Positions 1 through 64,000 of a stretch of DNA of 64,000 nucleotides are shown here, in pieces (position 1 is the stretch's first letter; the number at the start of each line of letters is the position of its first letter). The translations under genes were made by a program, and so were the position numbers. The DNA comes from Sphingopyxis lindanitolerans (GTDB lineage Bacteria; Pseudomonadota; Alphaproteobacteria; Sphingomonadales; Sphingomonadaceae): positions 1,429,251-1,493,250 of the forward strand of contig NZ_CM009578.1 of assembly GCF_002993885.1 (NCBI RefSeq). The letters run 5' to 3'. The notes under the pieces were generated by a model, which did no database searches, was not told where the DNA came from, and saw only the letters and a list, made by a program, of their open reading frames with translations.

Positions 1-595
1 AAAGCTGGCCGGCCTGATCATATTTTCCCTGGCTGTAATAAGCGGCGGCGCTGAGTTCGGCGGCGCTCGCGAACCAGCTCGACGCCGGAGCCTTGGCATC
101 GACGATCGGCTTCAGCCGCGCGATGACGGCGTCGGGTTTCAGCGTGTCATATTCGAGCGCGGTCTGGCGGATCAGCGCCATGTCGCGCAGCGACTGGTCG
201 AGCTTGGGATCGGCCGCGACCTTCGCGATCAGCGCGGCCGCCGCCTTGAGGTCGCCGGTCTTCGCCTTGAGGTTCGACTGCTCGATCAGCGCCGCGGCGC
301 GATAGGCGGGGCTGCCCCCGCCTTCGAGCGCCTTGAGGTCGGCGGTCGCCGCGGTCGGCTGCCCCGCCTTCACCTTGTCGAACGCGGCGATCAGCGCCTC
401 GGCCTTTTCGCCGCGCGCGATTTCCTGCCGGTGTCCCCAATAGAGATAGCCGCCGAAAGCGAGCAGCGCGGCGACGGCCCCGCCGAGGATCCACAGCCCA
501 TAGCGCTGCATGATGCTGTCCAGCCGGTCCTTGCGGACGGCTTCGTCGACTTCCTGCAAAAACACGTCGTTGCTGTTCGTCGGGCTCAGCGCCAA
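1..595 (-). CDS. YfgM-like tetratricopeptide membrane protein (partial, C-terminus off the left edge)
   Basis: The frame is open from a TTG codon at 595 to the window edge, about 198 residues. TTG is chosen because GGAGG lies just upstream and the nearer ATG (about 610) meets a stop after three codons. The protein has a charged cytoplasmic start, one membrane helix at about residues 33-53, then an Ala/Leu/Lys-rich helical region of the kind annotated as a tetratricopeptide-like domain in YfgM/UPF0070 proteins. Those are inner-membrane, periplasm-facing proteins linked to SecYEG and chaperone traffic. Family assignment rests on architecture and residue pattern; the C-terminus is unseen. Confidence 0.8.
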   Translation of the reverse strand, partial: MALSPTNSNDVFLQEVDEAVRKDRLDSIMQRYGLWILGGAVAALLAFGGYLYWGHRQEIARGEKAEALIAAFDKVKAGQPTAATADLKALEGGGSPAYRAAALIEQSNLKAKTGDLKAAAALIAKVAADPKLDQSLRDMALIRQTALEYDTLKPDAVIARLKPIVDAKAPASSWFASAAELSAAAYYSQGKYDQAGQL

Positions 596-706
596 TCAAA
601 CCTCCATCACATTCCATTGGCCCCGGACGATATCGGCTGGCCGGCCGCTTCCTTAGCGACGGCGCCGGAAAACGCCAAGCGATTCACTTGCGCGCACCGC
701 CGACCG

Positions 707-1570
707 TCACCCGGCGTAGATCTGATCCTTTGTCGGGAATGAACGGGCCCTGACTTCGTCGGCATAATCCTGGACCGCGCCGCTGACGACGCCCGCCATG
801 TCCTGATAGCGTTTCACGAATTTGGGCACCCGTTCGAACATGCCGAGCATGTCGTCGGTCACCAGCACCTGGCCGTCGCACTGCGCCGATGCGCCGATGC
901 CGATCGTCGGGCAGGCGACCTTTTCGGTGATCTCGATCGCGATCGATTCGAGCACGCCCTCGATCACGATCGAAAAGGCGCCGGCCTGCGCGACCGCGAC
1001 CGCATCCTCGACGATCGAGCGCGCTTCGGCGTCGCTCTTGCCGCGCACGCCATAGCCGCCGAGGATGTTCACCGCCTGCGGCGTCAGCCCGACATGCCCC
1101 ATCACCGGAATGCCGCGTTGGGTCAGGAATTCGATCGTCGGCGCCAGCACCTTGCCGCCCTCGACCTTCACCGCCGCGGCGCCGGTTTCCTTGAGCAGCC
1201 GCGCGGCGTTGTCGAACGCCTGCTGCGGGCTGCCCTCATAGCTGCCGAAGGGCATGTCGACGATGACCGCGGCGTGATAGCTGCCGCGCACCACCGCGGC
1301 GCCGTGCAGCGCCATCATCTCCATCGTCACCCCGACCGTGTGCGGCAGGCCGTAAATCACCTGCGCGAGCGAATCGCCGACGAGCAGCATGTCGCAATGC
1401 GGGTCGAGCAGCTGCGCCATGCGCACGGTATAGGCCGTGAGCATCACGAGCGGTTCGCCGCCCTTGCGCTGGCGGATGCGCGGCACCGTCAGGCGTTTCA
1501 TCAGCTGCGGCATCGGGTTGGCGCGGCTGGTGGATGTGTCGAGGGTGAGGGTCTTGGGGAGCGTGGACAT
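707..1570 (-). CDS. panB: 3-methyl-2-oxobutanoate hydroxymethyltransferase
   Basis: PanB transfers a hydroxymethyl group from 5,10-methylene-THF to 2-oxoisovalerate, giving ketopantoate, the first step of pantothenate and CoA synthesis. The 287-residue protein has the family's TAYT segment at 45-48, the metal-binding VGDSL motif (D66) and the GHVGLTPQ segment near residue 160, with the catalytic glutamate region (IVIEGVLE) near 200. The first 19 residues are an unconserved Ser/Thr-rich extension, so translation may start at the internal ATG at 1513. It is divergent from the membrane protein gene at 1711; panC is not adjacent. Confidence 0.95.
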
Positions 1571-1654
1571 GGCGCGGGGGTCTAGCCCGTCCCGATCGCG
1601 AGCGAAAGGTCGAACTCCGCCGCGGCCGCATCATTGTATAATTTTCTTGACTCA

Positions 1655-1695
1655 ATGTTCGATATTTTTAACATTACGTCATATATAACGAACAT
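1655..1695. promoter_or_regulatory. Inverted repeat in AT-rich divergent promoter region
   Basis: ATGTTCG at 1655-1661 is matched by CGAACAT at 1689-1695, with AT-rich DNA (TATTTTT, ATATATA) between. This is the only AT-rich patch in the panB/1711 intergenic region and ends shortly before the GAGGAG ribosome-binding site of the 1711 gene. It could be the operator of the XRE regulator encoded by the second gene of that operon (2129). That link is inference. Confidence 0.35.
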
Positions 1696-1710
1696 GAGGA
1701 GATTCGCACC

Positions 1711-2136
1711 ATGGCCTTTCGCGAAAAGACCGCCTGGCTGACGCTGATCAGCATGCTGGTCGCCTATACGCTCTATTTCGGGCTCATCGTCGGGGGCCAT
1801 CCCGCCGGATACGAGCTGTTTGCGATGCTGTGGCTGTTCGGCGCGATCTCGCTGACCCAGCTCGTCGTCGTGATCGCCGGTTCGCTCTATCTGACGGCGC
1901 GCACGCCAAAGGAAGAACGCGCGCGGCCCGACGAGCGCGACCGCGCGATCGGTCGCCGCGGCGCCGCCGCGGGCTATTATGTGCTGCTGATCGGGACGAT
2001 CGTCGCCGCGGTGGTGATGCCCTTCCTCGAAAGCGGGGCGCGGCTCGCCAACATCGGACTGTTCGCGCTGGTGACGGCCGAGGCGGTCCACCATCTGGTG
2101 ATCCTGACCAGCTATCGGAGGGGCTGGCATGGCTAA
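1711..2136 (+). CDS. Four-helix inner-membrane protein, unknown function
   Basis: I do not recognise a named family. The 141 residues contain four hydrophobic stretches (about 9-28, 36-60, 88-108 and 113-132), with a basic/acidic loop rich in Arg, Glu and Asp at about 66-84. A GAGGAG ribosome-binding site precedes the ATG. The gene overlaps the following XRE regulator by eight bases, so the two are translationally coupled. Small membrane proteins paired with a short XRE regulator are a common arrangement in which the regulator controls the pair, but no substrate or role can be read from this sequence. Confidence 0.85.
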   Translation: MAFREKTAWLTLISMLVAYTLYFGLIVGGHPAGYELFAMLWLFGAISLTQLVVVIAGSLYLTARTPKEERARPDERDRAIGRRGAAAGYYVLLIGTIVAAVVMPFLESGARLANIGLFALVTAEAVHHLVILTSYRRGWHG

Positions 2137-2359
2137 GCCCCCCTTCAACAACGACATCCGCACCCTGCGTTTCCTCGCCGGCGAGATGACGCAGGCCGAG
2201 CTTGGCGACCGCGTCGGCGTGACGCGGCAGACGATCGCGGCGATCGAACAGGGCAAATATTCGCCGTCGCTCGAAGTCGCGTTCCGCATCGCGCGCCTGT
2301 TCGGCAAGCCGCTCGAGGCGGTGTTTCAGTGGGATGGCAATCAGGACGCATCCAGATAG
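2129..2359 (+). CDS. Short XRE-family helix-turn-helix regulator
   Basis: The protein is 76 residues and consists almost entirely of one Cro/CI-type helix-turn-helix (about residues 8-62, core TQAELGDRVGVTRQTIAAIE). This matches the compact YozG-like class of regulators, which lack an effector domain. It starts inside the end of the upstream membrane protein gene (GGAGG at 2117-2121 serves as its ribosome-binding site). The likely role is autoregulation of this two-gene operon, perhaps through the inverted repeat at 1655-1695. The target is inferred, not shown. Confidence 0.9.
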   Translation: MAKPPFNNDIRTLRFLAGEMTQAELGDRVGVTRQTIAAIEQGKYSPSLEVAFRIARLFGKPLEAVFQWDGNQDASR

Positions 2360-2434
2360 ATGGCAGCGGTGGGGTGGGAAGCGGACGTCCCATATTCTAC
2401 AGGAAATTTGGGCTAAATAGAGAGCGATTTCACA

Positions 2435-2749
2435 ATGATCAGATGGTTCACAATAGCAATGTTTGTCGTCCTGACGGCGGCTTGTTCGTCAGACAAGCCC
2501 GCTGTCGCGAAGCTTGCGACGAGATTGGCAAATGACGGCGGCGAGGGGCTCTCTCAGGAATATCGCAAAGGTTACATCTCGTGCGGCGTGAAAGCGCTCT
2601 CTAGCGTGCCAAGTGAGAAGATAGACGCCGCGCTCCAAGCGCCCGACGTTCCCGCGATATGGGCAATACTCGGCAGCGATACACTTAACGCATATGTCAA
2701 AGCTTGCAGAGAGGCGGACTTACGGCGCAGCCCGCTACCTAAAACTTAG
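2435..2749 (+). CDS. Small putative lipoprotein, unknown function
   Basis: The 104-residue product has a type II signal: a short basic start, a hydrophobic core and the lipobox LTAAC with Cys17 as the lipidation site. The mature part is small and without a family I know. Codon use is unlike its neighbours, with many AT-ending codons (ACA, ATA, AAA, TCA), and the DNA is clearly lower in GC than the flanking genes, which suggests recent acquisition. It stands alone, downstream of the XRE regulator and convergent with the aldo/keto reductase operon. Expression is unproven. Confidence 0.65.
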   Translation: MIRWFTIAMFVVLTAACSSDKPAVAKLATRLANDGGEGLSQEYRKGYISCGVKALSSVPSEKIDAALQAPDVPAIWAILGSDTLNAYVKACREADLRRSPLPKT

Positions 2750-2839
2750 AGCAGGACGACATTATCTCGAATCGTCATTGCGAGCGGAGCGGGTCAATCC
2801 AAAATCATCTCTCTCAGTCGCAACCGTCCGCAATCGGGC

Positions 2840-3772
2840 TCATCCCGCCTTCGTCAGCGCTTCAAGCTGCTCGTCGGTCAGCGTCAGCCGTTCGCTCGCC
2901 ATGATCTCGTCGAGTTGCTCCACGCTTGTCGCGCTCGCGATCGGCGCACTGACGCCGGGCTGCGCCGCGACCCAGGCGAGCGCGATCTGCGACAGCGTCG
3001 CGCCGGTTTCGCCCGCGATGCCATCCATCACCACCAGCACCGCGGGGCCATTGCCCTCCATATAGGGGCCGACGCGCGCGCCGCGCGGGCTTTTGCCCAG
3101 ATCGTCGATGCCGCGATATTTGCCCGACAAATAGCCCGACGCGAGGCTGAAATAGGTGATGACCCCCAATCCCTCGTCGATGCACAATCGCTGGAGCGCG
3201 CCTTCATATTGCGCCCGGTCGAGCAGGTTGAGTTCGGGCTGCACCACGGTGAAACGCGGCAAACCCTTGTCATCCGCGACGCGCAGCGCTTCGCCCAGCC
3301 GCTCCGCGCTGTAATTGGAGGCGCCGATCGCCCGCACCGTCCCCGCATCGATCAGTTCGCCGAACGCGCCGAGCATTTCGTCCAGCGGCACATCGGGGTC
3401 GTCCTTGTGCGCGAAATACAGGTCGATGACATCGACGCCGAGGCGGTCGAGCGAGCCCTGCACCGCCTCGCGGATGCGGTCGGGCTTCAGGCCGCCGGGC
3501 ATCATCCCGACCTTGGTCGCGACCAGCACCTTGTCGCGCGCGCCGCTCGCCTTCAGCCACTGGCCCATCATGGTTTCGGACTCGCCGCCCTTGTGCCCGG
3601 GCACCCATGCCGAATAGACGTCGGCGGTGTCGATCATCCCGCCGCCGCGTTCGACGAAGCGGTCGAGGATCGCGAAACTCGCGGCGCGGTCGGCGGTCAT
3701 GCCGAAAACATTGCCGCCGAGCACGAAAGGCCGGATCGACAGGCCGCTTTTGCCGAGCGCGCGTTCGGTCAT
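2840..3772 (-). CDS. Aldo/keto reductase
   Basis: A 310-residue NADPH-type aldo/keto reductase of the YajO/Gcy1-like bacterial group. The catalytic tetrad is visible: D48, Y53 (in DTADVYS), K87 (in ATKVG) and H122 (in LYFAH). The C-terminal half keeps the nucleotide-binding segments typical of the barrel. The start at 3772 is chosen because it forms an ATGA overlap with the upstream GDPD gene; the open frame extends further upstream but reads out of frame through that gene. It is the last gene of a three-gene coupled operon. The substrate cannot be deduced. Confidence 0.9.
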   Translation of the reverse strand: MTERALGKSGLSIRPFVLGGNVFGMTADRAASFAILDRFVERGGGMIDTADVYSAWVPGHKGGESETMMGQWLKASGARDKVLVATKVGMMPGGLKPDRIREAVQGSLDRLGVDVIDLYFAHKDDPDVPLDEMLGAFGELIDAGTVRAIGASNYSAERLGEALRVADDKGLPRFTVVQPELNLLDRAQYEGALQRLCIDEGLGVITYFSLASGYLSGKYRGIDDLGKSPRGARVGPYMEGNGPAVLVVMDGIAGETGATLSQIALAWVAAQPGVSAPIASATSVEQLDEIMASERLTLTDEQLEALTKAG

Positions 3773-4842
3773 CGGGATGCTCCTTCTTTCACCGCCGGCA
3801 CCGCTTCGCGCGGGTTGTCGCTGAACAACCCGTCGATGCCGGTCCTCAGATATGCTTTGATCTCGGCGCCAAGATCGCCGTGCCCCGCCGGATTGAGCCC
3901 GCCCTTGTCGGCGAGCGGCAGAAAATAATTCTCGCGGCGGAAGGTCCAGGGATGAACCTTGAGCCCCGCGGCATGGGCGTCGCGAACCAGCGACGTCGGC
4001 TCGCCGAGCGTTCCGATCGCGCCGCGCGGGATGACCATGGCCTTGTTCGGCCCGATGCCGTCGGCATAGGCGGCCACCGCCTTCAGCCCCGCCGGGGTCG
4101 CCATCATCGCATAGCATGATTGCGGATCGTCGGCGGGACCGCCCTTCACATCCATGAGCTGGATCAACGGCAGGTCGCTTTTCGCGCGCAACGCCTTGAG
4201 ATTGCCGACCTCGAAGCTCTGGATAAAGACCGGCGCGGTGCGGCCGCGATAGCCATATTGATCGAGGATCGCGAGCAGCGGCGCCTCGTGCGGCAGGCCG
4301 ATCGACGCGAAATAGCCCGGATGCTTGGTCTCGGGATAGACGCCGACCGGATGGTCGCGGCCCTTGTTCGCCTCGACCAGCAGGTCGAGGATTTCGGCGA
4401 AGGTCGGGATCGCATATTTGCCGTCGTTGACGGTGCCGCGCAGCCGCGGGATCCGCTCCTTCGCGCGCAATATCTGGAGTTCGGCGAGGGTGAAATCCTC
4501 GGTAAACCAGCCGGTCACCGCCTGCCCGTCGATCGTCTTCACCGTCTTGCGGGCCGCGAATTCGGGATGGTCGGCGACGTCGGTCGTCTCCGAAATCTCA
4601 TTCTCGTGCCGCGCGACGAGCACCCCGTCCTTGGTGAGCACCAGATCGGGTTCGATGAAATCGGCGCCCTGCTCGATCGCGAGCTTGTAGCTCGCCAGCG
4701 TATGCTCGGGCCGCTCGCCCGACGCGCCGCGATGCGCGATGACGATCGGCGGCTGGCCGTCGAGAGTGGGCTGCGCAGCCATCGGCTCAGCGTCGCAGCC
4801 GCCGAGCGCCAGCAGCATCAGCGCGGCGCGCCAGCCCCTCAT
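3769..4842 (-). CDS. Glycerophosphodiester phosphodiesterase, lipoprotein
   Basis: The 357-residue protein hydrolyses glycerophosphodiesters to glycerol-3-phosphate and an alcohol. It has a lipoprotein signal with lipobox LGGC (Cys16), so it probably sits at the membrane facing the periplasm. GDPD signature residues are present: H37-R38 (AHRGA), E64 and D66 (FIEPDL) and H79 (ARHE). It is the periplasmic GlpQ-like type by length. ATGA overlaps join it to both neighbours, the ArsC-like gene upstream and the aldo/keto reductase downstream. The link between the three activities is not obvious. Confidence 0.93.
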   Translation of the reverse strand: MRGWRAALMLLALGGCDAEPMAAQPTLDGQPPIVIAHRGASGERPEHTLASYKLAIEQGADFIEPDLVLTKDGVLVARHENEISETTDVADHPEFAARKTVKTIDGQAVTGWFTEDFTLAELQILRAKERIPRLRGTVNDGKYAIPTFAEILDLLVEANKGRDHPVGVYPETKHPGYFASIGLPHEAPLLAILDQYGYRGRTAPVFIQSFEVGNLKALRAKSDLPLIQLMDVKGGPADDPQSCYAMMATPAGLKAVAAYADGIGPNKAMVIPRGAIGTLGEPTSLVRDAHAAGLKVHPWTFRRENYFLPLADKGGLNPAGHGDLGAEIKAYLRTGIDGLFSDNPREAVPAVKEGASR

Positions 4843-5189
4843 GCCGCAAAGCGCTGCTGCCAGTCATCGGCCGAAAACCCCACGCTGAACGCGCCATCGG
4901 CATCGACCAGCGGCCGACGGATCATCGCCGGCTGTTCGAGCATCAGCGCCTTGGCCGATGCGGCATCGAGCCCGTCCTTCTGCGCGTCGGGCAATTTACG
5001 AAAAGTGGTGCCGCTTTTGTTGAGCAGCTTTTCCCAGCCGAGCGCATCGATCCAGCCCTGCAACTGCCCGGCGTCGAGCCCATCCTTGCGATAATCGTGG
5101 AACCGATAAGCGACGCCATGCCCGTCGAGCCAGCGGCGCGCCTTTTTCACCGTGTCGCAGTTGGGAATACCATAGAGGATCAAGGTCAT
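4839..5189 (-). CDS. ArsC/Spx-family thioredoxin-fold reductase (YffB-like)
   Basis: A 116-residue thioredoxin-fold protein of the ArsC family, YffB/Spx-related subgroup. It starts MTLILYGIPNCDTVKKA, with the single N-terminal active-site cysteine C11; the length and FRKLP/RRPLVD segments fit the family. No other cysteine is seen, so true arsenate reductase activity would need glutathione and glutaredoxin and may not be its role; related proteins are proposed to be glutathione-dependent thiol reductases. An upstream ATG at 5204 would add five residues. First gene of the operon, coupled by ATGA to the GDPD gene. Confidence 0.9.
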   Translation of the reverse strand: MTLILYGIPNCDTVKKARRWLDGHGVAYRFHDYRKDGLDAGQLQGWIDALGWEKLLNKSGTTFRKLPDAQKDGLDAASAKALMLEQPAMIRRPLVDADGAFSVGFSADDWQQRFAA

Positions 5190-5235
5190 AGGGTCTCGGG
5201 CCATCGCTGCCGTGGGTCAGGGGAAGGCCGCGATC

Positions 5236-5913
5236 CTAGGATATGGGCGGCCGGTCGGCAATGCGCGCGTTGGCGTTCGCCAATTTTCCGCGCAGCGCGC
5301 GCGCAAAGCCTTCGTGCAGCGCGGCGGCGACGTCGGGCTGGGCGGCCAGATAGGCGCGCAGCCCCGCCGCCGGGATGAACCACAGCCGCGAATTGCGGGT
5401 CAGCACGACGGTGCCGGTCGCGTGCGCGCCGTCGAGCACCGTCGCCTCGCCGATCAATGCGCCGTCGGCGACCGCGCCGACATCCTGCCCGTCGCGGCGA
5501 ACCGCCGCCGCGCCCTCGGCGAGATAGAAGAGGCAGGGCGCCGCCTCATTCTCGCGGATCAGCACTTCGCCGCGCCGCGCCGATATCCAGTGACCATGGT
5601 CGATCAGCGCGCGCGCCGTCGCCGGGCCCAGCCCGTCGAAATGCCGGTCGCGCAGTTCCTGCTCCTCGGCCGAGAAGCGGACCTTGCTCGCACGCAGCCA
5701 CAATCGCGCGATCAGGCCGAGATTGACGACCAGGATGGCGAGGATGAGCAGGGTATAGCCCGTCCCGTGCCAGCCGAAGATGGCGACGGGCAGCGCGAGC
5801 AGCGCCGCGACCGCAAGGCCGAGCCGGACATGGTCGACGCGCGCGACCAGACTTGCCGCGAGCAGCACGACGAGCGCGCCATATCCAAACCAGGCCGGAT
5901 CGAAACCGGTCAT
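5236..5913 (-). CDS. Membrane-anchored cyclic-nucleotide-binding domain protein, Popeye-like layout
   Basis: The 225 residues have three closely spaced membrane helices (about 9-24, 30-47, 51-70) followed by a cytosolic cyclic-nucleotide-binding fold (about 90-210): GEVLIRENE, the beta-roll core, a GALIGEATVLDG phosphate-binding-cassette-like segment and a C-terminal helix. There is no DNA-binding domain, so this is not a Crp/Fnr regulator. Three helices plus a cNMP domain is the layout of Popeye-domain proteins. The ligand is unknown: the cassette lacks the Arg typical of high-affinity cAMP sites. The gene stands alone, next to a mobile-element-like segment. Confidence 0.85.
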   Translation of the reverse strand: MTGFDPAWFGYGALVVLLAASLVARVDHVRLGLAVAALLALPVAIFGWHGTGYTLLILAILVVNLGLIARLWLRASKVRFSAEEQELRDRHFDGLGPATARALIDHGHWISARRGEVLIRENEAAPCLFYLAEGAAAVRRDGQDVGAVADGALIGEATVLDGAHATGTVVLTRNSRLWFIPAAGLRAYLAAQPDVAAALHEGFARALRGKLANANARIADRPPIS

Positions 5914-5940
5914 AGACAGCCTTTTCGCGTCGAGGCCCTA

Positions 5941-6204
5941 GGGTCAGGATCCATTGATTGCACGTTCGAGGCGTCGAAATGGCGAAGATATTGGGTTTGG
6001 GTGGCCGCCGCGGGTAGCATCGCTACCCGCAAGGCCGCACGAGCCCAAGATCGAAGCCATTTCGGCGTCCCTTCGGGATTTGACCGATTTTGCCCATGGC
6101 TTCGTCGGCAAGTCTTGAAATATCGACATATTCCGTCGCCTTGCCTCCTCGCCCTGAGCAAAATCGCTTCAAACCTCGATCGCGCAATCAATGGGTCCTG
6201 ACCC
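5941..6204. mobile_element. Transposase-less element with 31-bp inverted ends and TA flanks
   Basis: Left end 5941-5971 and right end 6174-6204 are inverted repeats matching at 28 of 31 positions, beginning GGGTCAGGA. The element is 264 bp and is bounded on both sides by the dinucleotide TA (5939-5940 and 6205-6206), as expected of a TA target-site duplication. TA duplication is the hallmark of IS630/Tc1-mariner-type transposition. Inside is a perfect hairpin (6010-6030) and no real gene; short frames are not convincing. It is best called a MITE-like element; assignment to IS630 is inference from the TA flanks. Confidence 0.65.
6010..6030. repeat. Perfect 9-bp-stem hairpin inside the MITE-like element
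   Basis: GCGGGTAGC, a three-base loop, then GCTACCCGC. It lies about a quarter of the way into the 264-bp element and is not followed by a T-run, so it does not look like a terminator. Confidence 0.7.
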
Positions 6205-6206
6205 TA

Positions 6207-6457
6207 CTGAACCCCCAGCAGCATGGCGCAACCGCCACCCCCACAACGTTACCGATTGTCCAACGCCTTGGCCGCGACGTTCCGCGCAGCCCGGCCGTTG
6301 CAACAATTTATCAGTTTTTATCGATCGAGAAAAGCATAGGTGCGTAAAAGCCATCAAAATGCTAATTTTCTCTTTCCATGGGCCCCCGCGCATTGCTTCG
6401 GCGGCGCATTCACGCCATGGCGGCCCGCGATTCGAACGGAAAATGAAGACAAGAGAT
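6207..6457 (+). promoter_or_regulatory. Upstream region of DAHP synthase
   Basis: This 251-bp stretch has no convincing gene. It includes an AT-rich patch (about 6297-6375, with TTTATCAGTTTTTATCG and AATGCTAATTTTC) that probably holds the aroG promoter, and GAAGACAAGAG just before the chosen start. I see no leader peptide rich in aromatic codons and no clear attenuator. Confidence 0.4.
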
Positions 6458-7831
6458 ATGACGCAACCATGGCAACCGCAGAGCTGGCGCGCACACGAGG
6501 CCCGGCAGCTTCCCACCTATCAGGACGACGCCGCGCTCGCGGCCGCCGAAAAGGAGCTGTCGAGCTATCCGCCGCTGGTCTTTGCCGGCGAGGCGCGCGA
6601 CCTGACGGCCGAGCTCGGCCGCGTGGCGGAGGGCAAGGCGTTCCTGCTCCAGGGCGGCGACTGCGCCGAAAGCTTTGCCGAATTCCATCCGAACAATATC
6701 CGCGACACCTTCCGCGTCCTGCTCCAGATGGCGGTCGTGCTGACCTTCGCGTCGAAAATGCCGGTGGTGAAGCTCGGCCGCATGGCGGGCCAGTTCGCCA
6801 AGCCGCGTTCGGCCGACATGGAAGACATCGACGGCGTGTCGCTGCCCAGCTATCGCGGCGACATCATCAACGACATCGGCTTCGAGGCGGCAGGCCGCGA
6901 ACCCGATCCGGCGCGCATGATCAAGGCGTATAATCAGTCGGCGGCGACGCTCAACCTGCTGCGCGCCTTCGCGAACGGCGGTTATGCGAACCTGCGCCAG
7001 GTCAACGCCTGGACGCACGATTTCATGGACCGCAGCCCGTGGGCGAAGAAATATCAGGAGACCGCAGGGCGGATTTCCGAAGCGCTCGCCTTCATGGAAG
7101 CGTGCGGGGTCACGCCCGAAACGGTGCCGCAGATCAAGGGCACCAGCTTCTACACCAGCCACGAGGCGCTGCTCCTACCCTATGAGCAGGCGCTGACGCG
7201 GCAGGACAGCCTGACCGGCGGCTGGTACGACACGTCGGGCCATATGCTGTGGGTCGGCGACCGCACGCGGTTCGAGGGGTCGGCGCATATCGAATATCTG
7301 CGCGGCATCGGCAATCCGGTCGGCATGAAATGCGGGCCGAGCCTCGACCCCGAGGTGCTGCTGCGCCTGCTCGACACGCTCAACCCCGGCCATGTGCCCG
7401 GCCGCATGACGCTGATCACCCGCTATGGCCATGACAAGATCGAGGCGCATCTGCCGGCGCTGGTGCGCGCGGTGAAGCAATCGGGGCATCCCGTCGTCTG
7501 GTCGTGCGACCCGATGCACGGCAATGTCATCAAGACGCCCAACGGCTACAAGACGCGCCCGTTCGAACGCATCCTCGCCGAAGTGCGCGGCTTCTTCGCC
7601 GTCCACCGCGCCGAGGGCACGCACGGCGGCGGCATCCATATCGAGATGACCGGCCAGAATGTGACCGAATGCACCGGCGGCGCGATGGACGTGACCCAGA
7701 TGGACCTTGCCGACCGCTATCACACCCATTGCGACCCGCGCCTCAACGCGGGGCAAAGCCTCGAACTCGCGTTCCTGCTGGCGGAAATGCTCAATCAGGA
7801 AATGTCGGACCGGGCGAAGCAGGCGGCCTGA
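6458..7831 (+). CDS. aroG: Class II 3-deoxy-7-phosphoheptulonate (DAHP) synthase
   Basis: Catalyses condensation of phosphoenolpyruvate and erythrose-4-phosphate, the entry step of the shikimate pathway. The protein is 457 residues, the usual class II (plant/Mycobacterium-like) length. Class II landmarks include [11 protein letters not shown] (metal-ligand Cys69), [19 protein letters not shown], the [11 protein letters not shown] segment and [19 protein letters not shown] near the C-terminus. The ATG at 6458 follows AAGAG and gives the family N-terminus (TQPWQPQSW); an ATG at 6443 and a longer upstream frame are less likely. It is monocistronic, with the MITE-like element 250 bp upstream. Confidence 0.95.
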
Positions 7832-7852
7832 TATCGCCGACAATTATTTGAT

Positions 7853-7934
7853 GTTCCCCCGCGAACGCGGGGGCCCATCACCGGCCCTTGCGGAATGACG
7901 CGGTAGAAGATGGACCCCCGCCTTCGCGGGGGAG
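7853..7934. repeat. Paired inverted palindromic repeat (REPIN-like, family A)
   Basis: Two GC-rich palindromes face each other: CCCCCGCGAACGCGGGGG with a CCATCACC tail (left), and the reverse form GATGGACCCCCGCCTTCGCGGGGG (right). It lies between the convergent aroG and M28 peptidase genes and may also act as a bidirectional terminator. Confidence 0.8.
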
Positions 7935-7952
7935 CATTTTAGCTATTCGTGG

Positions 7953-9455
7953 CTATTTTGCGTCGCCCGCCCATCGCCTGGTATCGGCGAACGCCCGGCC
8001 CAGCGCGACATGCAGGTCGGCGTCCTCGGCCGCGCCGCCGAGCGGTATCTTGTCCGAAAACGCGTCCGCCGGCTCGTGATAGTCGCTGCCGAGGAATTTT
8101 TCGAGCAACGGCATGTCCGAAAAACTGCCGCCGACCATCAACGCCGTCACGCCCTTCGCGCCGAGCGCCCAGCCGTCCTGGCGCTGGAGGAAGGAATCGG
8201 CCTCGCCATCATCGTCGATCTTGCGGCCTAGTGTCTCCGCGACCGCGCGCACCACCGCGTCATAAGCGGGCTTGCCGCGACCGATCGTCGCGACCGGGGT
8301 GCCGCGCGGCGAAATGGCGATCGTGTCGATGTTGAGCGCGACGATGATGTCGGCGAGCGGCACCACCGGATGGTCGGCGAACCAGCGCGCGCCGAGCAGC
8401 CCCTTTTCCTCCGACGTCGTCGCCATGAAATATATGTCGCGGTCGGGCCGTGCGCCGCCCGCGAGCCGCTTCGCGACTTCGATCAGCACCGCGATGCCGC
8501 TCGCATTGTCGATCGCGCCGTTACAGATGCGGTCTTTCGGATCGTCGGGCGCGCAGATGCCGAGGTGATCCCAGTGGCCGAGGAACAGCACCGCCTTGCC
8601 GTCGGGCTTCGCGCCGGGCAGCTTCGCGATGATATTGTTGCTTTCATAGGAGCGCACGGTCGCGGTGGCGCGGATATCGGCGGTCGCAGACAACGCCGCC
8701 CCGCGATAATCGCCCGCCTGCGCCGCCTCGCGCAACGCGGCGCCATTCTGTCCGGCTTTCCGGAAAAGCGTGTCGGCCGCTGCGGGCGACAGGAAGCCGG
8801 TGACCGGGGCGCCGGATTTCGCCGACGCCAGCCGCGTCACCTTGCCGCCCGCCGCGTCGCGAAGCTGCGGCCAGGGCACCGCGTCGGTCGCGATGACGAG
8901 CACGCCCGCCGCCCCCGCATCGGCGAGCATCTGCCGCCGCTCGCGATAGCGCGGCAATGTGTCGCCGAACGGCGCGCTGTCGAAGAGCATGATCGCGAGC
9001 TTGCCCTTGACGTCGGCGTTGACCCTGCCCGCTCCGTCGACCCCATAGCCGACGAAGACGACCGGCACGCCCGCCAGCGACACCGATGCGTCGCGGCCGG
9101 TCAGGACAATACCGTCGGCGTCGAACGCCAATTCGCCACCGCCGACCCTGAACGTCGCGGTTCCGCCGGTTGCCTGCGTCTCGATCAGCGGCACGCCCTG
9201 GAGCCAGGGGGTGGCGCTGCCCGGAACGGGTTCGAGCCCTGCCTTTGCCCATTCGCCGACGACATAGGCGATGGTGCGATCCTCGCCCTCGGTCCCCGGA
9301 CCGCGCCCCTCGAAAGCGTCGCTGGACAGAATACGGATATGGTCCGCGAGTTCAGCTTCGGTGACCGGCGCGTCGGCATCCTTCGCATAGGTTGCGGGCG
9401 CGATGGCGATCAGGGTGGCGGCCGCGATGACGGCCCGGAATGGGAGGATTTTCAT
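7953..9455 (-). CDS. M28-family zinc peptidase with PA-type insert, secreted
   Basis: The 500-residue protein begins with a Sec signal peptide (about 1-24, ending ATYA). The start at 9455 is chosen because it gives this signal directly; the frame could extend six codons upstream. After an N-terminal domain and a protease-associated insert, the zinc peptidase core shows H294 and D296 (LGHWDHLG), the bridging D316 (GAIDNASG), E349-E350 (TSEEKG) and a late SDYHEP histidine. This is the aminopeptidase/glutamate-carboxypeptidase-like group acting in the periplasm or outside the cell. Substrate unknown. Confidence 0.93.
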   Translation of the reverse strand: MKILPFRAVIAAATLIAIAPATYAKDADAPVTEAELADHIRILSSDAFEGRGPGTEGEDRTIAYVVGEWAKAGLEPVPGSATPWLQGVPLIETQATGGTATFRVGGGELAFDADGIVLTGRDASVSLAGVPVVFVGYGVDGAGRVNADVKGKLAIMLFDSAPFGDTLPRYRERRQMLADAGAAGVLVIATDAVPWPQLRDAAGGKVTRLASAKSGAPVTGFLSPAAADTLFRKAGQNGAALREAAQAGDYRGAALSATADIRATATVRSYESNNIIAKLPGAKPDGKAVLFLGHWDHLGICAPDDPKDRICNGAIDNASGIAVLIEVAKRLAGGARPDRDIYFMATTSEEKGLLGARWFADHPVVPLADIIVALNIDTIAISPRGTPVATIGRGKPAYDAVVRAVAETLGRKIDDDGEADSFLQRQDGWALGAKGVTALMVGGSFSDMPLLEKFLGSDYHEPADAFSDKIPLGGAAEDADLHVALGRAFADTRRWAGDAK

Positions 9456-9542
9456 GGGCTCGCCGCATGGCATGGCCGGGATGGGCAGGCAAGGCGCGTT
9501 CGTCGGACAACGGACGGCGAGCGAAGCAGGTGCCGGATGGGT

Positions 9543-9652
9543 TTCGCGCAGAGGCGCAGAGAGTGCAGAGATTGAAAAATCAACCGTGTCCCCGCGAAGG
9601 CGGGGGAACAGGATGATGTAATTTCTCTGCGCTCTCTGCGCCTCTGCGCGAA
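9543..9652. repeat. 28-bp inverted repeat enclosing a family A palindrome
   Basis: TTCGCGCAGAGGCGCAGAGA... at 9543-9570 pairs with its reverse complement at 9625-9652 with one mismatch. Each arm contains three GCAGAG units. Between them is one family A palindrome (about 9587-9612, CCCCGCGAAGGCGGGG). No gene is present. Confidence 0.8.
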
Positions 9653-9657
9653 TCCTA

Positions 9658-10464
9658 CTATTTTCTTCCCGCCCGCTCTAGCAGCGCGCGCGCCGCGGCG
9701 ACGTGCATGTCCTCGATCATCCGCCCCTCGTGCCGCTGCGCGCCGCCGGTCGCCGCCGCGACCAGCGCCTCGGCCGCGGCGATCTCGCGCGCCGAGGGCG
9801 CGAAGGCGGCGTTGCACGGATCGACCTGCAACGGATGGATCAACGTCTTGCCGTCGAAGCCGAGCCGCCGCCCCTCGCCCGCCTCGACCGCGAAACCCGC
9901 CGCATCGTCGATCGCATTATAGACGCCGTCGAAGCACCACACCCCGCCGGCCCGCGCCGCGAGCACGATCGCCTGGATCGCATGGCTCATCGCGCCGCGA
10001 TCCATCCCATCGGGCAGCTTCAATTCGTGCGCAAGGTCGTTGAGCCCCGCGATCAGCCCGTGCGTCGCGGGGTCGGCGGCGATATCGCGCGCGGCATAGA
10101 TCGCCGCCGGCGTCTCGATCATCGCGAACAGCGGCAGGCCGAGCGCACGCGCCGGATCGAGGTCGGACGGCGCGTCGACCTTGGGCAGCACCACCGCATC
10201 GAGCGCCAGCCCGGCAAGCGCCGCGAGGTCATCCGCCTGATGCTCGCTTCCGGTGCCGTTGATCCGCACCGCGACGCGCTTGCCCTCAAAGCCCGCCGCT
10301 ACCGCCGCGCGCATCGCCGCGCGCGCTTCGCCCTTGCGATCGGCGGGGACCGCATCCTCAAGGTCGATGATCAGCAGGTCGGCGGCAAGCCCCCGCGCCT
10401 TTTCGAGCGCGCGGGCGTTCGAGCCGGGGACATAGAGCAGCGAGCGCGGGGCAAAGTCGGTCAT
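9658..10464 (-). CDS. HpcH/HpaI-family CoA ester lyase (citrate-lyase-beta-like)
   Basis: The 268-residue protein is of the CitE/malyl-CoA lyase-like group that cleaves or hydrolyses beta-hydroxyacyl-CoA esters. It starts RSLLYVPGSN, has the DLEDAV metal-binding stretch (about residues 34-39), RINGTGSE (catalytic Arg near 68), a magnesium-binding Glu in FAMIETPAAI and the GLNDLAHEL segment. The start at 10464 is chosen by alignment to the family N-terminus. It is a stand-alone CitE-like protein with no citrate lyase subunits nearby; similar orphan genes lie in acyl-CoA catabolism. Exact substrate unknown. Confidence 0.9.
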   Translation of the reverse strand: MTDFAPRSLLYVPGSNARALEKARGLAADLLIIDLEDAVPADRKGEARAAMRAAVAAGFEGKRVAVRINGTGSEHQADDLAALAGLALDAVVLPKVDAPSDLDPARALGLPLFAMIETPAAIYAARDIAADPATHGLIAGLNDLAHELKLPDGMDRGAMSHAIQAIVLAARAGGVWCFDGVYNAIDDAAGFAVEAGEGRRLGFDGKTLIHPLQVDPCNAAFAPSAREIAAAEALVAAATGGAQRHEGRMIEDMHVAAARALLERAGRK

Positions 10465-10546
10465 GCGCTTTTCTGTGGCGCAGCCGCCGCATTGCCGCAA
10501 TAAGGAAGGCGGTCGCAGATGTTCATTTTGCAAGAGGGGATGATCG

Positions 10547-11458
10547 ATGGAATTTGCGCTTGCACTCGTGGTGCTGGCTCTGGTGTTCCTGGTCTGGGCG
10601 CTGACGCCGGTCCGGCAGGGCTATGCTTATACGATCGAACGCTTCGGCCGCTACACGCACACCGCACAGCCGGGGCTGAACTTCATCATGCCGATCTTCG
10701 ACCGCGTCGGTCGCAAGGTCAACATGATGGAGCAGGTGCTCGACATTCCGGGGCAGGAGATCATCACCAAGGATAATGCGATGGTCGCGGTCGACGGCGT
10801 CGTCTTTTTCCAGGTGCTCGATGCCGCCAAGGCCGCCTATGAGGTCAGCGATCTTTATCTGGCGATCATGAACCTGACGACGACGAACCTGCGCACCGTG
10901 ATGGGGGCGATGGACCTCGACGAAACGCTATCGAAGCGCGACGAGATCAACACCCGCCTGCTGCACGTCGTCGACGATGCGACGACGCCGTGGGGGGTCA
11001 AGATCACCCGCGTCGAGATCAAGGACATCCGCCCGCCCGCCGACATCTCGAACGCCATGGCGCGGCAGATGAAGGCCGAACGCGAAAAGCGCGCCAACAT
11101 CCTCGAGGCCGAAGGCATGCGCGCCTCCGAAATCCTGCGCGCCGAGGGCGAAAAGCAGGGTCAGATCCTGCAGGCCGAGGGCCGCCGCGAAGCCGCCTTC
11201 CGCGACGCCGAAGCGCGCGAGCGCGAAGCCGAGGCCGAAGCCAAGGCGACGCAGATGGTGTCGGACGCGATCGCGGGCGGCAATGCCCAGGCGATCAATT
11301 ACTTCATCGCGCAGAAATATGTCGAAGCGATCAGCCAGTTCGCGACCAGCCCGAACGCCAAGACGATCCTGTTCCCGGTCGAGGCGACGCAGCTGATCGG
11401 CACCCTCGGCGGGATCGGCGAACTCGCGCGCGACGCGCTCGAACGCAAGGACGCTTGA
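10547..11458 (+). CDS. SPFH-domain (stomatin/QmcA-like) membrane protein
   Basis: A 303-residue slipin-type protein: an N-terminal membrane anchor (about 1-20), then the SPFH/Band 7 domain from [19 protein letters not shown] to about residue 190, then a long Glu/Ala/Arg-rich coiled coil (about 185-240) and a C-terminal oligomerisation region. Such proteins form large ring or cage assemblies at membrane microdomains. The following gene is NfeD, its usual partner: the two reading frames are separated by one base, so they form a classic stomatin-NfeD operon. Confidence 0.93.
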
Positions 11459-11459
11459 G

Positions 11460-11915
11460 ATGGCGGACTGGCTGGCGAATATGGAACCGCATTGGGCGTG
11501 GCTTTCGCTCGGTGTGCTGCTCGCCGCGGCCGAGATCGTCGCGCCGGGTTTCTTTCTCATCTGGCTCGGCGCCGCCGCGATCGTCACCGGCGTCTTCGCG
11601 TGGCTCATTCCGGGGATCGCCGACAGCGTCCCCACGCAGCTCGGCATTTTCGCGATCCTGTCGTTCATCACGCTCTACAGCGCCCGCCGCTGGCTGAAAG
11701 CGAACCCGATTACCTCGACCGACCCGAACCTCAACCAGCGCGCGGGTCGGTTGATCGGCGAGGTGCTGACCTTGACCCAGGCGATCGAGAACGGCCGCGG
11801 CCGCGCCAAGGTCGGCGACGGCGAATGGCCGGTGCATGGTCCCGACGCCGCCGAAGGCACCAAGGTCCGCGTCGTCAGCGCCGACGGCGGCGTGCTGGTG
11901 GTCGAAGCGGCCTGA
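11460..11915 (+). CDS. NfeD-family membrane protein
   Basis: The 151-residue protein has membrane helices at about 15-32, 34-53 and 58-76 and a C-terminal soluble OB-fold (about 88-151) carrying the GRLIGEVLTLTQAIENGRG segment typical of short NfeD proteins. It lacks the ClpP-like protease domain of the long form. The ATG follows the stomatin stop after one base, so translation is coupled. NfeD partners assemble with the SPFH protein and are thought to tune membrane microdomain complexes. Confidence 0.92.
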   Translation: MADWLANMEPHWAWLSLGVLLAAAEIVAPGFFLIWLGAAAIVTGVFAWLIPGIADSVPTQLGIFAILSFITLYSARRWLKANPITSTDPNLNQRAGRLIGEVLTLTQAIENGRGRAKVGDGEWPVHGPDAAEGTKVRVVSADGGVLVVEAA

Positions 11916-11922
11916 TAAAACC

Positions 11923-12020
11923 CGTCATTGCGAGCGAAGCGAAGCAATCTCCAGCTATCGACCTTGCGCAAGGTCGATAGCTGGAGATTGCCGCGTCGCC
12001 TTCGGCTCCTCGCAATGACG
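11923..12020. repeat. Long palindromic intergenic repeat (family B), copy 1
   Basis: A nearly complete 98-bp palindrome starting CGTCATTGCGAGCGAAGCG, with AATCTCCAGCTATCGACCTT in each arm and ending CGCAATGACG. It lies between the convergent nfeD and acetyltransferase genes, where the RNA would form a long hairpin. Related copies are at 36593-36679 and 56954-57048. Confidence 0.85.
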
Positions 12021-12022
12021 GT

Positions 12023-12553
12023 TCATCCCCCCTTGGGCCGCGAATAGATCGCCACCACATGCCCCAGCGCGTCGCTGTCGCCGATGCGGCGAAAGCCGAG
12101 CTTCGCCGCCACGCGCTCCGATGCGGTATTGCCGGGGTCGATGATGCAGCGCACTTCCTTCGCGTCGAGGGTGGCGTCGGCCCAGCCGAGCGCCGCGGTC
12201 ATCGCCTCGGTCGCATAGCCCGCGCCCCAATGGTCGGCGTCGAACGCCCAGCCCGCTTCGGGACAATCCTCGAGCTCGGCGATACCCCGGCAGAAATAGC
12301 TGAGCCCGCCCATGCCGACCAGCGCGTCGCTCGCCCGGTCGGCGAACACCCAATAGCCAAAGCCCATCACCGGCCACAGCCCCGCCGAGCTCAGAAACTT
12401 GCCCCAGCTGACGTCGGGGGTGCGCGGTTCGCCGCCGATGAAGCGGGTGACGCGCGGGTCGGCCCACATCGCGATATGGACGTCCTTGTCCGAAAAGCGC
12501 GTCGGGCGGAGGCGGAGGCGGTCGGTCTCGATGAGCGGGGGCGAGGTGATCAT
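12023..12553 (-). CDS. GNAT-family N-acetyltransferase
   Basis: The 176-residue protein is of the RimJ/RimL-like GNAT group. It opens with PLIETDRLRLRP, contains the core EDCPEAGWAFDADHWGAGYA (acetyl-CoA-binding motif A region, with substitutions) and ends with IIDPGNTASERVAAKLGFRR, typical of motif B. It uses acetyl-CoA to modify an amine on a protein or small molecule; the substrate cannot be told. The start at 12553 is chosen by the family N-terminus; the open frame runs further upstream without homology. Confidence 0.9.
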   Translation of the reverse strand: MITSPPLIETDRLRLRPTRFSDKDVHIAMWADPRVTRFIGGEPRTPDVSWGKFLSSAGLWPVMGFGYWVFADRASDALVGMGGLSYFCRGIAELEDCPEAGWAFDADHWGAGYATEAMTAALGWADATLDAKEVRCIIDPGNTASERVAAKLGFRRIGDSDALGHVVAIYSRPKGG

Positions 12554-12584
12554 TGCTTCGACATGCCCAGCGCGCGGTCGCCGG

Positions 12585-13145
12585 TCAATCGGCCACGAGG
12601 AAATGGTCGAACAGGTCGTGCAGCACCGCCGTGCCATCGACCTGCTGCCTGGCGCGCAACACCGCGAGCGAATCGACGCGCGCCAGCATGTCGGTGTGCT
12701 TCAGCACGACGCGATAATCCGGCCGGTCGGTGAAGCCGTGGAACAGCAGCAGGCAGTCAGGCTTGCCATGGACGATCGCCTGCAACAGGCAGGCGACGCG
12801 AAAGCGTCCGTCGATCAGCACCGCGTCGGGGCTGCCCGAAAGCTGCCGCCATACCGCGACGTGATAGCGCGGCCAGTCGCGCAGACGGCGGCTACCCGCG
12901 GGATAGCCATAGGCGCCGGTCGGCCCGATATCGGCGTGAAAGGGCGTGAAATCGATCGCCGCGCGCGCCAGATTGGCGCCGACCTCGGCCAGCCGCCCCG
13001 CATCGCCGTCGACGCAGACGATCTTCTGCGCCTGCCGCGCCGCGACGAGCGTGCTGTTGCCGCAGCCGAACTGGAGCAGCGAAACGCGGCCCGCGAGCTG
13101 CAATTCGAGCTGCATGATCTCCGCCGCCGTCATCGATGCCTGCAT
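12585..13145 (-). CDS. Small methyltransferase-like (Rossmann) protein
   Basis: The 186-residue product has the layout of a class I SAM-dependent methyltransferase: motif I as LLQFGCGNST (about 23-32), motif II as VCVDGD (about 43-48) and a DAVLIDGRFR segment (about 110). The DGRFR motif is typical of a group of small sphingomonad proteins of unknown target. GGGGA lies five bases before the ATG at 13145. It is upstream of and co-directional with the acetyltransferase gene (31-bp gap). Methyltransferase activity is inferred from motifs alone. Confidence 0.75.
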   Translation of the reverse strand: MQASMTAAEIMQLELQLAGRVSLLQFGCGNSTLVAARQAQKIVCVDGDAGRLAEVGANLARAAIDFTPFHADIGPTGAYGYPAGSRRLRDWPRYHVAVWRQLSGSPDAVLIDGRFRVACLLQAIVHGKPDCLLLFHGFTDRPDYRVVLKHTDMLARVDSLAVLRARQQVDGTAVLHDLFDHFLVAD

Positions 13146-13208
13146 GACGTCCCCTTCCCCACGAGCGAAGGAATATGGGAGAGCGCGGAGCGCGTCCAGA
13201 CAGGACGA

Positions 13209-13232
13209 ATATCCCTGCCTTCGCGGGGATAG
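13209..13232. repeat. Single degenerate family A palindrome
   Basis: ATCCCTGCCTTCGCGGGGAT lies between two genes read in the same direction. Only one half of the usual pair is present. Confidence 0.55.
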
Positions 13233-13237
13233 GCGAA

Positions 13238-14122
13238 TTAGGTCGCAGCCAATTCCGGGCCCGACGAATGCGCGGGCATCAGCGCGTCGGCATAATCGCT
13301 TTCATATTTCTGGATGAGCGCGCGGTCGTCGTGGTTCCAGGGGTGAAAGCCCGGCATGAAATAGGCGAGCCACGGCACGAAGCTGCGGCGCAAGATGCCC
13401 GGCGACCCGAGCAGATACCACCAGATGCGCGCCGACACGCGCCAGCCGGTCAGCCCGTCCTGTTTGAGCAGCACCTTCATCCCCTTGACCCGGCGCGGCC
13501 AGAAGCGGCTGGTGACGACCAGCATCATCAGCGACTTGGCCTTCCAACGCCGCCAGCGGCTCCAGTCCTTCGTCGCGTGGAGCCAGGTGTCGTAGGCGAC
13601 GCCCTTATGCTCGATTTCCTCGATCGCGTGCCATTTCCACAAAGCACCCCATTCGGGTTCGGCGCCCCGGTACATCTTCGGGTCGCGCAGCATCACCGAC
13701 GCCATCATCGCGGTATAATGTTCGAGCGCGATCGTCGCCATCAGGTTGACGATCGCCGGGCGCGTCTTGATGAGGTCGAGGACGTGGCTGACGTCGGCGT
13801 CGAGTTCGGACAGGTCATATCCGGCCTCGGTCGCCTTCTTGTTGAAGACGACATGCTCGCGGCTGTGGATCACTTCCTGCTGGGTAAAGGCGCGGATTTC
13901 CCTCGCGAGCTTGTCGGACACGCCGCCGCGATGCGCCTTTACCGCTTCGATGAACATCGCCTCGCCGCGCGGGAAAGTGACCGACAGCGCGGTGTGGAAG
14001 GCCGATGCGATCGGATCGCCATTCAGCCACCAGCGTCCCTGCCGGTCGTCGCGGCCAAAGCGCCGATCGCGCGGGGTAATCGACAGATCGTCGGGGGTCG
14101 GCGAGCGGGAAAGGCTGGACAT
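13238..14122 (-). CDS. PF10118-type predicted metal-dependent hydrolase
   Basis: The 294-residue protein belongs to the COG3687/PF10118 group annotated as predicted metal-dependent hydrolases; function is not established. The body shows the expected helical, His/Glu-rich pattern: FPRGEAMFIEAV, FTQQEVIHSREHVVFN, IALEHYTAMMAS and WHAIEEIEHKGVAYDTW, which resemble the EEXXH di-iron ligands of four-helix-bundle oxygenases. The start at 14122 is the first ATG with family-like sequence after it. It is divergent from the TetR regulator at 14197, a frequent pairing for this family. Confidence 0.88.
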   Translation of the reverse strand: MSSLSRSPTPDDLSITPRDRRFGRDDRQGRWWLNGDPIASAFHTALSVTFPRGEAMFIEAVKAHRGGVSDKLAREIRAFTQQEVIHSREHVVFNKKATEAGYDLSELDADVSHVLDLIKTRPAIVNLMATIALEHYTAMMASVMLRDPKMYRGAEPEWGALWKWHAIEEIEHKGVAYDTWLHATKDWSRWRRWKAKSLMMLVVTSRFWPRRVKGMKVLLKQDGLTGWRVSARIWWYLLGSPGILRRSFVPWLAYFMPGFHPWNHDDRALIQKYESDYADALMPAHSSGPELAAT

Positions 14123-14177
14123 ATGGTCTGCACCGTCGAAAAGGGGTTGCGGGACGTGGGGACGTCCCATGGGGCAA

Positions 14178-14206
14178 GCGTTAAAGGTTACTTACAGTGG
14201 TGTCAA
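14178..14206 (-). promoter_or_regulatory. Candidate promoter for the PF10118 gene, overlapping the TetR start
   Basis: On the minus strand TTGACA (14206-14201) is followed after 17 bases by TAACGC (14183-14178), a plausible -35/-10 pair. The -35 lies inside the first codons of the divergent TetR gene. The spacer CCACTGTAAGTAACCTT could hold the regulator's site. The prediction is by eye. Confidence 0.4.
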
Positions 14207-14787
14207 TAGCAAGGAAGCGGCTGAGTCCCGAGGAGAGCCGGGCAGCCGCGCTCGAAGCCGCCCGCCAGATCCTGATCGAAAGCGGCCCGCAAGCGGTGAC
14301 GTTGAAAGCCGTCGCGGCGCGCGTCGACCGCACCCACGCGAATCTGCTCCACCATTTCGGGAGCGCCGCGGGGCTGCAACAGGCGCTGATCGGCAAGATG
14401 GCGGCGTTCATCACGACGACGATCCGCGAGACGATCTTTCGCCAGCGCGCGGGCGACCAGAATCCGCGCGAAGTCGTCGACCTGGCTTTCGACGCCTTCG
14501 ACACCGGCGGCGCCGGGGCGCTGGCAAGCTGGATGATCCTGTCGGGCAATGAAAATGCGCTCGACCCGATATTGAAGGCGATCCACGACCTGGTCGAGGA
14601 ACTGCGCGAGGATCATAGCGAGGACGAAGCGCCGATCGAGGACGAGACGATGCAACTTGTGCTGATGGCGCTCGGCGACGCGCTGTTCGGCGGCCCCTTG
14701 TCGCGCGCCCTTGGCGTCCCGCGCAGCCGCGCGCGCGAGATTGCGCTCGAATCGATGCTGCTGCGCGGAATCGGGCGGCGGGACTGA
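14197..14787 (+). CDS. TetR-family transcriptional regulator
   Basis: The 196-residue protein has an N-terminal TetR helix-turn-helix (about 12-58; core TLKAVAARVDRTHANLLHHF) and a divergent ligand-binding C-terminal domain. The start is a GTG codon at 14197 (a second GTG follows directly). It is divergent from the PF10118 gene, with 74 bp between the start codons. By position it should repress that neighbour and itself; a fatty-acid or lipid-related ligand is a guess based on the usual neighbourhood of this pair. Confidence 0.92.
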   Translation: MVSIARKRLSPEESRAAALEAARQILIESGPQAVTLKAVAARVDRTHANLLHHFGSAAGLQQALIGKMAAFITTTIRETIFRQRAGDQNPREVVDLAFDAFDTGGAGALASWMILSGNENALDPILKAIHDLVEELREDHSEDEAPIEDETMQLVLMALGDALFGGPLSRALGVPRSRAREIALESMLLRGIGRRD

Positions 14788-14828
14788 CCGTCCCACCCCT
14801 ATAGACCGCCCGACCCATAATTAGGCAG

Positions 14829-14915
14829 TGCGCTCCCGCGAAGGCGGGAGCGCATCACCGGCCGGTGCCATTTTGAACCCACCGGAGATGGATCCCCGCC
14901 TTCGCGGGGACACAG
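14829..14915. repeat. Paired inverted palindromic repeat (family A)
   Basis: Left arm CGCTCCCGCGAAGGCGGGAGCG with tail CATCACCGG; right arm GATGGATCCCCGCCTTCGCGGGGA in reverse orientation. It lies between the TetR gene and obgE. Confidence 0.8.
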
Positions 14916-14967
14916 GCTGTTTATGGTGTTCGATCGCAAACTAGCCAAATCCCGGCTTTCCGCCTAA

Positions 14968-16020
<1,053 letters not shown>

Positions 16021-16062
16021 GTTCGGGAACGGTCGAAAGCCGAAGTTCCATATCTCATAACA

Positions 16063-16143
16063 TCGTCATTCCCGCGAAAGCGGGAACCCAGAGCGTGCGT
16101 CGGCTGACCCCACGCTGGGTTCCCGCTTTCGCGGGAATGACGA
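16063..16143. repeat. Paired inverted palindromic repeat (family A, GGGAACCCAG subtype)
   Basis: TCGTCATTCCCGCGAAAGCG... at 16063-16097 is mirrored by the arm at 16111-16143, ending CGCGGGAATGACGA. The subtype has CGGGAACCCAG after the stem, matching the palindromes that flank the GIY-YIG gene at 23630. Confidence 0.85.
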
Positions 16144-16241
16144 AGGTGGAGGGAATGACAACTTTCCATCCCTGAACCGCCATTGCGTCTCGCAGGACAT
16201 TCGCATTGGCGCGGGACGCTCTCCGCGCTATCGGCAGCGCC

Positions 16242-17348
16242 ATGACCCTGTTTCCTCCCACCTCCTGCCCGCGCCTGATCGTCAAGATCGGATCGGCCCT
16301 GCTCGTCGATCCCGACGGTGCGGTGCGGCGCGACTGGCTGGTGGGGATCGCCGCCGACATCGCCGAACGGACGAAGGCGGGCCAGCAGATCGCGGTCGTT
16401 TCGTCGGGGGCGATCGCGCTCGGGGCGCGGCGGCTGGGGCTGGCGAAGGGCGGCCGTGCGACGCTGGAGGATGCGCAGGCCGCGGCGGCGACCGGCCAGA
16501 TCGCGCTGAGCCGGGTGTGGGCCGACGTGCTCGGCGCCGAAGGGCTGACCGCGGCGCAGATGCTGGTGACGCTCGGCGACCTCGAACATCGCCGCCGCTA
16601 CCTCAACGCCGCCGCGACGCTCGACCGATTGCTCGGCCTGGGCGTGGTGCCGGTGATCAACGAGAATGACAGCGTCGCGACCGAGGAAATCCGCTTTGGC
16701 GACAACGACCGGCTCGCGGCGCGCGTCGCGCAGGCGGCGGGCGCGGGCGGCGTCGTGCTGCTGTCCGACATCGACGGGCTTTACGATCGCAACCCCGCGC
16801 TCCCCGATGCCCATCATGTGGCGCGCGTCGAGCGGATCGACGCCGCGATCGAGGCGATGGCCGATACCCAGTCGGCATCGGGCATGGGGTCAGGCGGCAT
16901 GGTGTCGAAGATCGCGGCGGCGCGCATCGCCAATGCCGCCGGCGCGCACCTCGCCATCGCGTCGGGGAGGACCCCGCGCCCGCTCTCGACCGACGCACGC
17001 CACACGATCTTCGTCGCCGAAAAGGGAGCGAGCGCGCGCAAGGCGTGGCTCGCGGGCGGGCTGACCGCGAAGGGCCGCCTCACGATCGACGCGGGCGCGG
17101 AAAAGGCGCTGCGCGGCGGTGCCAGCCTGCTCGCCGCCGGAGTCACCGCCGCGACCGGCGCTTTCGTGCGCGGGGATATTCTCGACATCATCGGCCCCGG
17201 CGGCCGCGTCATCGCGCGCGGCCTGTCCGAATATCCGACCAGCGACGCCGCCGCGATCCTCGGCCTTGGCCGCGACGCGCAGGAAGCGGCGCTCGGCTAT
17301 GCGCCGCGCGCCGCGATGGTCCACCGCGACCATATGGTGCTGCTGTGA
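16242..17348 (+). CDS. proB: Glutamate 5-kinase
   Basis: The 368-residue enzyme phosphorylates glutamate for proline synthesis. The amino-acid kinase domain (about 1-255) shows RLIVKIGSALLVD, VVSSGAIALGARRLG, the VPVINENDSVA substrate segment and LLSDIDGLYDRNP. A C-terminal PUA domain (about 275-360) is present. The start at 16242 is chosen because it places the lysine-rich kinase motif at the normal position; the frame is open 12 codons further upstream. Its stop overlaps the GTG start of the next gene (GTGA). proA is not adjacent. Confidence 0.95.
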   Translation: MTLFPPTSCPRLIVKIGSALLVDPDGAVRRDWLVGIAADIAERTKAGQQIAVVSSGAIALGARRLGLAKGGRATLEDAQAAAATGQIALSRVWADVLGAEGLTAAQMLVTLGDLEHRRRYLNAAATLDRLLGLGVVPVINENDSVATEEIRFGDNDRLAARVAQAAGAGGVVLLSDIDGLYDRNPALPDAHHVARVERIDAAIEAMADTQSASGMGSGGMVSKIAAARIANAAGAHLAIASGRTPRPLSTDARHTIFVAEKGASARKAWLAGGLTAKGRLTIDAGAEKALRGGASLLAAGVTAATGAFVRGDILDIIGPGGRVIARGLSEYPTSDAAAILGLGRDAQEAALGYAPRAAMVHRDHMVLL

Positions 17349-18262
17349 CGGCGCCGGTGCTCGCGATGACCGGGGCGACCGGCTTCGTGGGCAAGGCGGT
17401 GCTGCGCCAGGCGATCGCCGCGGGCTGGCGCGTCCGCGCCCTCACCCGCCGCCCGCAGACGAAGCGCGACGGCGTCAGCTGGATCGCGGGCGCGCTCGAC
17501 AATTCCGAAGCGCTCGCCGAAATGGCGGCGGGCAGCGCCGTTCTGATCCATATCGCGGGGGTAGTGAACGTGCCGACGCGCGCCGCTTTCGAGGCGGGCA
17601 ATGCGACCGCGACCGCCCATGTCGTCGCCGCGGCGCGCGGCGCGGGGGTGCGGCGCTTCATCCATGTCTCGTCGCTCGCGGCGCGCGAGCCGAGCATCTC
17701 CAACTATGGCTGGTCGAAGGCGCGCGCCGAGACCATCGTCGAGGCGAGCGGGCTCGATTGGACGATCGTGCGCCCGCCCGCGGTGTTCGGCCCCGGCGAT
17801 ACCGAGATGCTCGACCTGTTCCGCATGGCGCGGCGCGGCGTCGCGCTTGTCCCGCCGGGGCGGATGTCGGCGATTTATGTCGAGGAACTGGCGCGCCTGC
17901 TCGTCGCGCTCGCCGCCGACCGCGAAGCGAGCATCGGGCGGGTTTATGAACCCGACGACGGACATCGCGGCGGCTGGACCTATGGCGATTTCGCCCGCGC
18001 GATCGGCCAAGCGGTCGGGCGCGCGCATGTCCGGGCGCTGCCGGTTCCGGGCACGCTGCTCAAGGCGGCGGGGCGGCTCGACACGCTGGTGCGCCGCAAG
18101 GCAGCAAAGCTGACTCTCGACCGTGCGCGCTATATCGCGCATCCCGACTGGGTCGTCGCCGAGAGCGCGCGGCCGCCCGCGATGCTGTGGAAACCGGCGA
18201 TCGACACGAACGATGCGCTGGCGGAAACGGTGCGCTGGTATCGGCAAGAAGGGTGGCTGTAG
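17345..18262 (+). CDS. NAD(P)-binding epimerase/dehydratase-family protein
   Basis: The 305-residue extended short-chain dehydrogenase starts at a GTG that overlaps the proB stop. It has the nucleotide-binding GATGFVG (residues 10-16) and the active-site stretch SSLAAREPSISNYGWSKARA with Tyr and Lys, followed by TIVRPPAVFGPGD. This is the NDUFA9/YwnB-like atypical group that often binds NAD(P) without a known sugar substrate. Coupling with proB suggests co-expression, but a proline-pathway role is not implied by the family. Confidence 0.9.
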   Translation: MTAPVLAMTGATGFVGKAVLRQAIAAGWRVRALTRRPQTKRDGVSWIAGALDNSEALAEMAAGSAVLIHIAGVVNVPTRAAFEAGNATATAHVVAAARGAGVRRFIHVSSLAAREPSISNYGWSKARAETIVEASGLDWTIVRPPAVFGPGDTEMLDLFRMARRGVALVPPGRMSAIYVEELARLLVALAADREASIGRVYEPDDGHRGGWTYGDFARAIGQAVGRAHVRALPVPGTLLKAAGRLDTLVRRKAAKLTLDRARYIAHPDWVVAESARPPAMLWKPAIDTNDALAETVRWYRQEGWL

Positions 18263-18270
18263 CCTGTCTA

Positions 18271-18396
18271 AGCCTCTCCTCTTTAGAGGAGGGGCTTGGG
18301 GTGGTGGCGCGCGGTAGCGCCCAAGCACCACCCCGCTGCGACTAACGAGCAAAAGCTCGTAAGTCTCGCCGCCCCTCCTCTGAAGAGGAGGGGATA
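18271..18396. repeat. Terminal-palindrome element (family C), copy 1
   Basis: The 126-bp unit begins with CCTCTCCTCTTTAGAGGAGG and ends with the palindrome CCCCTCCTCTGAAGAGGAGGGG. The inner part contains CACCCCGCTGCGACTAACGA and a small CGAGC/GCTCG hairpin. It is clearly related to 59251-59384, which has the same order of parts. No gene is present. Confidence 0.8.
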
Positions 18397-18480
18397 AGGA
18401 ACGTCGTTCGCCCCCTTCCCGTCGCCCGCCCGTCGAAGCGTGCATTGCCAAGGGCGGGCCGCAGCCCTAGGTTCGCGCCC

Positions 18481-20460
18481 ATGACCGACACCACCGCGAC
18501 CCCTCCGACCGACCCCGCCGGCCCCTGGGCCATCCCCGTCCGCCGGCCGCTCCCCGGGGGCGACAAGCCCGGCGGGAGCACCAGCTTTCCGCGCAAGGTC
18601 TGGCACTTGCTCGTCGCGATCAAGGACGGGCTGGCGCTGATCTTCCTGCTCTTGTTCTTCGTGGCGATCTTCGCGCTGCTCGCCGGACGCCCCAATGCGT
18701 CGCTGCCGGTCAGCGCGGGCGCGCTCGTCGTCGATTTCGACGGCATCGTTTCCGAACAGCCCTCCGACGTCGATCCGCTCGCCGCGCTGTCGGGCGGCGA
18801 CCAACTCAAGGAACTGCGCACCCGCGACGTCGTCCACGCACTCGAAACCGCGGCCACCGACAAGCGCGTCACCTCGGTCGTCCTCGACCTCGACCGCTTC
18901 CTGGGCGGCGGGCAGGTCTCGCTCGCCGAGATCGGCGCGGCGGTCGACAAGGTGCGCGCGGCGAAGAAGCCGGTGCTCGCCTTCGCCACCGCCTATACGA
19001 CCGACAGCTATCAGGTCGCGGCGCATGCGAGCGAAATCTGGTCGGATGCGGTCGGCGGCGTCGCCATCGCCGGACCGGGCGGCTCGCGCCTCTATTACAA
19101 GGGACTGATGGACAAGCTCGGCATCACCGCGCACATCTATCGCGTCGGCACCTTCAAGAGCGCGGTCGAACCCTTTCTGCGCAGCGACCAGTCGCCCGAG
19201 GCGAAAGAAGCCGATTTGGCCTATGCTGGTGTGTTGTGGGAAAATTGGCTGACCGACGTCAAAAAAGCGCGTCCGGCGGCCAAGATCGACGCCTTCATCG
19301 CCGACACCGCGGGCGCGGTGAAGGCCGCGGGCAATGATCTGTCGAAGGCGGGCGTCGATGCCGGGCTGATCGACAAGGTCGGCAGCCGCATGGCGTTCAG
19401 CGAACGCGTCGCCGAAATCAGCGGCGTCTATGACGACAGCCGTCCGTGGGAATATAATGCGATCCCGCTCGAAAACTGGGTCGCGGCCAATCCCCCGCAG
19501 GATAAGGGCGCGGCGATCGCCGTCGTGCCGGTGGTCGGCGAAATCGTCGATGGCGAGGCGGGGGGCGGCTCGGCCGGCGGCGACACGATCGCGGACCATA
19601 TTCTCGACGCCGTCGCCGACAGCAGCACCAAGGCGATCGTGCTGCGCGTCGATTCGCCCGGCGGGTCGGTCCTCGCATCGGAGCAGATTCGCCAGGCGCT
19701 GCTCCAGGCCAAGGCGAAGAAGCTGCCCGTCGTCGTGTCGATGGCGAATGTCGCGGCATCGGGCGGTTATTGGATATCGACCCCCGCCGACCGCATCTTT
19801 GCCGAGCCCGAGACGATCACCGGCTCGATCGGCGTCTTTGGCATCATCCCGAGCTTCGACCAGGCGCTCGCCAAGATCGGGGTCAACGCCGACGGTATCG
19901 CGACGACGCCGCTGTCGGGTCAGCCCGACGTGTTCGGCGGCGTGAACGACGAGTTCAACGCGCTCGCGCAGGCGAGCGTCGAGGATATTTACGCGCGCTT
20001 CACCGGCCTTGTCGCCAAAAGCCGCAAGCAGCCGATCGAGAAAATCCGCACGATCGCCGAAGGCCGCGTCTGGGCGGGCGGCACCGCGCGCCAGATCGGC
20101 CTTGTCGACCAGTTCGGCGGCCTCCCCGACGCGCTCGCCGCAGCGGCGAAGCTCGCGAAGATCGACGGCGCTTATCACGCCAAATATTATGAGGAAGAGC
20201 CGAGCGAATTGTCCAAGATGCTCGCCAGTCTCACCGGCGCCGAGCAGGACCAGCAGGCGATGGCGCCGCGCGGCTGGTTCGGTATCGCGGCGATGAACCG
20301 CCAGCTCACCGAGCGGCGGCTGGCGCAGGATCTGACCATGCTCACCCGCGCGGGATCGGTGCAGGCAAGCTGCCTCGACTGCCGCGCCTTCCTGCCCGCC
20401 GCGCCGCGCGCGCCGGAGGCGAAGGGGTGGCTCGGCGCGCTGGCGCTGCTGCTGAAGTAA
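18481..20460 (+). CDS. sppA: Signal peptide peptidase SppA, long (67K) type
   Basis: The 659-residue membrane serine protease cleaves remnant signal peptides. One N-terminal membrane helix lies at about 49-69; the rest is periplasmic with two tandem SppA/S49 domains. The Ser/Lys dyad of the 67K form is visible: K226 in YRVGTFKSAVEP of the first domain and S427 in ANVAASGGYW of the second. The ATG at 18481 is chosen because upstream codons lie in repeat DNA. Length matches E. coli-type SppA rather than the short Bacillus form. Confidence 0.95.
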   Translation: MTDTTATPPTDPAGPWAIPVRRPLPGGDKPGGSTSFPRKVWHLLVAIKDGLALIFLLLFFVAIFALLAGRPNASLPVSAGALVVDFDGIVSEQPSDVDPLAALSGGDQLKELRTRDVVHALETAATDKRVTSVVLDLDRFLGGGQVSLAEIGAAVDKVRAAKKPVLAFATAYTTDSYQVAAHASEIWSDAVGGVAIAGPGGSRLYYKGLMDKLGITAHIYRVGTFKSAVEPFLRSDQSPEAKEADLAYAGVLWENWLTDVKKARPAAKIDAFIADTAGAVKAAGNDLSKAGVDAGLIDKVGSRMAFSERVAEISGVYDDSRPWEYNAIPLENWVAANPPQDKGAAIAVVPVVGEIVDGEAGGGSAGGDTIADHILDAVADSSTKAIVLRVDSPGGSVLASEQIRQALLQAKAKKLPVVVSMANVAASGGYWISTPADRIFAEPETITGSIGVFGIIPSFDQALAKIGVNADGIATTPLSGQPDVFGGVNDEFNALAQASVEDIYARFTGLVAKSRKQPIEKIRTIAEGRVWAGGTARQIGLVDQFGGLPDALAAAAKLAKIDGAYHAKYYEEEPSELSKMLASLTGAEQDQQAMAPRGWFGIAAMNRQLTERRLAQDLTMLTRAGSVQASCLDCRAFLPAAPRAPEAKGWLGALALLLK

Positions 20461-20462
20461 TT

Positions 20463-20560
20463 CCCCTCCCGCTTGCGGGAGGGGTTAGGGGAGGGCCTGT
20501 TGGCTCCGCTCCAGTACGACATGCCCTCCCCCGACCCCTCCCATAATGGGAGGGGAGAGA
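20463..20560. repeat. CCCCTCCC-type palindromes after sppA
   Basis: CCCCTCCCGCTTGCGGGAGGGG (20463-20484) is a perfect hairpin. A second, weaker copy, CCCCTCCCATAATGGGAGGGG, lies at about 20535-20555. They sit between the convergent sppA and hydrolase genes and may terminate transcription from both sides, although T-runs are lacking. Confidence 0.65.
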
Positions 20561-21463
20561 TCAGGCTGCCACCGCCCCATCCTTCGCATGCTCCGCGATC
20601 GCCCCGGTCAGCGTATCGACGAGCGCGAGCGGCAGGTCGTGCCCCATGCCGGGGATCGTCAGCAGCCGCGCGCCCGCGATATGCGCGGCGGTATCGCGCC
20701 CGCCCGCGATCGGCACGAGCGGGTCGGCCTCGCCATGGATCACCAGCGTCGGCGCCGTGATGGCCTTCAGCATCGCGCGCCGGTCGCCGTCGGCGACGAT
20801 CGCCGCCATCTGGCGCGCGACGCCCTGCGGATACCAGCCGCGCGCATAATCACCGCGAACCCGGCGTTGCAGCCGCTCCTCCTCGGCGGGATAGCCGGGG
20901 CTGCCGATGACGCGCGCGGCGTTCACCGAATAAGCGATCATCGCCTCGGCATCGCCGCCCATCGGACGATTGGCGAGAACCCGCATCGCCTCCTTCTGCG
21001 CGCGCGGCAGCCGCGGATTGCCGGTGGTCGACATGATCGAGGTCAGCGACAGCACGCGATCGGGATAGCGCGCGGCGATGTGCTGCGCGATCATCCCGCC
21101 CATCGACGCGCCGACGATATGTGCGCGGTCGATGCCGAGATGATCGAGCAGCGCCATCCCGTCGGCCGCCATGTCGGCGAGCGCATAGGCGCTGCGCACC
21201 GGCAGCTTCAGCGCCGCCTTGACGAACATCCATTTGAGGTTCGGGACGCCCGCGGCGTCGAAGCGCGTTGACAGGCCGACGTCGCGATTGTCGTAGCGGA
21301 TGACGCGAAAGCCGTGCGCGACGAGCGCATCGACGAACTCGTCGGGCCAGAGGGTGAGCTGTCCCCCCAGCCCCATCACCAGCAGAATGGCGGGCGCGTC
21401 GCTCGGCCCCCTGTCCTCATAGGCGATCTCGATGCCGTTTGCGGTCGCCTGTCCCGTCGTCAT
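20561..21463 (-). CDS. Alpha/beta-fold hydrolase
   Basis: The 300-residue hydrolase has the nucleophile elbow GASMGG (Ser near residue 121), an oxyanion-hole segment LLVMGLGGQLTLWP near 30-43, a probable acidic residue in VIHGEADPLVP and a late GMGHDLP histidine. The pattern fits the alpha/beta hydrolase group near lipases and proline iminopeptidase-like enzymes. Substrate unknown. It is monocistronic. Confidence 0.9.
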   Translation of the reverse strand: MTTGQATANGIEIAYEDRGPSDAPAILLVMGLGGQLTLWPDEFVDALVAHGFRVIRYDNRDVGLSTRFDAAGVPNLKWMFVKAALKLPVRSAYALADMAADGMALLDHLGIDRAHIVGASMGGMIAQHIAARYPDRVLSLTSIMSTTGNPRLPRAQKEAMRVLANRPMGGDAEAMIAYSVNAARVIGSPGYPAEEERLQRRVRGDYARGWYPQGVARQMAAIVADGDRRAMLKAITAPTLVIHGEADPLVPIAGGRDTAAHIAGARLLTIPGMGHDLPLALVDTLTGAIAEHAKDGAVAA

Positions 21464-21547
21464 CCCGTTCCGTCTCCCCTGTTATCCGCCCATCATGCCG
21501 CAAGGCGCGGTGCGGTCAAGCCGGGGCGGCAGGATCGAGCGAGCCGT

Positions 21548-22180
21548 TCAGCCCGATTCGGGGGGAGCCTTGTAGACCGGGAGTCCCAACGACCAGCGAA
21601 TCGCCGCCCCGCGCAGGATGAATCCAGCGCAAGCGCCGATGATCGCCGCGACCGCCGTTCCCAGGCCGAGCCATAGCAGTACGAGATAAAGCCCCGACGC
21701 GAGCGCCGCCGCGGTGACATAGATTTCGGGACGCATGATGATCGACGGCACCCCCGCCAATATGTCGCGAATCGTACCGCCGACGCAGCCGGTGATGACC
21801 CCCATCATCAGCGCGGGCACCGGCGGAACGCCCCAGGCGAGCGCTTTCGCGGTGCCGAACACGGCATAGCCGGCAAGGCCGACGGCATCGGCCCATTCGA
21901 GCAGATGCCCCGGCCACCAGCGTTCGGGGGTGATCCAGACAATCAGCGCGATCGCAATGCACATCGCGGCGATCGCGCTGTCGTGGACCCAGAACACCGG
22001 TGCGCCGATCAGCAGGTCGCGCACGCTGCCGCCGCCGACCCCGGTGACGAGTGCGAAAAAGGCGGCAGTCACCAGCGTTTGCCGCAGCCGCACCGCCATC
22101 AATGCACCCGACAGCGCGAACACGCCGATCCCCGCAAGGTCGAGCAGGCGGATGATCAGCGCATTGTCGATGTCGGGCAT
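21548..22180 (-). CDS. TRIC-type (UPF0126) cation channel family protein
   Basis: The 210-residue integral membrane protein has about seven hydrophobic segments and the UPF0126 duplicated pattern: ALVTGVGGGSVRDLLIG in the first half and GVITGCVGGTIRDILAG in the second. Bacterial members of this family form trimeric, monovalent-cation channels like animal TRIC proteins. It follows lpdA after seven bases in the same direction, so it may be the tail of that transcript, although the functions are not obviously linked. Confidence 0.92.
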   Translation of the reverse strand: MPDIDNALIIRLLDLAGIGVFALSGALMAVRLRQTLVTAAFFALVTGVGGGSVRDLLIGAPVFWVHDSAIAAMCIAIALIVWITPERWWPGHLLEWADAVGLAGYAVFGTAKALAWGVPPVPALMMGVITGCVGGTIRDILAGVPSIIMRPEIYVTAAALASGLYLVLLWLGLGTAVAAIIGACAGFILRGAAIRWSLGLPVYKAPPESG

Positions 22181-22187
22181 CCCCGCG

Positions 22188-23585
22188 TCAAATATGGATC
22201 GGCTTGCCCGTCACCGCCATCGCGGCTTCCTTGATCGCCTCGCTGTGCGTCGGGTGGGCGTGACAGGTATAGGCGATGTCTTCGGACGTCGCGCCGAATT
22301 CCATCGCCTGCGCGGCCTGCGCAATCATCGTGCCCGCGACGCTGGCGATGCACCAGACGCCGAGCACGCGGTCGCTTTTCGCGTCGGCGATCACCTTCAC
22401 GAAGCCGTCGGGCTCATGGTTGGTCTTGGCGCGGCTGTTCGCCATCATCGGGAATTTGCCGACCTTGACTTCGCCCCTTTCCTTCGCCGCTTCCTCGGTC
22501 AGGCCGACACCGGCGATTTCGGGCCAGGTGTAGACGACCGACGGAATCACGTCGTGGTTCACGATGCCGGTCTGCCCCGCGATATTCTCGGCGCAGGCGA
22601 TGCCTTCGTCCTCGGCCTTGTGCGCGAGCATCGGGCCGGGAACGACGTCGCCGATCGCCCAGATGCCGGCAACGCTCGTGCGGAAATCATGGTCGGTTTC
22701 GATCTGGCCGCGCTTGTTGACCGTGAGGCCCGCCTTGTCGAGCGCAAGCCCATCGGTGTTGGGCCGCCGCCCGATCGAGACGAGAACGACATCGGCGTCG
22801 AGCGTTTCCGCGTCGCCGCCCGCCGCGGGTTCGAGCGTCAGCACCGCCTTCTCGCCCTTCACCTCGGCCTTGGTGACCTTGGTCTTGAGCTTGAATTCCA
22901 TGCCCTGCTTCTTGAAGATCCGGTTCGCTTCCTTGCGGACGTCGCCGTCCATGCCGGGCAGGATCTGATCGAGAAATTCGACCACGGTGACCTTGGCGCC
23001 GAGGCGGCGCCAGACGCTGCCGAGTTCGAGCCCGATCACTCCGCCACCGATGACGACCATATGGCCGGGCACCTTGGCGAGTTCGAGCGCGCCGGTCGAA
23101 TCGACGATGATCTGCTTGTCGTTATCGACTTCCACACCCGGAAGCGGAGTCACCGACGATCCGGTCGCGATGATGATATTCTTCGCGCGCACCGCCTTGC
23201 CCGCGACCTCGACGGTGTCGGCGGCGGTGAATTTGGCATAACCTTTCAGCCAATCGATCTTGTTCTTCTTGAACAGGAATTCGATCCCGCCGGTCAGACC
23301 CTTGACCGCATCCTTGCGCTGGCCGTGCATGGTGGGCAGGTCTAGTTCGGGCTTCACCTTGATGCCCATCGCCGCCATCGCGCCGCCAGCCGCCGCCTCA
23401 TAATATTCGGACGCGTGGAGCATCGCCTTCGAAGGGATGCAGCCGACGTTGAGGCAGGTGCCGCCCAGCGTCTCGCGCCCTTCGGCGCACGCGGTCTTGA
23501 GCCCGAGCTGCGCCGCGCGGATCGCCGCGACATAACCGCCGGGACCGGCACCGATGACAAGGACGTCATAGTCGTAATCAGCCAT
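22188..23585 (-). CDS. lpdA: Dihydrolipoyl dehydrogenase (E3)
   Basis: The 465-residue flavoprotein reoxidises the lipoyl groups of 2-oxoacid dehydrogenase complexes with NAD+. It shows the FAD-binding GAGPGGYVAAIRAAQLG, the redox disulfide GGTCLNVGCIPSK (about 42-54), an NAD-binding GGGVIGLELGSVWRRLG and the catalytic HAHPTHSEA near the C-terminus. It is the last TCA-block gene on this strand, separated from odhB by a GIY-YIG gene and palindromic repeats. By position it serves the 2-oxoglutarate dehydrogenase complex. Confidence 0.97.
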   Translation of the reverse strand: MADYDYDVLVIGAGPGGYVAAIRAAQLGLKTACAEGRETLGGTCLNVGCIPSKAMLHASEYYEAAAGGAMAAMGIKVKPELDLPTMHGQRKDAVKGLTGGIEFLFKKNKIDWLKGYAKFTAADTVEVAGKAVRAKNIIIATGSSVTPLPGVEVDNDKQIIVDSTGALELAKVPGHMVVIGGGVIGLELGSVWRRLGAKVTVVEFLDQILPGMDGDVRKEANRIFKKQGMEFKLKTKVTKAEVKGEKAVLTLEPAAGGDAETLDADVVLVSIGRRPNTDGLALDKAGLTVNKRGQIETDHDFRTSVAGIWAIGDVVPGPMLAHKAEDEGIACAENIAGQTGIVNHDVIPSVVYTWPEIAGVGLTEEAAKERGEVKVGKFPMMANSRAKTNHEPDGFVKVIADAKSDRVLGVWCIASVAGTMIAQAAQAMEFGATSEDIAYTCHAHPTHSEAIKEAAMAVTGKPIHI

Positions 23586-23601
23586 AACTCACTCCATATG
23601 C

Positions 23602-23629
23602 GTTCCTGCGAAAGCAGGAACCCAGGGTG
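23602..23629. repeat. Palindromic repeat left of GIY-YIG gene 1
   Basis: GTTCCTGC-GAAA-GCAGGAAC is a perfect 8-bp-stem hairpin followed by CCAGGGTG. The unit is repeated in the same orientation at 23938-23965 on the other side of the GIY-YIG gene, differing mainly in the loop. Confidence 0.85.
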
Positions 23630-23923
23630 TCAAAGCGATAGCCTGTCGAACAAATCCAGCCACTGTGGATTATCCCGCTCGATCAGTTCAACCTTCCACG
23701 CCCGTTTCCATTTCTTCATCTGCAGTTCGCGCTGACGCGCCTGCTGGATGTCATCAAACGCTTCATACCAGACCAGTAGCGTACAACCATATTTCTTGCT
23801 GAAGCTATCGATCACTTCGTTGCGATGCTGCCAAACCCGTTTCAGAAGATCGCTGGTCACACCCAGATACGTCGTCCCGTTCCGGCGACTGGCCATCAAA
23901 TAAAGATAGCCGGGTTTGTTCAC
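23630..23923 (-). CDS. Small GIY-YIG nuclease-domain protein (copy 1)
   Basis: The 97-residue protein is a stand-alone GIY-YIG domain of the COG2827/YhbQ type. Elements visible: the GIY and YIG strands as YLYLM and TTYLG, the catalytic Arg in LLKRVWQHR, the metal-binding Glu in RQRELQMKKWKR and a C-terminal NPQWLDL. GC is well below that of lpdA and odhB, and the codon mix differs, suggesting foreign origin. It is inserted between odhB and lpdA and bracketed by direct copies of one palindrome. About half its residues match copy 2 at 28284. Cellular role is unknown for the family. Confidence 0.88.
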   Translation of the reverse strand: MNKPGYLYLMASRRNGTTYLGVTSDLLKRVWQHRNEVIDSFSKKYGCTLLVWYEAFDDIQQARQRELQMKKWKRAWKVELIERDNPQWLDLFDRLSL

Positions 23924-23937
23924 CTCAATCTCCCGCG

Positions 23938-24015
23938 TTCCTGCGGGAGCAGGAACCCAGGGTTCGGTTGCACCAACATTGCATTCCTACCCTAGGCTCC
24001 TGCGTTCGCAGGAGC
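23938..24015. repeat. Palindromic repeats right of GIY-YIG gene 1
   Basis: GTTCCTGC-GGGA-GCAGGAAC (23938-23957) followed by CCAGGGTT repeats the 23602 unit in the same orientation. A further perfect palindrome, CTCCTGCG-TT-CGCAGGAG, is at 23998-24015, right before the end of odhB. Confidence 0.85.
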
Positions 24016-24023
24016 ACATAATA

Positions 24024-25262
24024 TCATAGATCGATCAGCAGCCGCGTCGGGTCCTCGATCGCTTCCTTGATCGTCTTCAGGAAGGTCACCGCCTCGCGGC
24101 CGTCGACCAGCCGATGGTCATAGCTGAGCGCCAGATACATCATCGGACGGATCACGATCTCGCCGTCGCGCACGACCGGGCGGTCTTCGATGCGGTGGAG
24201 GCCGAGCACCGCCGACTGCGGCGGGTTGATGATCGGGGTCGACATCAGGCCGCCGAAGACGCCGCCGTTCGAGATGGTGAAGGTGCCGCCGGTCATGTCG
24301 TCCATCGTCAGCGTGCCTTCCTTGGCGCGCTTGCCGAGGTCGGCGATCGCTTTTTCGATCCCCGCGAAGGACAGGCTTTCGGCGTTGCGGACGATCGGCA
24401 CGACCAGGCCGTTCGGCGCGCTGACCGCGATCGAGACGTCGAGATAATCATAATAGACGATCTCGTCGCCGTCGATCCGGCCGTTGACCGACGGGATGTC
24501 GTGCGCCGCGAGCGCGACCGCCTTGGTGAAAAAGCTCATGAAGCCAAGCCGCACGCCATGCTTCTTCTCGAAGCTCTCGCGATATTTGTCGCGTGTCGCG
24601 ATCACCGCCGACATATCGACGTCATTGAACGTCGTCAGCATCGCCGCGGTTTCCTGCGCCGATTTCAGCCGCTTGGCGATCGTCTGGCGCATGCGCGTCA
24701 TCTTGACCCGCTCCTCGCGGCGGCCCGGTGCGCCATTCGCGGCGGGGGTCGGCGCGGGGGCCGCCGCCGGAACGGGCGCGGCTTCGGGCGCTGCGTTGGC
24801 GGCGGCGAGCACATCTTCCTTGGTCAGGCGGCCGTCCTTGCCGCTGCCCTTGATCCGGGTCGGATCGACGCCATGTTCGAGCACCAGGCGGCGGACCGCG
24901 GGCGACAGCGTCGTGACGCCGTCGCCGCTGTCTTCGACCGGAGCCGGAGCCGTCGGGGCGGCGGGCGTCGGGGCGGCGGCTTCCTTGGCGGCGGGCGCGG
25001 GCGTCGGCGCCGTGGCCTTGCCATCCCCCGCCTCGATCGTCGCGATCACCGCGCCGACATTGACCGTTTCGCCGACCGCGACGACCTGCTGGCCCATCAC
25101 GCCGGCGACCGGCGACGGGACTTCGACCGCGACCTTGTCGGTTTCAAGGCTCGCGATCGGTTCGTCCATCGCGACGGGCTCGCCCGGCTGTTTCAGCCAT
25201 TCGCCGATCGTCGCTTCGGTGACGCTCTCGCCCAGCGTGGGGACTTTAACTTCGGTGCTCAT
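24024..25262 (-). CDS. odhB: 2-oxoglutarate dehydrogenase E2 (dihydrolipoyllysine succinyltransferase)
   Basis: The 412-residue E2 carries a lipoyl domain (about 1-77, lipoyl-lysine in [10 protein letters not shown]), an Ala/Pro-rich linker, a peripheral-subunit-binding domain (about 119-155, [19 protein letters not shown]), a second Ala/Pro linker, then the trimeric acyltransferase core with [13 protein letters not shown] near the C-terminus. It transfers succinyl from lipoate to CoA. It is downstream of odhA with 95 bp between, occupied by a family A repeat pair. Also called sucB. Confidence 0.97.
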
Positions 25263-25279
25263 CGCTTCTTCTCTTCTTT

Positions 25280-25345
25280 GTTCCCCCGCGAAGGCGGGGG
25301 TCCATCGTCAAATGGTGGAAGATAGCCTCCGCCTTCGCGGGCGAC
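25280..25345. repeat. Paired inverted palindromic repeat (family A) between odhA and odhB
   Basis: TTCCCCCGCGAAGGCGGGGG with a TCCATC tail faces the degenerate reverse arm CCTCCGCCTTCGCGGGCG. It lies inside an operon, so it cannot be a complete terminator; it could stabilise or process the mRNA. Confidence 0.75.
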
Positions 25346-25357
25346 CATCCCGATATC

Positions 25358-28180
25358 CTATGCCTTGTTTTTCGCCCGGCGTATTTCAGCCCTGACCGAC
25401 AGGCCGAGCGCGTCGGCGACGAGCGCCGATTGTTCGGTCTGGTGGCGGCTCATCAGCCCGGTCGCGGGCGACGCCGCGGCGGCGCGGCCGGCGTAGCGGG
25501 CGCGCATGCCCTTGTGGCCGGTTTCCGCGAGCGATTCCTCGATCAACGGCTCGACAAAGAACCAGCTACCATTATTGCGCGGCTCTTCCTGCGCCCAGAC
25601 GATTTCCTCGAGATTCTTCATCCGTTTCAGGCGGATGGCCAGCGCCTCGCCGGGGAAGGGATAGATTTGCTCGATGCGGATCACCGTCGTGTCGGTCAGC
25701 CCCGCGGCATCGCGCGCTTCCATCAGGTCATAGCCGACCTTGCCCGAACAGAGGACGACGCGCTTGACCTTCGCGTCCTCGGGCGGGGTGCGGTCCGACA
25801 TGATGCGGCGGAAATGCGCGTCGCCGATGAAGTCGCTACGCTGCGACACCGCCAGCTTGTGGCGGAGCAGCGACTTGGGGGTCATGATGATCAGCGGCTT
25901 GCGGAACGGGCGCAGCATCTGCCGGCGCAGGACGTGGAAATAGTTCGACGGGGTCGAGATATTGCACACCTGGATATTGTCGCCCGCGCATAGCTGCAGG
26001 AAGCGTTCGAGGCGCGCCGAGCTATGCTCGGGCCCCTGCCCCTCATAACCGTGCGGGAGCAGCAGCACGAGGCCGTTGGCGCGCAGCCACTTGGCCTCGC
26101 CCGCGGCGATGAACTGGTCGATCATGATCTGCGCGCCGTTGGCGAAATCGCCGAACTGCGCTTCCCAGAGCACGAGGCTTTTCGGGTCGGCCATCGCATA
26201 GCCATATTCGAAACCGAGCACGCCATATTCGCTCAAGGGACTGTCGAGCACCTCGAACCGGCCGTGCGGGACGGTCGTCAGCGGGACATATTTATGCTCG
26301 TCTTTCTGGTCGACCCAGACCGCGTGGCGCTGGCTGAAGGTGCCGCGTCCCGAATCCTGGCCCGACAGGCGCACCTGATAGCCTTCGCTGAGCAACGTGC
26401 CGAAGGCGAGTTGTTCGGCGGTCGCCCAGTCGAACACCTCGCCATCGCCCTTGTCGGCGAACATCGCGGCGCGCGCATCGATGACGCGGCGCAGCGTCTT
26501 GTGGACCTCCAGGTCCGCGGGAATCGTCGTCATCGTACGGCCGATCGCGTCGAACAATTTGTCCGAAACGCCCGTCGCGATGTTGCGGCGCGCATTTTCA
26601 TGGTCGGCGGGGGCGTGCAGCCCCGACCAGCGGCCCGCGAACCAGTCGGCCTTGTTCGGCTTGTAGCTTTTCGCGCCCTCGAATTCTTCCTCGAGGTGCG
26701 CGACGAACTCGCCGCGGCGCATGTCGGCCCAGCCGGCGTCGATCACCCCCTCGCCCTCGAGCTTCGCGGCGCAGAGCTGCGACACCGGCGGATGCTGGCG
26801 GATGCTGGCGTACATCAGCGGCTGGGTGAACGACGGCTCGTCGCCTTCATTGTGACCGAAGCGGCGATAGCACCACATGTCGATGACGACGTCGCGCTTG
26901 AAGCGCTGGCGGAAATCGATCGCGAGCTTGCACGCAAAGGTCACCGCTTCGGGATCGTCGCCGTTGACGTGCAGGATCGGCGCCATCACGCCCTTGGCGA
27001 CGTCCGACGGATAGGGCGACGAGCGCGCGAATTGCGGGCTGGTGGTAAAGCCGATCTGGTTGTTGACGATGAAATGAATACAGCCGCCGGTATTATATCC
27101 GCGAATCCCCGAGAAACCCAGGCATTCCCAGACAATCCCCTGCCCCGCGAAGGCCGCGTCGCCGTGGATCAGGACGGGAAGCACCTGCTCATGCTTGCCG
27201 AGGTCGTCGCGCACCACCTGCTGCGCGCGCACCTTGCCGAGCACGACCGGGTCGACCGCCTCGAGGTGCGAGGGGTTGGGGACGAGCGACATATGGACCG
27301 AAATGCCGTCGAACTCGCGGTCGGTCGAGGTGCCGAGGTGATATTTGACGTCGCCCGAGCCGCCGACATCGTCGGGGTTGGCGCTGCCGCCCGAAAATTC
27401 GTGGAAGATCACCTTGTACGGCTTTGCCATGACGTTCGCGAGCATGTTGAGGCGCCCGCGATGCGCCATGCCATAGACGATTTCCTTCACGCCATATTGG
27501 CCGCCATATTTGATGATCGATTCCATCGCCGGGATCATCGATTCGCCGCCATCAAGGCCAAAGCGCTTGGTGCCGACATATTTGCGCGCGAGAAATTTCT
27601 CCCACTCCTCGGCCTGGATCACCTTGTTCAGGATGGCGCGTTTGCCCTCGACCGAAAATTCGATGATCTTGTCGGCGCCTTCCATCCGTTCCTGCAGGAA
27701 CTGGCGCTCGACGATGTCGGCGATGTGCATATATTCGAGGCCGACATGGCCGCAATAATTGGCCTGAAGGATCGCCACAATCTCGCGAATCGTCGCCTTC
27801 TCGACCCCCAGCGTGCCGCCGATCCACACCGGCCGGTCGAGCGCGGCGCCGGTAAAGCCATGATATTCGGGGGTCAGGTCCCCCGGCAGCTCGCGCGTGC
27901 TGAGCCCCAGCGGATCGAGCTTGGCGGCAAGGTGACCGCGCACGCGATAGGTGCGGATCAGCATCATCGCGCGGATCGAATCATCGGCCGCGCGCTCGAC
28001 CTCGGCATCCGACAAGGGCGCCCCCGCCTTGGCCGCGGCCGCCTTGACCGCGACCTGCATCTGCTGCGGGTCAAGCGCGGCGGTCAGGTCGTCGCTGTCG
28101 ATCGGCGGCCAGTTCTTCGGCGCCCAGCTCGGGCCGGCCTGCGGCTCGTCGATGTCAAAGCTCTGTCGTTCGAGGTTCAT
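25358..28180 (-). CDS. odhA: 2-oxoglutarate dehydrogenase E1
   Basis: The 940-residue thiamine-diphosphate enzyme decarboxylates 2-oxoglutarate. Landmarks: the N-terminal E2-binding-type segment, GMAHRGRLNMLANVM, HGDAAFAGQGIVWE (the GDG-like ThDP site), NNQIGFTTSP, WCYRRFGHNEGDEPSFTQP and, in the second half, YEGQGPEHSSARLERFLQL. Length is normal. The gene has its own start with GAGAC upstream and is preceded on this strand by GIY-YIG copy 2 rather than directly by sucD. Also called sucA. Confidence 0.97.
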   Translation of the reverse strand: MNLERQSFDIDEPQAGPSWAPKNWPPIDSDDLTAALDPQQMQVAVKAAAAKAGAPLSDAEVERAADDSIRAMMLIRTYRVRGHLAAKLDPLGLSTRELPGDLTPEYHGFTGAALDRPVWIGGTLGVEKATIREIVAILQANYCGHVGLEYMHIADIVERQFLQERMEGADKIIEFSVEGKRAILNKVIQAEEWEKFLARKYVGTKRFGLDGGESMIPAMESIIKYGGQYGVKEIVYGMAHRGRLNMLANVMAKPYKVIFHEFSGGSANPDDVGGSGDVKYHLGTSTDREFDGISVHMSLVPNPSHLEAVDPVVLGKVRAQQVVRDDLGKHEQVLPVLIHGDAAFAGQGIVWECLGFSGIRGYNTGGCIHFIVNNQIGFTTSPQFARSSPYPSDVAKGVMAPILHVNGDDPEAVTFACKLAIDFRQRFKRDVVIDMWCYRRFGHNEGDEPSFTQPLMYASIRQHPPVSQLCAAKLEGEGVIDAGWADMRRGEFVAHLEEEFEGAKSYKPNKADWFAGRWSGLHAPADHENARRNIATGVSDKLFDAIGRTMTTIPADLEVHKTLRRVIDARAAMFADKGDGEVFDWATAEQLAFGTLLSEGYQVRLSGQDSGRGTFSQRHAVWVDQKDEHKYVPLTTVPHGRFEVLDSPLSEYGVLGFEYGYAMADPKSLVLWEAQFGDFANGAQIMIDQFIAAGEAKWLRANGLVLLLPHGYEGQGPEHSSARLERFLQLCAGDNIQVCNISTPSNYFHVLRRQMLRPFRKPLIIMTPKSLLRHKLAVSQRSDFIGDAHFRRIMSDRTPPEDAKVKRVVLCSGKVGYDLMEARDAAGLTDTTVIRIEQIYPFPGEALAIRLKRMKNLEEIVWAQEEPRNNGSWFFVEPLIEESLAETGHKGMRARYAGRAAAASPATGLMSRHQTEQSALVADALGLSVRAEIRRAKNKA

Positions 28181-28218
28181 TGTCTCAACTCGCTCGCATT
28201 ATAAAATACACCGCTCGT

Positions 28219-28247
28219 GCCCCTGCGAAGGCAGGGGCCCATCATCC
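28219..28247. repeat. Palindromic repeat left of GIY-YIG gene 2
   Basis: GCCCCTGC-GAAG-GCAGGGGC (28219-28238) followed by CCATCATCC. The same unit occurs in inverted orientation at 28588-28616, so the GIY-YIG gene lies between facing copies. Confidence 0.85.
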
Positions 28248-28283
28248 AAAGGTCGGATAAGGTGCCGACCGGGCCGATCTTCA

Positions 28284-28574
28284 TTATCCCTGAATCTCGA
28301 CCCACAAATCTCGCCAATCGGGATTCGTTTCCTCGACCATCCGTACCTTCCAACTTCGCTTCCATCGCTTGATTTGCAGCTCACGCCTGCGCGCTTCCTG
28401 CAAATCCTCATGCGCTTCAAACCAAACCAGAAGCACGCAGCCATGGGTCTTCGTAAAACCCTCGACCAACATCTCGCGGTGCTGATAAACGCGCTGCACC
28501 AACTTCGATGTCGACCCGGTATAGATGGCGCCGTTCTTGCGGTTCGCCATGATATAGACTGCGCCGCTCTTCAT
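28284..28574 (-). CDS. Small GIY-YIG nuclease-domain protein (copy 2)
   Basis: The 96-residue stand-alone GIY-YIG domain shows AVYIM and AIYTG as the two strands, a catalytic Arg in LVQRVYQHR, the Glu in RRRELQIKRWKR and NPDWRDL at the end. It is only about half identical to copy 1, so the two are old relatives rather than a recent duplication. It sits between sucD and odhA, has lower GC than both, and is bracketed by inverted copies of a family A palindrome. Role unknown; nuclease activity is assumed from conserved residues. Confidence 0.88.
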   Translation of the reverse strand: MKSGAVYIMANRKNGAIYTGSTSKLVQRVYQHREMLVEGFTKTHGCVLLVWFEAHEDLQEARRRELQIKRWKRSWKVRMVEETNPDWRDLWVEIQG

Positions 28575-28587
28575 TCATCGCCCGGTC

Positions 28588-28616
28588 GGGTGATGGGCCC
28601 CTGCCTTCGCAGGGGC
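28588..28616. repeat. Palindromic repeat right of GIY-YIG gene 2
   Basis: GGGTGATGG then GCCCCTGC-CTTC-GCAGGGGC. It is the reverse complement of the 28219 unit, with one change in the tail. Confidence 0.85.
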
Positions 28617-28641
28617 GCGAGAAAGAGCGATGTCGCTAAGA

Positions 28642-29532
28642 TCAAACGCGCTCCTTCAGCACCTCGGCCAGCGTCGTCCCCAGTTCCGACGGGCTCGCCG
28701 ACACGGCGATGCCCGCGGCTTCCATCGCCGCGATCTTGCTTTCGGCGTCGCCCTTGCCACCCGAAACGATCGCACCGGCATGGCCCATGCGGCGGCCCGG
28801 AGGCGCGGTGCGGCCCGCGATGAAGCCGGCCATCGGCTTTTTACGGCCGCGCTTGGCTTCGTCGATCAGGAATTGCGCCGCCTGCTCCTCGGCGTCGCCG
28901 CCGATTTCGCCGATCATGATGATCGACTTGGTGGCGTCGTCCGCCAGGAAGAGTTCGAGGACGTCGATGAAATTGGTGCCGTTGACGGGATCGCCGCCGA
29001 TGCCGACCGCGGTGGTCTGACCCAGCCCGACGTTCGTGGTCTGGAACACCGCCTCATAGGTCAGCGTACCCGAGCGCGAGACGACGCCGACGCTGCCCTT
29101 CTTGAAGATGCTGCCCGGCATGATGCCGATCTTGCATTCGTCGGGGGTCAGCACGCCGGGGCAGTTCGGGCCGATCAGCCGCGATTTCGAGCCCGACAGC
29201 GCGCGCTTCACCTTGACCATGTCGAGCACCGGAATGCCTTCGGTGATGCAGACGATCAATTCCATCTCGGCGTCGATCGCCTCGAGGATCGAATCGGCGG
29301 CGAACGGCGGCGGCACATAGATGCAGCTCGCGGTCGCACCGGTCGCGGCCTTCGCCTCTTCGACGGTGTTGAAGTTCGGCAGGCCGATATGCGTCGTGCC
29401 GCCCTTGCCCGGCGTCACGCCGCCAACCATCTTCGTGCCATAGGCGAGCGCCTGTTCGGTGTGGAAGGTGCCGGTGGCGCCGGTCATCCCCTGGGTGATG
29501 ACCTTGGTATTCTTGTCGATGAGGATGCTCAT
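28642..29532 (-). CDS. sucD: Succinate-CoA ligase alpha subunit
   Basis: The 296-residue alpha subunit has the CoA-binding Rossmann domain ([20 protein letters not shown] near the start; [10 protein letters not shown]) and the phosphohistidine segment [16 protein letters not shown] near residue 245. It needs the beta subunit SucC, which is not encoded next to it: mdh is directly upstream, 126 bp away across a family A repeat. The start at 29532 gives the standard N-terminus [10 protein letters not shown]; the frame continues upstream into repeat DNA. Confidence 0.96.
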
Positions 29533-29551
29533 GCGTTTCGTTCCATTTCCT

Positions 29552-29650
29552 GCGCCCCTGCGGAGGTAGGGGCCCATCTCCAGACATTTGGTTCACCCGC
29601 CGCCCCATTTCGCGAGCGCGGGTGATGGACCCCCGCCTTCGCGGGGGCAC
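29552..29650. repeat. Paired inverted palindromic repeat (family A) between mdh and sucD
   Basis: CGCCCCTGCGGAGGTAGGGG with tail CCCATCTCC faces the reverse arm GATGGACCCCCGCCTTCGCG. Same structure as the pair around GIY-YIG copy 2 but without a gene inside. Confidence 0.8.
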
Positions 29651-29658
29651 AAACTCTT

Positions 29659-30660
<1,002 letters not shown>

Positions 30661-30753
30661 TCACGGACCGACGGGGGCACGGGCTCTACGCCCCGTTCCG
30701 GTCCCAAGACTGGCGACGCCCCTACGCCGATTCCCCTAAGGAAACAACCGCCA

Positions 30754-30776
30754 AAAAGGCGAAAAACCGCCTTTCT
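30754..30776 (-). terminator. Probable rho-independent terminator of zapE
   Basis: On the minus strand AAAGGCG-GTTTTT-CGCCTTT forms a hairpin running into TTTTGG, about 80 bp after the zapE stop. Confidence 0.55.
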
Positions 30777-30793
30777 TTGCAAATAGTTCGCAA
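30777..30793. promoter_or_regulatory. Fur-box-like palindrome upstream of mdh
   Basis: TTGCAAATAGTTCGCAA has 7-bp arms matching at six positions around a 3-bp centre, in the AT-rich DNA between zapE and mdh. It resembles iron-regulator boxes in gross form only. The assignment is tentative. Confidence 0.25.
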
Positions 30794-30855
30794 TAACAAC
30801 AAACCCAAATGCAAAGCTCCACACCGGGCCGCGCGATCGCCTTGCGACAGCAGCG

Positions 30856-31980
30856 TCACCCGTTCGCGTCGTCCTGGCCGTGGCCGAGCGCCAGATAATC
30901 GTCGGACTGCATTTCGGCGAGCCGGCTTGCCGTGCGCTCGAACTCGAACGCGCCGTCGCCCGCGACATACAGCGCGTCGGGCGCCGCCGCCGCGCTGGCG
31001 AGCAGCTTGACCTTATATTCGTAGAGCGCGTCGATCAGCGTCACGAAGCGCGCCGCCTCGTTGCGGTTTTCGGGGCCCATGCGCGGGATACCGACGATGA
31101 TCACGCTGTGGAAATGGCGCGCGACGGCCAGATAGTCGGCCGCCCCGCGCGCCTCGCCGCACAATCGCTTGAACGAAAAGACCGCGACGCCTTTCAAGGC
31201 CTTGGGAACGTGCAGCAGGCGCCCGCCGCCGACGTCGAGATCGAGCGTCGGGACATGCGCGCGATCCTCGGGCGGATAGTCGGTGAGGCGGAAGAAGGCG
31301 GCCGACAGCGCCGCGCTCGCGCTATCGTCGGCGGGGACGAACCAGCGCTGGCCGTCGCCGAGCCGGTGGCGGCGGTAATCGGTCGGCCCGTTGAGCCCCA
31401 TCACGTCGAGCTTTGCCTCGACGAGCGCGATGAAGGGCAGGAAATGTTCGCGGTTGAGCCCGTCCTTGTAAAGGTCGCTCGGCGGCCGGTTCGACGTCGC
31501 GACGACGGTGACGCCGCGGTCGATCAATGCGGTGAACAGGCGCGAGAGGATCATCGCGTCGGCGCTGTTGTTCACGACCATCTCGTCGAAGGCGAGGCAG
31601 CGGATATTTTCGACGAGCGCCGATGCGACCTGCGGGATCGGGTCGCCGCTCTCGGTCTTGCGCACCTCGCGCATCTGCGCGTGGACCTCCTGCATGAAGG
31701 CGTGGAAATGGACCCGCCGCTTTCGCTGGATGTGAAGCTGGTCGTAGAACAGGTCCATCAGCATCGACTTGCCGCGCCCGACCGCACCCCACAGATAGAC
31801 GCCGCGCGGCGCTTCCGGCTTGCGGCCCGCGATGCGCCAGAGCAGGCTGCCGCGCGGCGGCGCGGCTTCGAGCGCTTCCTGCAAGGCGTTCAGCCGCTCG
31901 GCGGCGGCGCGCTGCTCGGGATCGGGCCGAAGTTCGCCGCCCGCGACAAGCGCGTCATAGGCCGCGAGAACAGTGATCAT
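30856..31980 (-). CDS. zapE: Cell division protein ZapE (AFG1-like ATPase)
   Basis: The 374-residue AAA-type ATPase of the AFG1/ZapE family acts at the divisome on the Z-ring. Visible: Walker A GAVGRGKSM (65-73), Walker B CLAFDEMVVN near 135, the sensor-like ATSNRPPSDLYKDGLNREHFLPF and late RMGPENRNEAARFVTLIDALYE. Length is normal. Its start overlaps the stop of the upstream thioesterase gene (ATGA). Confidence 0.94.
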   Translation of the reverse strand: MITVLAAYDALVAGGELRPDPEQRAAAERLNALQEALEAAPPRGSLLWRIAGRKPEAPRGVYLWGAVGRGKSMLMDLFYDQLHIQRKRRVHFHAFMQEVHAQMREVRKTESGDPIPQVASALVENIRCLAFDEMVVNNSADAMILSRLFTALIDRGVTVVATSNRPPSDLYKDGLNREHFLPFIALVEAKLDVMGLNGPTDYRRHRLGDGQRWFVPADDSASAALSAAFFRLTDYPPEDRAHVPTLDLDVGGGRLLHVPKALKGVAVFSFKRLCGEARGAADYLAVARHFHSVIIVGIPRMGPENRNEAARFVTLIDALYEYKVKLLASAAAAPDALYVAGDGAFEFERTASRLAEMQSDDYLALGHGQDDANG

Positions 31981-32468
31981 TTCCGGCTCGCCTTGCGGAT
32001 CGTCCCGGCAAAGGTCAGGACGATATGACTGTCGTCCTTCCCCTGCACGACAAGTCCGCGCAGGAAGATCAGCCGACCGGTTTCGCGGACCAGCTCGACG
32101 ACGGCATCGAGCGGCTCGCCGACGCGCCCCGCGCCGACGAACTGGGTCGACAGGTCGAGCGTCACCGAATGTCCCGCGTCGAGCGCGCCAAACTGGTGCG
32201 AGGCGGCAAACAGCGCGATATCGACGAGCGCCAGCGTCACCGCGCCATGGACATTATCGCCAAGGTTGCTGTGCTTGCGTTCCGGCGACATGCGGACGCG
32301 GGCGCGCGGGCGGCCATCCTCGGTCGGCCGCTCGACACGAACCGACAGCGGCTCGATGAAGGCGTTGAAGCGGCTCGGATCCTTGAGATTCCAACTGACC
32401 CAGCCGTCGGCCAATTCCTCGGCGCTGAAATTCTCGCGCCGCTTCGGTTCCTCGATCCCGTCGTTCAT
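31977..32468 (-). CDS. PaaI-family hotdog thioesterase
   Basis: The 163-residue hotdog-fold protein has the PaaI-like active segment NLGDNVHGAVTLALVDIALF, followed by VTLDLSTQFVGAGRVGEPLDA, both characteristic. Such enzymes hydrolyse acyl-CoA or aryl-CoA thioesters; substrate unknown. The start at 32468 is preferred; the frame extends 17 codons upstream without family similarity. It is coupled by ATGA to zapE. Confidence 0.88.
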   Translation of the reverse strand: MNDGIEEPKRRENFSAEELADGWVSWNLKDPSRFNAFIEPLSVRVERPTEDGRPRARVRMSPERKHSNLGDNVHGAVTLALVDIALFAASHQFGALDAGHSVTLDLSTQFVGAGRVGEPLDAVVELVRETGRLIFLRGLVVQGKDDSHIVLTFAGTIRKASRK

Positions 32469-32589
32469 GCTGTGCACTATCCGTCCTGCCGCGCGCGCCT
32501 GGCGCGCACATCGGCTCAAGCGTGTGCAGCCCGGCGACGCAAGCGGAAATATCGGTCGATGCGGGTCAGGCCCCCATCAAACCCGGCGC

Positions 32590-33372
32590 TCAGACCTGGC
32601 GTTCGGCCTCGAGCTTCTTGATCTCGGCGATCGCGCGCGCGGGGTTCAGGCCCTTCGGACACGCATTGGCGCAGTTCATGATCGTGTGGCAGCGATAGAG
32701 GCGGAACGGGTCTTCCAACTCGTCGAGGCGCTCGCCGGTATATTCGTCGCGGCTGTCGGCGAGCCAGCGATAGGCCTGGAGCAGGATCGCCGGGCCAAGG
32801 AACTTGTCGCTGTTCCACCAATAGCTGGGGCAGCTCGTCGAGCAGCAGGCGCACAGGATGCACTCGTAAAGCCCGTCGAGCTTTTCGCGCTCGGCGGGCG
32901 ACTGGAGGCGTTCCTTGCCGCTCGGCGTCGGCGTCTTGGTCTTCAGCCACGGCTCGATCGACGCATATTGCGCGTAGAAATGGGTGAAGTCGGGGACCAG
33001 ATCCTTGATGACTTCCATATGCGGCAGCGGGGTGATCTGGATGTCGCCCTTCAGATCCTCGATCGCGGTGGTGCAGGCGAGGCCGTTCTTGCCGTTCATG
33101 TTCATCGAACAACTGCCGCAAATGCCCTCACGGCACGAGCGGCGGAAGGTCAGGCTGCTGTCCTGCTCGCCCTTCATCTTGATCAGCGCGTCGAGCACCA
33201 TCGGGCCGCATGTATCGGTATCGATCTCGAATGTGTCGAAACGCGGGTTCTCGCCGCTGTCGGGATTATAGCGATAGACTTTGAACGTCTTGACGTTCGC
33301 CGCGCCCTCGGCCTTGTGGACCGTGCCGCCCTTTTGGATACGGCTGTTCTTGGGCAGACGAAATTCGGCCAT
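32590..33372 (-). CDS. sdhB: Succinate dehydrogenase iron-sulfur subunit
   Basis: The 260-residue protein carries the electron-transfer clusters of complex II: a plant-type 2Fe-2S domain ([15 protein letters not shown] with a further Cys at CTTA) and the C-terminal 4Fe-4S/3Fe-4S segments [16 protein letters not shown] and [17 protein letters not shown]. The start at 33372 gives the family N-terminus. sdhA, sdhC and sdhD are not adjacent: the next gene upstream is on the other strand, so this sdhB is transcribed alone. The gap of about 120 bp to the thioesterase gene holds nothing recognisable. Confidence 0.96.
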
Positions 33373-33472
33373 GGCGCAGATTCCCCTATGTGCAATCGCG
33401 GGTCGGACTAGACCCATTGGGCAGAGTCGGCAAGGGGTGATGGCGCACATTTGGGCCTCATTTTCAAGGCGT

Positions 33473-33496
33473 GTATCCCCGCAAAGGCGGGAGCAC
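33473..33496. repeat. Single family A palindrome
   Basis: GTATCCCCGCAAAGGCGGGAGCAC between the divergent sdhB and flippase genes. It is followed by a CATGGC/GCCATG hairpin with a loop of eight T at 33496-33515. Confidence 0.6.
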
Positions 33497-33537
33497 ATGG
33501 CTTTTTTTTGCCATGAATAGTGCTACGGCCGCACCCG

Positions 33538-35067
33538 ATGAACGAAGAGACCGCCCAACCCACCGTTACCAGCCGCAGCGTCGCAAAGGGGCTCGGCACG
33601 ACGGTGCTCGCGCGGCTGGGCGCGGTGGTCGAGATCGTCGCGCAGCCGCTCTATGTCCTGATGTTCGGGCTCGCGGGCTATGGCCTCTATGCGGTGCTGT
33701 GGGCGACGATCAACCTGCTCGAGAATATCTTCGACATGGGCATGACGAGCGCGATGCAGCGCACCGTGCCGCAATCGGCGAGCGACGCCGAAGCCGCGGG
33801 GGCGCTGCGCACCGCGATGCTGTTCGGGATCGGACCGTGCCTGGTCGTCGCGGCGCTGGTCGCGGCCTTCGCCGCCGAGCTTGCGCCCTTCCTCAACGTC
33901 GCCGAGCATGACCGGCCGCTCGTCGTGCCCGCGATCCAGCTTTTCGCCTGGGCGCTGCCGCTCTGGGCCTTCGTCGAGATCGCGACCTCGGCGATGCGCG
34001 CGCGGATGGTGTTCGGCGCCGAAATCCGCCTGCGGATCGTCTGGGAACAGATCATGCGGCTGGTGTTCGCGGGTCTGTTCTTCGCCGGCGGGCTCGGGCT
34101 CAAGGGACTGTTCATCGCGCATCTCTGCTCGCTCGGCATCACCGCCATCCTCTGCGTCCGCCTGCTCGCCCGCTATTATCATTTCGCCGATCTGTTCCGC
34201 GGCGGGCGCGGCAGCGATGTCGAGCGCAACACCTTTTGGGCCGGGCTGTCGATCCTGCCGTCGAACATCATCGCGCGGCTGTTCGGTGACGCGCCGGCGC
34301 TGATCCTCAACCTGCTGCTCCCCGGCGCGGCGGGCGCGGCGGCGGCAGGCCTGTTCACGATCGCGCGCAAGCTGTCGAGCGTCGTCCAGCTCGTTCGCAT
34401 CGCCTTCGTCTATGTGATGGCGCCGCTGGCCGCCAGCGCCGAGCGCGAGGACCGCGCGCAGGTCGCCGACATCTATGCTTATGCGACGCGCCTCATTTCG
34501 GCGATCGCATTGCCGCTCGCGGCGGTGCTCGCGGCGGGCAGTTCGTCGCTGCTCGGGCTGTTCGGGGCGCAGGCGCATGTCGCGCAGGCGGCGGTGATCA
34601 TCCTGCTCTTCGCGCGCGCGCTCGAGGCGGTGCTCGGCATCTCGATGCCGGTGCTCCAGGTCGTCGCGGCCTTCCGCCACCAGCTTACCGCCAGCATCGT
34701 CGGGGTGGTCGTCGCAATCGCCGCCGGCTGGCTGATCCTCGGCCATCTCGACGCGCTGACCGGGGTTACGCTTGCCATGTCGATCGGGCTCGTCGTGATG
34801 GCGGGCATTCCGATGCTCCAGCTTGCGACGGGCGAGCGGCTGCATCCTTTCGACCATCGATTCCCGAAAGTGGCGCTGCGCGGCCTCGCGATCACGATCG
34901 CGGCGGGCGGGCTCGCGCTGCTCGTCAGCGGCCTGCCCGACGCCGCCGCCCTGCCGCTGATCGCGCTGATCGCCGCGGGCGCGATCTGGTCGTCGCTGCG
35001 CTTCGCGCTGCCCCACGCCGACCGCGCCTCGCTGGGCAAGACGGCTCGCAAGCTGCGTCTCGTGTAG
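33538..35067 (+). CDS. Polysaccharide/lipid-linked oligosaccharide flippase (MOP/Wzx-like)
   Basis: The 509-residue integral membrane protein has 12-14 predicted hydrophobic segments spread over the whole length and the polysaccharide-biosynthesis flippase pattern (first segment GLGTTVLARLGAVVEIVAQP, later GLKGLFIAHLCSLGI). It would move lipid-linked sugar units across the inner membrane. The start at 33538 is chosen over a GTG at 33520. Downstream co-directional genes encode a methyltransferase-family membrane protein and a P-loop kinase, suggesting a small envelope-related operon, but no glycosyltransferases are present here. Confidence 0.88.
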   Translation: MNEETAQPTVTSRSVAKGLGTTVLARLGAVVEIVAQPLYVLMFGLAGYGLYAVLWATINLLENIFDMGMTSAMQRTVPQSASDAEAAGALRTAMLFGIGPCLVVAALVAAFAAELAPFLNVAEHDRPLVVPAIQLFAWALPLWAFVEIATSAMRARMVFGAEIRLRIVWEQIMRLVFAGLFFAGGLGLKGLFIAHLCSLGITAILCVRLLARYYHFADLFRGGRGSDVERNTFWAGLSILPSNIIARLFGDAPALILNLLLPGAAGAAAAGLFTIARKLSSVVQLVRIAFVYVMAPLAASAEREDRAQVADIYAYATRLISAIALPLAAVLAAGSSSLLGLFGAQAHVAQAAVIILLFARALEAVLGISMPVLQVVAAFRHQLTASIVGVVVAIAAGWLILGHLDALTGVTLAMSIGLVVMAGIPMLQLATGERLHPFDHRFPKVALRGLAITIAAGGLALLVSGLPDAAALPLIALIAAGAIWSSLRFALPHADRASLGKTARKLRLV

Positions 35068-35150
35068 TTTCGGTCTTAATTTGGCCGCAAAATCGGTTAG
35101 AGGAGACGCCACGTAATTGCCGCGCGATGCGGCCAACAGGCGGAAATCCA

Positions 35151-35891
35151 ATGTATCAGCAAGAACTCGCCCGCAGCGGCAAGCGCCTTTTTTTCATTCG
35201 CGGCACCTATATCTACATCACCATCGCCATCTCGGTGCTGATCGCCTGGTGCGCCAAGGACTGGGGTCCGTTCCAGACCGCAAGCGCCGACTGCGCCTGG
35301 TTCTGGCTGTCGCTCGGCGTCGCCAGCGCGGGCGCGATCGTCCGCGTCTTTACCAGCGGCTGGGCCGCGCTCGGCACCTCGGGCCGCGCCAAGGTCGCCG
35401 CCGAGGCGAGCGAGCTCAACACCACCGGCCCCTACAGCTTGGTGCGCAACCCGCTCTATGTCGGCCGCATCCTCAATTTCACCGGCCTCGCGATGCTGTC
35501 GGGAAGCTGGGTGTTCGGCGCCATCGTCTTCCTGCTTGGCGTCCTGATCTACGAGCGCATCTCGATCTATGAGGAAGAATATCTGCGCGAAAAGTTCGGC
35601 GCGGCGCACGCCGAATGGGCGAAGGACGTCCCCGCGCTCCTCCCGCGCCTGTCGGGCTGGGTGAAACCCAAATATTCCTTCTGGTGGAAGCGCATGATCT
35701 GGCGCGAGCAGAACAAGCTGTTCCTCCTCGCGACGACGGTGTTCCTGACCTGGTTCGCGCGAATGGACTTCAACTTCGACGCGCTGACCGCTCAGCAGTG
35801 GAACTGGGTCTATGCCTTCGGCGCGCTCGTCGTCGTCCGCTTCGTCATCGGCGGGCTGAAGATGGTCGGCTTTTTCAAGGAATTGAGCTGA
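35151..35891 (+). CDS. Isoprenylcysteine-carboxylmethyltransferase-like membrane protein
   Basis: The 246-residue membrane protein has N-terminal helices (about 17-34, 44-63), the diagnostic GPYSLVRNPLYVGRI motif near residue 98, further helices and the C-terminal EEEYLREKFGAAHAEWAKDV pattern of the ICMT/PEMT (PF04191) fold. Two more helices follow near the end. Bacterial members methylate unknown small hydrophobic or lipid substrates using SAM. It lies 83 bp after the flippase and five bases before the kinase gene. Confidence 0.88.
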   Translation: MYQQELARSGKRLFFIRGTYIYITIAISVLIAWCAKDWGPFQTASADCAWFWLSLGVASAGAIVRVFTSGWAALGTSGRAKVAAEASELNTTGPYSLVRNPLYVGRILNFTGLAMLSGSWVFGAIVFLLGVLIYERISIYEEEYLREKFGAAHAEWAKDVPALLPRLSGWVKPKYSFWWKRMIWREQNKLFLLATTVFLTWFARMDFNFDALTAQQWNWVYAFGALVVVRFVIGGLKMVGFFKELS

Positions 35892-35895
35892 ACTG

Positions 35896-36585
35896 ATGGG
35901 GGGCGGGCTCGCTCCCCTTATTGCTGTCGTCGGCAGCGACGGGTCGGGCAAGTCGACCCTGTCGGCGGATCTGCTCGCGCATGTGCAAAAGACGCGGCAG
36001 GCCGAGAGCGGCTATCTCGGCCTCGGCTCGGGCGAACAGGGGCGGCGCATCGGGCGCTGGCCGATCATCGGCCCGCCGCTGCACCGCTTCCTCGACCGCA
36101 TCGCCGACCGGCTGCGCGAGCCCGATGAACCGATCCCCGGCCGGCTCGCGGCGCGCTATGCGCTGAACAAATCGAAGAAGCGCCGCGCAAAATTCGAGCA
36201 CCTGCTGGGTCGCCGCCGCGCGGGCGTGACGATCGTCACCGACCGCTATCCGCAGATCGAGGTGCCTGGCCTCCACGACGGCCCGATCCTCGCCGGCCGC
36301 GCGACCCATGCGCGCCTCGCGGCGATGCAGGCCGAGGAGCGCGCGCTTTATGCCGCCATGGCGACCTATGTCCCGACGCTCGTCATTCGGCTGCACGTCG
36401 ATGTCGACACGGTGATGGCGCGCAAGCCCGACCATGACCGCGCGCTGATCACGCGCAAGGTCGATACGGTGCCGCTGCTGACGTTCCATGGCGCCCCGAT
36501 CGTCGATATCGACGCGACGATTCCCTATGAGGAGGAATTGGCGCTGGCAATCGCGGCAGTGGATGCGGCGTTGGCGGAGGCCTGA
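35896..36585 (+). CDS. P-loop nucleoside/thymidylate-kinase-like protein
   Basis: The 229-residue protein has a clear Walker A GSDGSGKST (14-22), a DRYPQIEVPGLHD segment resembling the DRY/DRF motif of deoxynucleoside and thymidylate kinases (about 115) and a lid-like Arg-rich stretch (KSKKRRAKFEHLLGRRR) around residue 95. It is not the housekeeping Tmk by sequence. Similar kinases occur in polysaccharide clusters. Substrate unknown. It ends a three-gene run with the flippase and ICMT-like gene. Confidence 0.85.
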   Translation: MGGGLAPLIAVVGSDGSGKSTLSADLLAHVQKTRQAESGYLGLGSGEQGRRIGRWPIIGPPLHRFLDRIADRLREPDEPIPGRLAARYALNKSKKRRAKFEHLLGRRRAGVTIVTDRYPQIEVPGLHDGPILAGRATHARLAAMQAEERALYAAMATYVPTLVIRLHVDVDTVMARKPDHDRALITRKVDTVPLLTFHGAPIVDIDATIPYEEELALAIAAVDAALAEA

Positions 36586-36592
36586 CGCCTGC

Positions 36593-36679
36593 CGTCATTG
36601 CGAGCGCAGCGAAGCAATCTCCAGCTATCATCGCGCCGCATCGATAGCTGGAGATTGCTTCGCTGCGCTCGCAATGACG
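36593..36679. repeat. Long palindromic intergenic repeat (family B), copy 2
   Basis: Starts CGTCATTGCGAGCGCAGCGA and mirrors itself to end in CGCTGCGCTCGCAATGACG, with AATCTCCAGCTATC in each arm. The stem is almost perfect over about 38 bp per arm. It lies between two convergent genes. Confidence 0.88.
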
Positions 36680-36680
36680 A

Positions 36681-37451
36681 TCAGCTTGCGTTCCGCCCCG
36701 CCATGATCCTCTCGATCAGCACGATATCGGCGGGCTTGTCGGCGTCGATGCACGCTTCGCCCTCCGACATCGGCACCACCCGCGCCTCCAGGCCGAAACG
36801 CAGCCCGGCACGCGCGATACCCTGCTGGATGGTGAACAGCCGCAGCACCGCGCCGAGCAGCAGCCATGGGCCGAAGGCGGCGATGATTTTCAGCCCCTTC
36901 TTGCGGTCGCGCTCGATCCGCCCCCAGAAGTCGAGCAAGGGCAGCACCCGGCGCCCGCGCAGGCGGAACAGGTTCGCGCCCGACCACCAGCCGCCGCGAA
37001 ATTTCAGCCAGGTGCGCTGCGATTCGGGATAGCGCGCGAGCAGCACCCGCCGTTCGACCATCGCCACCGCGACGTCGCTATCCTCGGCCCCGACCAGAAA
37101 CTCGGCGATTATCGAAGGCGTGAGCAGGACATTGTCGGCGGTCGTCACCAGCACCGGCGCGTCGTCGTCGGGCAGCGCGGCGGCGAGCGAACTGCTGATC
37201 CCCTGCCCCGAATCCGAAAAATGCAGGTCGGCGAGACCCGCAAGGCCCGGCTCCGCCGCCAGCTCGGCGCTATTCTGCGCGAGCAGGGTGATCGGCCCGA
37301 CAAGCGGCGAAGCACGCAGCGCGCGCACGACATGGACGAGCATCGGCTGCCCCGCGACCGGCAACAACGCCTTGGTCGACGCCCCGCTGCCGGTCAGCAG
37401 TGGATCGGGGCCGGGGCGGCTGCCCGCCATCACGATCGCGGCGATCGTCAT
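36681..37451 (-). CDS. MobA-like nucleotidyltransferase-family protein
   Basis: The 256-residue protein has a nucleotidyltransferase Rossmann N-terminus: AAIVMAGSRPGPDPLLTGSG, then KALLPVAGQPMLVHVVRALR, and a VTTADNVLLTP metal-binding stretch near 92-102. The fingerprint differs from standard MobA or GlmU (no GxGTRM), so the substrate is open; sugar-phosphate or alditol-phosphate NTP transfer is possible in this envelope-type neighbourhood. It is coupled by ATGA to the upstream esterase gene. Confidence 0.85.
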   Translation of the reverse strand: MTIAAIVMAGSRPGPDPLLTGSGASTKALLPVAGQPMLVHVVRALRASPLVGPITLLAQNSAELAAEPGLAGLADLHFSDSGQGISSSLAAALPDDDAPVLVTTADNVLLTPSIIAEFLVGAEDSDVAVAMVERRVLLARYPESQRTWLKFRGGWWSGANLFRLRGRRVLPLLDFWGRIERDRKKGLKIIAAFGPWLLLGAVLRLFTIQQGIARAGLRFGLEARVVPMSEGEACIDADKPADIVLIERIMAGRNAS

Positions 37452-38404
37452 GGCGCAGCCTCGCGGACCGCGGCGACCCGCCGCCCGGTCACCCCGCGCA
37501 GGAAATCGCTCGCCTCCTCAAGCACCGGCCCGCGCGAGCGAAAAGGCCCCGACAGCGCCATGACGATGCCGCTGTGCCCGATGCCCGGATAGAGGCGCAA
37601 GCTGGCCGAACCGCCCGCCTTTTCGATTGCGGCGGCCAGATTCTGGCTGTTGCGCGGGCGCACCGTCGCATCCTCCTCGCCGCTCGCCAGCCACAGCGGC
37701 GGCGCGTCGCCGCGCGCATAAGCGATCGGCTGCGTCTTTTCCGCCGGCTTCACCTTGCCCATCGCCTTTTCGGCGAGCCCGCCCTTTTCCATCGGCAGGA
37801 AATCATAGGGACCGGCCAGCCCCGCGACCCCGCGAAGGATCGACGGATCGCTGTTCGCGGCGCGCAGCCATTGCGGATCGAGCGCCAGCATCACCGCATT
37901 ATAGGCGCCCGCCGAATGGCCCATCAGCGCGATCCGATCGGGATCGCCCGCAAGGCCGCCGATATGCCGATGCGTCCAGGCGACGGCGGCGGCGCTGTCC
38001 TTCAGGAAATCGGGCCAATGCGCCTTGGGCGTCAGGCGATAGTCGGGGATGACGACGACGAAGCCCTTTTGCGCGAGCGCGCGGCCGACGAAGCCATAGC
38101 TTTCGCGCGCCCCGCTGCTCCAGCCGCCGCCATAGAAGAAGATGATCACCGGCAACCTGTCGCCTTCGCGCGCCTGTTCGGGCACCCAGATGTCGAGCGA
38201 CTGGCGCGGGCCGTTGCCATAGAGCTGGCCGGCCAGCAGCAGCCGCGCCCCGCCGCCCGAGCCGAGCAGCCGGTCGGCCATGTCGAGCGATTTGGCGCCG
38301 CCCGCGACGATCATTTTCGTGCCGCCGCCGAACAGCAGCAGCAGAAGCACCGCCACGATGATGAATTTGATCAAACGCCGTCCTTTGACTTCGCGCCCCG
38401 TCAC
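37448..38404 (-). CDS. Membrane-anchored alpha/beta hydrolase (esterase/BD-FAE-like)
   Basis: The 318-residue protein has an N-terminal hydrophobic anchor (about 12-32), then a carboxylesterase-type core: oxyanion YGGGW near 92, nucleophile GHSAG near 168, acidic residue in ASGEEDATV and a terminal GIGHSG histidine. The annotated GTG at 38404 has no good ribosome-binding site; a TTG at 38374 is preceded by AAAGGA six bases upstream and may be the true start. It is coupled with the nucleotidyltransferase gene by ATGA. Confidence 0.85.
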   Translation of the reverse strand: MTGREVKGRRLIKFIIVAVLLLLLFGGGTKMIVAGGAKSLDMADRLLGSGGGARLLLAGQLYGNGPRQSLDIWVPEQAREGDRLPVIIFFYGGGWSSGARESYGFVGRALAQKGFVVVIPDYRLTPKAHWPDFLKDSAAAVAWTHRHIGGLAGDPDRIALMGHSAGAYNAVMLALDPQWLRAANSDPSILRGVAGLAGPYDFLPMEKGGLAEKAMGKVKPAEKTQPIAYARGDAPPLWLASGEEDATVRPRNSQNLAAAIEKAGGSASLRLYPGIGHSGIVMALSGPFRSRGPVLEEASDFLRGVTGRRVAAVREAAP

Positions 38405-38524
38405 AGGCCCCGCGCCCTACAGGGCTGCGCCGCAGCGAACAAGATGAAGCTTGGAACGCGCCGGCAGAGCATTGACGCCGCGCCTTATCCCGTTACGTTG
38501 CAATAAAAAACGGGATGAGAGACG

Positions 38525-39628
38525 ATGCTGACAAAAGGCGATGATTTTCCGTTGCATCAGACCAGCGAGCCGATTGCGTTCGCGGGCACCGACCGCAACT
38601 TCTACGACCGCTATTTCTTCAACGGCACCAGCCCCGACGGGTCGGTCTTCTTTGCCGCGGCGATGGGATTCTATCCGCAGCTCGGCATCGTCGACGCAAG
38701 CTTTTGCGTCATCGTCGACGGGGTGCAGCATAACCTGCGCGCCAGCCGCCGCTCGGGCGGCGAGCGGCTCGACCTGTCGGTCGGCCCGATCGCGCTCAGC
38801 ATCGACATGCCGTTGGAGGTCGTGACGCTGCGCATCGCGGCCAATGATGGCCCGCTGGCCGCCGAACTGATGTTCACCGGCCGCCATTTCCCGATCGAGG
38901 AGCCGCGCTTCATCCGCCGCAACGGCACGCGCCTGTTCATGGACTATACGCGGATGACCCAGAATGGGCGCTGGTCGGGCTGGCTGTCGGTCGACGGCGC
39001 GCGCATCGACGCGGCGAGCGACTGGGCGGGCACGCGCGACCGGAGCTGGGGCGTCCGCCCGGTCGGCGCGAGCGAGCCGCAACCGCCTCCGCAAGGCAAT
39101 TTCAACCAATTCTTCTGGCTGTGGACGCCGTGCAATTTCGGCGATCGCTCGCTTTTCTTCCACAGCAACGACGATGGCGCGGGCCATCCGTGGAACCGCC
39201 GCGCGGTGATCGTCGGCGACGGCGGAGCCGGGGGCGGGAACGAGCAGCATTTCGACGCCGCGACCTTCGCGGTCGATTGGCAGGCGGGAACGCGGCGAAT
39301 CGCGCGCATGACCGCCGACCTCGGCAGCGGCCGCTCGCTGGTGCTGAACCCGACCGGCCCGGTGTTCGCGATGAGCGGACTTGGCTACACCCATCCGCTC
39401 TGGAGCCACGGCCTCGACCATGGCCCCGAACCGGCTGTCGCGCACGACAGCCTGACGGAACCCGAACGCGGCTGGGGCAATCCGCTCGCGATGCATATCC
39501 AGGCGCTCGTCACCGCCGAGCTTACCGACGGCGGCAGCACGCATCGCGGCGTCGGCGTGCTCGAACAATTGTTCGTCGGCCCGCACGCCCCGACCGGCCT
39601 GACCGGCCTGATGGACCCCGCCGCATGA
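38525..39628 (+). CDS. Conserved 367-residue protein of unknown function (AttH/CrtC-like resemblance)
   Basis: I do not recognise a firm family. There is no signal peptide or membrane segment. The sequence is rich in beta-strand-like stretches with Trp/Asp/Gly motifs (TRDRSWGVRP, NFNQFFWLWTPCNF, WNRRAVIVGDGG), a pattern that recalls the lipocalin-like two-domain AttH/CrtC hydratase group. The next gene, an APH-type phosphotransferase, overlaps by ATGA, so the pair is co-translated. In other bacteria such phosphotransferases serve small-molecule catabolism, suggesting this protein acts on the same unknown compound. Confidence 0.82.
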   Translation: MLTKGDDFPLHQTSEPIAFAGTDRNFYDRYFFNGTSPDGSVFFAAAMGFYPQLGIVDASFCVIVDGVQHNLRASRRSGGERLDLSVGPIALSIDMPLEVVTLRIAANDGPLAAELMFTGRHFPIEEPRFIRRNGTRLFMDYTRMTQNGRWSGWLSVDGARIDAASDWAGTRDRSWGVRPVGASEPQPPPQGNFNQFFWLWTPCNFGDRSLFFHSNDDGAGHPWNRRAVIVGDGGAGGGNEQHFDAATFAVDWQAGTRRIARMTADLGSGRSLVLNPTGPVFAMSGLGYTHPLWSHGLDHGPEPAVAHDSLTEPERGWGNPLAMHIQALVTAELTDGGSTHRGVGVLEQLFVGPHAPTGLTGLMDPAA

Positions 39629-40680
39629 GCTTCCCGACCTCGCCCGCGGCGATGAGTCCGGCCTGGCTGGCAGAAAAACTGGGGCAGGCGCCCGATGCGC
39701 TGCGCGGATTCAGCGTCGCCAAGGTCGGCACCGGCCAGATGTGCGACAGCTTCCGCCTGACGCTCGATTGGGCGGGCAATTGGGCAGGCGACGTCGATGT
39801 GCCCGCCACGGTCGTCGCCAAATGCCCGAGCCACGACGAGGCGAGCCGCAGCATCGCCAAGCTCACTGGCACCTATGTCAAGGAAGTGAGCTGGTATCGC
39901 GAGCTTGCGGCGGGAAGCGGAGTCGCGGCGCCGCATTGCCACCATGCCGAGATCGCCGACGACGACGTCGATTTCGTGCTGATCCTGTCCGACCTCGCCC
40001 CCGCGCGGCAGGGCGACCAACTCGCCGGGCTCGGTCTCGCCGGGCTTGCACCGTGCATCGATGCCGCCGCCGGGCTGCACGCCCTGCTCTGGGACGATCC
40101 GCGGCTCGATACGCTGCCGTGGCTCGTGCGCGACAACGGCGATGTGATCCGCGCGCTCTTCCCGCAATTCTACACCGGATTTCGCGAACGCTATGCCGAC
40201 CGGCTCGCGCCCGAGGTGCTCGACCTGGGTGCGGGGATCGTCGAAAAGATCGACGCCTATCTCGCGCGCCAGGCCGCGGCGCGGACGATCGTCCACGGCG
40301 ATCTTCGGATCGACAATATCCTGTTCGCGCCGGGCGGAGCGCGCTGCTGGCTCGTCGACTGGCAGACGCTGGGGCGCGGCAGCGGCGCGGCCGATCTCGC
40401 CTATCTGGTCGGCACCAGCATCGCCGACCCGGTCGAGCGCGCCGCCGCCGACCGCCCCGCCTTCGACCATTGGCTCGCGGCGCTCCGCGCGCGCGGGATC
40501 GATCCCGACGAAGCCGGCCTCTGGTCCGACTATCGCGCCGGCGCGCTCAGCGGCTATTTCATGGCGGTCTTCGCATCGATGAGCGTCGAGCGCACGGCGC
40601 GCGGCGACGAGATGTTCGCGGTCATGGCCGAACGCCCGGCGCGGCAGGCGCTGATGCTGGGGAGCCTGGACCTGCTCTAG
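39625..40680 (+). CDS. APH/choline-kinase-fold phosphotransferase
   Basis: The 351-residue protein has the aminoglycoside-phosphotransferase/ecdysteroid-kinase fold: VVAKCPS with the nucleotide-binding Lys near 75, the catalytic loop HGDLRIDNIL (about 224-233) and the metal-binding WLVDWQTLGRG. Members of this subgroup phosphorylate hydroxyl groups of small molecules and often accompany acyl-CoA dehydrogenases; none is nearby. It is not a known resistance enzyme by sequence. The start at 39625 is set by the ATGA overlap with the preceding gene. Confidence 0.88.
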   Translation: MSFPTSPAAMSPAWLAEKLGQAPDALRGFSVAKVGTGQMCDSFRLTLDWAGNWAGDVDVPATVVAKCPSHDEASRSIAKLTGTYVKEVSWYRELAAGSGVAAPHCHHAEIADDDVDFVLILSDLAPARQGDQLAGLGLAGLAPCIDAAAGLHALLWDDPRLDTLPWLVRDNGDVIRALFPQFYTGFRERYADRLAPEVLDLGAGIVEKIDAYLARQAAARTIVHGDLRIDNILFAPGGARCWLVDWQTLGRGSGAADLAYLVGTSIADPVERAAADRPAFDHWLAALRARGIDPDEAGLWSDYRAGALSGYFMAVFASMSVERTARGDEMFAVMAERPARQALMLGSLDLL

Positions 40681-40729
40681 CCCCCTGTTGGAATGCCGGA
40701 AGCGACCAAAAAGCCCACCTCTCCACCAT

Positions 40730-40834
40730 CGTCACCCTGAACTTGTTTCAGGGTCCATGGCCCGCCGTCTCCTTCGGCGCGGCGCTGGACGTGAGCGCAG
40801 GCCATGGATGCTGAAACAAGTTCAGCATGACGAC
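40730..40834. repeat. Paired inverted palindromic repeat (family D)
   Basis: CGTCACCCTGAACTTGTTTC... at 40730-40762 is mirrored by 40800-40834, and each arm is itself palindromic (CCCTGAAC/TTTCAGGG; GCTGAAAC/GTTCAGC). It lies in the 273-bp gap between the phosphotransferase and rpsI, which otherwise holds only the rpsI terminator. Confidence 0.82.
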
Positions 40835-40891
40835 ATTATATGGCCGCGCCCCACCCCAAAGCGGACCGCCAGTCGCCCCGTTTCCCCATGG

Positions 40892-40922
40892 AAAAAGGGC
40901 GGCCCGTTGCCGGACCGCCCTT
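40892..40922 (-). terminator. Rho-independent terminator of rplM-rpsI
   Basis: On the minus strand AAGGGCGG and CCGCCCTT form a strong stem with an inner hairpin, followed by a run of five T. It lies about 30 bp past the rpsI stop. Confidence 0.8.
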
Positions 40923-40953
40923 CCCCTTCTCCACCCGTCGGTGGAAAAAGCTG

Positions 40954-41454
40954 TTAGCGCTTCGAGAACTGGAAGCTGCGGCGGGCCTTCGCCTTGCCGT
41001 ACTTCTTGCGCTCGACCGCGCGGCTGTCGCGGGTCAGGAAGCCGGCCGTCTTGACGACGCCGCGCAGCGCGGGCTCGAAGCGGGTCAGTGCCTGGGCGAT
41101 GCCGTGCAGAACGGCGCCCGCCTGGCCCGACAGGCCGCCGCCCTTGACGGTCGCGATCACGTCATACTGGCCGACGCGTTCGGTCAGGCCGAACGGCTGG
41201 TTGATGACGAGGCGCAGCGTCGGGCGCGCGAAATAGACTTCCTGGTCGCGGCCGTTGACGGTGATCTTGCCCGTGCCGGGCTTGACCCACACGCGGGCGA
41301 CGGCGTCCTTGCGGCGGCCGGTCGCATAGGCGCGGCCCTGCTTGTCGACGATCTTTTCGCGCAGCGGCGCGGTCGAGATCTGGGGAGCGACGGCGGCGCC
41401 TTCAACGGCACCGGCGAGATCCTTGAGATCGGTCATGGTCTGTTCGTCAGCCAT
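40954..41454 (-). CDS. rpsI: 30S ribosomal protein S9
   Basis: The 166-residue protein has the S9 core from [19 protein letters not shown] to the basic tail [16 protein letters not shown], whose end reaches the P-site tRNA. An N-terminal extension of about 38 residues (Asp/Ala-rich) makes it longer than E. coli S9 (130), as is usual in this bacterial group. Its start overlaps the rplM stop by one base (TAATG). Confidence 0.97.
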
Positions 41455-41936
41455 TATGCACCCACCTTGTTCTTGCGGTTCATCGACGCGACGTCGATCA
41501 CTTCGGGACTCTGCCCTTCATGCGGATGTTCGGCGCCGGCGAAAATGCGCAGGTTGCGCATCTGCTGACGGCCGAGCGGGCCGCGCGGGATCATCCGCTC
41601 GACGGCCTTTTCGAGCACGCGCTCGGGGAAACGGCCTTCCAAAATCTTCTGGGGGCTGGTTTCCTTGATGCCGCCGGCATAGCCGGTGTGCTTGTAATAG
41701 CGCTTGTCGGCCATCTTCTTGCCGGTGAACGCCACCTTCTCGGCATTGATGACGATGACATTGTCACCGCAATCGACGTGCGGGGTAAAGCTCGGCTTGT
41801 GCTTGCCGCGCAGGATGTTGGCGATAATCGACGCAACGCGGCCCACGACCAGACCGTCGGCGTCGATCAGCACCCATTTCTTCTCGACCGTCGCGGCGTT
41901 CGCCGATGCGGTCGTCTTGGTCAGCGCCTTGATCAT
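41454..41936 (-). CDS. rplM: 50S ribosomal protein L13
   Basis: The 160-residue L13 shows [51 protein letters not shown] and [20 protein letters not shown]. The start at 41936 is preceded by AGGAGG; the longer frame upstream has no L13 sequence. A two-gene operon with rpsI, ended by the hairpin at 40892. Confidence 0.97.
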
Positions 41937-42039
41937 GGCGACCTCCTTGACAGATAGGGACCAGGGCGATGGGAAAGCCGCCGCCCGAAACAAACCGCGC
42001 CGCCGCCCCAAAAGGAACGAAGCGGCGCTTCGGAGCGGG

Positions 42040-42068
42040 CCAATGACCCCGAACGCACAAAAAGTCAA
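42040..42068 (-). promoter_or_regulatory. Candidate rplM promoter
   Basis: On the minus strand TTGACT (42068-42063) and CATTGG (42045-42040) are 17 bp apart. The RNA would have a leader of about 100 bases containing a GAAGCGCCGCTTC hairpin, where ribosomal-protein autoregulation could act. Called by eye. Confidence 0.35.
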
Positions 42069-42111
42069 CTATGCAGCGGCTTTGCTGACGGGTATCAGAA
42101 TACCCTATCGC

Positions 42112-42894
42112 CTATTCGCCGGCGGCGAGCGTCCGGATGCGCTCCTCGACGAGCTTGCGTTCGCCGGGATGAGCGGCGGCGATCCAGGTCCGGCGGCGCT
42201 CGCTCATGACCAGTCCGGTCGTCGTGTCGATCGTCCATGTCGTATCGATCCCGATCGGTTCGGCCCCGCCCGCTCCGGCCTTGATCGTGGCCCGTTCGGA
42301 TTTCGTCACGGTGCGCAAGACCCCCTTTTGCTCGACGGACAGACCCGGAGCGTCCTCCTCGATCGCCGGATTCGCCGCCGCGACGAGCGCGCGAACATCC
42401 GCCGTGGCAAGTTTTTCGCGCTCTGCCGGCGGCAGCGCGGCCAGCAGGCCCGCCAGTTGTTTCGCTTCGCCCCGCGTCGCCGCCGCGCCCATGTCCTGCG
42501 CCCGGCCGAGCACGCGCTGCCAGAGGGCATCGGGATCGACGAGCGTGATGGCGCTACCGTCGGAGGCGATCAAATAGCTTATCGGCTGATCGACCAGTGG
42601 GTGCAGCATTGCGGTCACCGCCCGCACGACGTCGGGCGCCGCGTCGGATTCGATCCCGCGCAGAATCGCGACCAGCCGCACGCCGCGGCCCGCCCGGCTC
42701 CACTGGAGGTCATAGACCAAGGCATAGCTCGCCATCGTTCCATCGCGCGCCAGCCGCCGCGTGGTGACGCGATAGACCATCGGCCGATCGGTCGGCGGCG
42801 CAAACCGTGACGGCGCGGCGGTCAGGAGCGCCGCCGGCGGCGACGCGGGCGGCAGGGGCTGCGCGGCGAGCAGCAGCAACGCCGTGCCGATCAT
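42112..42894 (-). CDS. Putative exported protein of unknown function coupled to ctaA
   Basis: The 260-residue product begins MIGTALLLLAAQPLPPA, a short hydrophobic signal, and continues as a mostly beta/alpha soluble protein. I do not recognise a family; segments such as VYRVTTRRLARDGTMASY and GIDTTWTIDTTTGLV look like the bacterial outer-envelope DUF type with repeated strands. The start at 42894 overlaps the ctaA stop (ATGA), so it is co-translated with heme A synthase. A link to respiratory-chain assembly is possible but unsupported. Confidence 0.8.
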   Translation of the reverse strand: MIGTALLLLAAQPLPPASPPAALLTAAPSRFAPPTDRPMVYRVTTRRLARDGTMASYALVYDLQWSRAGRGVRLVAILRGIESDAAPDVVRAVTAMLHPLVDQPISYLIASDGSAITLVDPDALWQRVLGRAQDMGAAATRGEAKQLAGLLAALPPAEREKLATADVRALVAAANPAIEEDAPGLSVEQKGVLRTVTKSERATIKAGAGGAEPIGIDTTWTIDTTTGLVMSERRRTWIAAAHPGERKLVEERIRTLAAGE

Positions 42895-43913
42895 GCGGCC
42901 GGGCGGCCCAGTCGATGCAGCGCCGCCGCCGTCACCGCGACGAGGATCGCGCCCGTCACCTGGTGCAGCGCCGCGATCTCCATCGACACGCCGGTCACCA
43001 CGGTCAGGATGCCGAGGGTCATCTGCACCGCGACGACGACGAGCAGCAGCTTCGGCTCGATCCGCGCGCCGCGGCGCGCGAGCGTCCGCGCCAGCAACAG
43101 CAGCGCGACGGCCGCGACCCACGACCACCAGCGATGGAGGAAATGGACAAGGAAGGGGTCGTTGGTGAAGGCAAACCAGGCCCCGTGCGACCAGTCGATG
43201 CCTTCGGGCACGAACCGGCCGTTCATCGACGGCCAGGTGCTGGCGACATAGCCGGCGTTAAGCCCGGCGACCCAGGCGCCGAGCATCAACTGGACGAACA
43301 GGATCGCGATCACCAGCATCGCCGCGCCGGTCGGCCGCGCCCGGCGCGCGCCGGGATCGCGCGCCATCACCGCAAAGTCGCGCGCGGTCCAGACGAGCGC
43401 GACGAGCAGGAAGAGCGCGGTCAGCAGATGCGTCGCGAGCCGGAAGTGGCTGACGTCGGTGCGGTCGGCAAGACCCGAGACGACCATCCACCAGCCGATC
43501 GCGCCCTGCAGTCCGACGAGCGCCACGAGCCCGACGAGCCGCCAGCCATAGCCCGCCGGAATCGCGCGCCGCCAGGCATAATAGGCCAGCGGCACGAGCA
43601 GCGCGACCCCGACCAGCCGGCCGAGGACGCGGTGCAGCCATTCCCAGAAGAAGATGCCCTTGAACGCCGCGAGCGACATGCCGGCGTTGATCTCGCGATA
43701 TTCGGGGATCTGCTTGTATTTCTCGAACGCGGCCTGCCACGCCGCGTCGCTGAACGGCGGGAATATCCCCGACACCGGCTTCCATTCGGTAATCGACAGG
43801 CCCGATTCGGTCAGGCGGGTGATGCCGCCGACGGCGACGATGGCGATCACGAGCAAGGCCACGATCCAGAGCCAGCAGGCGAGCGTTGCGGGGCGGGGAT
43901 TGGCGTGCGACAT
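42891..43913 (-). CDS. ctaA: Heme A synthase (COX15-type)
   Basis: The 340-residue polytopic protein oxidises heme O to heme A for aa3-type oxidase. It has about eight membrane helices and the COX15 landmarks ITRLTESGLSITEWKPVSG, PEYREINAGMSLAAFKGIFF, WEWLHRVLGR (with a heme-ligand His) and later LVHFLHRWWSWV and IAALHQVTGA with the second pair of histidines. This is the longer type without the Bacillus disulfide. ctaB and the oxidase genes are not in view. Confidence 0.95.
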   Translation of the reverse strand: MSHANPRPATLACWLWIVALLVIAIVAVGGITRLTESGLSITEWKPVSGIFPPFSDAAWQAAFEKYKQIPEYREINAGMSLAAFKGIFFWEWLHRVLGRLVGVALLVPLAYYAWRRAIPAGYGWRLVGLVALVGLQGAIGWWMVVSGLADRTDVSHFRLATHLLTALFLLVALVWTARDFAVMARDPGARRARPTGAAMLVIAILFVQLMLGAWVAGLNAGYVASTWPSMNGRFVPEGIDWSHGAWFAFTNDPFLVHFLHRWWSWVAAVALLLLARTLARRGARIEPKLLLVVVAVQMTLGILTVVTGVSMEIAALHQVTGAILVAVTAAALHRLGRPAA

Positions 43914-44019
43914 GGGGCCGCCCTATCGGCGCTTGCCGGGCGATAGGCAAGAGGGGGCGAAAGCCGGGCACGCAGCGAAATTCATGGCCGCGACAGGCGG
44001 CGCTTGATAAGCGACGGCG

Positions 44020-45009
44020 ATGCGGCCGCTGCTCATCCTCGCCCCGATTCTGCTTGGCTTCCTTTTGCCGCCTGCGGCCATCGCATCGATCGCCGGGCCG
44101 TCGCCCTATGCCGAACTCGCGGCGCTCGAAGCGCGCGTCGCGGCGATCGGCTTTCGCCTGACCACCGCCAACGCCGCCTGGTGCCCGGCGGTGCAGCCGC
44201 AGTTCGGCTGGATCTGGGGCGACCCCCGCCTCTATGACGGCGCGCGGCGTGCCGAGGCCCTCGCCGCCTATCACGCCGCCGATATCGACGCGCCCTTCAT
44301 CGCGGCGATCGCGCCGGGATCGCCCGCCGACCGCGCCGGCCTGCACGTCGGGGCGCCGGTGCTGACGATCGACGGCACCGCCGTTCCCGCCAGCGAAGAC
44401 GCCGACCCCTTCGCGCGCATCGCCGCGGTCGAAGCTCGGTTCGCGGCGCTGCCACCGCGCGCCGCCGCAAAGATTTCGGGCGCGGCGGGACCGGCCGTCG
44501 CGATCACCCCCGTCCCCGGCTGCGCGAGCGATTTTCGCGTCGATGCGCGCGACCGTCCCGAGGGTGCCGCCGATGGCCGGCTGGTCGTGGTCAGCGGCGG
44601 TCTCGTCCGCTTCGCCGCCAGCGACGACGAACTCGCCGCCGCGGTCGCGCACGAGCTGGCGCACAATATCCTTCACCACCGCGCGCGGCTCGATGCCGCG
44701 GGGGTCGATCGCGGGCTCGGCAAGCAATTCGGCCGCAACGCGCGGCTGTTCAAGCAGACCGAGATCGAGGCCGACCGGCTGTCGGCCTGGCTGCTCGCGG
44801 GCGCGGGCTATGACCCGCATGCGGCGATCCGCTTCTGGACCCGCTTCGGCCAGCGCGAGGGGCGCCCGTTGTTCCAGGCCGGCACCCATCCACGCTGGCG
44901 CGACCGGGTCGCGTCGATCGCCACCGAAGTGCGCGCGATCGACGCCGCGCGCGCCGCCGGACGACCGCTCGAACCGCCGCTGATCGCCGACCCGCCACCC
45001 TTGGAATAG
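44020..45009 (+). CDS. M48-family metallopeptidase with PDZ-like insert
   Basis: The 329-residue protein starts with a signal-like hydrophobic segment (about 3-25). A PDZ-like stretch (IAPGSPADRAGLHVGAPVLTIDG, about 90-118) precedes the zinc peptidase core VAHELAHNILHH (HEXXH near residue 212) with a third ligand Glu in QTEIEADRLSAW. This arrangement resembles periplasmic M48 proteases such as BepA or YcaL relatives. The target is unknown; it is probably secreted or membrane-tethered. Confidence 0.9.
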   Translation: MRPLLILAPILLGFLLPPAAIASIAGPSPYAELAALEARVAAIGFRLTTANAAWCPAVQPQFGWIWGDPRLYDGARRAEALAAYHAADIDAPFIAAIAPGSPADRAGLHVGAPVLTIDGTAVPASEDADPFARIAAVEARFAALPPRAAAKISGAAGPAVAITPVPGCASDFRVDARDRPEGAADGRLVVVSGGLVRFAASDDELAAAVAHELAHNILHHRARLDAAGVDRGLGKQFGRNARLFKQTEIEADRLSAWLLAGAGYDPHAAIRFWTRFGQREGRPLFQAGTHPRWRDRVASIATEVRAIDAARAAGRPLEPPLIADPPPLE

Positions 45010-45062
45010 CGCCGCCGCCGCCCTATCTACACCGCATCCCCTTCCCCAACAAAGGACATGCC

Positions 45063-45599
45063 ATGACCCGTGACAGCGCAATCCTGGCCGGCGGCTGCTT
45101 CTGGTGCACCGAGGCCGTGTTCCAGTCGCTCGACGGCGTCGACGGCGTCGAAAGCGGCTATATCGGCGGCACCCTCGTCAACCCGACCTACAAGCAGGTA
45201 TGCGGCGGCGACACCGGCCATGCCGAGGCGATCCGGATCAGCTATGATCCCGCGGTGATTTCCTATGGCGACCTGCTCGACGTGTTTTTCGCCACGCACG
45301 ACCCGACGCAGCTCAATCGCCAGGGCAATGATATCGGCACCCAATATCGCAGCGCGATCTTTCCGCTCGACGAGCAGCAGGAGGCCGCCGCGCACGACGG
45401 CATCGCGCGCGCGGGCGCCGATCGGCCTGCCCCGATCGTCACGACGATCGAGCCCGCATCGGCCTGGTATCCCGCCGAGGATTATCACCAGGCCTATTGG
45501 GAGGGTGAAGGCCAGCGCAATCCCTATTGCATGGCGTCCATCCCCCCAAAGCTCGCCAAATTGCGCAAGGGTTTTGCCGATCGGCTGCGCACGAGCTGA
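45063..45599 (+). CDS. msrA: Peptide-methionine (S)-S-oxide reductase
   Basis: The 178-residue enzyme repairs methionine-S-sulfoxide in proteins. The active-site motif GGCFWC (10-15, catalytic Cys12) is followed by TEAVFQSLDGVDGVESGYIGG and GDTGHAEAIRI, all standard MsrA. The C-terminal YHQAYWEGEGQRNPYC carries the terminal recycling cysteine region. MsrB is not adjacent. Confidence 0.96.
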   Translation: MTRDSAILAGGCFWCTEAVFQSLDGVDGVESGYIGGTLVNPTYKQVCGGDTGHAEAIRISYDPAVISYGDLLDVFFATHDPTQLNRQGNDIGTQYRSAIFPLDEQQEAAAHDGIARAGADRPAPIVTTIEPASAWYPAEDYHQAYWEGEGQRNPYCMASIPPKLAKLRKGFADRLRTS

Positions 45600-45702
45600 C
45601 GGAGCGGAGGATTCGGCGACTGTTGCATGATGGCCGCATGACGTCACGTTTCCTTGACTTTGCGGCACTTTAGGCTAGCGGACACCCCCGCGCCGGGGCA
45701 GG

Positions 45703-46278
45703 ATGAGCCCCACCGCCTTTGGGGATCGCTGCACGGTGCTGGTTTCGCTTCTTCTGATCGGATCGTCGCTCACGGCGCCGCAGATGGCTGTTCAGGCCGC
45801 CAGCCAGACGATCGTCGAAAATAGCGCCGAAGGCATCACCAACGGCGTTAATCGCATAATCGGCGGGATCATCAGCTACGCGCGCTGGCCGGCTTCGTCG
45901 CCCGCCGCGCCGCATGGCCTGTGCCTCGTCGGCGCGCCGCGCCTCACCGACCGGATCGGGCCGGTGCTTCCGGGCGGACGGACGGTCGCGGTGCGCCGCG
46001 CCACAGCGGCGGGGGCGACCGGCGGCGACTGCGACATCATCTTCCTTGGCCGCATGCCCGTCGCCGACCGCCAGCGCCTGATCGCCTGGGTGCGCGGTCG
46101 CCCGGTCCTGACGATCACCGACGACGATCCGGATTGCAGCTTTGGCGCCATGTTCTGCCTGAGCAGCGGCCCGAGGAAGATCAGCTTTTCGGTCAATCTC
46201 GACGCCATCGGCCGCGGCCCGCTGCGCATCGATCCGCGCGTGCTGAAAATCGGCAGCGACGATGGAGAGGCGCGATGA
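45703..46278 (+). CDS. yfiR: YfiR-like periplasmic regulator (DUF4154)
   Basis: The 191-residue protein has a signal peptide (about 1-32) and the YfiR core: YARWPASSPAAPHGLCLVGAP near 60-80 and GDCDIIFLGRM near 125, with cysteines that may form redox-sensitive disulfides (DPDCSFGAMFCLSS). In Pseudomonas YfiR binds the YfiN periplasmic domain and represses its cyclase. Its stop overlaps the start of the diguanylate cyclase gene (ATGA). A TTGACT about 45 bp upstream may belong to the operon promoter. Confidence 0.88.
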   Translation: MSPTAFGDRCTVLVSLLLIGSSLTAPQMAVQAASQTIVENSAEGITNGVNRIIGGIISYARWPASSPAAPHGLCLVGAPRLTDRIGPVLPGGRTVAVRRATAAGATGGDCDIIFLGRMPVADRQRLIAWVRGRPVLTITDDDPDCSFGAMFCLSSGPRKISFSVNLDAIGRGPLRIDPRVLKIGSDDGEAR

Positions 46279-47504
46279 CCGACCGCCCGACCGACCGCGA
46301 AGGCGCCCGGACGGCGCGGCAAAAGACGACGCTGCAAAAGCTGCTGTCGCGCTTTCATTTCGGCATAACGCTTTTCGCCGTCGCGCTATCGGGGCTGACG
46401 ATCCTGCTCGCCGGGATCACCACGCTGCGCAGCTATGCCGACCATAATATCGAACTCGCGGCCCGGCTCGGTGCCTATGGCGCCGAACCCGCGCTGGTGT
46501 TCAACGATCCGCAGGCGGCGCGCGAGGGGCTCGAGCCGCTGATGCGCCTTCCCGGCATCGCGCGACTGCGGCTCGTCGACGATCGCGGGCGCCCGCTCTA
46601 CCAATGGGCCTCGCCTAAGGGCGACCCGGCGCCATTTCTGACCCGGCTCTTTTTTCCGCGCCCCTTCGCGGCGACGGTGCAGCGCAACGGATCGGTGATC
46701 GGGCGCATCGAGGTGTGGGGCGACAGTTCGACGCTGATCGACTATGTCCGCATCGGCGCGCTCGCCGGTCTCGGCTGCCTGCTCGTCACCGCCCTGGGCA
46801 CGATCATCCTCGCGCGCCGTTTCGAATATGAGTTGGTGAAGCCGCTGGGTGAGATCGCCACCGTCGCGCACGACGTCCGCCTCCACCGCCGCTTCGACAA
46901 GCGCGTCCAGTCGCTGGGGATCGTCGAACTCGACCGGCTGGGCGGCGACATCAACGCGCTGCTCGACGAATTGCAGGGCTGGCAGGGCACGATGGAAAGC
47001 GAAAAGGCGGTGCTCGCCCACCGCGCCTCGCACGACATGCTGACCGCCATGCCCAATCGCGCCGCGTTCGACGAGCAGTTGCGGCAGCGAATCCAGGCCG
47101 CGCAGGCAAAGGGCCGACGTTTCGCTTTGCTGTTCATCGATGCCGATAATTTCAAGGCGGCGAACGACAATCATGGCCACGCGGCAGGCGACGCGGTGCT
47201 TGTCGCGCTGTCGGAACGGATCAAGGACACGCTGCGCAACGAGGATTTCGCGGCGCGGATCGGCGGCGACGAATTCATCGTCATCATCGATCCGCTCGAC
47301 GGCGCGATCGACCCCGGCGACCTTGCCGACCGCATCCGCACCGGCGTCTCGCAGCCGATCGCGCTGCCCGGCGGCCAGCATTACCGGCTGGGCATCAGCG
47401 TCGGCGCGGCGGTCTATCCCGACGACGGCACCGATGCGCGGACCCTGCTGACCGCCGCCGATGCCGCCATGTATGCCGACAAGCTCGTCAAGCGTCCGAA
47501 TTGA
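46275..47504 (+). CDS. yfiN: YfiN-like membrane diguanylate cyclase
   Basis: The 409-residue protein makes cyclic-di-GMP. Two membrane helices (about 34-55 and 156-178) flank a periplasmic domain; a HAMP-like linker precedes a GGDEF domain. The active loop GGDEF is at 330-334 and an RXXD inhibitory I-site (R321-D324, RNED) lies five residues upstream, so product inhibition is expected. There is no EAL domain. Gene order yfiR-yfiN-yfiB matches the Pseudomonas YfiBNR system. Confidence 0.92.
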   Translation: MTDRPTDREGARTARQKTTLQKLLSRFHFGITLFAVALSGLTILLAGITTLRSYADHNIELAARLGAYGAEPALVFNDPQAAREGLEPLMRLPGIARLRLVDDRGRPLYQWASPKGDPAPFLTRLFFPRPFAATVQRNGSVIGRIEVWGDSSTLIDYVRIGALAGLGCLLVTALGTIILARRFEYELVKPLGEIATVAHDVRLHRRFDKRVQSLGIVELDRLGGDINALLDELQGWQGTMESEKAVLAHRASHDMLTAMPNRAAFDEQLRQRIQAAQAKGRRFALLFIDADNFKAANDNHGHAAGDAVLVALSERIKDTLRNEDFAARIGGDEFIVIIDPLDGAIDPGDLADRIRTGVSQPIALPGGQHYRLGISVGAAVYPDDGTDARTLLTAADAAMYADKLVKRPN

Positions 47505-47518
47505 AGCGGAGAGATAAT

Positions 47519-48022
47519 GTGACCCACCCCCTGCCCCTTTCCCTCCGGCAGCTTTTCCTGATCCCGGTCCTGGCGCTGCTCGCAGCCTGCCAGAGCCTGC
47601 CACCGCCGCAGGGGTTCAGCCCCGAACAGATTGCCGCGCTTCAGGCCGAAGGTTTCGTCGAAACCGGCGAGGACTGGACGCTCACCATCAACGAGCGGCT
47701 GCTCTTCCCATCGAACGAAAGCGGCCTGCAGCCCGACCAGATCGAGCGGCTGGGGACTCTTGCCCATCACCTGATCGCGGTCGGCATCACCACGGCGCGG
47801 GTCGAGGGCCATACCGATTCGACAGGCAAGAGCGCCTATAACCAGGCCTTGTCGGAAGCGCGGGCGCAAACCGTCGCGGCGCCGCTGCAGGCGAACGGCA
47901 TGCGCTTTACCGCCGACCAGATCATCGGCCGCGGCGAAACGATCCCGCTTTCGCCCAACAGCACGCCCGAGGGACGGCAGGACAATCGCCGCGTCGTGCT
48001 GATTGTTTCGCCAGCCGAATGA
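47519..48022 (+). CDS. yfiB: YfiB-like OmpA-domain lipoprotein
   Basis: The 167-residue outer-membrane lipoprotein starts at a GTG after GGAGAG; the frame starting at 47501 lacks such a site. The signal ends at lipobox LLAAC (Cys24). The OmpA-like peptidoglycan-binding domain (about 60-165) shows ITTARVEGHTDSTGKSAYNQALSEARA. In the YfiBNR model, this protein releases YfiR repression of YfiN under envelope stress by sequestering YfiR at the cell wall. Confidence 0.9.
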   Translation: MTHPLPLSLRQLFLIPVLALLAACQSLPPPQGFSPEQIAALQAEGFVETGEDWTLTINERLLFPSNESGLQPDQIERLGTLAHHLIAVGITTARVEGHTDSTGKSAYNQALSEARAQTVAAPLQANGMRFTADQIIGRGETIPLSPNSTPEGRQDNRRVVLIVSPAE

Positions 48023-48071
48023 CCAGCCCCGCGTCTTTTCCTGTTCATAAAAGCCCGCTAAGCCCGCGCGC

Positions 48072-48935
48072 ATGAAACCGATCCGCAAAGCCGTCTTTCC
48101 CGTCGCCGGCCTCGGCACCCGCTTTCTTCCCGCGACCAAGGCGATCCCCAAGGAAATGCTGCCCGTCGTCGACCGGCCGCTGATCCAATATGCCGTCGAC
48201 GAAGCGCGCGAGGCGGGGATCGAGCAGATGATCTTCGTCACCGGGCGCGGCAAGAGCGCGATCGAAGATCATTTCGACATCGCTTTCGAGCTCGAAAAAA
48301 CGATGTCGGAACGCGGCAAGGATCTGTCGGTGCTCGCGCCGACGCGGCTTGGCCCCGGCAATTGCGCCTATGTCCGCCAGCAGGAACCGATGGGGCTCGG
48401 CCATGCCATCTGGTGCGCGCGCGCCATCGTCGGCGACGAGCCCTTCGCCATCTTCCTGCCCGACGAGTTCATGCACGGATCGCCCGGCTGCATGAAGCAG
48501 ATGGTCGACGCCTATGCCCAAGTGGGCGGCAATCTGATCTCGGTGCTCGAAGTCCCGCGCGCGCAAGTATCCGCCTATGGCGTGATCGCGCCGGGCAAGG
48601 CCGACGGCGCGCTGACCGAAGTCACCGGCCTCGTCGAAAAGCCGCCAGTCGACAAGGCACCGTCGAACCTGATCATCTCCGGCCGCTACATCCTCCAGCC
48701 CGAGGTGATGCGCGTGCTCGAACATCAGGAAAAGGGCGCGGGCGGCGAGGTTCAACTGACCGACGCGATGGCGGCGATGATCGGCCACCAGCCGTTTCAC
48801 GCGGTGACCTTCGACGGCGCGCGCTACGACTGCGGATCGAAGGCCGGCTATATCCAGGCCAATCTGGCGGTCGCGCTCGAGCGGCCCGACATCGCCGACG
48901 AGGTTCGCGCCTTCGCGCTCGATCTGCTCAAATAG
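48072..48935 (+). CDS. galU: UTP-glucose-1-phosphate uridylyltransferase
   Basis: The 287-residue enzyme makes UDP-glucose. The nucleotide-binding GLGTRFLPATKAIPKEMLP is near the N-terminus, VDRPLIQYAVDEA follows, and FLPDEFMHGSPGCMKQMVDAY and VEKPPVDKAPSNL carry the sugar-phosphate site. It is a separate transcript downstream of yfiB, ending at a strong hairpin. UDP-glucose supply may feed the surface polysaccharide genes elsewhere. Confidence 0.96.
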   Translation: MKPIRKAVFPVAGLGTRFLPATKAIPKEMLPVVDRPLIQYAVDEAREAGIEQMIFVTGRGKSAIEDHFDIAFELEKTMSERGKDLSVLAPTRLGPGNCAYVRQQEPMGLGHAIWCARAIVGDEPFAIFLPDEFMHGSPGCMKQMVDAYAQVGGNLISVLEVPRAQVSAYGVIAPGKADGALTEVTGLVEKPPVDKAPSNLIISGRYILQPEVMRVLEHQEKGAGGEVQLTDAMAAMIGHQPFHAVTFDGARYDCGSKAGYIQANLAVALERPDIADEVRAFALDLLK

Positions 48936-48963
48936 AACCGGCGGAGCAGCGCTCCGCCGGTTC
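48935..48963. terminator. Convergent hairpin between galU and aqpZ
   Basis: GAACCGGCGGAGC-AGC-GCTCCGCCGGTTC: a perfect 13-bp stem with a 3-base loop. It starts at the last base of the galU stop codon. There is no long T-run, but its position between two converging genes suggests a bidirectional terminator. Confidence 0.75.
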
Positions 48964-48968
48964 GATCC

Positions 48969-49691
48969 TCAATCGCCGTCGATATTGGGCTTGGGAAAGC
49001 TGTCGGCGCCCAGCGTCTTGTAGAGCCAGCCGCCGACGAGCCCGCCGGCCAGCGGCGCAAGCCAGAACAGCCAGAGCTGCTGGAGCGCGAGCCCGCCGAC
49101 GACGAGCGCCGGGCCGGTGCTGCGCGCCGGATTGACCGAGGTGTTGGTGACCGGGATCGCGATCAGGTGGATCAGGGTCAGCGCCAGGCCGATCGCCAGC
49201 GGCGCGAAGCCCGCGGGAGCGCGCCCGTCGGTTGATCCCATGATGATCCATACGAAGAATGCGGTCAGCACCATTTCGATGATCAGCGCCGACCAGACGT
49301 CATAATGGCCCGGCGACCCGTCGCCAAAACCGTTCGCCGCCAGCCCCTTCGCGATATCGTAGGTCGGACTGCCCTGCGCGACATAATAGAGCAGGAACGC
49401 CGCGACGATCGCCCCCAGCACCTGCGCGACGACATAGAGCGGGATATCGCGCGCCGCGAAGCGCCCGCCCGCCCACAGGCCGACGGTCACCGCCGGGTTA
49501 AGGTGGCAGCCCGAAATATGGCCGATCGCATAGGCCATGGTGACGACGGTGAGCCCGAAGGCCAGCGCGACGCCGAGAAAACCGATGCCCAGGTCGGGAA
49601 AGCCCGCGGCCAGAACCGCGGCGCCGCAGCCGCCGAAGACAAGCCAGAATGTGCCGATAAACTCGGCCAGACCCTTTTGGATGTTCGTCAT
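48969..49691 (-). CDS. aqpZ: Aquaporin Z
   Basis: The 240-residue channel has six helices and two NPA loops, [15 protein letters not shown] near 64 and [14 protein letters not shown] near 186. Arg in the second loop and the His in the upstream helix fit a water-selective pore (AqpZ) rather than a glycerol facilitator. AGGAGG precedes the ATG. Confidence 0.95.
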
Positions 49692-49901
49692 ATGACCTCC
49701 TCCCGCCGATGGTCATGACGCCGCCGGCGCGAGCGAACCCTAGCACAGCCGAAAGGAGCGGCAAGTCTTTGTAAACCATATGTCCCGTGGCGGGATTCAG
49801 GAAGGAATGGGGCTCCCCCGATCACTCTCTCCTTCCGTCGCAATATCCTGTTCAGCCGGACGCGCCTATGCGACAAGGCAGCACCGGTGAGGAGAAAGAC
49901 G

Positions 49902-50207
49902 ATGCGGGCCCTGATCATCGCGGCGCTGGCCGCCCCCATGCTCGCGGGCTGCGTGGGCGCCGTCAAATCGGTCGTCACCGCGCCGGTCAAGGCCGTCGGG
50001 CAAGTCGCCGACTGGTCGACGACGAGCCAGGACGAATCCGACCGCAACCGCGGCCGCGCGATGCGCGCGCGCGAGGAGCGGCTGGGCAAGCTGTCGCGCC
50101 AGCGCGACAAGGCGGCCGAGAAATGCCGCAGCGGCCAGGAAGATCAATGCCAGCGCGCCGAAGTGCTCGATCACGAGATCGAAGCGGTGATGGCCGAGCG
50201 GATCTAA
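49902..50207 (+). CDS. Small lipoprotein with a charged C-terminal coil
   Basis: The 101-residue product starts at 49902 after GGAGAAAG. The signal ends at lipobox LAGC (Cys17). The rest is Lys/Arg/Glu-rich and probably helical (RAREERLGKLSRQRDKAAEK), with two further cysteines (AEKCRSGQEDQCQ). No known family. It is co-directional with nothing nearby and followed by a family A repeat. Confidence 0.7.
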   Translation: MRALIIAALAAPMLAGCVGAVKSVVTAPVKAVGQVADWSTTSQDESDRNRGRAMRAREERLGKLSRQRDKAAEKCRSGQEDQCQRAEVLDHEIEAVMAERI

Positions 50208-50221
50208 CCGCCCCCAACCCT

Positions 50222-50327
50222 GTGCTCCCCCGCGTAGGCGGGGGTCCATCTCCCATCTTATCGATTGCAGCCCGTGGCGCGTGAGAACGATAGCGTAGGA
50301 GATGGACCCCCGCCTTCGCGGGGGAAC
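50222..50327. repeat. Paired inverted palindromic repeat (family A)
   Basis: GCTCCCCCGCGTAGGCGGGGG with tail TCCATCTCCC faces the reverse arm GGAGATGGACCCCCGCCTTC. The pair lies between two convergent genes. It is one of the cleanest copies in the window. Confidence 0.85.
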
Positions 50328-50359
50328 AGGGGGCGGCACATCGCGTCCGGGCCTGATCC

Positions 50360-51028
50360 TCACCGCACCCTTCGCCCGGTCCAGACAACGCGGCCGACCA
50401 GCCGCACCGCCGCCATCGGCAGATCGTCCCAGCTTCGATATTGCGGATTGTCGCTGATCACCGAAATCCGCCCCTGTCCTGGGGCGCGCGACACGCGCTT
50501 CACCATCAGCGCATCGTCCATGCGCAGGACATAGATGCCGTCGCGCAGCCGCGCCGCGGCGTCGCCGCCATCGACCATGATATCGTCGCCGTCGCTCAGT
50601 GTCGGCGCCATCGAATCGCCCTCGACGCGGATGATGCTGAGCGCGCGCGGATCGGCACCCAGGTCGCGCAGCCATTTGGGATCGAAGGCGACCCGCCCTT
50701 CGACGGGTTCGCCGTCGATGCTGGCGCCCGCCCCCGCCGATGCGCCGATCGCCAGCTTGGGCACCAGCACCATGTCGCCCCCGCGCGGCCGCGCCGACGC
50801 GGCGACGCGCGGCTCGGGCCCGCCGAGCAGCGCTTCGGACACGCCGAGATAGGCGGCGATGCGCGCGCGATCCTCCTCCGCCAGCCGCCGCGGCGTGCCG
50901 CGCTTGATATATTGCTGGATATAGGCGGGGTTGCGCCCGATGCGCGCCGAAAGCTGGGCATAGTCGACGCCCCTTTCGGTCAGGAGCCGGTCGAGCGCCG
51001 CGCGCGGATCGAGATCGAATATGGTCAA
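50360..51028 (-). CDS. S24-family (CI/LexA-like) repressor
   Basis: The 222-residue protein has an N-terminal helix-turn-helix (LDRLLTERGVDYAQLSARIG and the NPAYIQQYIKRG recognition region) and a C-terminal S24 serine/lysine peptidase domain: S139 in VEGDSMAPTLSDGD and K177 in MVKRVSR. An Ala-Gly pair (SAGAGA, near 98) is placed like an autocleavage site. TTG at 51028 is preferred because AGGAAGGA lies eight bases before it; an ATG at 51055 has none. It is divergent from the small gene at 51154, with operators between. Likely DNA-damage-sensitive by family. Confidence 0.9.
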   Translation of the reverse strand: MTIFDLDPRAALDRLLTERGVDYAQLSARIGRNPAYIQQYIKRGTPRRLAEEDRARIAAYLGVSEALLGGPEPRVAASARPRGGDMVLVPKLAIGASAGAGASIDGEPVEGRVAFDPKWLRDLGADPRALSIIRVEGDSMAPTLSDGDDIMVDGGDAAARLRDGIYVLRMDDALMVKRVSRAPGQGRISVISDNPQYRSWDDLPMAAVRLVGRVVWTGRRVR

Positions 51029-51040
51029 GCGAGTGGTCCT

Positions 51041-51114
51041 TCCTATTTCCTCCATAGCGATAGGAATTTTCCTAGACAAGTAGGAAATCACCTATCAAAT
51101 AGGAAATATCCTAT
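51041..51114. promoter_or_regulatory. Array of three operator-like palindromes between divergent genes
   Basis: TAGGAATTTTCCTA (51061-51074), TAGGAAATCACCTA (51081-51094) and ATAGGAAATATCCTAT (51099-51114) share half-site TAGGA/TCCTA and have centres 20 and 19 bp apart. A fourth partial copy, TCCTATTTCCTC, is at 51041-51052. Spacing near two helical turns suggests cooperative binding by the S24 repressor to both divergent promoters. Direct reading; the binding protein is inferred. Confidence 0.7.
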
Positions 51115-51153
51115 TGGACGAGTCGTCCGATATCGGGGGCAAAGGAGGATGGA

Positions 51154-51396
51154 ATGGAGCGCAGCCTGCTGCAACGGATCGAGAGTTTCCTGCGGGAATC
51201 GCATATGCCGCCAAGCGTCTTCGGCCGCGCCGCGGCGCACGACCCGCGGCTGGTGAGCGATCTGCGCGGCGGACGCGAGCCGGGTCGTCGGCTGATCTGC
51301 CAAGTGGAACATTTCATGAACAAATGGCGTGTCGATCGCCATGCGGGGCGCGTCGCGCCGTGCGGCGACCGCCGCCATGCGGGAGAGCGCCGATGA
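51154..51396 (+). CDS. Small basic protein, Cro-like HTH suspected
   Basis: The 80-residue product follows a very strong AAAGGAGG site. The N-terminal half (LLQRIESFLRESHMPPSVFG and AAAHDPRLVSDLRGGREPGRR) reads like a short helix-turn-helix and belongs to a type I have seen as small uncharacterised proteins in sphingomonads. The C-terminus is Arg/His-rich. It overlaps the next gene by ATGA and faces the S24 repressor gene across the operator array. Confidence 0.75.
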   Translation: MERSLLQRIESFLRESHMPPSVFGRAAAHDPRLVSDLRGGREPGRRLICQVEHFMNKWRVDRHAGRVAPCGDRRHAGERR

Positions 51397-51701
51397 TCCG
51401 CTGGTCCCCCGCCACCCCGGCCCGGCCCGGTTGCCCGCATCGCCGCCTGACCCGATTGCTCGCCGCCGAACTGGGCGGCGGCATCGCGATCGGCGCGTCG
51501 ACGCTGCGCCCATGGGCCAGCGCCAATTTCGTCGGCGCGCGTCACCTGTTCGCCTGCGCGGGAAACGAAGCGGCAAAAGCGCTTCAGGAAAGGCTGATCG
51601 CGACCGAATGGCGGCTGCCCGGCCATATCGTCGCCGATGTCGCGATCGAGCCGGGCGATGGCGCGGGCTTTACGATCGAAATTTTGACCGTCGAGGATTA
51701 G
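51393..51701 (+). CDS. Unknown 102-residue protein coupled to the small HTH gene
   Basis: I do not recognise this protein. The 102 residues have no signal or membrane helix. Notable stretches are LTRLLAAELGGGIAIGASTL, SANFVGARHLFACAG and a C-terminal acidic IEPGDGAGFTIEILTVED. The start ATG overlaps the preceding stop (ATGA). It ends three bases before the convergent 51704 gene. As the second gene under the operator array, it could be the effector of this switch. Confidence 0.75.
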   Translation: MIRWSPATPARPGCPHRRLTRLLAAELGGGIAIGASTLRPWASANFVGARHLFACAGNEAAKALQERLIATEWRLPGHIVADVAIEPGDGAGFTIEILTVED

Positions 51702-51703
51702 GG

Positions 51704-52543
51704 TCAGCCCGCCTGGCGGTTCATCCGCTGGAGCGTGCTGAGCGCCGCCTCGAGCGCGAAGTCGATTTCGCCTTCACCCTCGCCTTCGCCTTCGGGCGCG
51801 ACGGCGGGCACCGGTATGGCCGGCGCCGCGGCCGATTCGGGGCGGCGGCGCGCGAGCCCCGCCTCGAAGCGCGCGACCATCGCGCCGAGCGAATGGCCGG
51901 CGGGGTCGGGCAGGACGGGACCGGCGCGGTCGGCCGGTTGCAGCCACGGTTCGGCGCCGGGCTCATCGGCCTCGACCGGCGCAAGGTCGGCGAGAATCAA
52001 CTCGTCCTCCTCGAACACTCCGATCGGTTCGGACGGGACGGCCACGCCAGGCGCGGCGATCGGGCCCAATCCCAGCGCGGGAAGGTCGCGCCCCGCGCGG
52101 ATTGGCGGGCGCGGCGGATCGTCGGGATGCAAGTCGGCGCGGCGGCGGCGAACCGGCGCCTCGCCATCCTCATCGTCATCGACGACCTTGTTCCGCCGCA
52201 TCAGGCGCCCGAGCGCGGCAAGCCCCGATTGCTCGGGCTCGGCGATGAGCAGCGCGATGAATCCCGCGATCAAGGCGGCGACGGCGGCCATGCCGAACGC
52301 CAGCGCGAGCCGGGCGGCATTGCCGACCGGCGGTACGAAGACATCGGACAGGCGGTCGAGATAGAGATTCCAGCTGATCCCGGCGACCCACGCCATCGGG
52401 ATCACCGCGGCGAACAGGAAGGTCAGCGCCGCGGCGCCGATGACCGCGGGCACGGCAGGCCCCAGCGCGCGCAGCACCGCGATGGTCCGGCTGGCTTTCG
52501 GCGCTTCGTTCTCGTCGTCCATATCGTTCCCGAATCTTGTCAT
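51704..52543 (-). CDS. Membrane protein with long charged tail, unknown function
   Basis: The 279-residue product has two or three hydrophobic segments (about 30-55, 78-103) near the N-terminus and a long disordered, Pro/Asp/Glu-rich tail ending in EGEGEGEGEIDF and a short helix. The family is unknown to me. Its start overlaps the stop of the upstream glycosyltransferase gene (ATGA); an ATG at 52522 is possible. Coupling suggests a role near the exosortase-associated polysaccharide pathway, but this is position only. Confidence 0.8.
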   Translation of the reverse strand: MTRFGNDMDDENEAPKASRTIAVLRALGPAVPAVIGAAALTFLFAAVIPMAWVAGISWNLYLDRLSDVFVPPVGNAARLALAFGMAAVAALIAGFIALLIAEPEQSGLAALGRLMRRNKVVDDDEDGEAPVRRRRADLHPDDPPRPPIRAGRDLPALGLGPIAAPGVAVPSEPIGVFEEDELILADLAPVEADEPGAEPWLQPADRAGPVLPDPAGHSLGAMVARFEAGLARRRPESAAAPAIPVPAVAPEGEGEGEGEIDFALEAALSTLQRMNRQAG

Positions 52544-53748
52544 GCGGCGGCACGGAGCAGGCGTTGGTAAACCGGCTCGTAACGCAAAATGTTTGACGAC
52601 CAGTTACGATGCGTCTCGACAAAGATACGCGCCGTCCGCCGCCTTTCGTCCCACATGCCGCGCCGTTCGAGCAATCCCGATAAGGCCGCGGCGATCGCCG
52701 CCGGGTCGTCGGGCGCGAACAAGGTTCCGGTCACCCCATCGTCGATCAGTTCGCGGTGGCCGCCGACGTCCGATGCGGCGACCAGCTTGCCCTGCGCCAT
52801 CGCCTCCAGCGGTTTCAGCGGCGTGACGAGGTCGGTGAGCCGCATCTTCTTGCGCGGATAGGCGAGGATGTCGATCAGCGAATAATAAAGCTCGACCGCT
52901 TCGTGCGCGACGCGGCCGACGAAATGGATCCGGTCGGCCACCGGCGAGGCCGCCGCCTGGCGCTTCAGCGCGGCTTCCATCGGGCCGCCGCCGACGAGAA
53001 GGAGCCGCGCGCCCGGCTGCGCCGCGACAAGCGCCGGCATCGCGGCGATCAGGTCGTCGATCCCCTCATAATCATAAAAGCTGCCGATGAAACCGATCAC
53101 CGCGTCGCTCGCGGCGATGCCAAGCTCCGCCGCCAGCGCGTCCTCGCGCGGCAGCGGACGACCGAACAGGTCGAGGTCGACGCCATTGGGCGACACGATG
53201 ATCTTCGCCGGATCGATGCCGCGCGCGATCAGGTCGCCGCGCAGCCCCTCGCAGATCACCGCGACCGCATCGGCCGATCGGACGGCATGGGTTTCGAGCC
53301 GCCGCGTCAGCCAATAGCGCGCGCTGCCCTCGCGCCCAGTGCCGTTGCCGACCGCCGCATCCTCCCAGAAAGCGCGGATTTCATAAAGGACCGGGATGCC
53401 GAGCCGCTTGCCCGCGCGCAGCGCCGCGAGCCCGTCCAGCACCGGCGAATGCGCGTGGAGCAGGTCGGGCTTCCACTCTCTTGCGAGCGCCTCGGTGCGC
53501 GCCGCGAGCGCCGCAATCTCGCGCCATTCGCGGATCGGCGAGCGCGCCGGGGCAAGCGGCGGAGTGCGATGAAAGGTCAGCCCGTCGACGGTCTCGACCG
53601 CGGGTCCGGGGTCGGGATGGCGCACGCCGGTGACCCCCGCGACCGCCCAACCCTTCGCGACCTGCGCCTTCATCAGCGCCCGCGTGCGAAAAGTGTAGCC
53701 GCTGTGCGCGGGCAGGCTATGGTCCAGGACGTGAAGAATGCGGGTCAT
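52540..53748 (-). CDS. GT4-type glycosyltransferase, exosortase A system-associated
   Basis: The 402-residue GT-B glycosyltransferase starts MTRILHVLDHSLPAHSGYTF, the hallmark N-terminus of the TIGR04063 (exosortase A/PEP-CTERM-associated) family. SPNGVDLDLFGRP and the donor site GSFYDYEGIDDLIAAMP lie mid-chain; the LTDLVTPLKPLEAMAQGKLV stretch has the conserved Glu. It probably adds a sugar during extracellular polysaccharide synthesis. It is divergent from the short ORF and O-ligase gene at 53816-55409. Confidence 0.9.
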   Translation of the reverse strand: MTRILHVLDHSLPAHSGYTFRTRALMKAQVAKGWAVAGVTGVRHPDPGPAVETVDGLTFHRTPPLAPARSPIREWREIAALAARTEALAREWKPDLLHAHSPVLDGLAALRAGKRLGIPVLYEIRAFWEDAAVGNGTGREGSARYWLTRRLETHAVRSADAVAVICEGLRGDLIARGIDPAKIIVSPNGVDLDLFGRPLPREDALAAELGIAASDAVIGFIGSFYDYEGIDDLIAAMPALVAAQPGARLLLVGGGPMEAALKRQAAASPVADRIHFVGRVAHEAVELYYSLIDILAYPRKKMRLTDLVTPLKPLEAMAQGKLVAASDVGGHRELIDDGVTGTLFAPDDPAAIAAALSGLLERRGMWDERRRTARIFVETHRNWSSNILRYEPVYQRLLRAAA

Positions 53749-53815
53749 CGGGTCGGTGCTTTGACAGAGAAGCCTTAACGCGGCGTCAACCCCAATAGCC
53801 TAAGCGATATTCCAG

Positions 53816-53983
53816 ATGATCGACAATCTTTCCATTGGCTTGACTCACGTTCTGATGGCGATCGCGCTGTGGCGGCTGCTCCATCGCGACGACCTCGATC
53901 AGGAGGTGAGCCCGCGCAAGCTGTGGCAGCAACGCCGCGATGCCGAGGTTGCGGCGGCAAAGGATGTCCCGTCCGATGCGTGA
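53816..53983 (+). CDS. Short 55-residue ORF ahead of the exosortase-linked ligase
   Basis: An ATG at 53816 opens 55 codons to a TGA at 53981-53983 that overlaps the ligase gene by eight bases. The product has a short hydrophobic stretch (IGLTHVLMAIALWRLL) and a charged C-terminus. AGCGATATTCCAG precedes the start, without a strong ribosome-binding site. The overlap suggests translational coupling with the ligase. I know of no family. Confidence 0.55.
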   Translation: MIDNLSIGLTHVLMAIALWRLLHRDDLDQEVSPRKLWQQRRDAEVAAAKDVPSDA

Positions 53984-55409
53984 CATGGCCTTCGTCGCCT
54001 TTCTGTTCGCCTTCATCGGACTCGGATTCCGGAAGCCGTTCCTGTTCATCCTCTGCTTTTGCTACATCGACATCGTCGCGCCGCAGCGCCTCAGCTATTT
54101 CCTGATCAACTCGATCCCGATCTCGCTGATCGTCTTTGGGCTCGCGATGGTCGGCTGGCTCGTCTTCGACGACAAGCGCGACACGCGATGGTCGGGGCGC
54201 CAATCCCTGCTTGTCCTGCTGCTTCTCTATTGCTGGATGACGACGGTGGGCGCCGATTTCCCGGTCGAGGCGGCGGACAAATGGAGTTGGGTCTGGAAAG
54301 CCCTCATCTGGGCGATCTTCCTGCCGCTGACCTTGCGCACCAAGCTTCGCATCGAGGCGCTGGCGCTGATCATGCTGCTGTCGGCCGCGTCGATCGCGAT
54401 CGCGGGCGGGCTCAAGACCGCCGCTGGCGGCGGCGGCTATGGCGAGTTGCAGTTGCTGCTCAACGAAAATTTCGGGCTTTACGAAGGGTCGATCATGTCG
54501 ACGGTCGGCATTGCGATCATCCCGCTGATCCTCTGGTATCGCCGCCACGGCACCATCTTTCCGCCCGACTGGCGCGTGTCGCTTTTCTGCTTTGCGCTAT
54601 GTTTCGCCTGCATGCTGCTGCCGGTCGGGACGCAGGCGCGCACCGGGCTCGTCTGCCTCGTCGTGCTGGCGATCCTGTCGCTGCGCGCGGTCCAGCACCG
54701 CCTGCTCTATATGGCGGGCGCCGGGCTGCTCGCGCTCGCCGCGATTCCGCTGCTGCCGCAAAGCTTCACCCAGCGCATGGAAACGATCGAGGGCTACAAG
54801 TCCGACGAGTCCGCCTCGACCCGCGTCGCGGTGTGGCAATGGACGTGGGACTATGCCAAGGACCATCCGTTCGGCGGCGGATTCAACGCCTATCTGCAAA
54901 ATCATGTCCGGGTGAAAATGGCGGCGGGCGCCTATGACCCCGACGCCCCGCAGAGCAACAGGCCAATCGTCTATGAGGATCAGGCGCGCGCCTATCATTC
55001 GAGCTATTTCGAGATGCTCGGCGAACAGGGTTATCCCGGCCTCGCGCTCTGGCTGCTGCTCCACGGCGTCGGCATCGTGCAACTCGAACGGCTGCGGCGG
55101 CGCTATCGGAAAACGCGCCGCGCCGAGGAACAATGGATCGCCCCGCTCGCGACCGCGCTCCAGCACGGCCATATCGTCTATCTGGTCGGCTCGCTGTTCG
55201 TCGGCATCGCCTTCCAGCCCTTCATCTACATGATGCTCGCGCTCGAGATGGGGCTGTCGACCTATGTCCGCCGTCGCGAGAACGAAGCGGGATGGCGCCC
55301 GCTGATGGCGCGTCCGGCACAGGTTCCGGCGCGGCCCAGCCTGCCCGGCACCCGATCATTCCAGGAGCCGGCCGGGCGGGGAACCATCGACGGCCCCGGC
55401 GCGCTATGA
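53976..55409 (+). CDS. Putative O-glycosylation ligase, exosortase A system-associated
   Basis: The 477-residue polytopic protein has about ten membrane helices and begins RDMAFVAFLFAFIGLGFRKP, like the TIGR03097 (PEP_O_lig) family. A Wzy/O-ligase-type periplasmic region (about 280-345) follows, with FGGGFNAYLQNHVRVK and the family-like YHSSYFEMLGEQGYPGL. Start chosen at ATG 53976. This family is thought to attach or polymerise glycans in exosortase A (XrtA) systems. The exosortase itself and PEP-CTERM targets are not in the window. Confidence 0.9.
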   Translation: MRDMAFVAFLFAFIGLGFRKPFLFILCFCYIDIVAPQRLSYFLINSIPISLIVFGLAMVGWLVFDDKRDTRWSGRQSLLVLLLLYCWMTTVGADFPVEAADKWSWVWKALIWAIFLPLTLRTKLRIEALALIMLLSAASIAIAGGLKTAAGGGGYGELQLLLNENFGLYEGSIMSTVGIAIIPLILWYRRHGTIFPPDWRVSLFCFALCFACMLLPVGTQARTGLVCLVVLAILSLRAVQHRLLYMAGAGLLALAAIPLLPQSFTQRMETIEGYKSDESASTRVAVWQWTWDYAKDHPFGGGFNAYLQNHVRVKMAAGAYDPDAPQSNRPIVYEDQARAYHSSYFEMLGEQGYPGLALWLLLHGVGIVQLERLRRRYRKTRRAEEQWIAPLATALQHGHIVYLVGSLFVGIAFQPFIYMMLALEMGLSTYVRRRENEAGWRPLMARPAQVPARPSLPGTRSFQEPAGRGTIDGPGAL

Positions 55410-55506
55410 CCCCAAAGCAGCCATAGCGTTTCGCTCCATGCCGGGGCGTCAGGGATTCGGCCGAAAGGGATTTGCCGGTCATGGCGATCTACACTAGCCT
55501 TTGCCT

Positions 55507-56517
55507 ATGGCCATCCAACTGAAAAGCGTGCGCGTCGAGCGTTGGCCGGTGGCGGGGCAGTTCGTGATCAGCCGCGGCGCGAAGAGCCATGTCGATGTCG
55601 TCGTCGCCGAGGTCGAGGGTGCCGAAGGATTTGGGGGCGCGGTCGGGCGGGGCGAGGGGACGCCGGTCTATTATCTGGGCGAGGATGCGGCGGGGTGCCG
55701 CGACCGGATATTGCACGCGGCTTCGCATATTGCCGGGCTGGATGCGGCGGCGGCGCGCGCGGCGATTCAGGACATCATGGCGCCGGGGGCGGCACGCAAC
55801 GCGCTCGATTGCGCGCTGTGGGATTTGGAGGCGAAACAGCGCGGGCTTCGGCTCTGGCAGCTTGCCGGGTGCGACGGCGCGCCAACCGCGCGCGTCACCG
55901 CCTTCACCATCTCGCTCGGCACCCCCGGCGCGATGGCCGAGGCGGCGGCGACCGCCGAAGCCGACGGCTATCGCCTGCTCAAGATCAAGCTGACCGGCGA
56001 GGACGACCGGCCGCGCGTCGCGGGGGTGCGCCGGGGCGCGCCGAATGCGCGGCTGATCGTCGACGCCAATGAAAGCTGGGGGCAGGTCGACCTGCTCGGC
56101 GAGGCCGAGGCGCTGGCCGACATGGGGGTCGAGATGATCGAGCAGCCGGTACCGGTCGGCGCCGACGCGCTGCTCGACGGGGTCTATGCGCCAATCCCCT
56201 TCGTCGCCGACGAAAGCTGCCACATCGCCGCCGATATCGCGCGCGTCGGGCCCTTTTATGACGGCGTGAACATCAAGCTCGACAAGGCGGGCGGGCTGAC
56301 CGAGGCGCTGCGCCTTGCCGATGCCGCCGACGCGGCGGGATTGTCGATCATGGTCGGTTGCATGCTGTGCACCAGCCTGGCGATCGCGCCCGCCTTCGTC
56401 CTCGCGCAGCGTGCGCGCTGGGTCGATCTCGACGGCCCGGCGCTGCTCGCGCGCGATCGCGAGGACGGGTTCGAGTTTCGCGACGGGCGGGTCGCGGCGC
56501 CGCCGCCTCAGCCATAG
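55507..56517 (+). CDS. dgcA: Enolase-superfamily dipeptide epimerase/N-acetyl-D-Glu racemase-type
   Basis: The 336-residue enzyme of the mandelate racemase/muconate-lactonising superfamily has the KxK pair in RLLKIKLTG (about 160-165), metal ligands in LIVDANESW, MIEQPVP and VADESC, and the opposite Lys in NIKLDKAGG. It resembles the DgcA/L-Ala-D/L-Glu epimerase subgroup used for murein peptide or D-amino-acid recycling. The ATG at 55507 is chosen over a TTG at 55501. It overlaps the convergent VOC gene by ten bases. Confidence 0.88.
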   Translation: MAIQLKSVRVERWPVAGQFVISRGAKSHVDVVVAEVEGAEGFGGAVGRGEGTPVYYLGEDAAGCRDRILHAASHIAGLDAAAARAAIQDIMAPGAARNALDCALWDLEAKQRGLRLWQLAGCDGAPTARVTAFTISLGTPGAMAEAAATAEADGYRLLKIKLTGEDDRPRVAGVRRGAPNARLIVDANESWGQVDLLGEAEALADMGVEMIEQPVPVGADALLDGVYAPIPFVADESCHIAADIARVGPFYDGVNIKLDKAGGLTEALRLADAADAAGLSIMVGCMLCTSLAIAPAFVLAQRARWVDLDGPALLARDREDGFEFRDGRVAAPPPQP

Positions 56518-56882
56518 CTGACGACCTCATATTCGATGCCGTCGGGATCGAGAAAATAGAAGCGGCGGCCGGGCTCGTAATCGGCGTGGTTGAAGGGGAC
56601 GAGGCCGACGGCCTTCACCCGCATCTCGATCGTATCGAGATCGTCGACCTGCACCCCGACATGGTTGAGCGGTTCGCCCTTTGGGTAGTGGGCCGGGCCG
56701 CCGTCGGGGCCGGTGTAGAGCGCGACATAGGCGGCGTCGCTGCCGAGGTGGATCGTGCGGCCGCCATCGCGTGCCGGCCCGCGCCAGCGTTCGTGCCAGC
56801 CGAAGATCGCCGACAAAAGGCTGGCGGTGCGATCGGGGTCGCTGACGGTGAGGTTCACATGCTCGATGAAGGGATGCGTCAC
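56508..56882 (-). CDS. VOC-family (glyoxalase-fold) protein
   Basis: The 124-residue protein has two beta-alpha-beta-beta-beta units of the vicinal-oxygen-chelate fold, beginning FIEHVNLTVSDPDRTASLL. Metal ligand candidates are His5 (FIEHV), His near 67 (LNHVGVQVDDLD) and Glu near 118 (YEVVSYG). Function ranges from lyase to dioxygenase in this fold; not decided here. Its 3' end overlaps that of the epimerase gene. Confidence 0.88.
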   Translation of the reverse strand: MTHPFIEHVNLTVSDPDRTASLLSAIFGWHERWRGPARDGGRTIHLGSDAAYVALYTGPDGGPAHYPKGEPLNHVGVQVDDLDTIEMRVKAVGLVPFNHADYEPGRRFYFLDPDGIEYEVVSYG

Positions 56883-56953
56883 GCAATGGCTCCTGATTCG
56901 GGTTGACGCACATAATATGAAAGCTCAAGTGAGGTTTAGATCAAGGGTTAATT

Positions 56954-57048
56954 GACCTTGCGAGCGGAGCGGAGCAATCTCCAGCCATCGTCCTTGCGCC
57001 GCGCCGATAGCTGGAGATTGCCGCGCGGCTTTGCCACTCGCCATGACG
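56954..57048. repeat. Long palindromic intergenic repeat (family B), copy 3
   Basis: ACCTTGCGAGCGGAGCGGAG... mirrors itself around TCCTTGCGCCGCGCCGA, with AATCTCCAGCCATC in one arm and GATAGCTGGAGATT in the other. It is more degenerate than copies 1 and 2. It lies directly upstream of soxR, so any structure would be in the leader or promoter region. Confidence 0.75.
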
Positions 57049-57059
57049 GGAGAAAGACG

Positions 57060-57560
57060 ATGCACCGTACCGACCTGATCGCGATCGGCGAACTCGCGGC
57101 GCGCACCGGCGTTGCGGTGTCGGCGATCCGTTTCTACGAAGCCAGGGGATTGCTCGCGGCGCTACGCTCGGGCGGCGGGCAGCGGCGCTTTCTGCGCGCC
57201 GACATCCGCCGCGTCTCGTTCATCCTGATTGCGCAGCAGATGGGGCTGAGCCTCGAGGAGATCGCGGCGGAACTTGCCGGACTGCCCGCGCAGCGCACGC
57301 CCAACGCCGCCGACTGGACGCGGATCAGCACCGGATTGCGGGCGCGGATCGATGCGCGGATCGAGGGGCTGACACGGACGCGCGAACTGCTCGACAATTG
57401 TATCGGCTGCGGCTGTCTGTCCTTGAAGAAATGCGCGCTCTACAACCGCGAGGACAAGGCGGCGCAGCGCGGCGCGGGACCGCGCTATGTGCTGGGCGAC
57501 CGGGCGGGGGAGATTGCGGAGGTGACACTGCATAATCCACCTTCGTCATCCCGGGCCTGA
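57060..57560 (+). CDS. soxR: Redox-sensitive MerR-family regulator SoxR
   Basis: The 166-residue protein has a MerR helix-turn-helix (IGELAARTGVAVSAIRFYEA, about 9-28), a long dimerisation helix and the 2Fe-2S cysteine set C114, C117, C119 and C125 (CIGCGCLSLKKC). Oxidation by redox-cycling compounds makes it an activator. No soxS is present, as is normal outside enterics. The last seven codons and the stop lie inside a family D-like palindromic repeat (57543-57619), so the native C-terminus was probably replaced by repeat sequence. Confidence 0.94.
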   Translation: MHRTDLIAIGELAARTGVAVSAIRFYEARGLLAALRSGGGQRRFLRADIRRVSFILIAQQMGLSLEEIAAELAGLPAQRTPNAADWTRISTGLRARIDARIEGLTRTRELLDNCIGCGCLSLKKCALYNREDKAAQRGAGPRYVLGDRAGEIAEVTLHNPPSSSRA

Positions 57561-57619
57561 CCCGGGATCCGCCTATTCCTTCAAGACAGGCGGGCCCCGG
57601 GTCAAGCTCGGGGTGACGA
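57543..57619. repeat. Paired inverted palindromic repeat that enters soxR
   Basis: TCGTCATCCCGGGCCTGACC... (57543-57573) faces the arm 57589-57619 ending GGTCAAGCTCGGGGTGACGA. Each arm contains a CCCGGG-type palindrome. The TGA within CCTGACC is used as the soxR stop codon. Confidence 0.8.
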
Positions 57620-57698
57620 TAAGGGGGCGCCGCTTTCGGTCGTTAACCAATATCCTTGCTTTTGCGGAAGCGGCTGTCGGCCGCGAGGCTTGCTTCGG

Positions 57699-57989
57699 TC
57701 AGACCGCGCTCAGCCGCTCGATCTCTGGCGCACCGGCGAGGCATGGGCCGAGCTTTGCGCCGAGGGTGCGGAAATGGTCCGATGCGCGGTGCGCCGCGAC
57801 CGCCGCGTCGTCGGCATAGCATTCGAGAACCTTGTACACGCCGGCCTCGTCGGTGCGGAACAGGCGGTAATAGCTGTTGCCGGGCTCGTTCGCATGGACC
57901 GCGGGGGCAAGCTCGGCAAAGACGGCTTCGAACTCGGCTTCCTTGCCGGGCTGGACGCGCAGGGTGGCGATGATGCCGATGGCGCTCAT
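57699..57989 (-). CDS. Putative quinol monooxygenase (ABM domain)
   Basis: The 96-residue ferredoxin-like ABM-domain protein starts SAIGIIATLRVQPGKEAEFE and has the family's EPGNSYYRLFRTDEAG and ASDHFRTLG segments. Members oxidise quinol-like or phenolic compounds, or act as small ligand-binding proteins. The start at 57989 follows AAGGAAAAT on the minus strand. It is next to soxR and convergent with it; a role in quinone redox stress is possible but unproven. Confidence 0.88.
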   Translation of the reverse strand: MSAIGIIATLRVQPGKEAEFEAVFAELAPAVHANEPGNSYYRLFRTDEAGVYKVLECYADDAAVAAHRASDHFRTLGAKLGPCLAGAPEIERLSAV

Positions 57990-58048
57990 GGGATTTTCCT
58001 TATTGGAGAATCGAGCCGGCCACGACGGCCGGCTCGATACTATGGCTT

Positions 58049-59230
<1,182 letters not shown>

Positions 59231-59250
59231 GTTGGTGTTCCTTCTTTGCT

Positions 59251-59384
59251 AAAGCCCCTCCCCTTCAGGGGAGGGGTTGGGGTGGGGGCCATCAGCCTTG
59301 TATTAGGTCCGCGAGCCCCACCCCGCTGCGACTAGCGAGCAAGCTCGCAAGTCTCACTGCCCCTCCCCTGAAGGGGAGGGGTGA
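59251..59384. repeat. Terminal-palindrome element (family C), copy 2
   Basis: The 134-bp unit starts AAAGCCCCTCCCCTTCAGGG and ends with the palindrome CCCCTCCCCTGAAGGGGAGGGG. The middle carries CACCCCGCTGCGACTAGCGA and a GCGAGC/GCTCGC hairpin. It is clearly a relative of 18271-18396, including the order of parts. Confidence 0.82.
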
Positions 59385-59390
59385 ATGTTT

Positions 59391-59840
59391 TCAGACGAAG
59401 AATTGGCTGATCCATTCGGCGATCAGCGCGGGCTTTTCCTCGCCTTCGATCTCGACCGTCACTTCGTTGGTCTGTTGCCACTGGCCCGGGCGTTTTTCGT
59501 CGAGTTCGAGCAGCTTGATATGGCTGCGCACGCGCTTGCCCGAGCGGACGGGGGAGAGGAAGCGGACCTTGTTGCAGCCATAGTTGACGCCCATCTTGAC
59601 GTCGGCGATCTTCAGGCCCTCGATCTTGGCGTTGAGCATCGGCATCAGCGACAGCGTCAGGAAACCGTGGGCGATCGTGCCGCCGAAGGGCGTCAGCTTG
59701 GCTTTCTCTACATCGACATGGATGAACTGATGGTCCCCCGTCGCGTCGGCGAATTTGTTGATCATCTCCTGATCGACGAGCACCCAGTCGGACGTGCCGA
59801 GATGTTCACCGACCTTTGACTGCAATTGCTGCGGCGTCAT
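59391..59840 (-). CDS. MaoC-family (R)-hydratase/dehydratase
   Basis: The 149-residue hotdog-fold hydratase has the catalytic ATGDHQFIHVD segment (Asp/His, about 32-42) and GTIAHGFLTLSLMPML. Such proteins hydrate enoyl-CoA to (R)-3-hydroxyacyl-CoA or act in fatty-acid modification. It is upstream of the thiolase gene on the same strand. Confidence 0.93.
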   Translation of the reverse strand: MTPQQLQSKVGEHLGTSDWVLVDQEMINKFADATGDHQFIHVDVEKAKLTPFGGTIAHGFLTLSLMPMLNAKIEGLKIADVKMGVNYGCNKVRFLSPVRSGKRVRSHIKLLELDEKRPGQWQQTNEVTVEIEGEEKPALIAEWISQFFV

Positions 59841-59934
59841 TTGTCATCCCCTCGATTGGTGGTTCGGCGCGGGTTCTAGGCCGGTCTTGCCGCATTGCAC
59901 AAGAGCGAAGGGCTTTGGCTACGGCGCCGTAGCG

Positions 59935-61131
59935 TCAGCCCGCCTTGCCCGCCTTTCCGGCGCTCGCCCCGGACCTTGGAGACTCGGCATAGGGCATGAT
60001 CATCGCACCGTCGGGGGCGGCGGTGAAGGTGGTTTGCGTCGGATAGGCGAATTCATAGCCCGCGGCGGCGAGCGCCGCGACGATGCGGATCGCGACGTCG
60101 CTTCGCGCCGCGATGACCTCGTCGTAATTCTCGCTGAACACGTCGAACACCAGCTCGAAATCGAGGCTCGACGGGCTGAAGGTCACGAAGCTCGACCGGA
60201 TGAATTCATGCCCCGCCGCCTTGACCTGTTCTTCGAGCAGCGCCGGGAGGGCGCGGAGCATGTCGGGGCTTGTCTGATAGATGATGTTGAGGACGAAGCC
60301 CACGCGTCGACGATGGAGGTGCGCGAAATTGGTGATCTCCTTGCTGAGGAGATTGGTGTTGGAGATCACCAGAAGCTCGCCGTTCACCGAACGCAGCCGC
60401 GTGCTTTTCAGGCCGATGCGCTCGACCGTCGCGGTGCTGGTGTCATATTTGATCGTCTCGCCGACCCGGAACGGCCGGTCGAAGATGATCGAGAGCGAAG
60501 CGAAGAGGTCGGAAAAGATGCCCTGCGCGGCCAAACCGATCGCGATGCCGCCGATGCCGAGGCCGGCGACCAGGCCGGTGACGTTGACCCCCATATTGTC
60601 GAGGATGACGATCGCGGCGATCGCGAACAGCGCGACGCTGATCAGCAGGCGGATGATGCCCATCGCATTGCTGAGGGTTTCATTATGTCCCTCGGCGGCG
60701 CGGCGCTGGATCAGGCCCAGCACGATTTCGCGCGCCCAGATCGCGACCTGCATCACCACCGCGACCGTGAAGACGAACTGGATGAACTGCATGATCACCG
60801 CGGGCGGCTGGGCATAGCCCGCGACGAGGCGGATCGCGACGATCGCGAGTACCGTCGACTTGGTCTTGTGAAGGACGCGCCCGGCAATGTGGGTGAAGCT
60901 CATATCGCCATCGGCCGACTGCGCGAGCTTGAGCGCGAAGCGCCGCGCCAGCGACAGCAGGATATAGATGACCAGCCCGACGCCGACCGCGATGCCGATC
61001 TGTAGCCAGTGGCTGTTCACCCAGGCGATGCTGGTGTCCCAATAGTGGCGCAGATCGACGAGCGGGCTGGTCGGTGCGGCGGCCGGGCGGGCGGCAGCGG
61101 CCTTGGCGGCGGCGAGAAGCGAAATGGTCAC
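59935..61131 (-). CDS. MscS-family mechanosensitive channel
   Basis: The 398-residue channel starts at a GTG after AAGGAAG. It has an N-terminal Ala-rich stretch, about five membrane helices (first near 44-62), the pore helix with the Gly/Ala-rich GLGIGGIAIGLAAQGIFSDL pattern and the beta-domain GETIKYDTSTATVERIGLKS. The C-terminal part is the cytoplasmic cage. It releases solutes under hypo-osmotic stress. The larger type, with extra N-terminal helices relative to E. coli MscS. Confidence 0.92.
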   Translation of the reverse strand: MTISLLAAAKAAAARPAAAPTSPLVDLRHYWDTSIAWVNSHWLQIGIAVGVGLVIYILLSLARRFALKLAQSADGDMSFTHIAGRVLHKTKSTVLAIVAIRLVAGYAQPPAVIMQFIQFVFTVAVVMQVAIWAREIVLGLIQRRAAEGHNETLSNAMGIIRLLISVALFAIAAIVILDNMGVNVTGLVAGLGIGGIAIGLAAQGIFSDLFASLSIIFDRPFRVGETIKYDTSTATVERIGLKSTRLRSVNGELLVISNTNLLSKEITNFAHLHRRRVGFVLNIIYQTSPDMLRALPALLEEQVKAAGHEFIRSSFVTFSPSSLDFELVFDVFSENYDEVIAARSDVAIRIVAALAAAGYEFAYPTQTTFTAAPDGAMIMPYAESPRSGASAGKAGKAG

Positions 61132-61215
61132 ATCTTCCTTTTGGCGGATCGGGCGGAACGAAGCAACGCCGCGGCGGCTATGGGGTGGGAAGCGGCCGTT
61201 GAAGGATGGCGCTGA

Positions 61216-61240
61216 TGTCCCCTCCCGCAGGCGGGAGGGG
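61216..61240. repeat. CCCCTCCCGC palindrome (family C end)
   Basis: CCCCTCCCGCAGGCGGGAGGGG between the M16 peptidase stop and the MscS start. One half only. Confidence 0.6.
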
Positions 61241-61304
61241 AGAGCAGCCGTCCGCAATCGGTCGATAGAAGTCGCTACCCTTCGCAAGCAACGCCTGCGC
61301 CGCC

Positions 61305-64000
61305 CTATTTCCCCGCCTTGTCGCTCACCGCCTTGATCACCAGCGCCTTGTCGTCGAGCAGATAGCGCTGTGCGAGCGCCTGCAATTCCGCGGGCGTGGC
61401 GGCTTCGACGATCGCCAGGCTGTTGCGGCTGCGGTCGAGGCGGTCGGCGTGGCTCGTCGCCTCGGCGACATAAGGCAGCCAATAGCTGTTCTCGCGCCGC
61501 GCCTTGGTCATGCTTTCGAGCAGCGGCCGCCGCGCGCGGTCGAGCAGGTCGGCATCGACCGGCGCGTCACGCAATTCCTTCGCGATCGCGAAGATCGCCG
61601 CGCGCGTCGTCGCGAGATCCTTGTAATCGACATTGCTCGCCGCGAAGAGATGCCCATAGCCGGGATATTCGTCCGACAGGCTGACCCCCGCGCCGGGGCT
61701 GTAGCTTTCGCCGAGCTTTTCGCGCAATTCCTCGGTCAGCATCAACTGCATCACCCGCGACAGAAGGTTGAGCCGCATCGCCTCGGTCAGGTCGCTGTCG
61801 TCGCGCGCGGGCCAATAGACGCGAATTTCGGCCTGCTCGGCAGGCCCCTTGTGGATCAGCGTGCGATCGCTGCGGTCGGTCGCATAGTGGCGCACCCGCG
61901 CCGCATCGTGCGGGTCGAAGGCGGCGCGGCGGGCGGGCAGCGCGCCAAAGGTCTTGGCGATCGCGTCGATCGCCGCCTGTTCGTCGATATCGCCGACGAC
62001 GCCGACCTCGATCGCGCCATGCGCCAGGCTGTCGGCGATGACGGGCTTGAGCTGGCTCCAGTCGAGCGCCATCAGCCGGTCCAGCGGCGGGGTCTGCGCG
62101 CGCGGATCGTCGTCGGCGAGGATGCCGCCCGCGTCGCGGCCGATCACCGCGGCGGGGGTCGCGTCGTTCGCGGCATATTGCTGCGGCAGATAGCGGCGGA
62201 TCAGCGCCAGCCCGTCGGCGCGATAGCCGGGGTGGGTCAGGAACGCCGCCATCAGCTCGGCCTGCAAGGTGAAATCCTCGGACGAGGTCAGGGCGCTGCC
62301 GCCAAAGGCGTCGACGCTCGCGCCAAAGCCGGGATTCACCGTCCGGCCGGCCAGGATGGTGCGCAGTTCGTCGAGGCTGTGCGCCTCGAGCCCGCCGAGC
62401 ATCAGCGACCCGGCCAGCGCGACCTTCGTCGGGTCGTCGCGGGTCGCGAGCAGATTGCCGCCGTCGACGCGCAGCGACAGATAGACGCGGTCCTTCTGGA
62501 AATCGGTCTTCTTGATGTTGAGCATCACATTATTGGCAAAGCGAATGCGGCGGATGCCGAGGTCGCCGATCCGCGTGTCGCTGACCACCGTCCCCGGCGT
62601 GCCGAAATCGTCATAGGCGAATTTCGCGCTGGTCGCGGCGGCGGGCGCGGTGACCGCGACCTGCTGCGACGCATCGAGCGCGGCGAGGATCGCGCCGGTC
62701 CCGCCGTCGATCGGCGCCTTCGCGGTGACGCGCGCCAGCGGGGGGCTGAGCCCCGCCATCCGCTTGCGGAACGCCGCAGTCACCGCGTCGGCGGTCAGCG
62801 TCGGCGCGACCGCGTCGAACATCGCCTGCGTCGTTTCGGGGCGGACGACGACGAAGCTGCCGTCGGCGGCCTTGACCAGCACGTCGGCCATCGTGTCGCT
62901 GCGCCGCGTCGCGACCCCAGCGACCGCATTTTTGAGCGCGGTGCGGCGGTTGGCGAGCTGCTCGTCGACTTCGGCCTGGGTAAAGCCATATTGGTCGGCG
63001 CGCCGCCATTCCTGCTCGACGAGCGCGAGCGCGTCCTTCCACGCACCCTCCCTGGCGACCGCGGCGATGCTGACCTGGTCGAAATGTTTCCAGCCGTCAT
63101 TGTCGCTGAAATAGCCCGCGAGGATCGGCGAATGTTCATCGAGCGCGATCTTGGCGAGCCGGCGGCTCAAAATCGATTCGCCGACATCCTCGGCCAGCTT
63201 GCGCGCGCGCTTGGCCTTGCTGTCGACCTCGTCCACCCAGGGCTTGAACGCCGAGATGGTGACCGAATCCTGGATCGCGGGATCGATGAAATCGTCGGCC
63301 GCCTCGGGCCGCGCGAAATCGATGGCGCCGATATCGGGATCGGCGCCCGCCGGGCCGCGGCCTTTCCAGTCCGAAAAGCGCGCCTTGATCTTCGCCTCGA
63401 TCGCGGCGGGATCGAAATCGCCGACCATCACCAGCGTCGCGCGTTCGGGGCGGTAATAGCGGTCATAGAGGTCGCGGATGCGCGACGCCGGGGCGGTCTT
63501 GATCACCTCCTCGGTGCCGACCGGGATGCGGCTGGCGACCTTCATCCCCTGCATCTGGAAATCGAGCTGGTCGATCAGGCTGCGCAGTTGATAGCTGTCG
63601 CGCGCGCGGCGTTCGGACAGGATGATGCCGCGCTCGCGGTCGACCGCGGCGGGGTCGATCGTCACTTCGCTCGCGGTTTCGCGCATCAGCATCAGGCCGG
63701 TATCGATCAGATCGTCCGACGCATTGGGCAGGTCGAGCTGGTAGACGGTCTGGTCGAAGCCGGTGACCGCGTTGGTATCGGCGCCAAAAGCAAGCCCCTT
63801 GCGCTCGAGCAGCTTGACCATCTCGCCCTCGGGCACATGGGTCGATCCGTTGAACACCATATGTTCGAGGACATGGGCAAGGCCGCGCTGATCGTCGGCC
63901 TCGGCAAAGCTGCCGACGTCGAAACGCAGGCGGACGAGGACGCTGTCCTTGGGCGTGCTGTTCTTGAGCAGCGCATATTTCATCCCGTTCGGCAGCACGC
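61305..64000 (-). CDS. M16-family metallopeptidase (partial, N-terminus off the right edge)
   Basis: At least 898 residues of a pitrilysin-type zinc peptidase. The inverted zinc motif HVLEH lies 22 codons after the TPKDSVLVRLRFD strand and is followed by FNGSTHVPEGEMVKLLERKG. Four repeated M16 domains follow, the second pair inactive-type. The frame continues past 64000, so signal sequence and true start are not visible. The PqqL-like four-domain secreted group is the closest by layout. Confidence 0.9.
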   Translation of the reverse strand, partial: VLPNGMKYALLKNSTPKDSVLVRLRFDVGSFAEADDQRGLAHVLEHMVFNGSTHVPEGEMVKLLERKGLAFGADTNAVTGFDQTVYQLDLPNASDDLIDTGLMLMRETASEVTIDPAAVDRERGIILSERRARDSYQLRSLIDQLDFQMQGMKVASRIPVGTEEVIKTAPASRIRDLYDRYYRPERATLVMVGDFDPAAIEAKIKARFSDWKGRGPAGADPDIGAIDFARPEAADDFIDPAIQDSVTISAFKPWVDEVDSKAKRARKLAEDVGESILSRRLAKIALDEHSPILAGYFSDNDGWKHFDQVSIAAVAREGAWKDALALVEQEWRRADQYGFTQAEVDEQLANRRTALKNAVAGVATRRSDTMADVLVKAADGSFVVVRPETTQAMFDAVAPTLTADAVTAAFRKRMAGLSPPLARVTAKAPIDGGTGAILAALDASQQVAVTAPAAATSAKFAYDDFGTPGTVVSDTRIGDLGIRRIRFANNVMLNIKKTDFQKDRVYLSLRVDGGNLLATRDDPTKVALAGSLMLGGLEAHSLDELRTILAGRTVNPGFGASVDAFGGSALTSSEDFTLQAELMAAFLTHPGYRADGLALIRRYLPQQYAANDATPAAVIGRDAGGILADDDPRAQTPPLDRLMALDWSQLKPVIADSLAHGAIEVGVVGDIDEQAAIDAIAKTFGALPARRAAFDPHDAARVRHYATDRSDRTLIHKGPAEQAEIRVYWPARDDSDLTEAMRLNLLSRVMQLMLTEELREKLGESYSPGAGVSLSDEYPGYGHLFAASNVDYKDLATTRAAIFAIAKELRDAPVDADLLDRARRPLLESMTKARRENSYWLPYVAEATSHADRLDRSRNSLAIVEAATPAELQALAQRYLLDDKALVIKAVSDKAGK

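Follow-up and report, generated by a model that had tools for sequence, protein, structure and literature searches.

The small GIY-YIG nuclease gene between sucD and odhA in a Sphingopyxis genome and the two facing REP palindromes that frame it form one unit, which we read as mobile or formerly mobile, with a nuclease that most likely cuts its cognate REP and so starts the spread of the repeats. We put the probability of this reading at about 0.7. Units of this build recur in several phyla. Since the gene lies inside repeat pairs that are also found empty, and since the pairing is recurrent in many bacteria, the GIY-YIG enzyme is a candidate for the spreader of these repeats.

The GIY-YIG gene and its framing palindromes

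The window, a stretch of 64,000 nt, corresponds to positions 1429251-1493250 of a 4.37-Mb genome (G000:C1). Sphingopyxis records make up most of the closest named relatives of the gene, and 'the genus' below means Sphingopyxis. The original prediction had described a second GIY-YIG gene in it, framed by facing palindromes with CCATC tails in the gap between sucD and odhA (gene names as given there). The coordinates (Table 1) and a Pfam match at E 4.1e-16 confirmed this arrangement, and the gene is codirectional with both neighbours. Both hairpins have perfect 8-bp stems, 4-nt loops and CCATC tails that face the gene. DNA folding gave -10.8 and -11.7 kcal/mol, each value being equalled by 1 of 200 shuffles. 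Readings of the hairpins as tRNA-type, CRISPR-type or plain-terminator structures were set aside by reasoning, as they predict neither the orientation, nor the tails, nor the matching at both ends.

Stem, loop, tail and inverted-dimer arrangement of the pair (8 bp, 4 nt, CCATC, facing) are those of the CGTC REP superfamily. The bases before the two stems are CGT and CGC, where that superfamily has a CGTC or TGTC tag. The window pair is thus a tag variant of the CGTC REP, in which stem, loop and tail are kept.

Table 1. Coordinates of the GIY-YIG genes and REP palindromes in the window.
Feature	Position	Strand	Sequence, type or basis
GIY-YIG nuclease gene, 96 aa	28284..28574	-	ORF, Pfam match, alignment, AlphaFold model, dN/dS
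REP palindrome upstream of gene	28597..28616		GCCCCTGC-CTTC-GCAGGGGC; tail GATGG 28592-28596 toward gene
REP palindrome downstream of gene	28219..28238		GCCCCTGC-GAAG-GCAGGGGC; tail CCATC 28239-28243 toward gene
Whole unit, gene and facing REPs, ~402 bp	28217..28618	-	outer ends inferred by likeness to gene-less pairs
GIY-YIG gene 1, 97 aa, sister unit	23630..23923	-	GTTCCTGC/GCTCCTGC palindromes at 23602-23621, 23937-23956, 23996-24015
Gene-less facing REP pair upstream of sucD	29555..29647		mixed stems
Gene-less facing REP pair	50227..50324		CCCCCGC subtype
Gene-less facing REP pair	7856..7932		CCCCCGC subtype

The protein

GIY-YIG (PF01541) was the sole Pfam domain reported for the window protein, at 59.5 bits against a curated cut-off of 22.6. 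Residues Y7, Y18, R28, H32, E65 and N84, which we take to be the catalytic residues of the GIY-YIG superfamily, were invariant in an alignment of 31 rows. Both the domain score and this conserved set of two Tyr, Arg, His, Glu and Asn place the protein in the superfamily. The AlphaFold model had a pLDDT of 95.4. The best match in the PDB was 1zg2 (UPF0213; sequence E 0.0017), which was also the only fold match below 0.001 (E 2.3e-4). It was followed at E 0.03-0.2 by 1ywl and by entries of Slx1, a structure-selective GIY-YIG nuclease. Median dN/dS was 0.13 in seven window orthologues and 0.07 in each of two further groups of four and five sequences. These values reveal purifying selection and indicate that protein function is maintained, also in units that move.

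Inverted repeats flanking GIY-YIG genes

For each copy, the upstream flank was compared with the reverse complement of the downstream flank, both measured from the domain ends, and a score of at least 32 was taken as a pass. Other ORFs in the same stretches, unmatched for length, served as controls. In the genus, 86 of the 93 distinct GIY-YIG copies were flanked, against 3 of 449 of these length-unmatched ORFs. The count had first been 87/94 with one gene entered twice (L052, L069), and the control figure belongs to that 94-copy run. At a score of at least 40, 78 copies and none of the other ORFs passed. Eighteen of the 19 genus sites passed in most of their copies, and the nineteenth (L101) has exact REP unit ends. 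The original prediction was to fail if GIY-YIG genes showed no bias toward sites with flanking palindromes, and the opposite was observed.

Flanked copies also occurred in the class beyond this genus (36/66, against 0/48 other ORFs) and among named copies with under 80% identity to the window protein (49/71, against 0/53); 30 and 22 copies, respectively, had no pair at the threshold. When flanks were swapped between copies, passes were less frequent: 98/559 combinations in the genus, 10/393 in the class and 64/420 in the named set. Where two copies have the same palindrome type, a few such passes are to be expected. Remote profile matches were flanked in 11/17 cases at 40-58 bits and in 1/14 below 40 bits, a split of this remote subfamily that was chosen after the scores had been seen, against 0/20 other ORFs. 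The near lack of flanked copies below 40 bits indicates that a GIY-YIG domain alone is insufficient for flanking.

An earlier test for matching repeats at both ends detected 23 of 63 GIY-YIG copies and none of 376 other ORFs. A strict test for perfect-stem hairpins detected 22 of the 63 on either side and 12 on both sides (other ORFs: 34 and 1 of 376); fewer copies pass it, as mismatches are frequent at the outermost stem pair. An ORF-based first pass gave 82/96 genus, 29/68 class, 9/31 remote and 47/79 named copies as flanked. Because flanks taken from ORFs gave too low a count wherever the called start codon lay upstream of the REP, the domain ends were used instead.

The genus sample comprised 60 genomes, 53 of them with a match, and 212 matches; from the matches listed, 97 ORF records in 94 loci were analysed (L036 repeats L004, and L069 repeats L052). 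Copies beyond the first per locus in the close and distant class sets, domains of fewer than 60 model positions and flanks shorter than 80 nt were dropped. The flank test kept 66/68 class, 31/32 remote and 71/72 named loci, and L323 gave no ORF. In the flank test from the domain ends, the tag counts and the Mantel tests, the named set leaves out the window's own clade (L269-L276). Some species may be present in both the class and the named set.

Palindrome types and their fit to the protein

By eye, the arms in other genera commonly consist of CGTCA or TGTCA, stem, loop, stem and a CCA-type tail toward the gene. Examples were seen in Rhodanobacter fulvus, Azonexus, a Neisseria MAG, and two loci each of Nitrospira and Sphingomonas. 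GTCA/TGAC was present in an arm of 52/82 flanked copies in the genus, 23/29 at class level and 32/39 in the named set. The tag pointed outward or both ways in 41/82, 18/29 and 24/39 of these sets, and inward only in 11/82, 5/29 and 8/39, the last including Neisseria wadsworthii. The remaining 30/82, 6/29 and 7/39 had a matched pair without the tag.

Repeat type follows protein similarity. In Mantel tests of protein against arm similarity, r was 0.73 in the genus (one copy per site, n=18), 0.27 in the class (n=29) and 0.57 in the named set (n=39), with p 0.0002-0.0004 in all three. The genus signal was carried by ten pairs above 80% protein identity. Part of the Mantel signal may reflect joint descent of a gene and its ends and not recognition.

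A remote second GIY-YIG subfamily, found in Alphaproteobacteria, has a different class of flanking palindrome, YTCATSS. This motif occurred in 8/9 of its flanked copies, and GTCA/TGAC in 1/9.

Filled and empty forms of the pair

The gene had been predicted to be the filled form of a repeat pair that is otherwise empty, and filled and empty forms were compared. The search for sucD covered 40 genus genomes, and 30 sucD-odhA loci were read (29 relatives and the window genome). In 24 of the 30 the gap was gene-free and 85-97 bp long; in the other six it measured 438-542 bp, with a palindrome-framed GIY-YIG gene in it. The sucD-odhA site thus has both occupied and empty alleles, as expected of a homing gene. 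The window palindrome type was present in five of the six filled gaps (in one of them as ACCCCTGC). In L026, the sixth, the gap is filled by another GIY-YIG unit, which has CCCCCGC-type pairs, and one palindrome of the GCCCCTGC type is left over at the odhA side. The old palindrome at the edge of this other unit indicates that the site was used twice.

Gene-less GCCCCTGC pairs were found in the window genome (G000:C1:3231883-3231983 and 4140573-4140673) and in six further genomes. Their ends are those of the gene unit (stem, CCCATC-type tail, mirror), so that gene-carrying and gene-less pairs end alike, which supports the prediction. On account of these shared ends, the gene unit can be described as a REP pair with a longer, gene-carrying middle. 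The full exact pair was present in 15 of 20 stretches fetched, which were picked among the matches listed and so give no rate; stem to stem, it measured 94-96 bp in four of the 15 and 100-102 bp in eleven. With two lengths and a variable middle, the gene-less GCCCCTGC pairs were unlike ordinary deletion derivatives.

At other genus sites, the relatives were empty, had a REP pair of a different type without a gene (three loci) or held an oppositely directed unit (one locus).

Mobility of the units

Units of the CCCCGGG palindrome type are plainly mobile. A search by the ends of CCCCGGG-CTTGA-CCCGGGG units found 13 complete copies with the gene, which come from 11 genomes and lie at 11 places. 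Eight were 394-396 bp long (78-99% identical) and five 384-386 bp (77-84%), with 53-59% identity between the two groups. At two places, units of two genomes stood in opposite directions (L106/L353 and L355/L356). In the six units of this type first studied, the stop codon TGA lay within the right-hand ATGACG/GTGACG tag.

Genome G024 carries two copies (L123 and L359; 394 and 395 bp) at 484 kb and 1611 kb of contig C1, which differ at 3 positions (99% identical). Near-identical partial copies were present at contig ends in G026 (256/262 positions). Three gene-less REP pairs in G024 share the right flank of L123 (44, 45 and 66 bp; 82-91% identity) and start exactly after GACG; gene-carrying and gene-less forms stand in the same repeated context in this genome. 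Terminal inverted repeats common to both forms, as in transposons and their MITEs, are thus present. No target-site duplication was visible in the joined flanks of the mobile units, and the empty sites were too diverged for measurement.

The two G024 copies also have 17 nt in common on the left, outside the CGTC end, with no match on the right. An extra part of the unit and a preferred target are candidate readings of this stretch.

Most genus copies look vertically inherited, the 97 ORF records falling into 19 sites, and so does the window's own copy. Since the window's clade occupies one site only, movement is seen in sister units and not in the window copy.

Gene presence and REP numbers

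One CGTC REP pattern was counted in 190 alphaproteobacterial genomes, and the gene was scored as present at a profile E of at most 1e-25. At least five CGTC REPs occurred in 19/54 genomes with the gene and 7/136 without it (odds 10), that is, in 11/27 against 3/39 genomes of at least 3.5 Mb and 8/27 against 4/97 smaller ones, and in 15/54 against 7/136 (p 4e-5) after subtraction of two REPs per gene copy, all of these figures being uncorrected for kinship. The reversed pattern gave 0 matches in every one of the 190 genomes. Seven gene-free genomes of the class held 5 to 74 CGTC REPs, among them G164 with 74 and G234 with 68.

In the genus, the seven carriers held 4-22 GCCCCTGC palindromes in addition to those of the gene, and the 53 others a median of 1 (p 0.0004, uncorrected for kinship). 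At least five were present in 16 of the 53 genus genomes without the clade-8 gene. CCCCGGG-CTTGA palindromes were more numerous in 12 carriers (p 0.0005), and at least three also occurred in 9/48 others. GYTCCTGC palindromes, the type of gene 1, were scarcely amplified: any were found in 8/9 carriers and 8/51 others, with 0-3 dispersed per carrier genome. Genus carriers were judged from the fetched copies and from REP pairs among the matches listed.

Proposed mechanism and alternatives

In the reading that we prefer, the gene unit would be the gene-carrying counterpart of the scattered gene-less REP pairs. Its single-domain GIY-YIG nuclease would recognise the stem, the tag and the CCA-type tail of the cognate REP, probably when this is folded into a hairpin or cruciform, and would nick or cut the REP. 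The cut would set off a copying process, by strand transfer or break repair, in which REP pairs of either form reach further intergenic sites. We infer both the cutting of the REP and its role as the driver of spread. A wider reading is, in our judgement, slightly better than an even bet: CGTC REPs in Proteobacteria and beyond may be the gene-less form of unrecognised mobile elements of ~400 bp, whose sole protein, a single-domain GIY-YIG nuclease, would recognise its own REP hairpins and spread both forms, an invention resembling RAYT/REPIN and independent of it, with an unrelated enzyme. The second subfamily would do likewise with the second palindrome class.

In the main alternative, the gene is a selfish endonuclease of the homing type, which would have colonised REP pairs that arose by other means; it would cut the empty pair and be copied into it by repair, with no role in the spread of gene-less pairs. 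In favour of this, the GIY-YIG fold is well known from homing nucleases, the site occurs both empty and filled, and most clades sit at one fixed site. The refilling of the sucD-odhA gap by a different GIY-YIG unit, with the old palindrome left behind, would also suit such a parasite. Homing alone, however, would not lead one to expect REP numbers that track gene presence, or a single palindrome type whose 13 units, with exact REP ends, are spread over 11 places. Both observations weigh against a purely parasitic gene, and we consider this explanation unlikely.

It is less probable still that the gene is cargo in REP pairs moved by a RAYT, a DDE transposase or host recombination. The many REPs in gene-free genomes such as G164 and G234 would fit a passenger. 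Cargo, however, would not be one protein family within such pairs in Sphingopyxis, Sphingomonas, Rhodanobacter, Azonexus, Neisseria and Nitrospira. The search for a mover was one for the RAYT domain, Y1_Tnp, which was matched in 11 of the 60 genus genomes and had no match in the window genome; on these grounds a RAYT was set aside as the mover in Sphingopyxis. According to PMC3733652, links between CGTC REPs and transposase genes are few and fortuitous. That small intergenic genes merely end up beside abundant REPs (108 matches to one core pattern in the genome, and 94 of 376 other ORFs with a hairpin no more than 100 bp from one end) is hardly credible in view of the matching repeats at both ends in 23/63 copies against 0/376 and 86/93 against 3/449, with controls unmatched for length, and of the near lack of flanking in GIY-YIG proteins below 40 bits (1/14).

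Relation to known systems

A comparison with RAYT genes and REPINs had been drawn in the original prediction, and it holds for the architecture. As in the RAYT (TnpA-REP)/REPIN 'REPtron', a nuclease gene has facing REPs at both ends, many pairs are gene-less, and REP type goes with the gene clade. RAYT genes are mostly inherited vertically, a further likeness to the GIY-YIG genes described here. The comparison does not hold for the protein or the tag. The window enzyme is a 96-aa GIY-YIG protein, whereas RAYTs are HUH/Y1 transposases, and the GTAG tag of RAYT systems is replaced by CGTC in most relatives outside the genus and by CGT/CGC in the window pair. Some GIY-YIG units, unlike RAYTs, occur in many clean copies, and the confinement of the window clade to one site further limits the comparison. 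RAYT-type transposases are the proposed movers of GTAG REPs. If the reading preferred here is true, a partnership of REP and nuclease arose at least twice, with unrelated enzymes.

CGTC REPs (CGTC-1 to -4) are described in Di Nocera 2013 (PMC3733652) as having 8-9 bp stems, 4-5 nt loops and a CCA-type tail, as forming inverted dimers and as being abundant in alphaproteobacteria. Stems, loops, tail and dimers are like the flanks studied here. According to the same text these repeats 'apparently lack a dedicated transposase', whereas the pairs studied here enclose a GIY-YIG gene; the string 'GIY' has 0 occurrences in that text. The mover of these widespread alphaproteobacterial repeats is left open there, and the present finding names a candidate enzyme. 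A literature search, with most subscription papers and all bioRxiv preprints outside its range, yielded, among the papers listed, none that links GIY-YIG genes with REPs; PMC9465073, in the part available, merely lists both GIY-YIG and REP-related genes.

The catalytic domain is the same as in GIY-YIG homing endonucleases and in small free-standing proteins (UPF0213, 1zg2). What sets the window gene apart is that its protein leaves no room for a separate DNA-binding domain, that there is no intron and that its own palindromes bound it. The coexistence of gene-less and gene-carrying forms with common terminal inverted repeats resembles a MITE and its autonomous parent. Unlike in a MITE, each end is itself a hairpin, the gene-less middle is variable, the parent is only ~400 bp long and no target-site duplication was seen. 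If mobile as proposed, the unit would add a very small gene-carrying element to the known set. The finding also suggests a pairing of protein and repeat, and it points to genomes with near-identical copies in which movement might be caught.

Other GIY-YIG genes and palindromes in the genome

The genome has five GIY-YIG matches, namely four small genes and a 666-aa frame that was taken to be UvrC. All four small genes adjoin palindromes, each of its own type. One of them (L001) has a pair on one side only and gave no pass in the two-sided test for flanking repeats. The neighbours of gene 1 look by eye like lpdA and odhB. The two GIY-YIG genes of the window lie ~4.4 kb apart on the same strand, in gaps of what by eye is an apparent TCA-cycle gene cluster.

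The tailed-palindrome pattern, with up to 3 mismatches, had 14 matches in the window against 0.62 expected. Genome-wide, CCCCYGCNNNCGCRGGGG gave 57 forward and 51 reverse matches, a count in which one palindromic place may score on both strands, against 0 for the reversed pattern. The gene-less pairs that had been placed at 29552-29650, 50222-50327 and 7853-7934 are real and have the architecture and tail in common with the gene unit. Their stem is of the CCCCCGC subtype (mixed in the first pair) and not that of the window gene.

Two large gene-less inverted pairs were also observed in the window, at 36593-36679 with 37-bp arms that are 100% complementary (CGTCATTGCGAGCGCAGCGAAGCAATCTCCAGCTATC), and at 40729-40833, a CGTC-tagged pair with CTGAACTTGTTTCAG stems. 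Gene-less CGTC-tagged REP pairs of the classical superfamily type lie at 16063-16143 and 57543-57619, with TTCCCGC and TCCCGGG stems, respectively.
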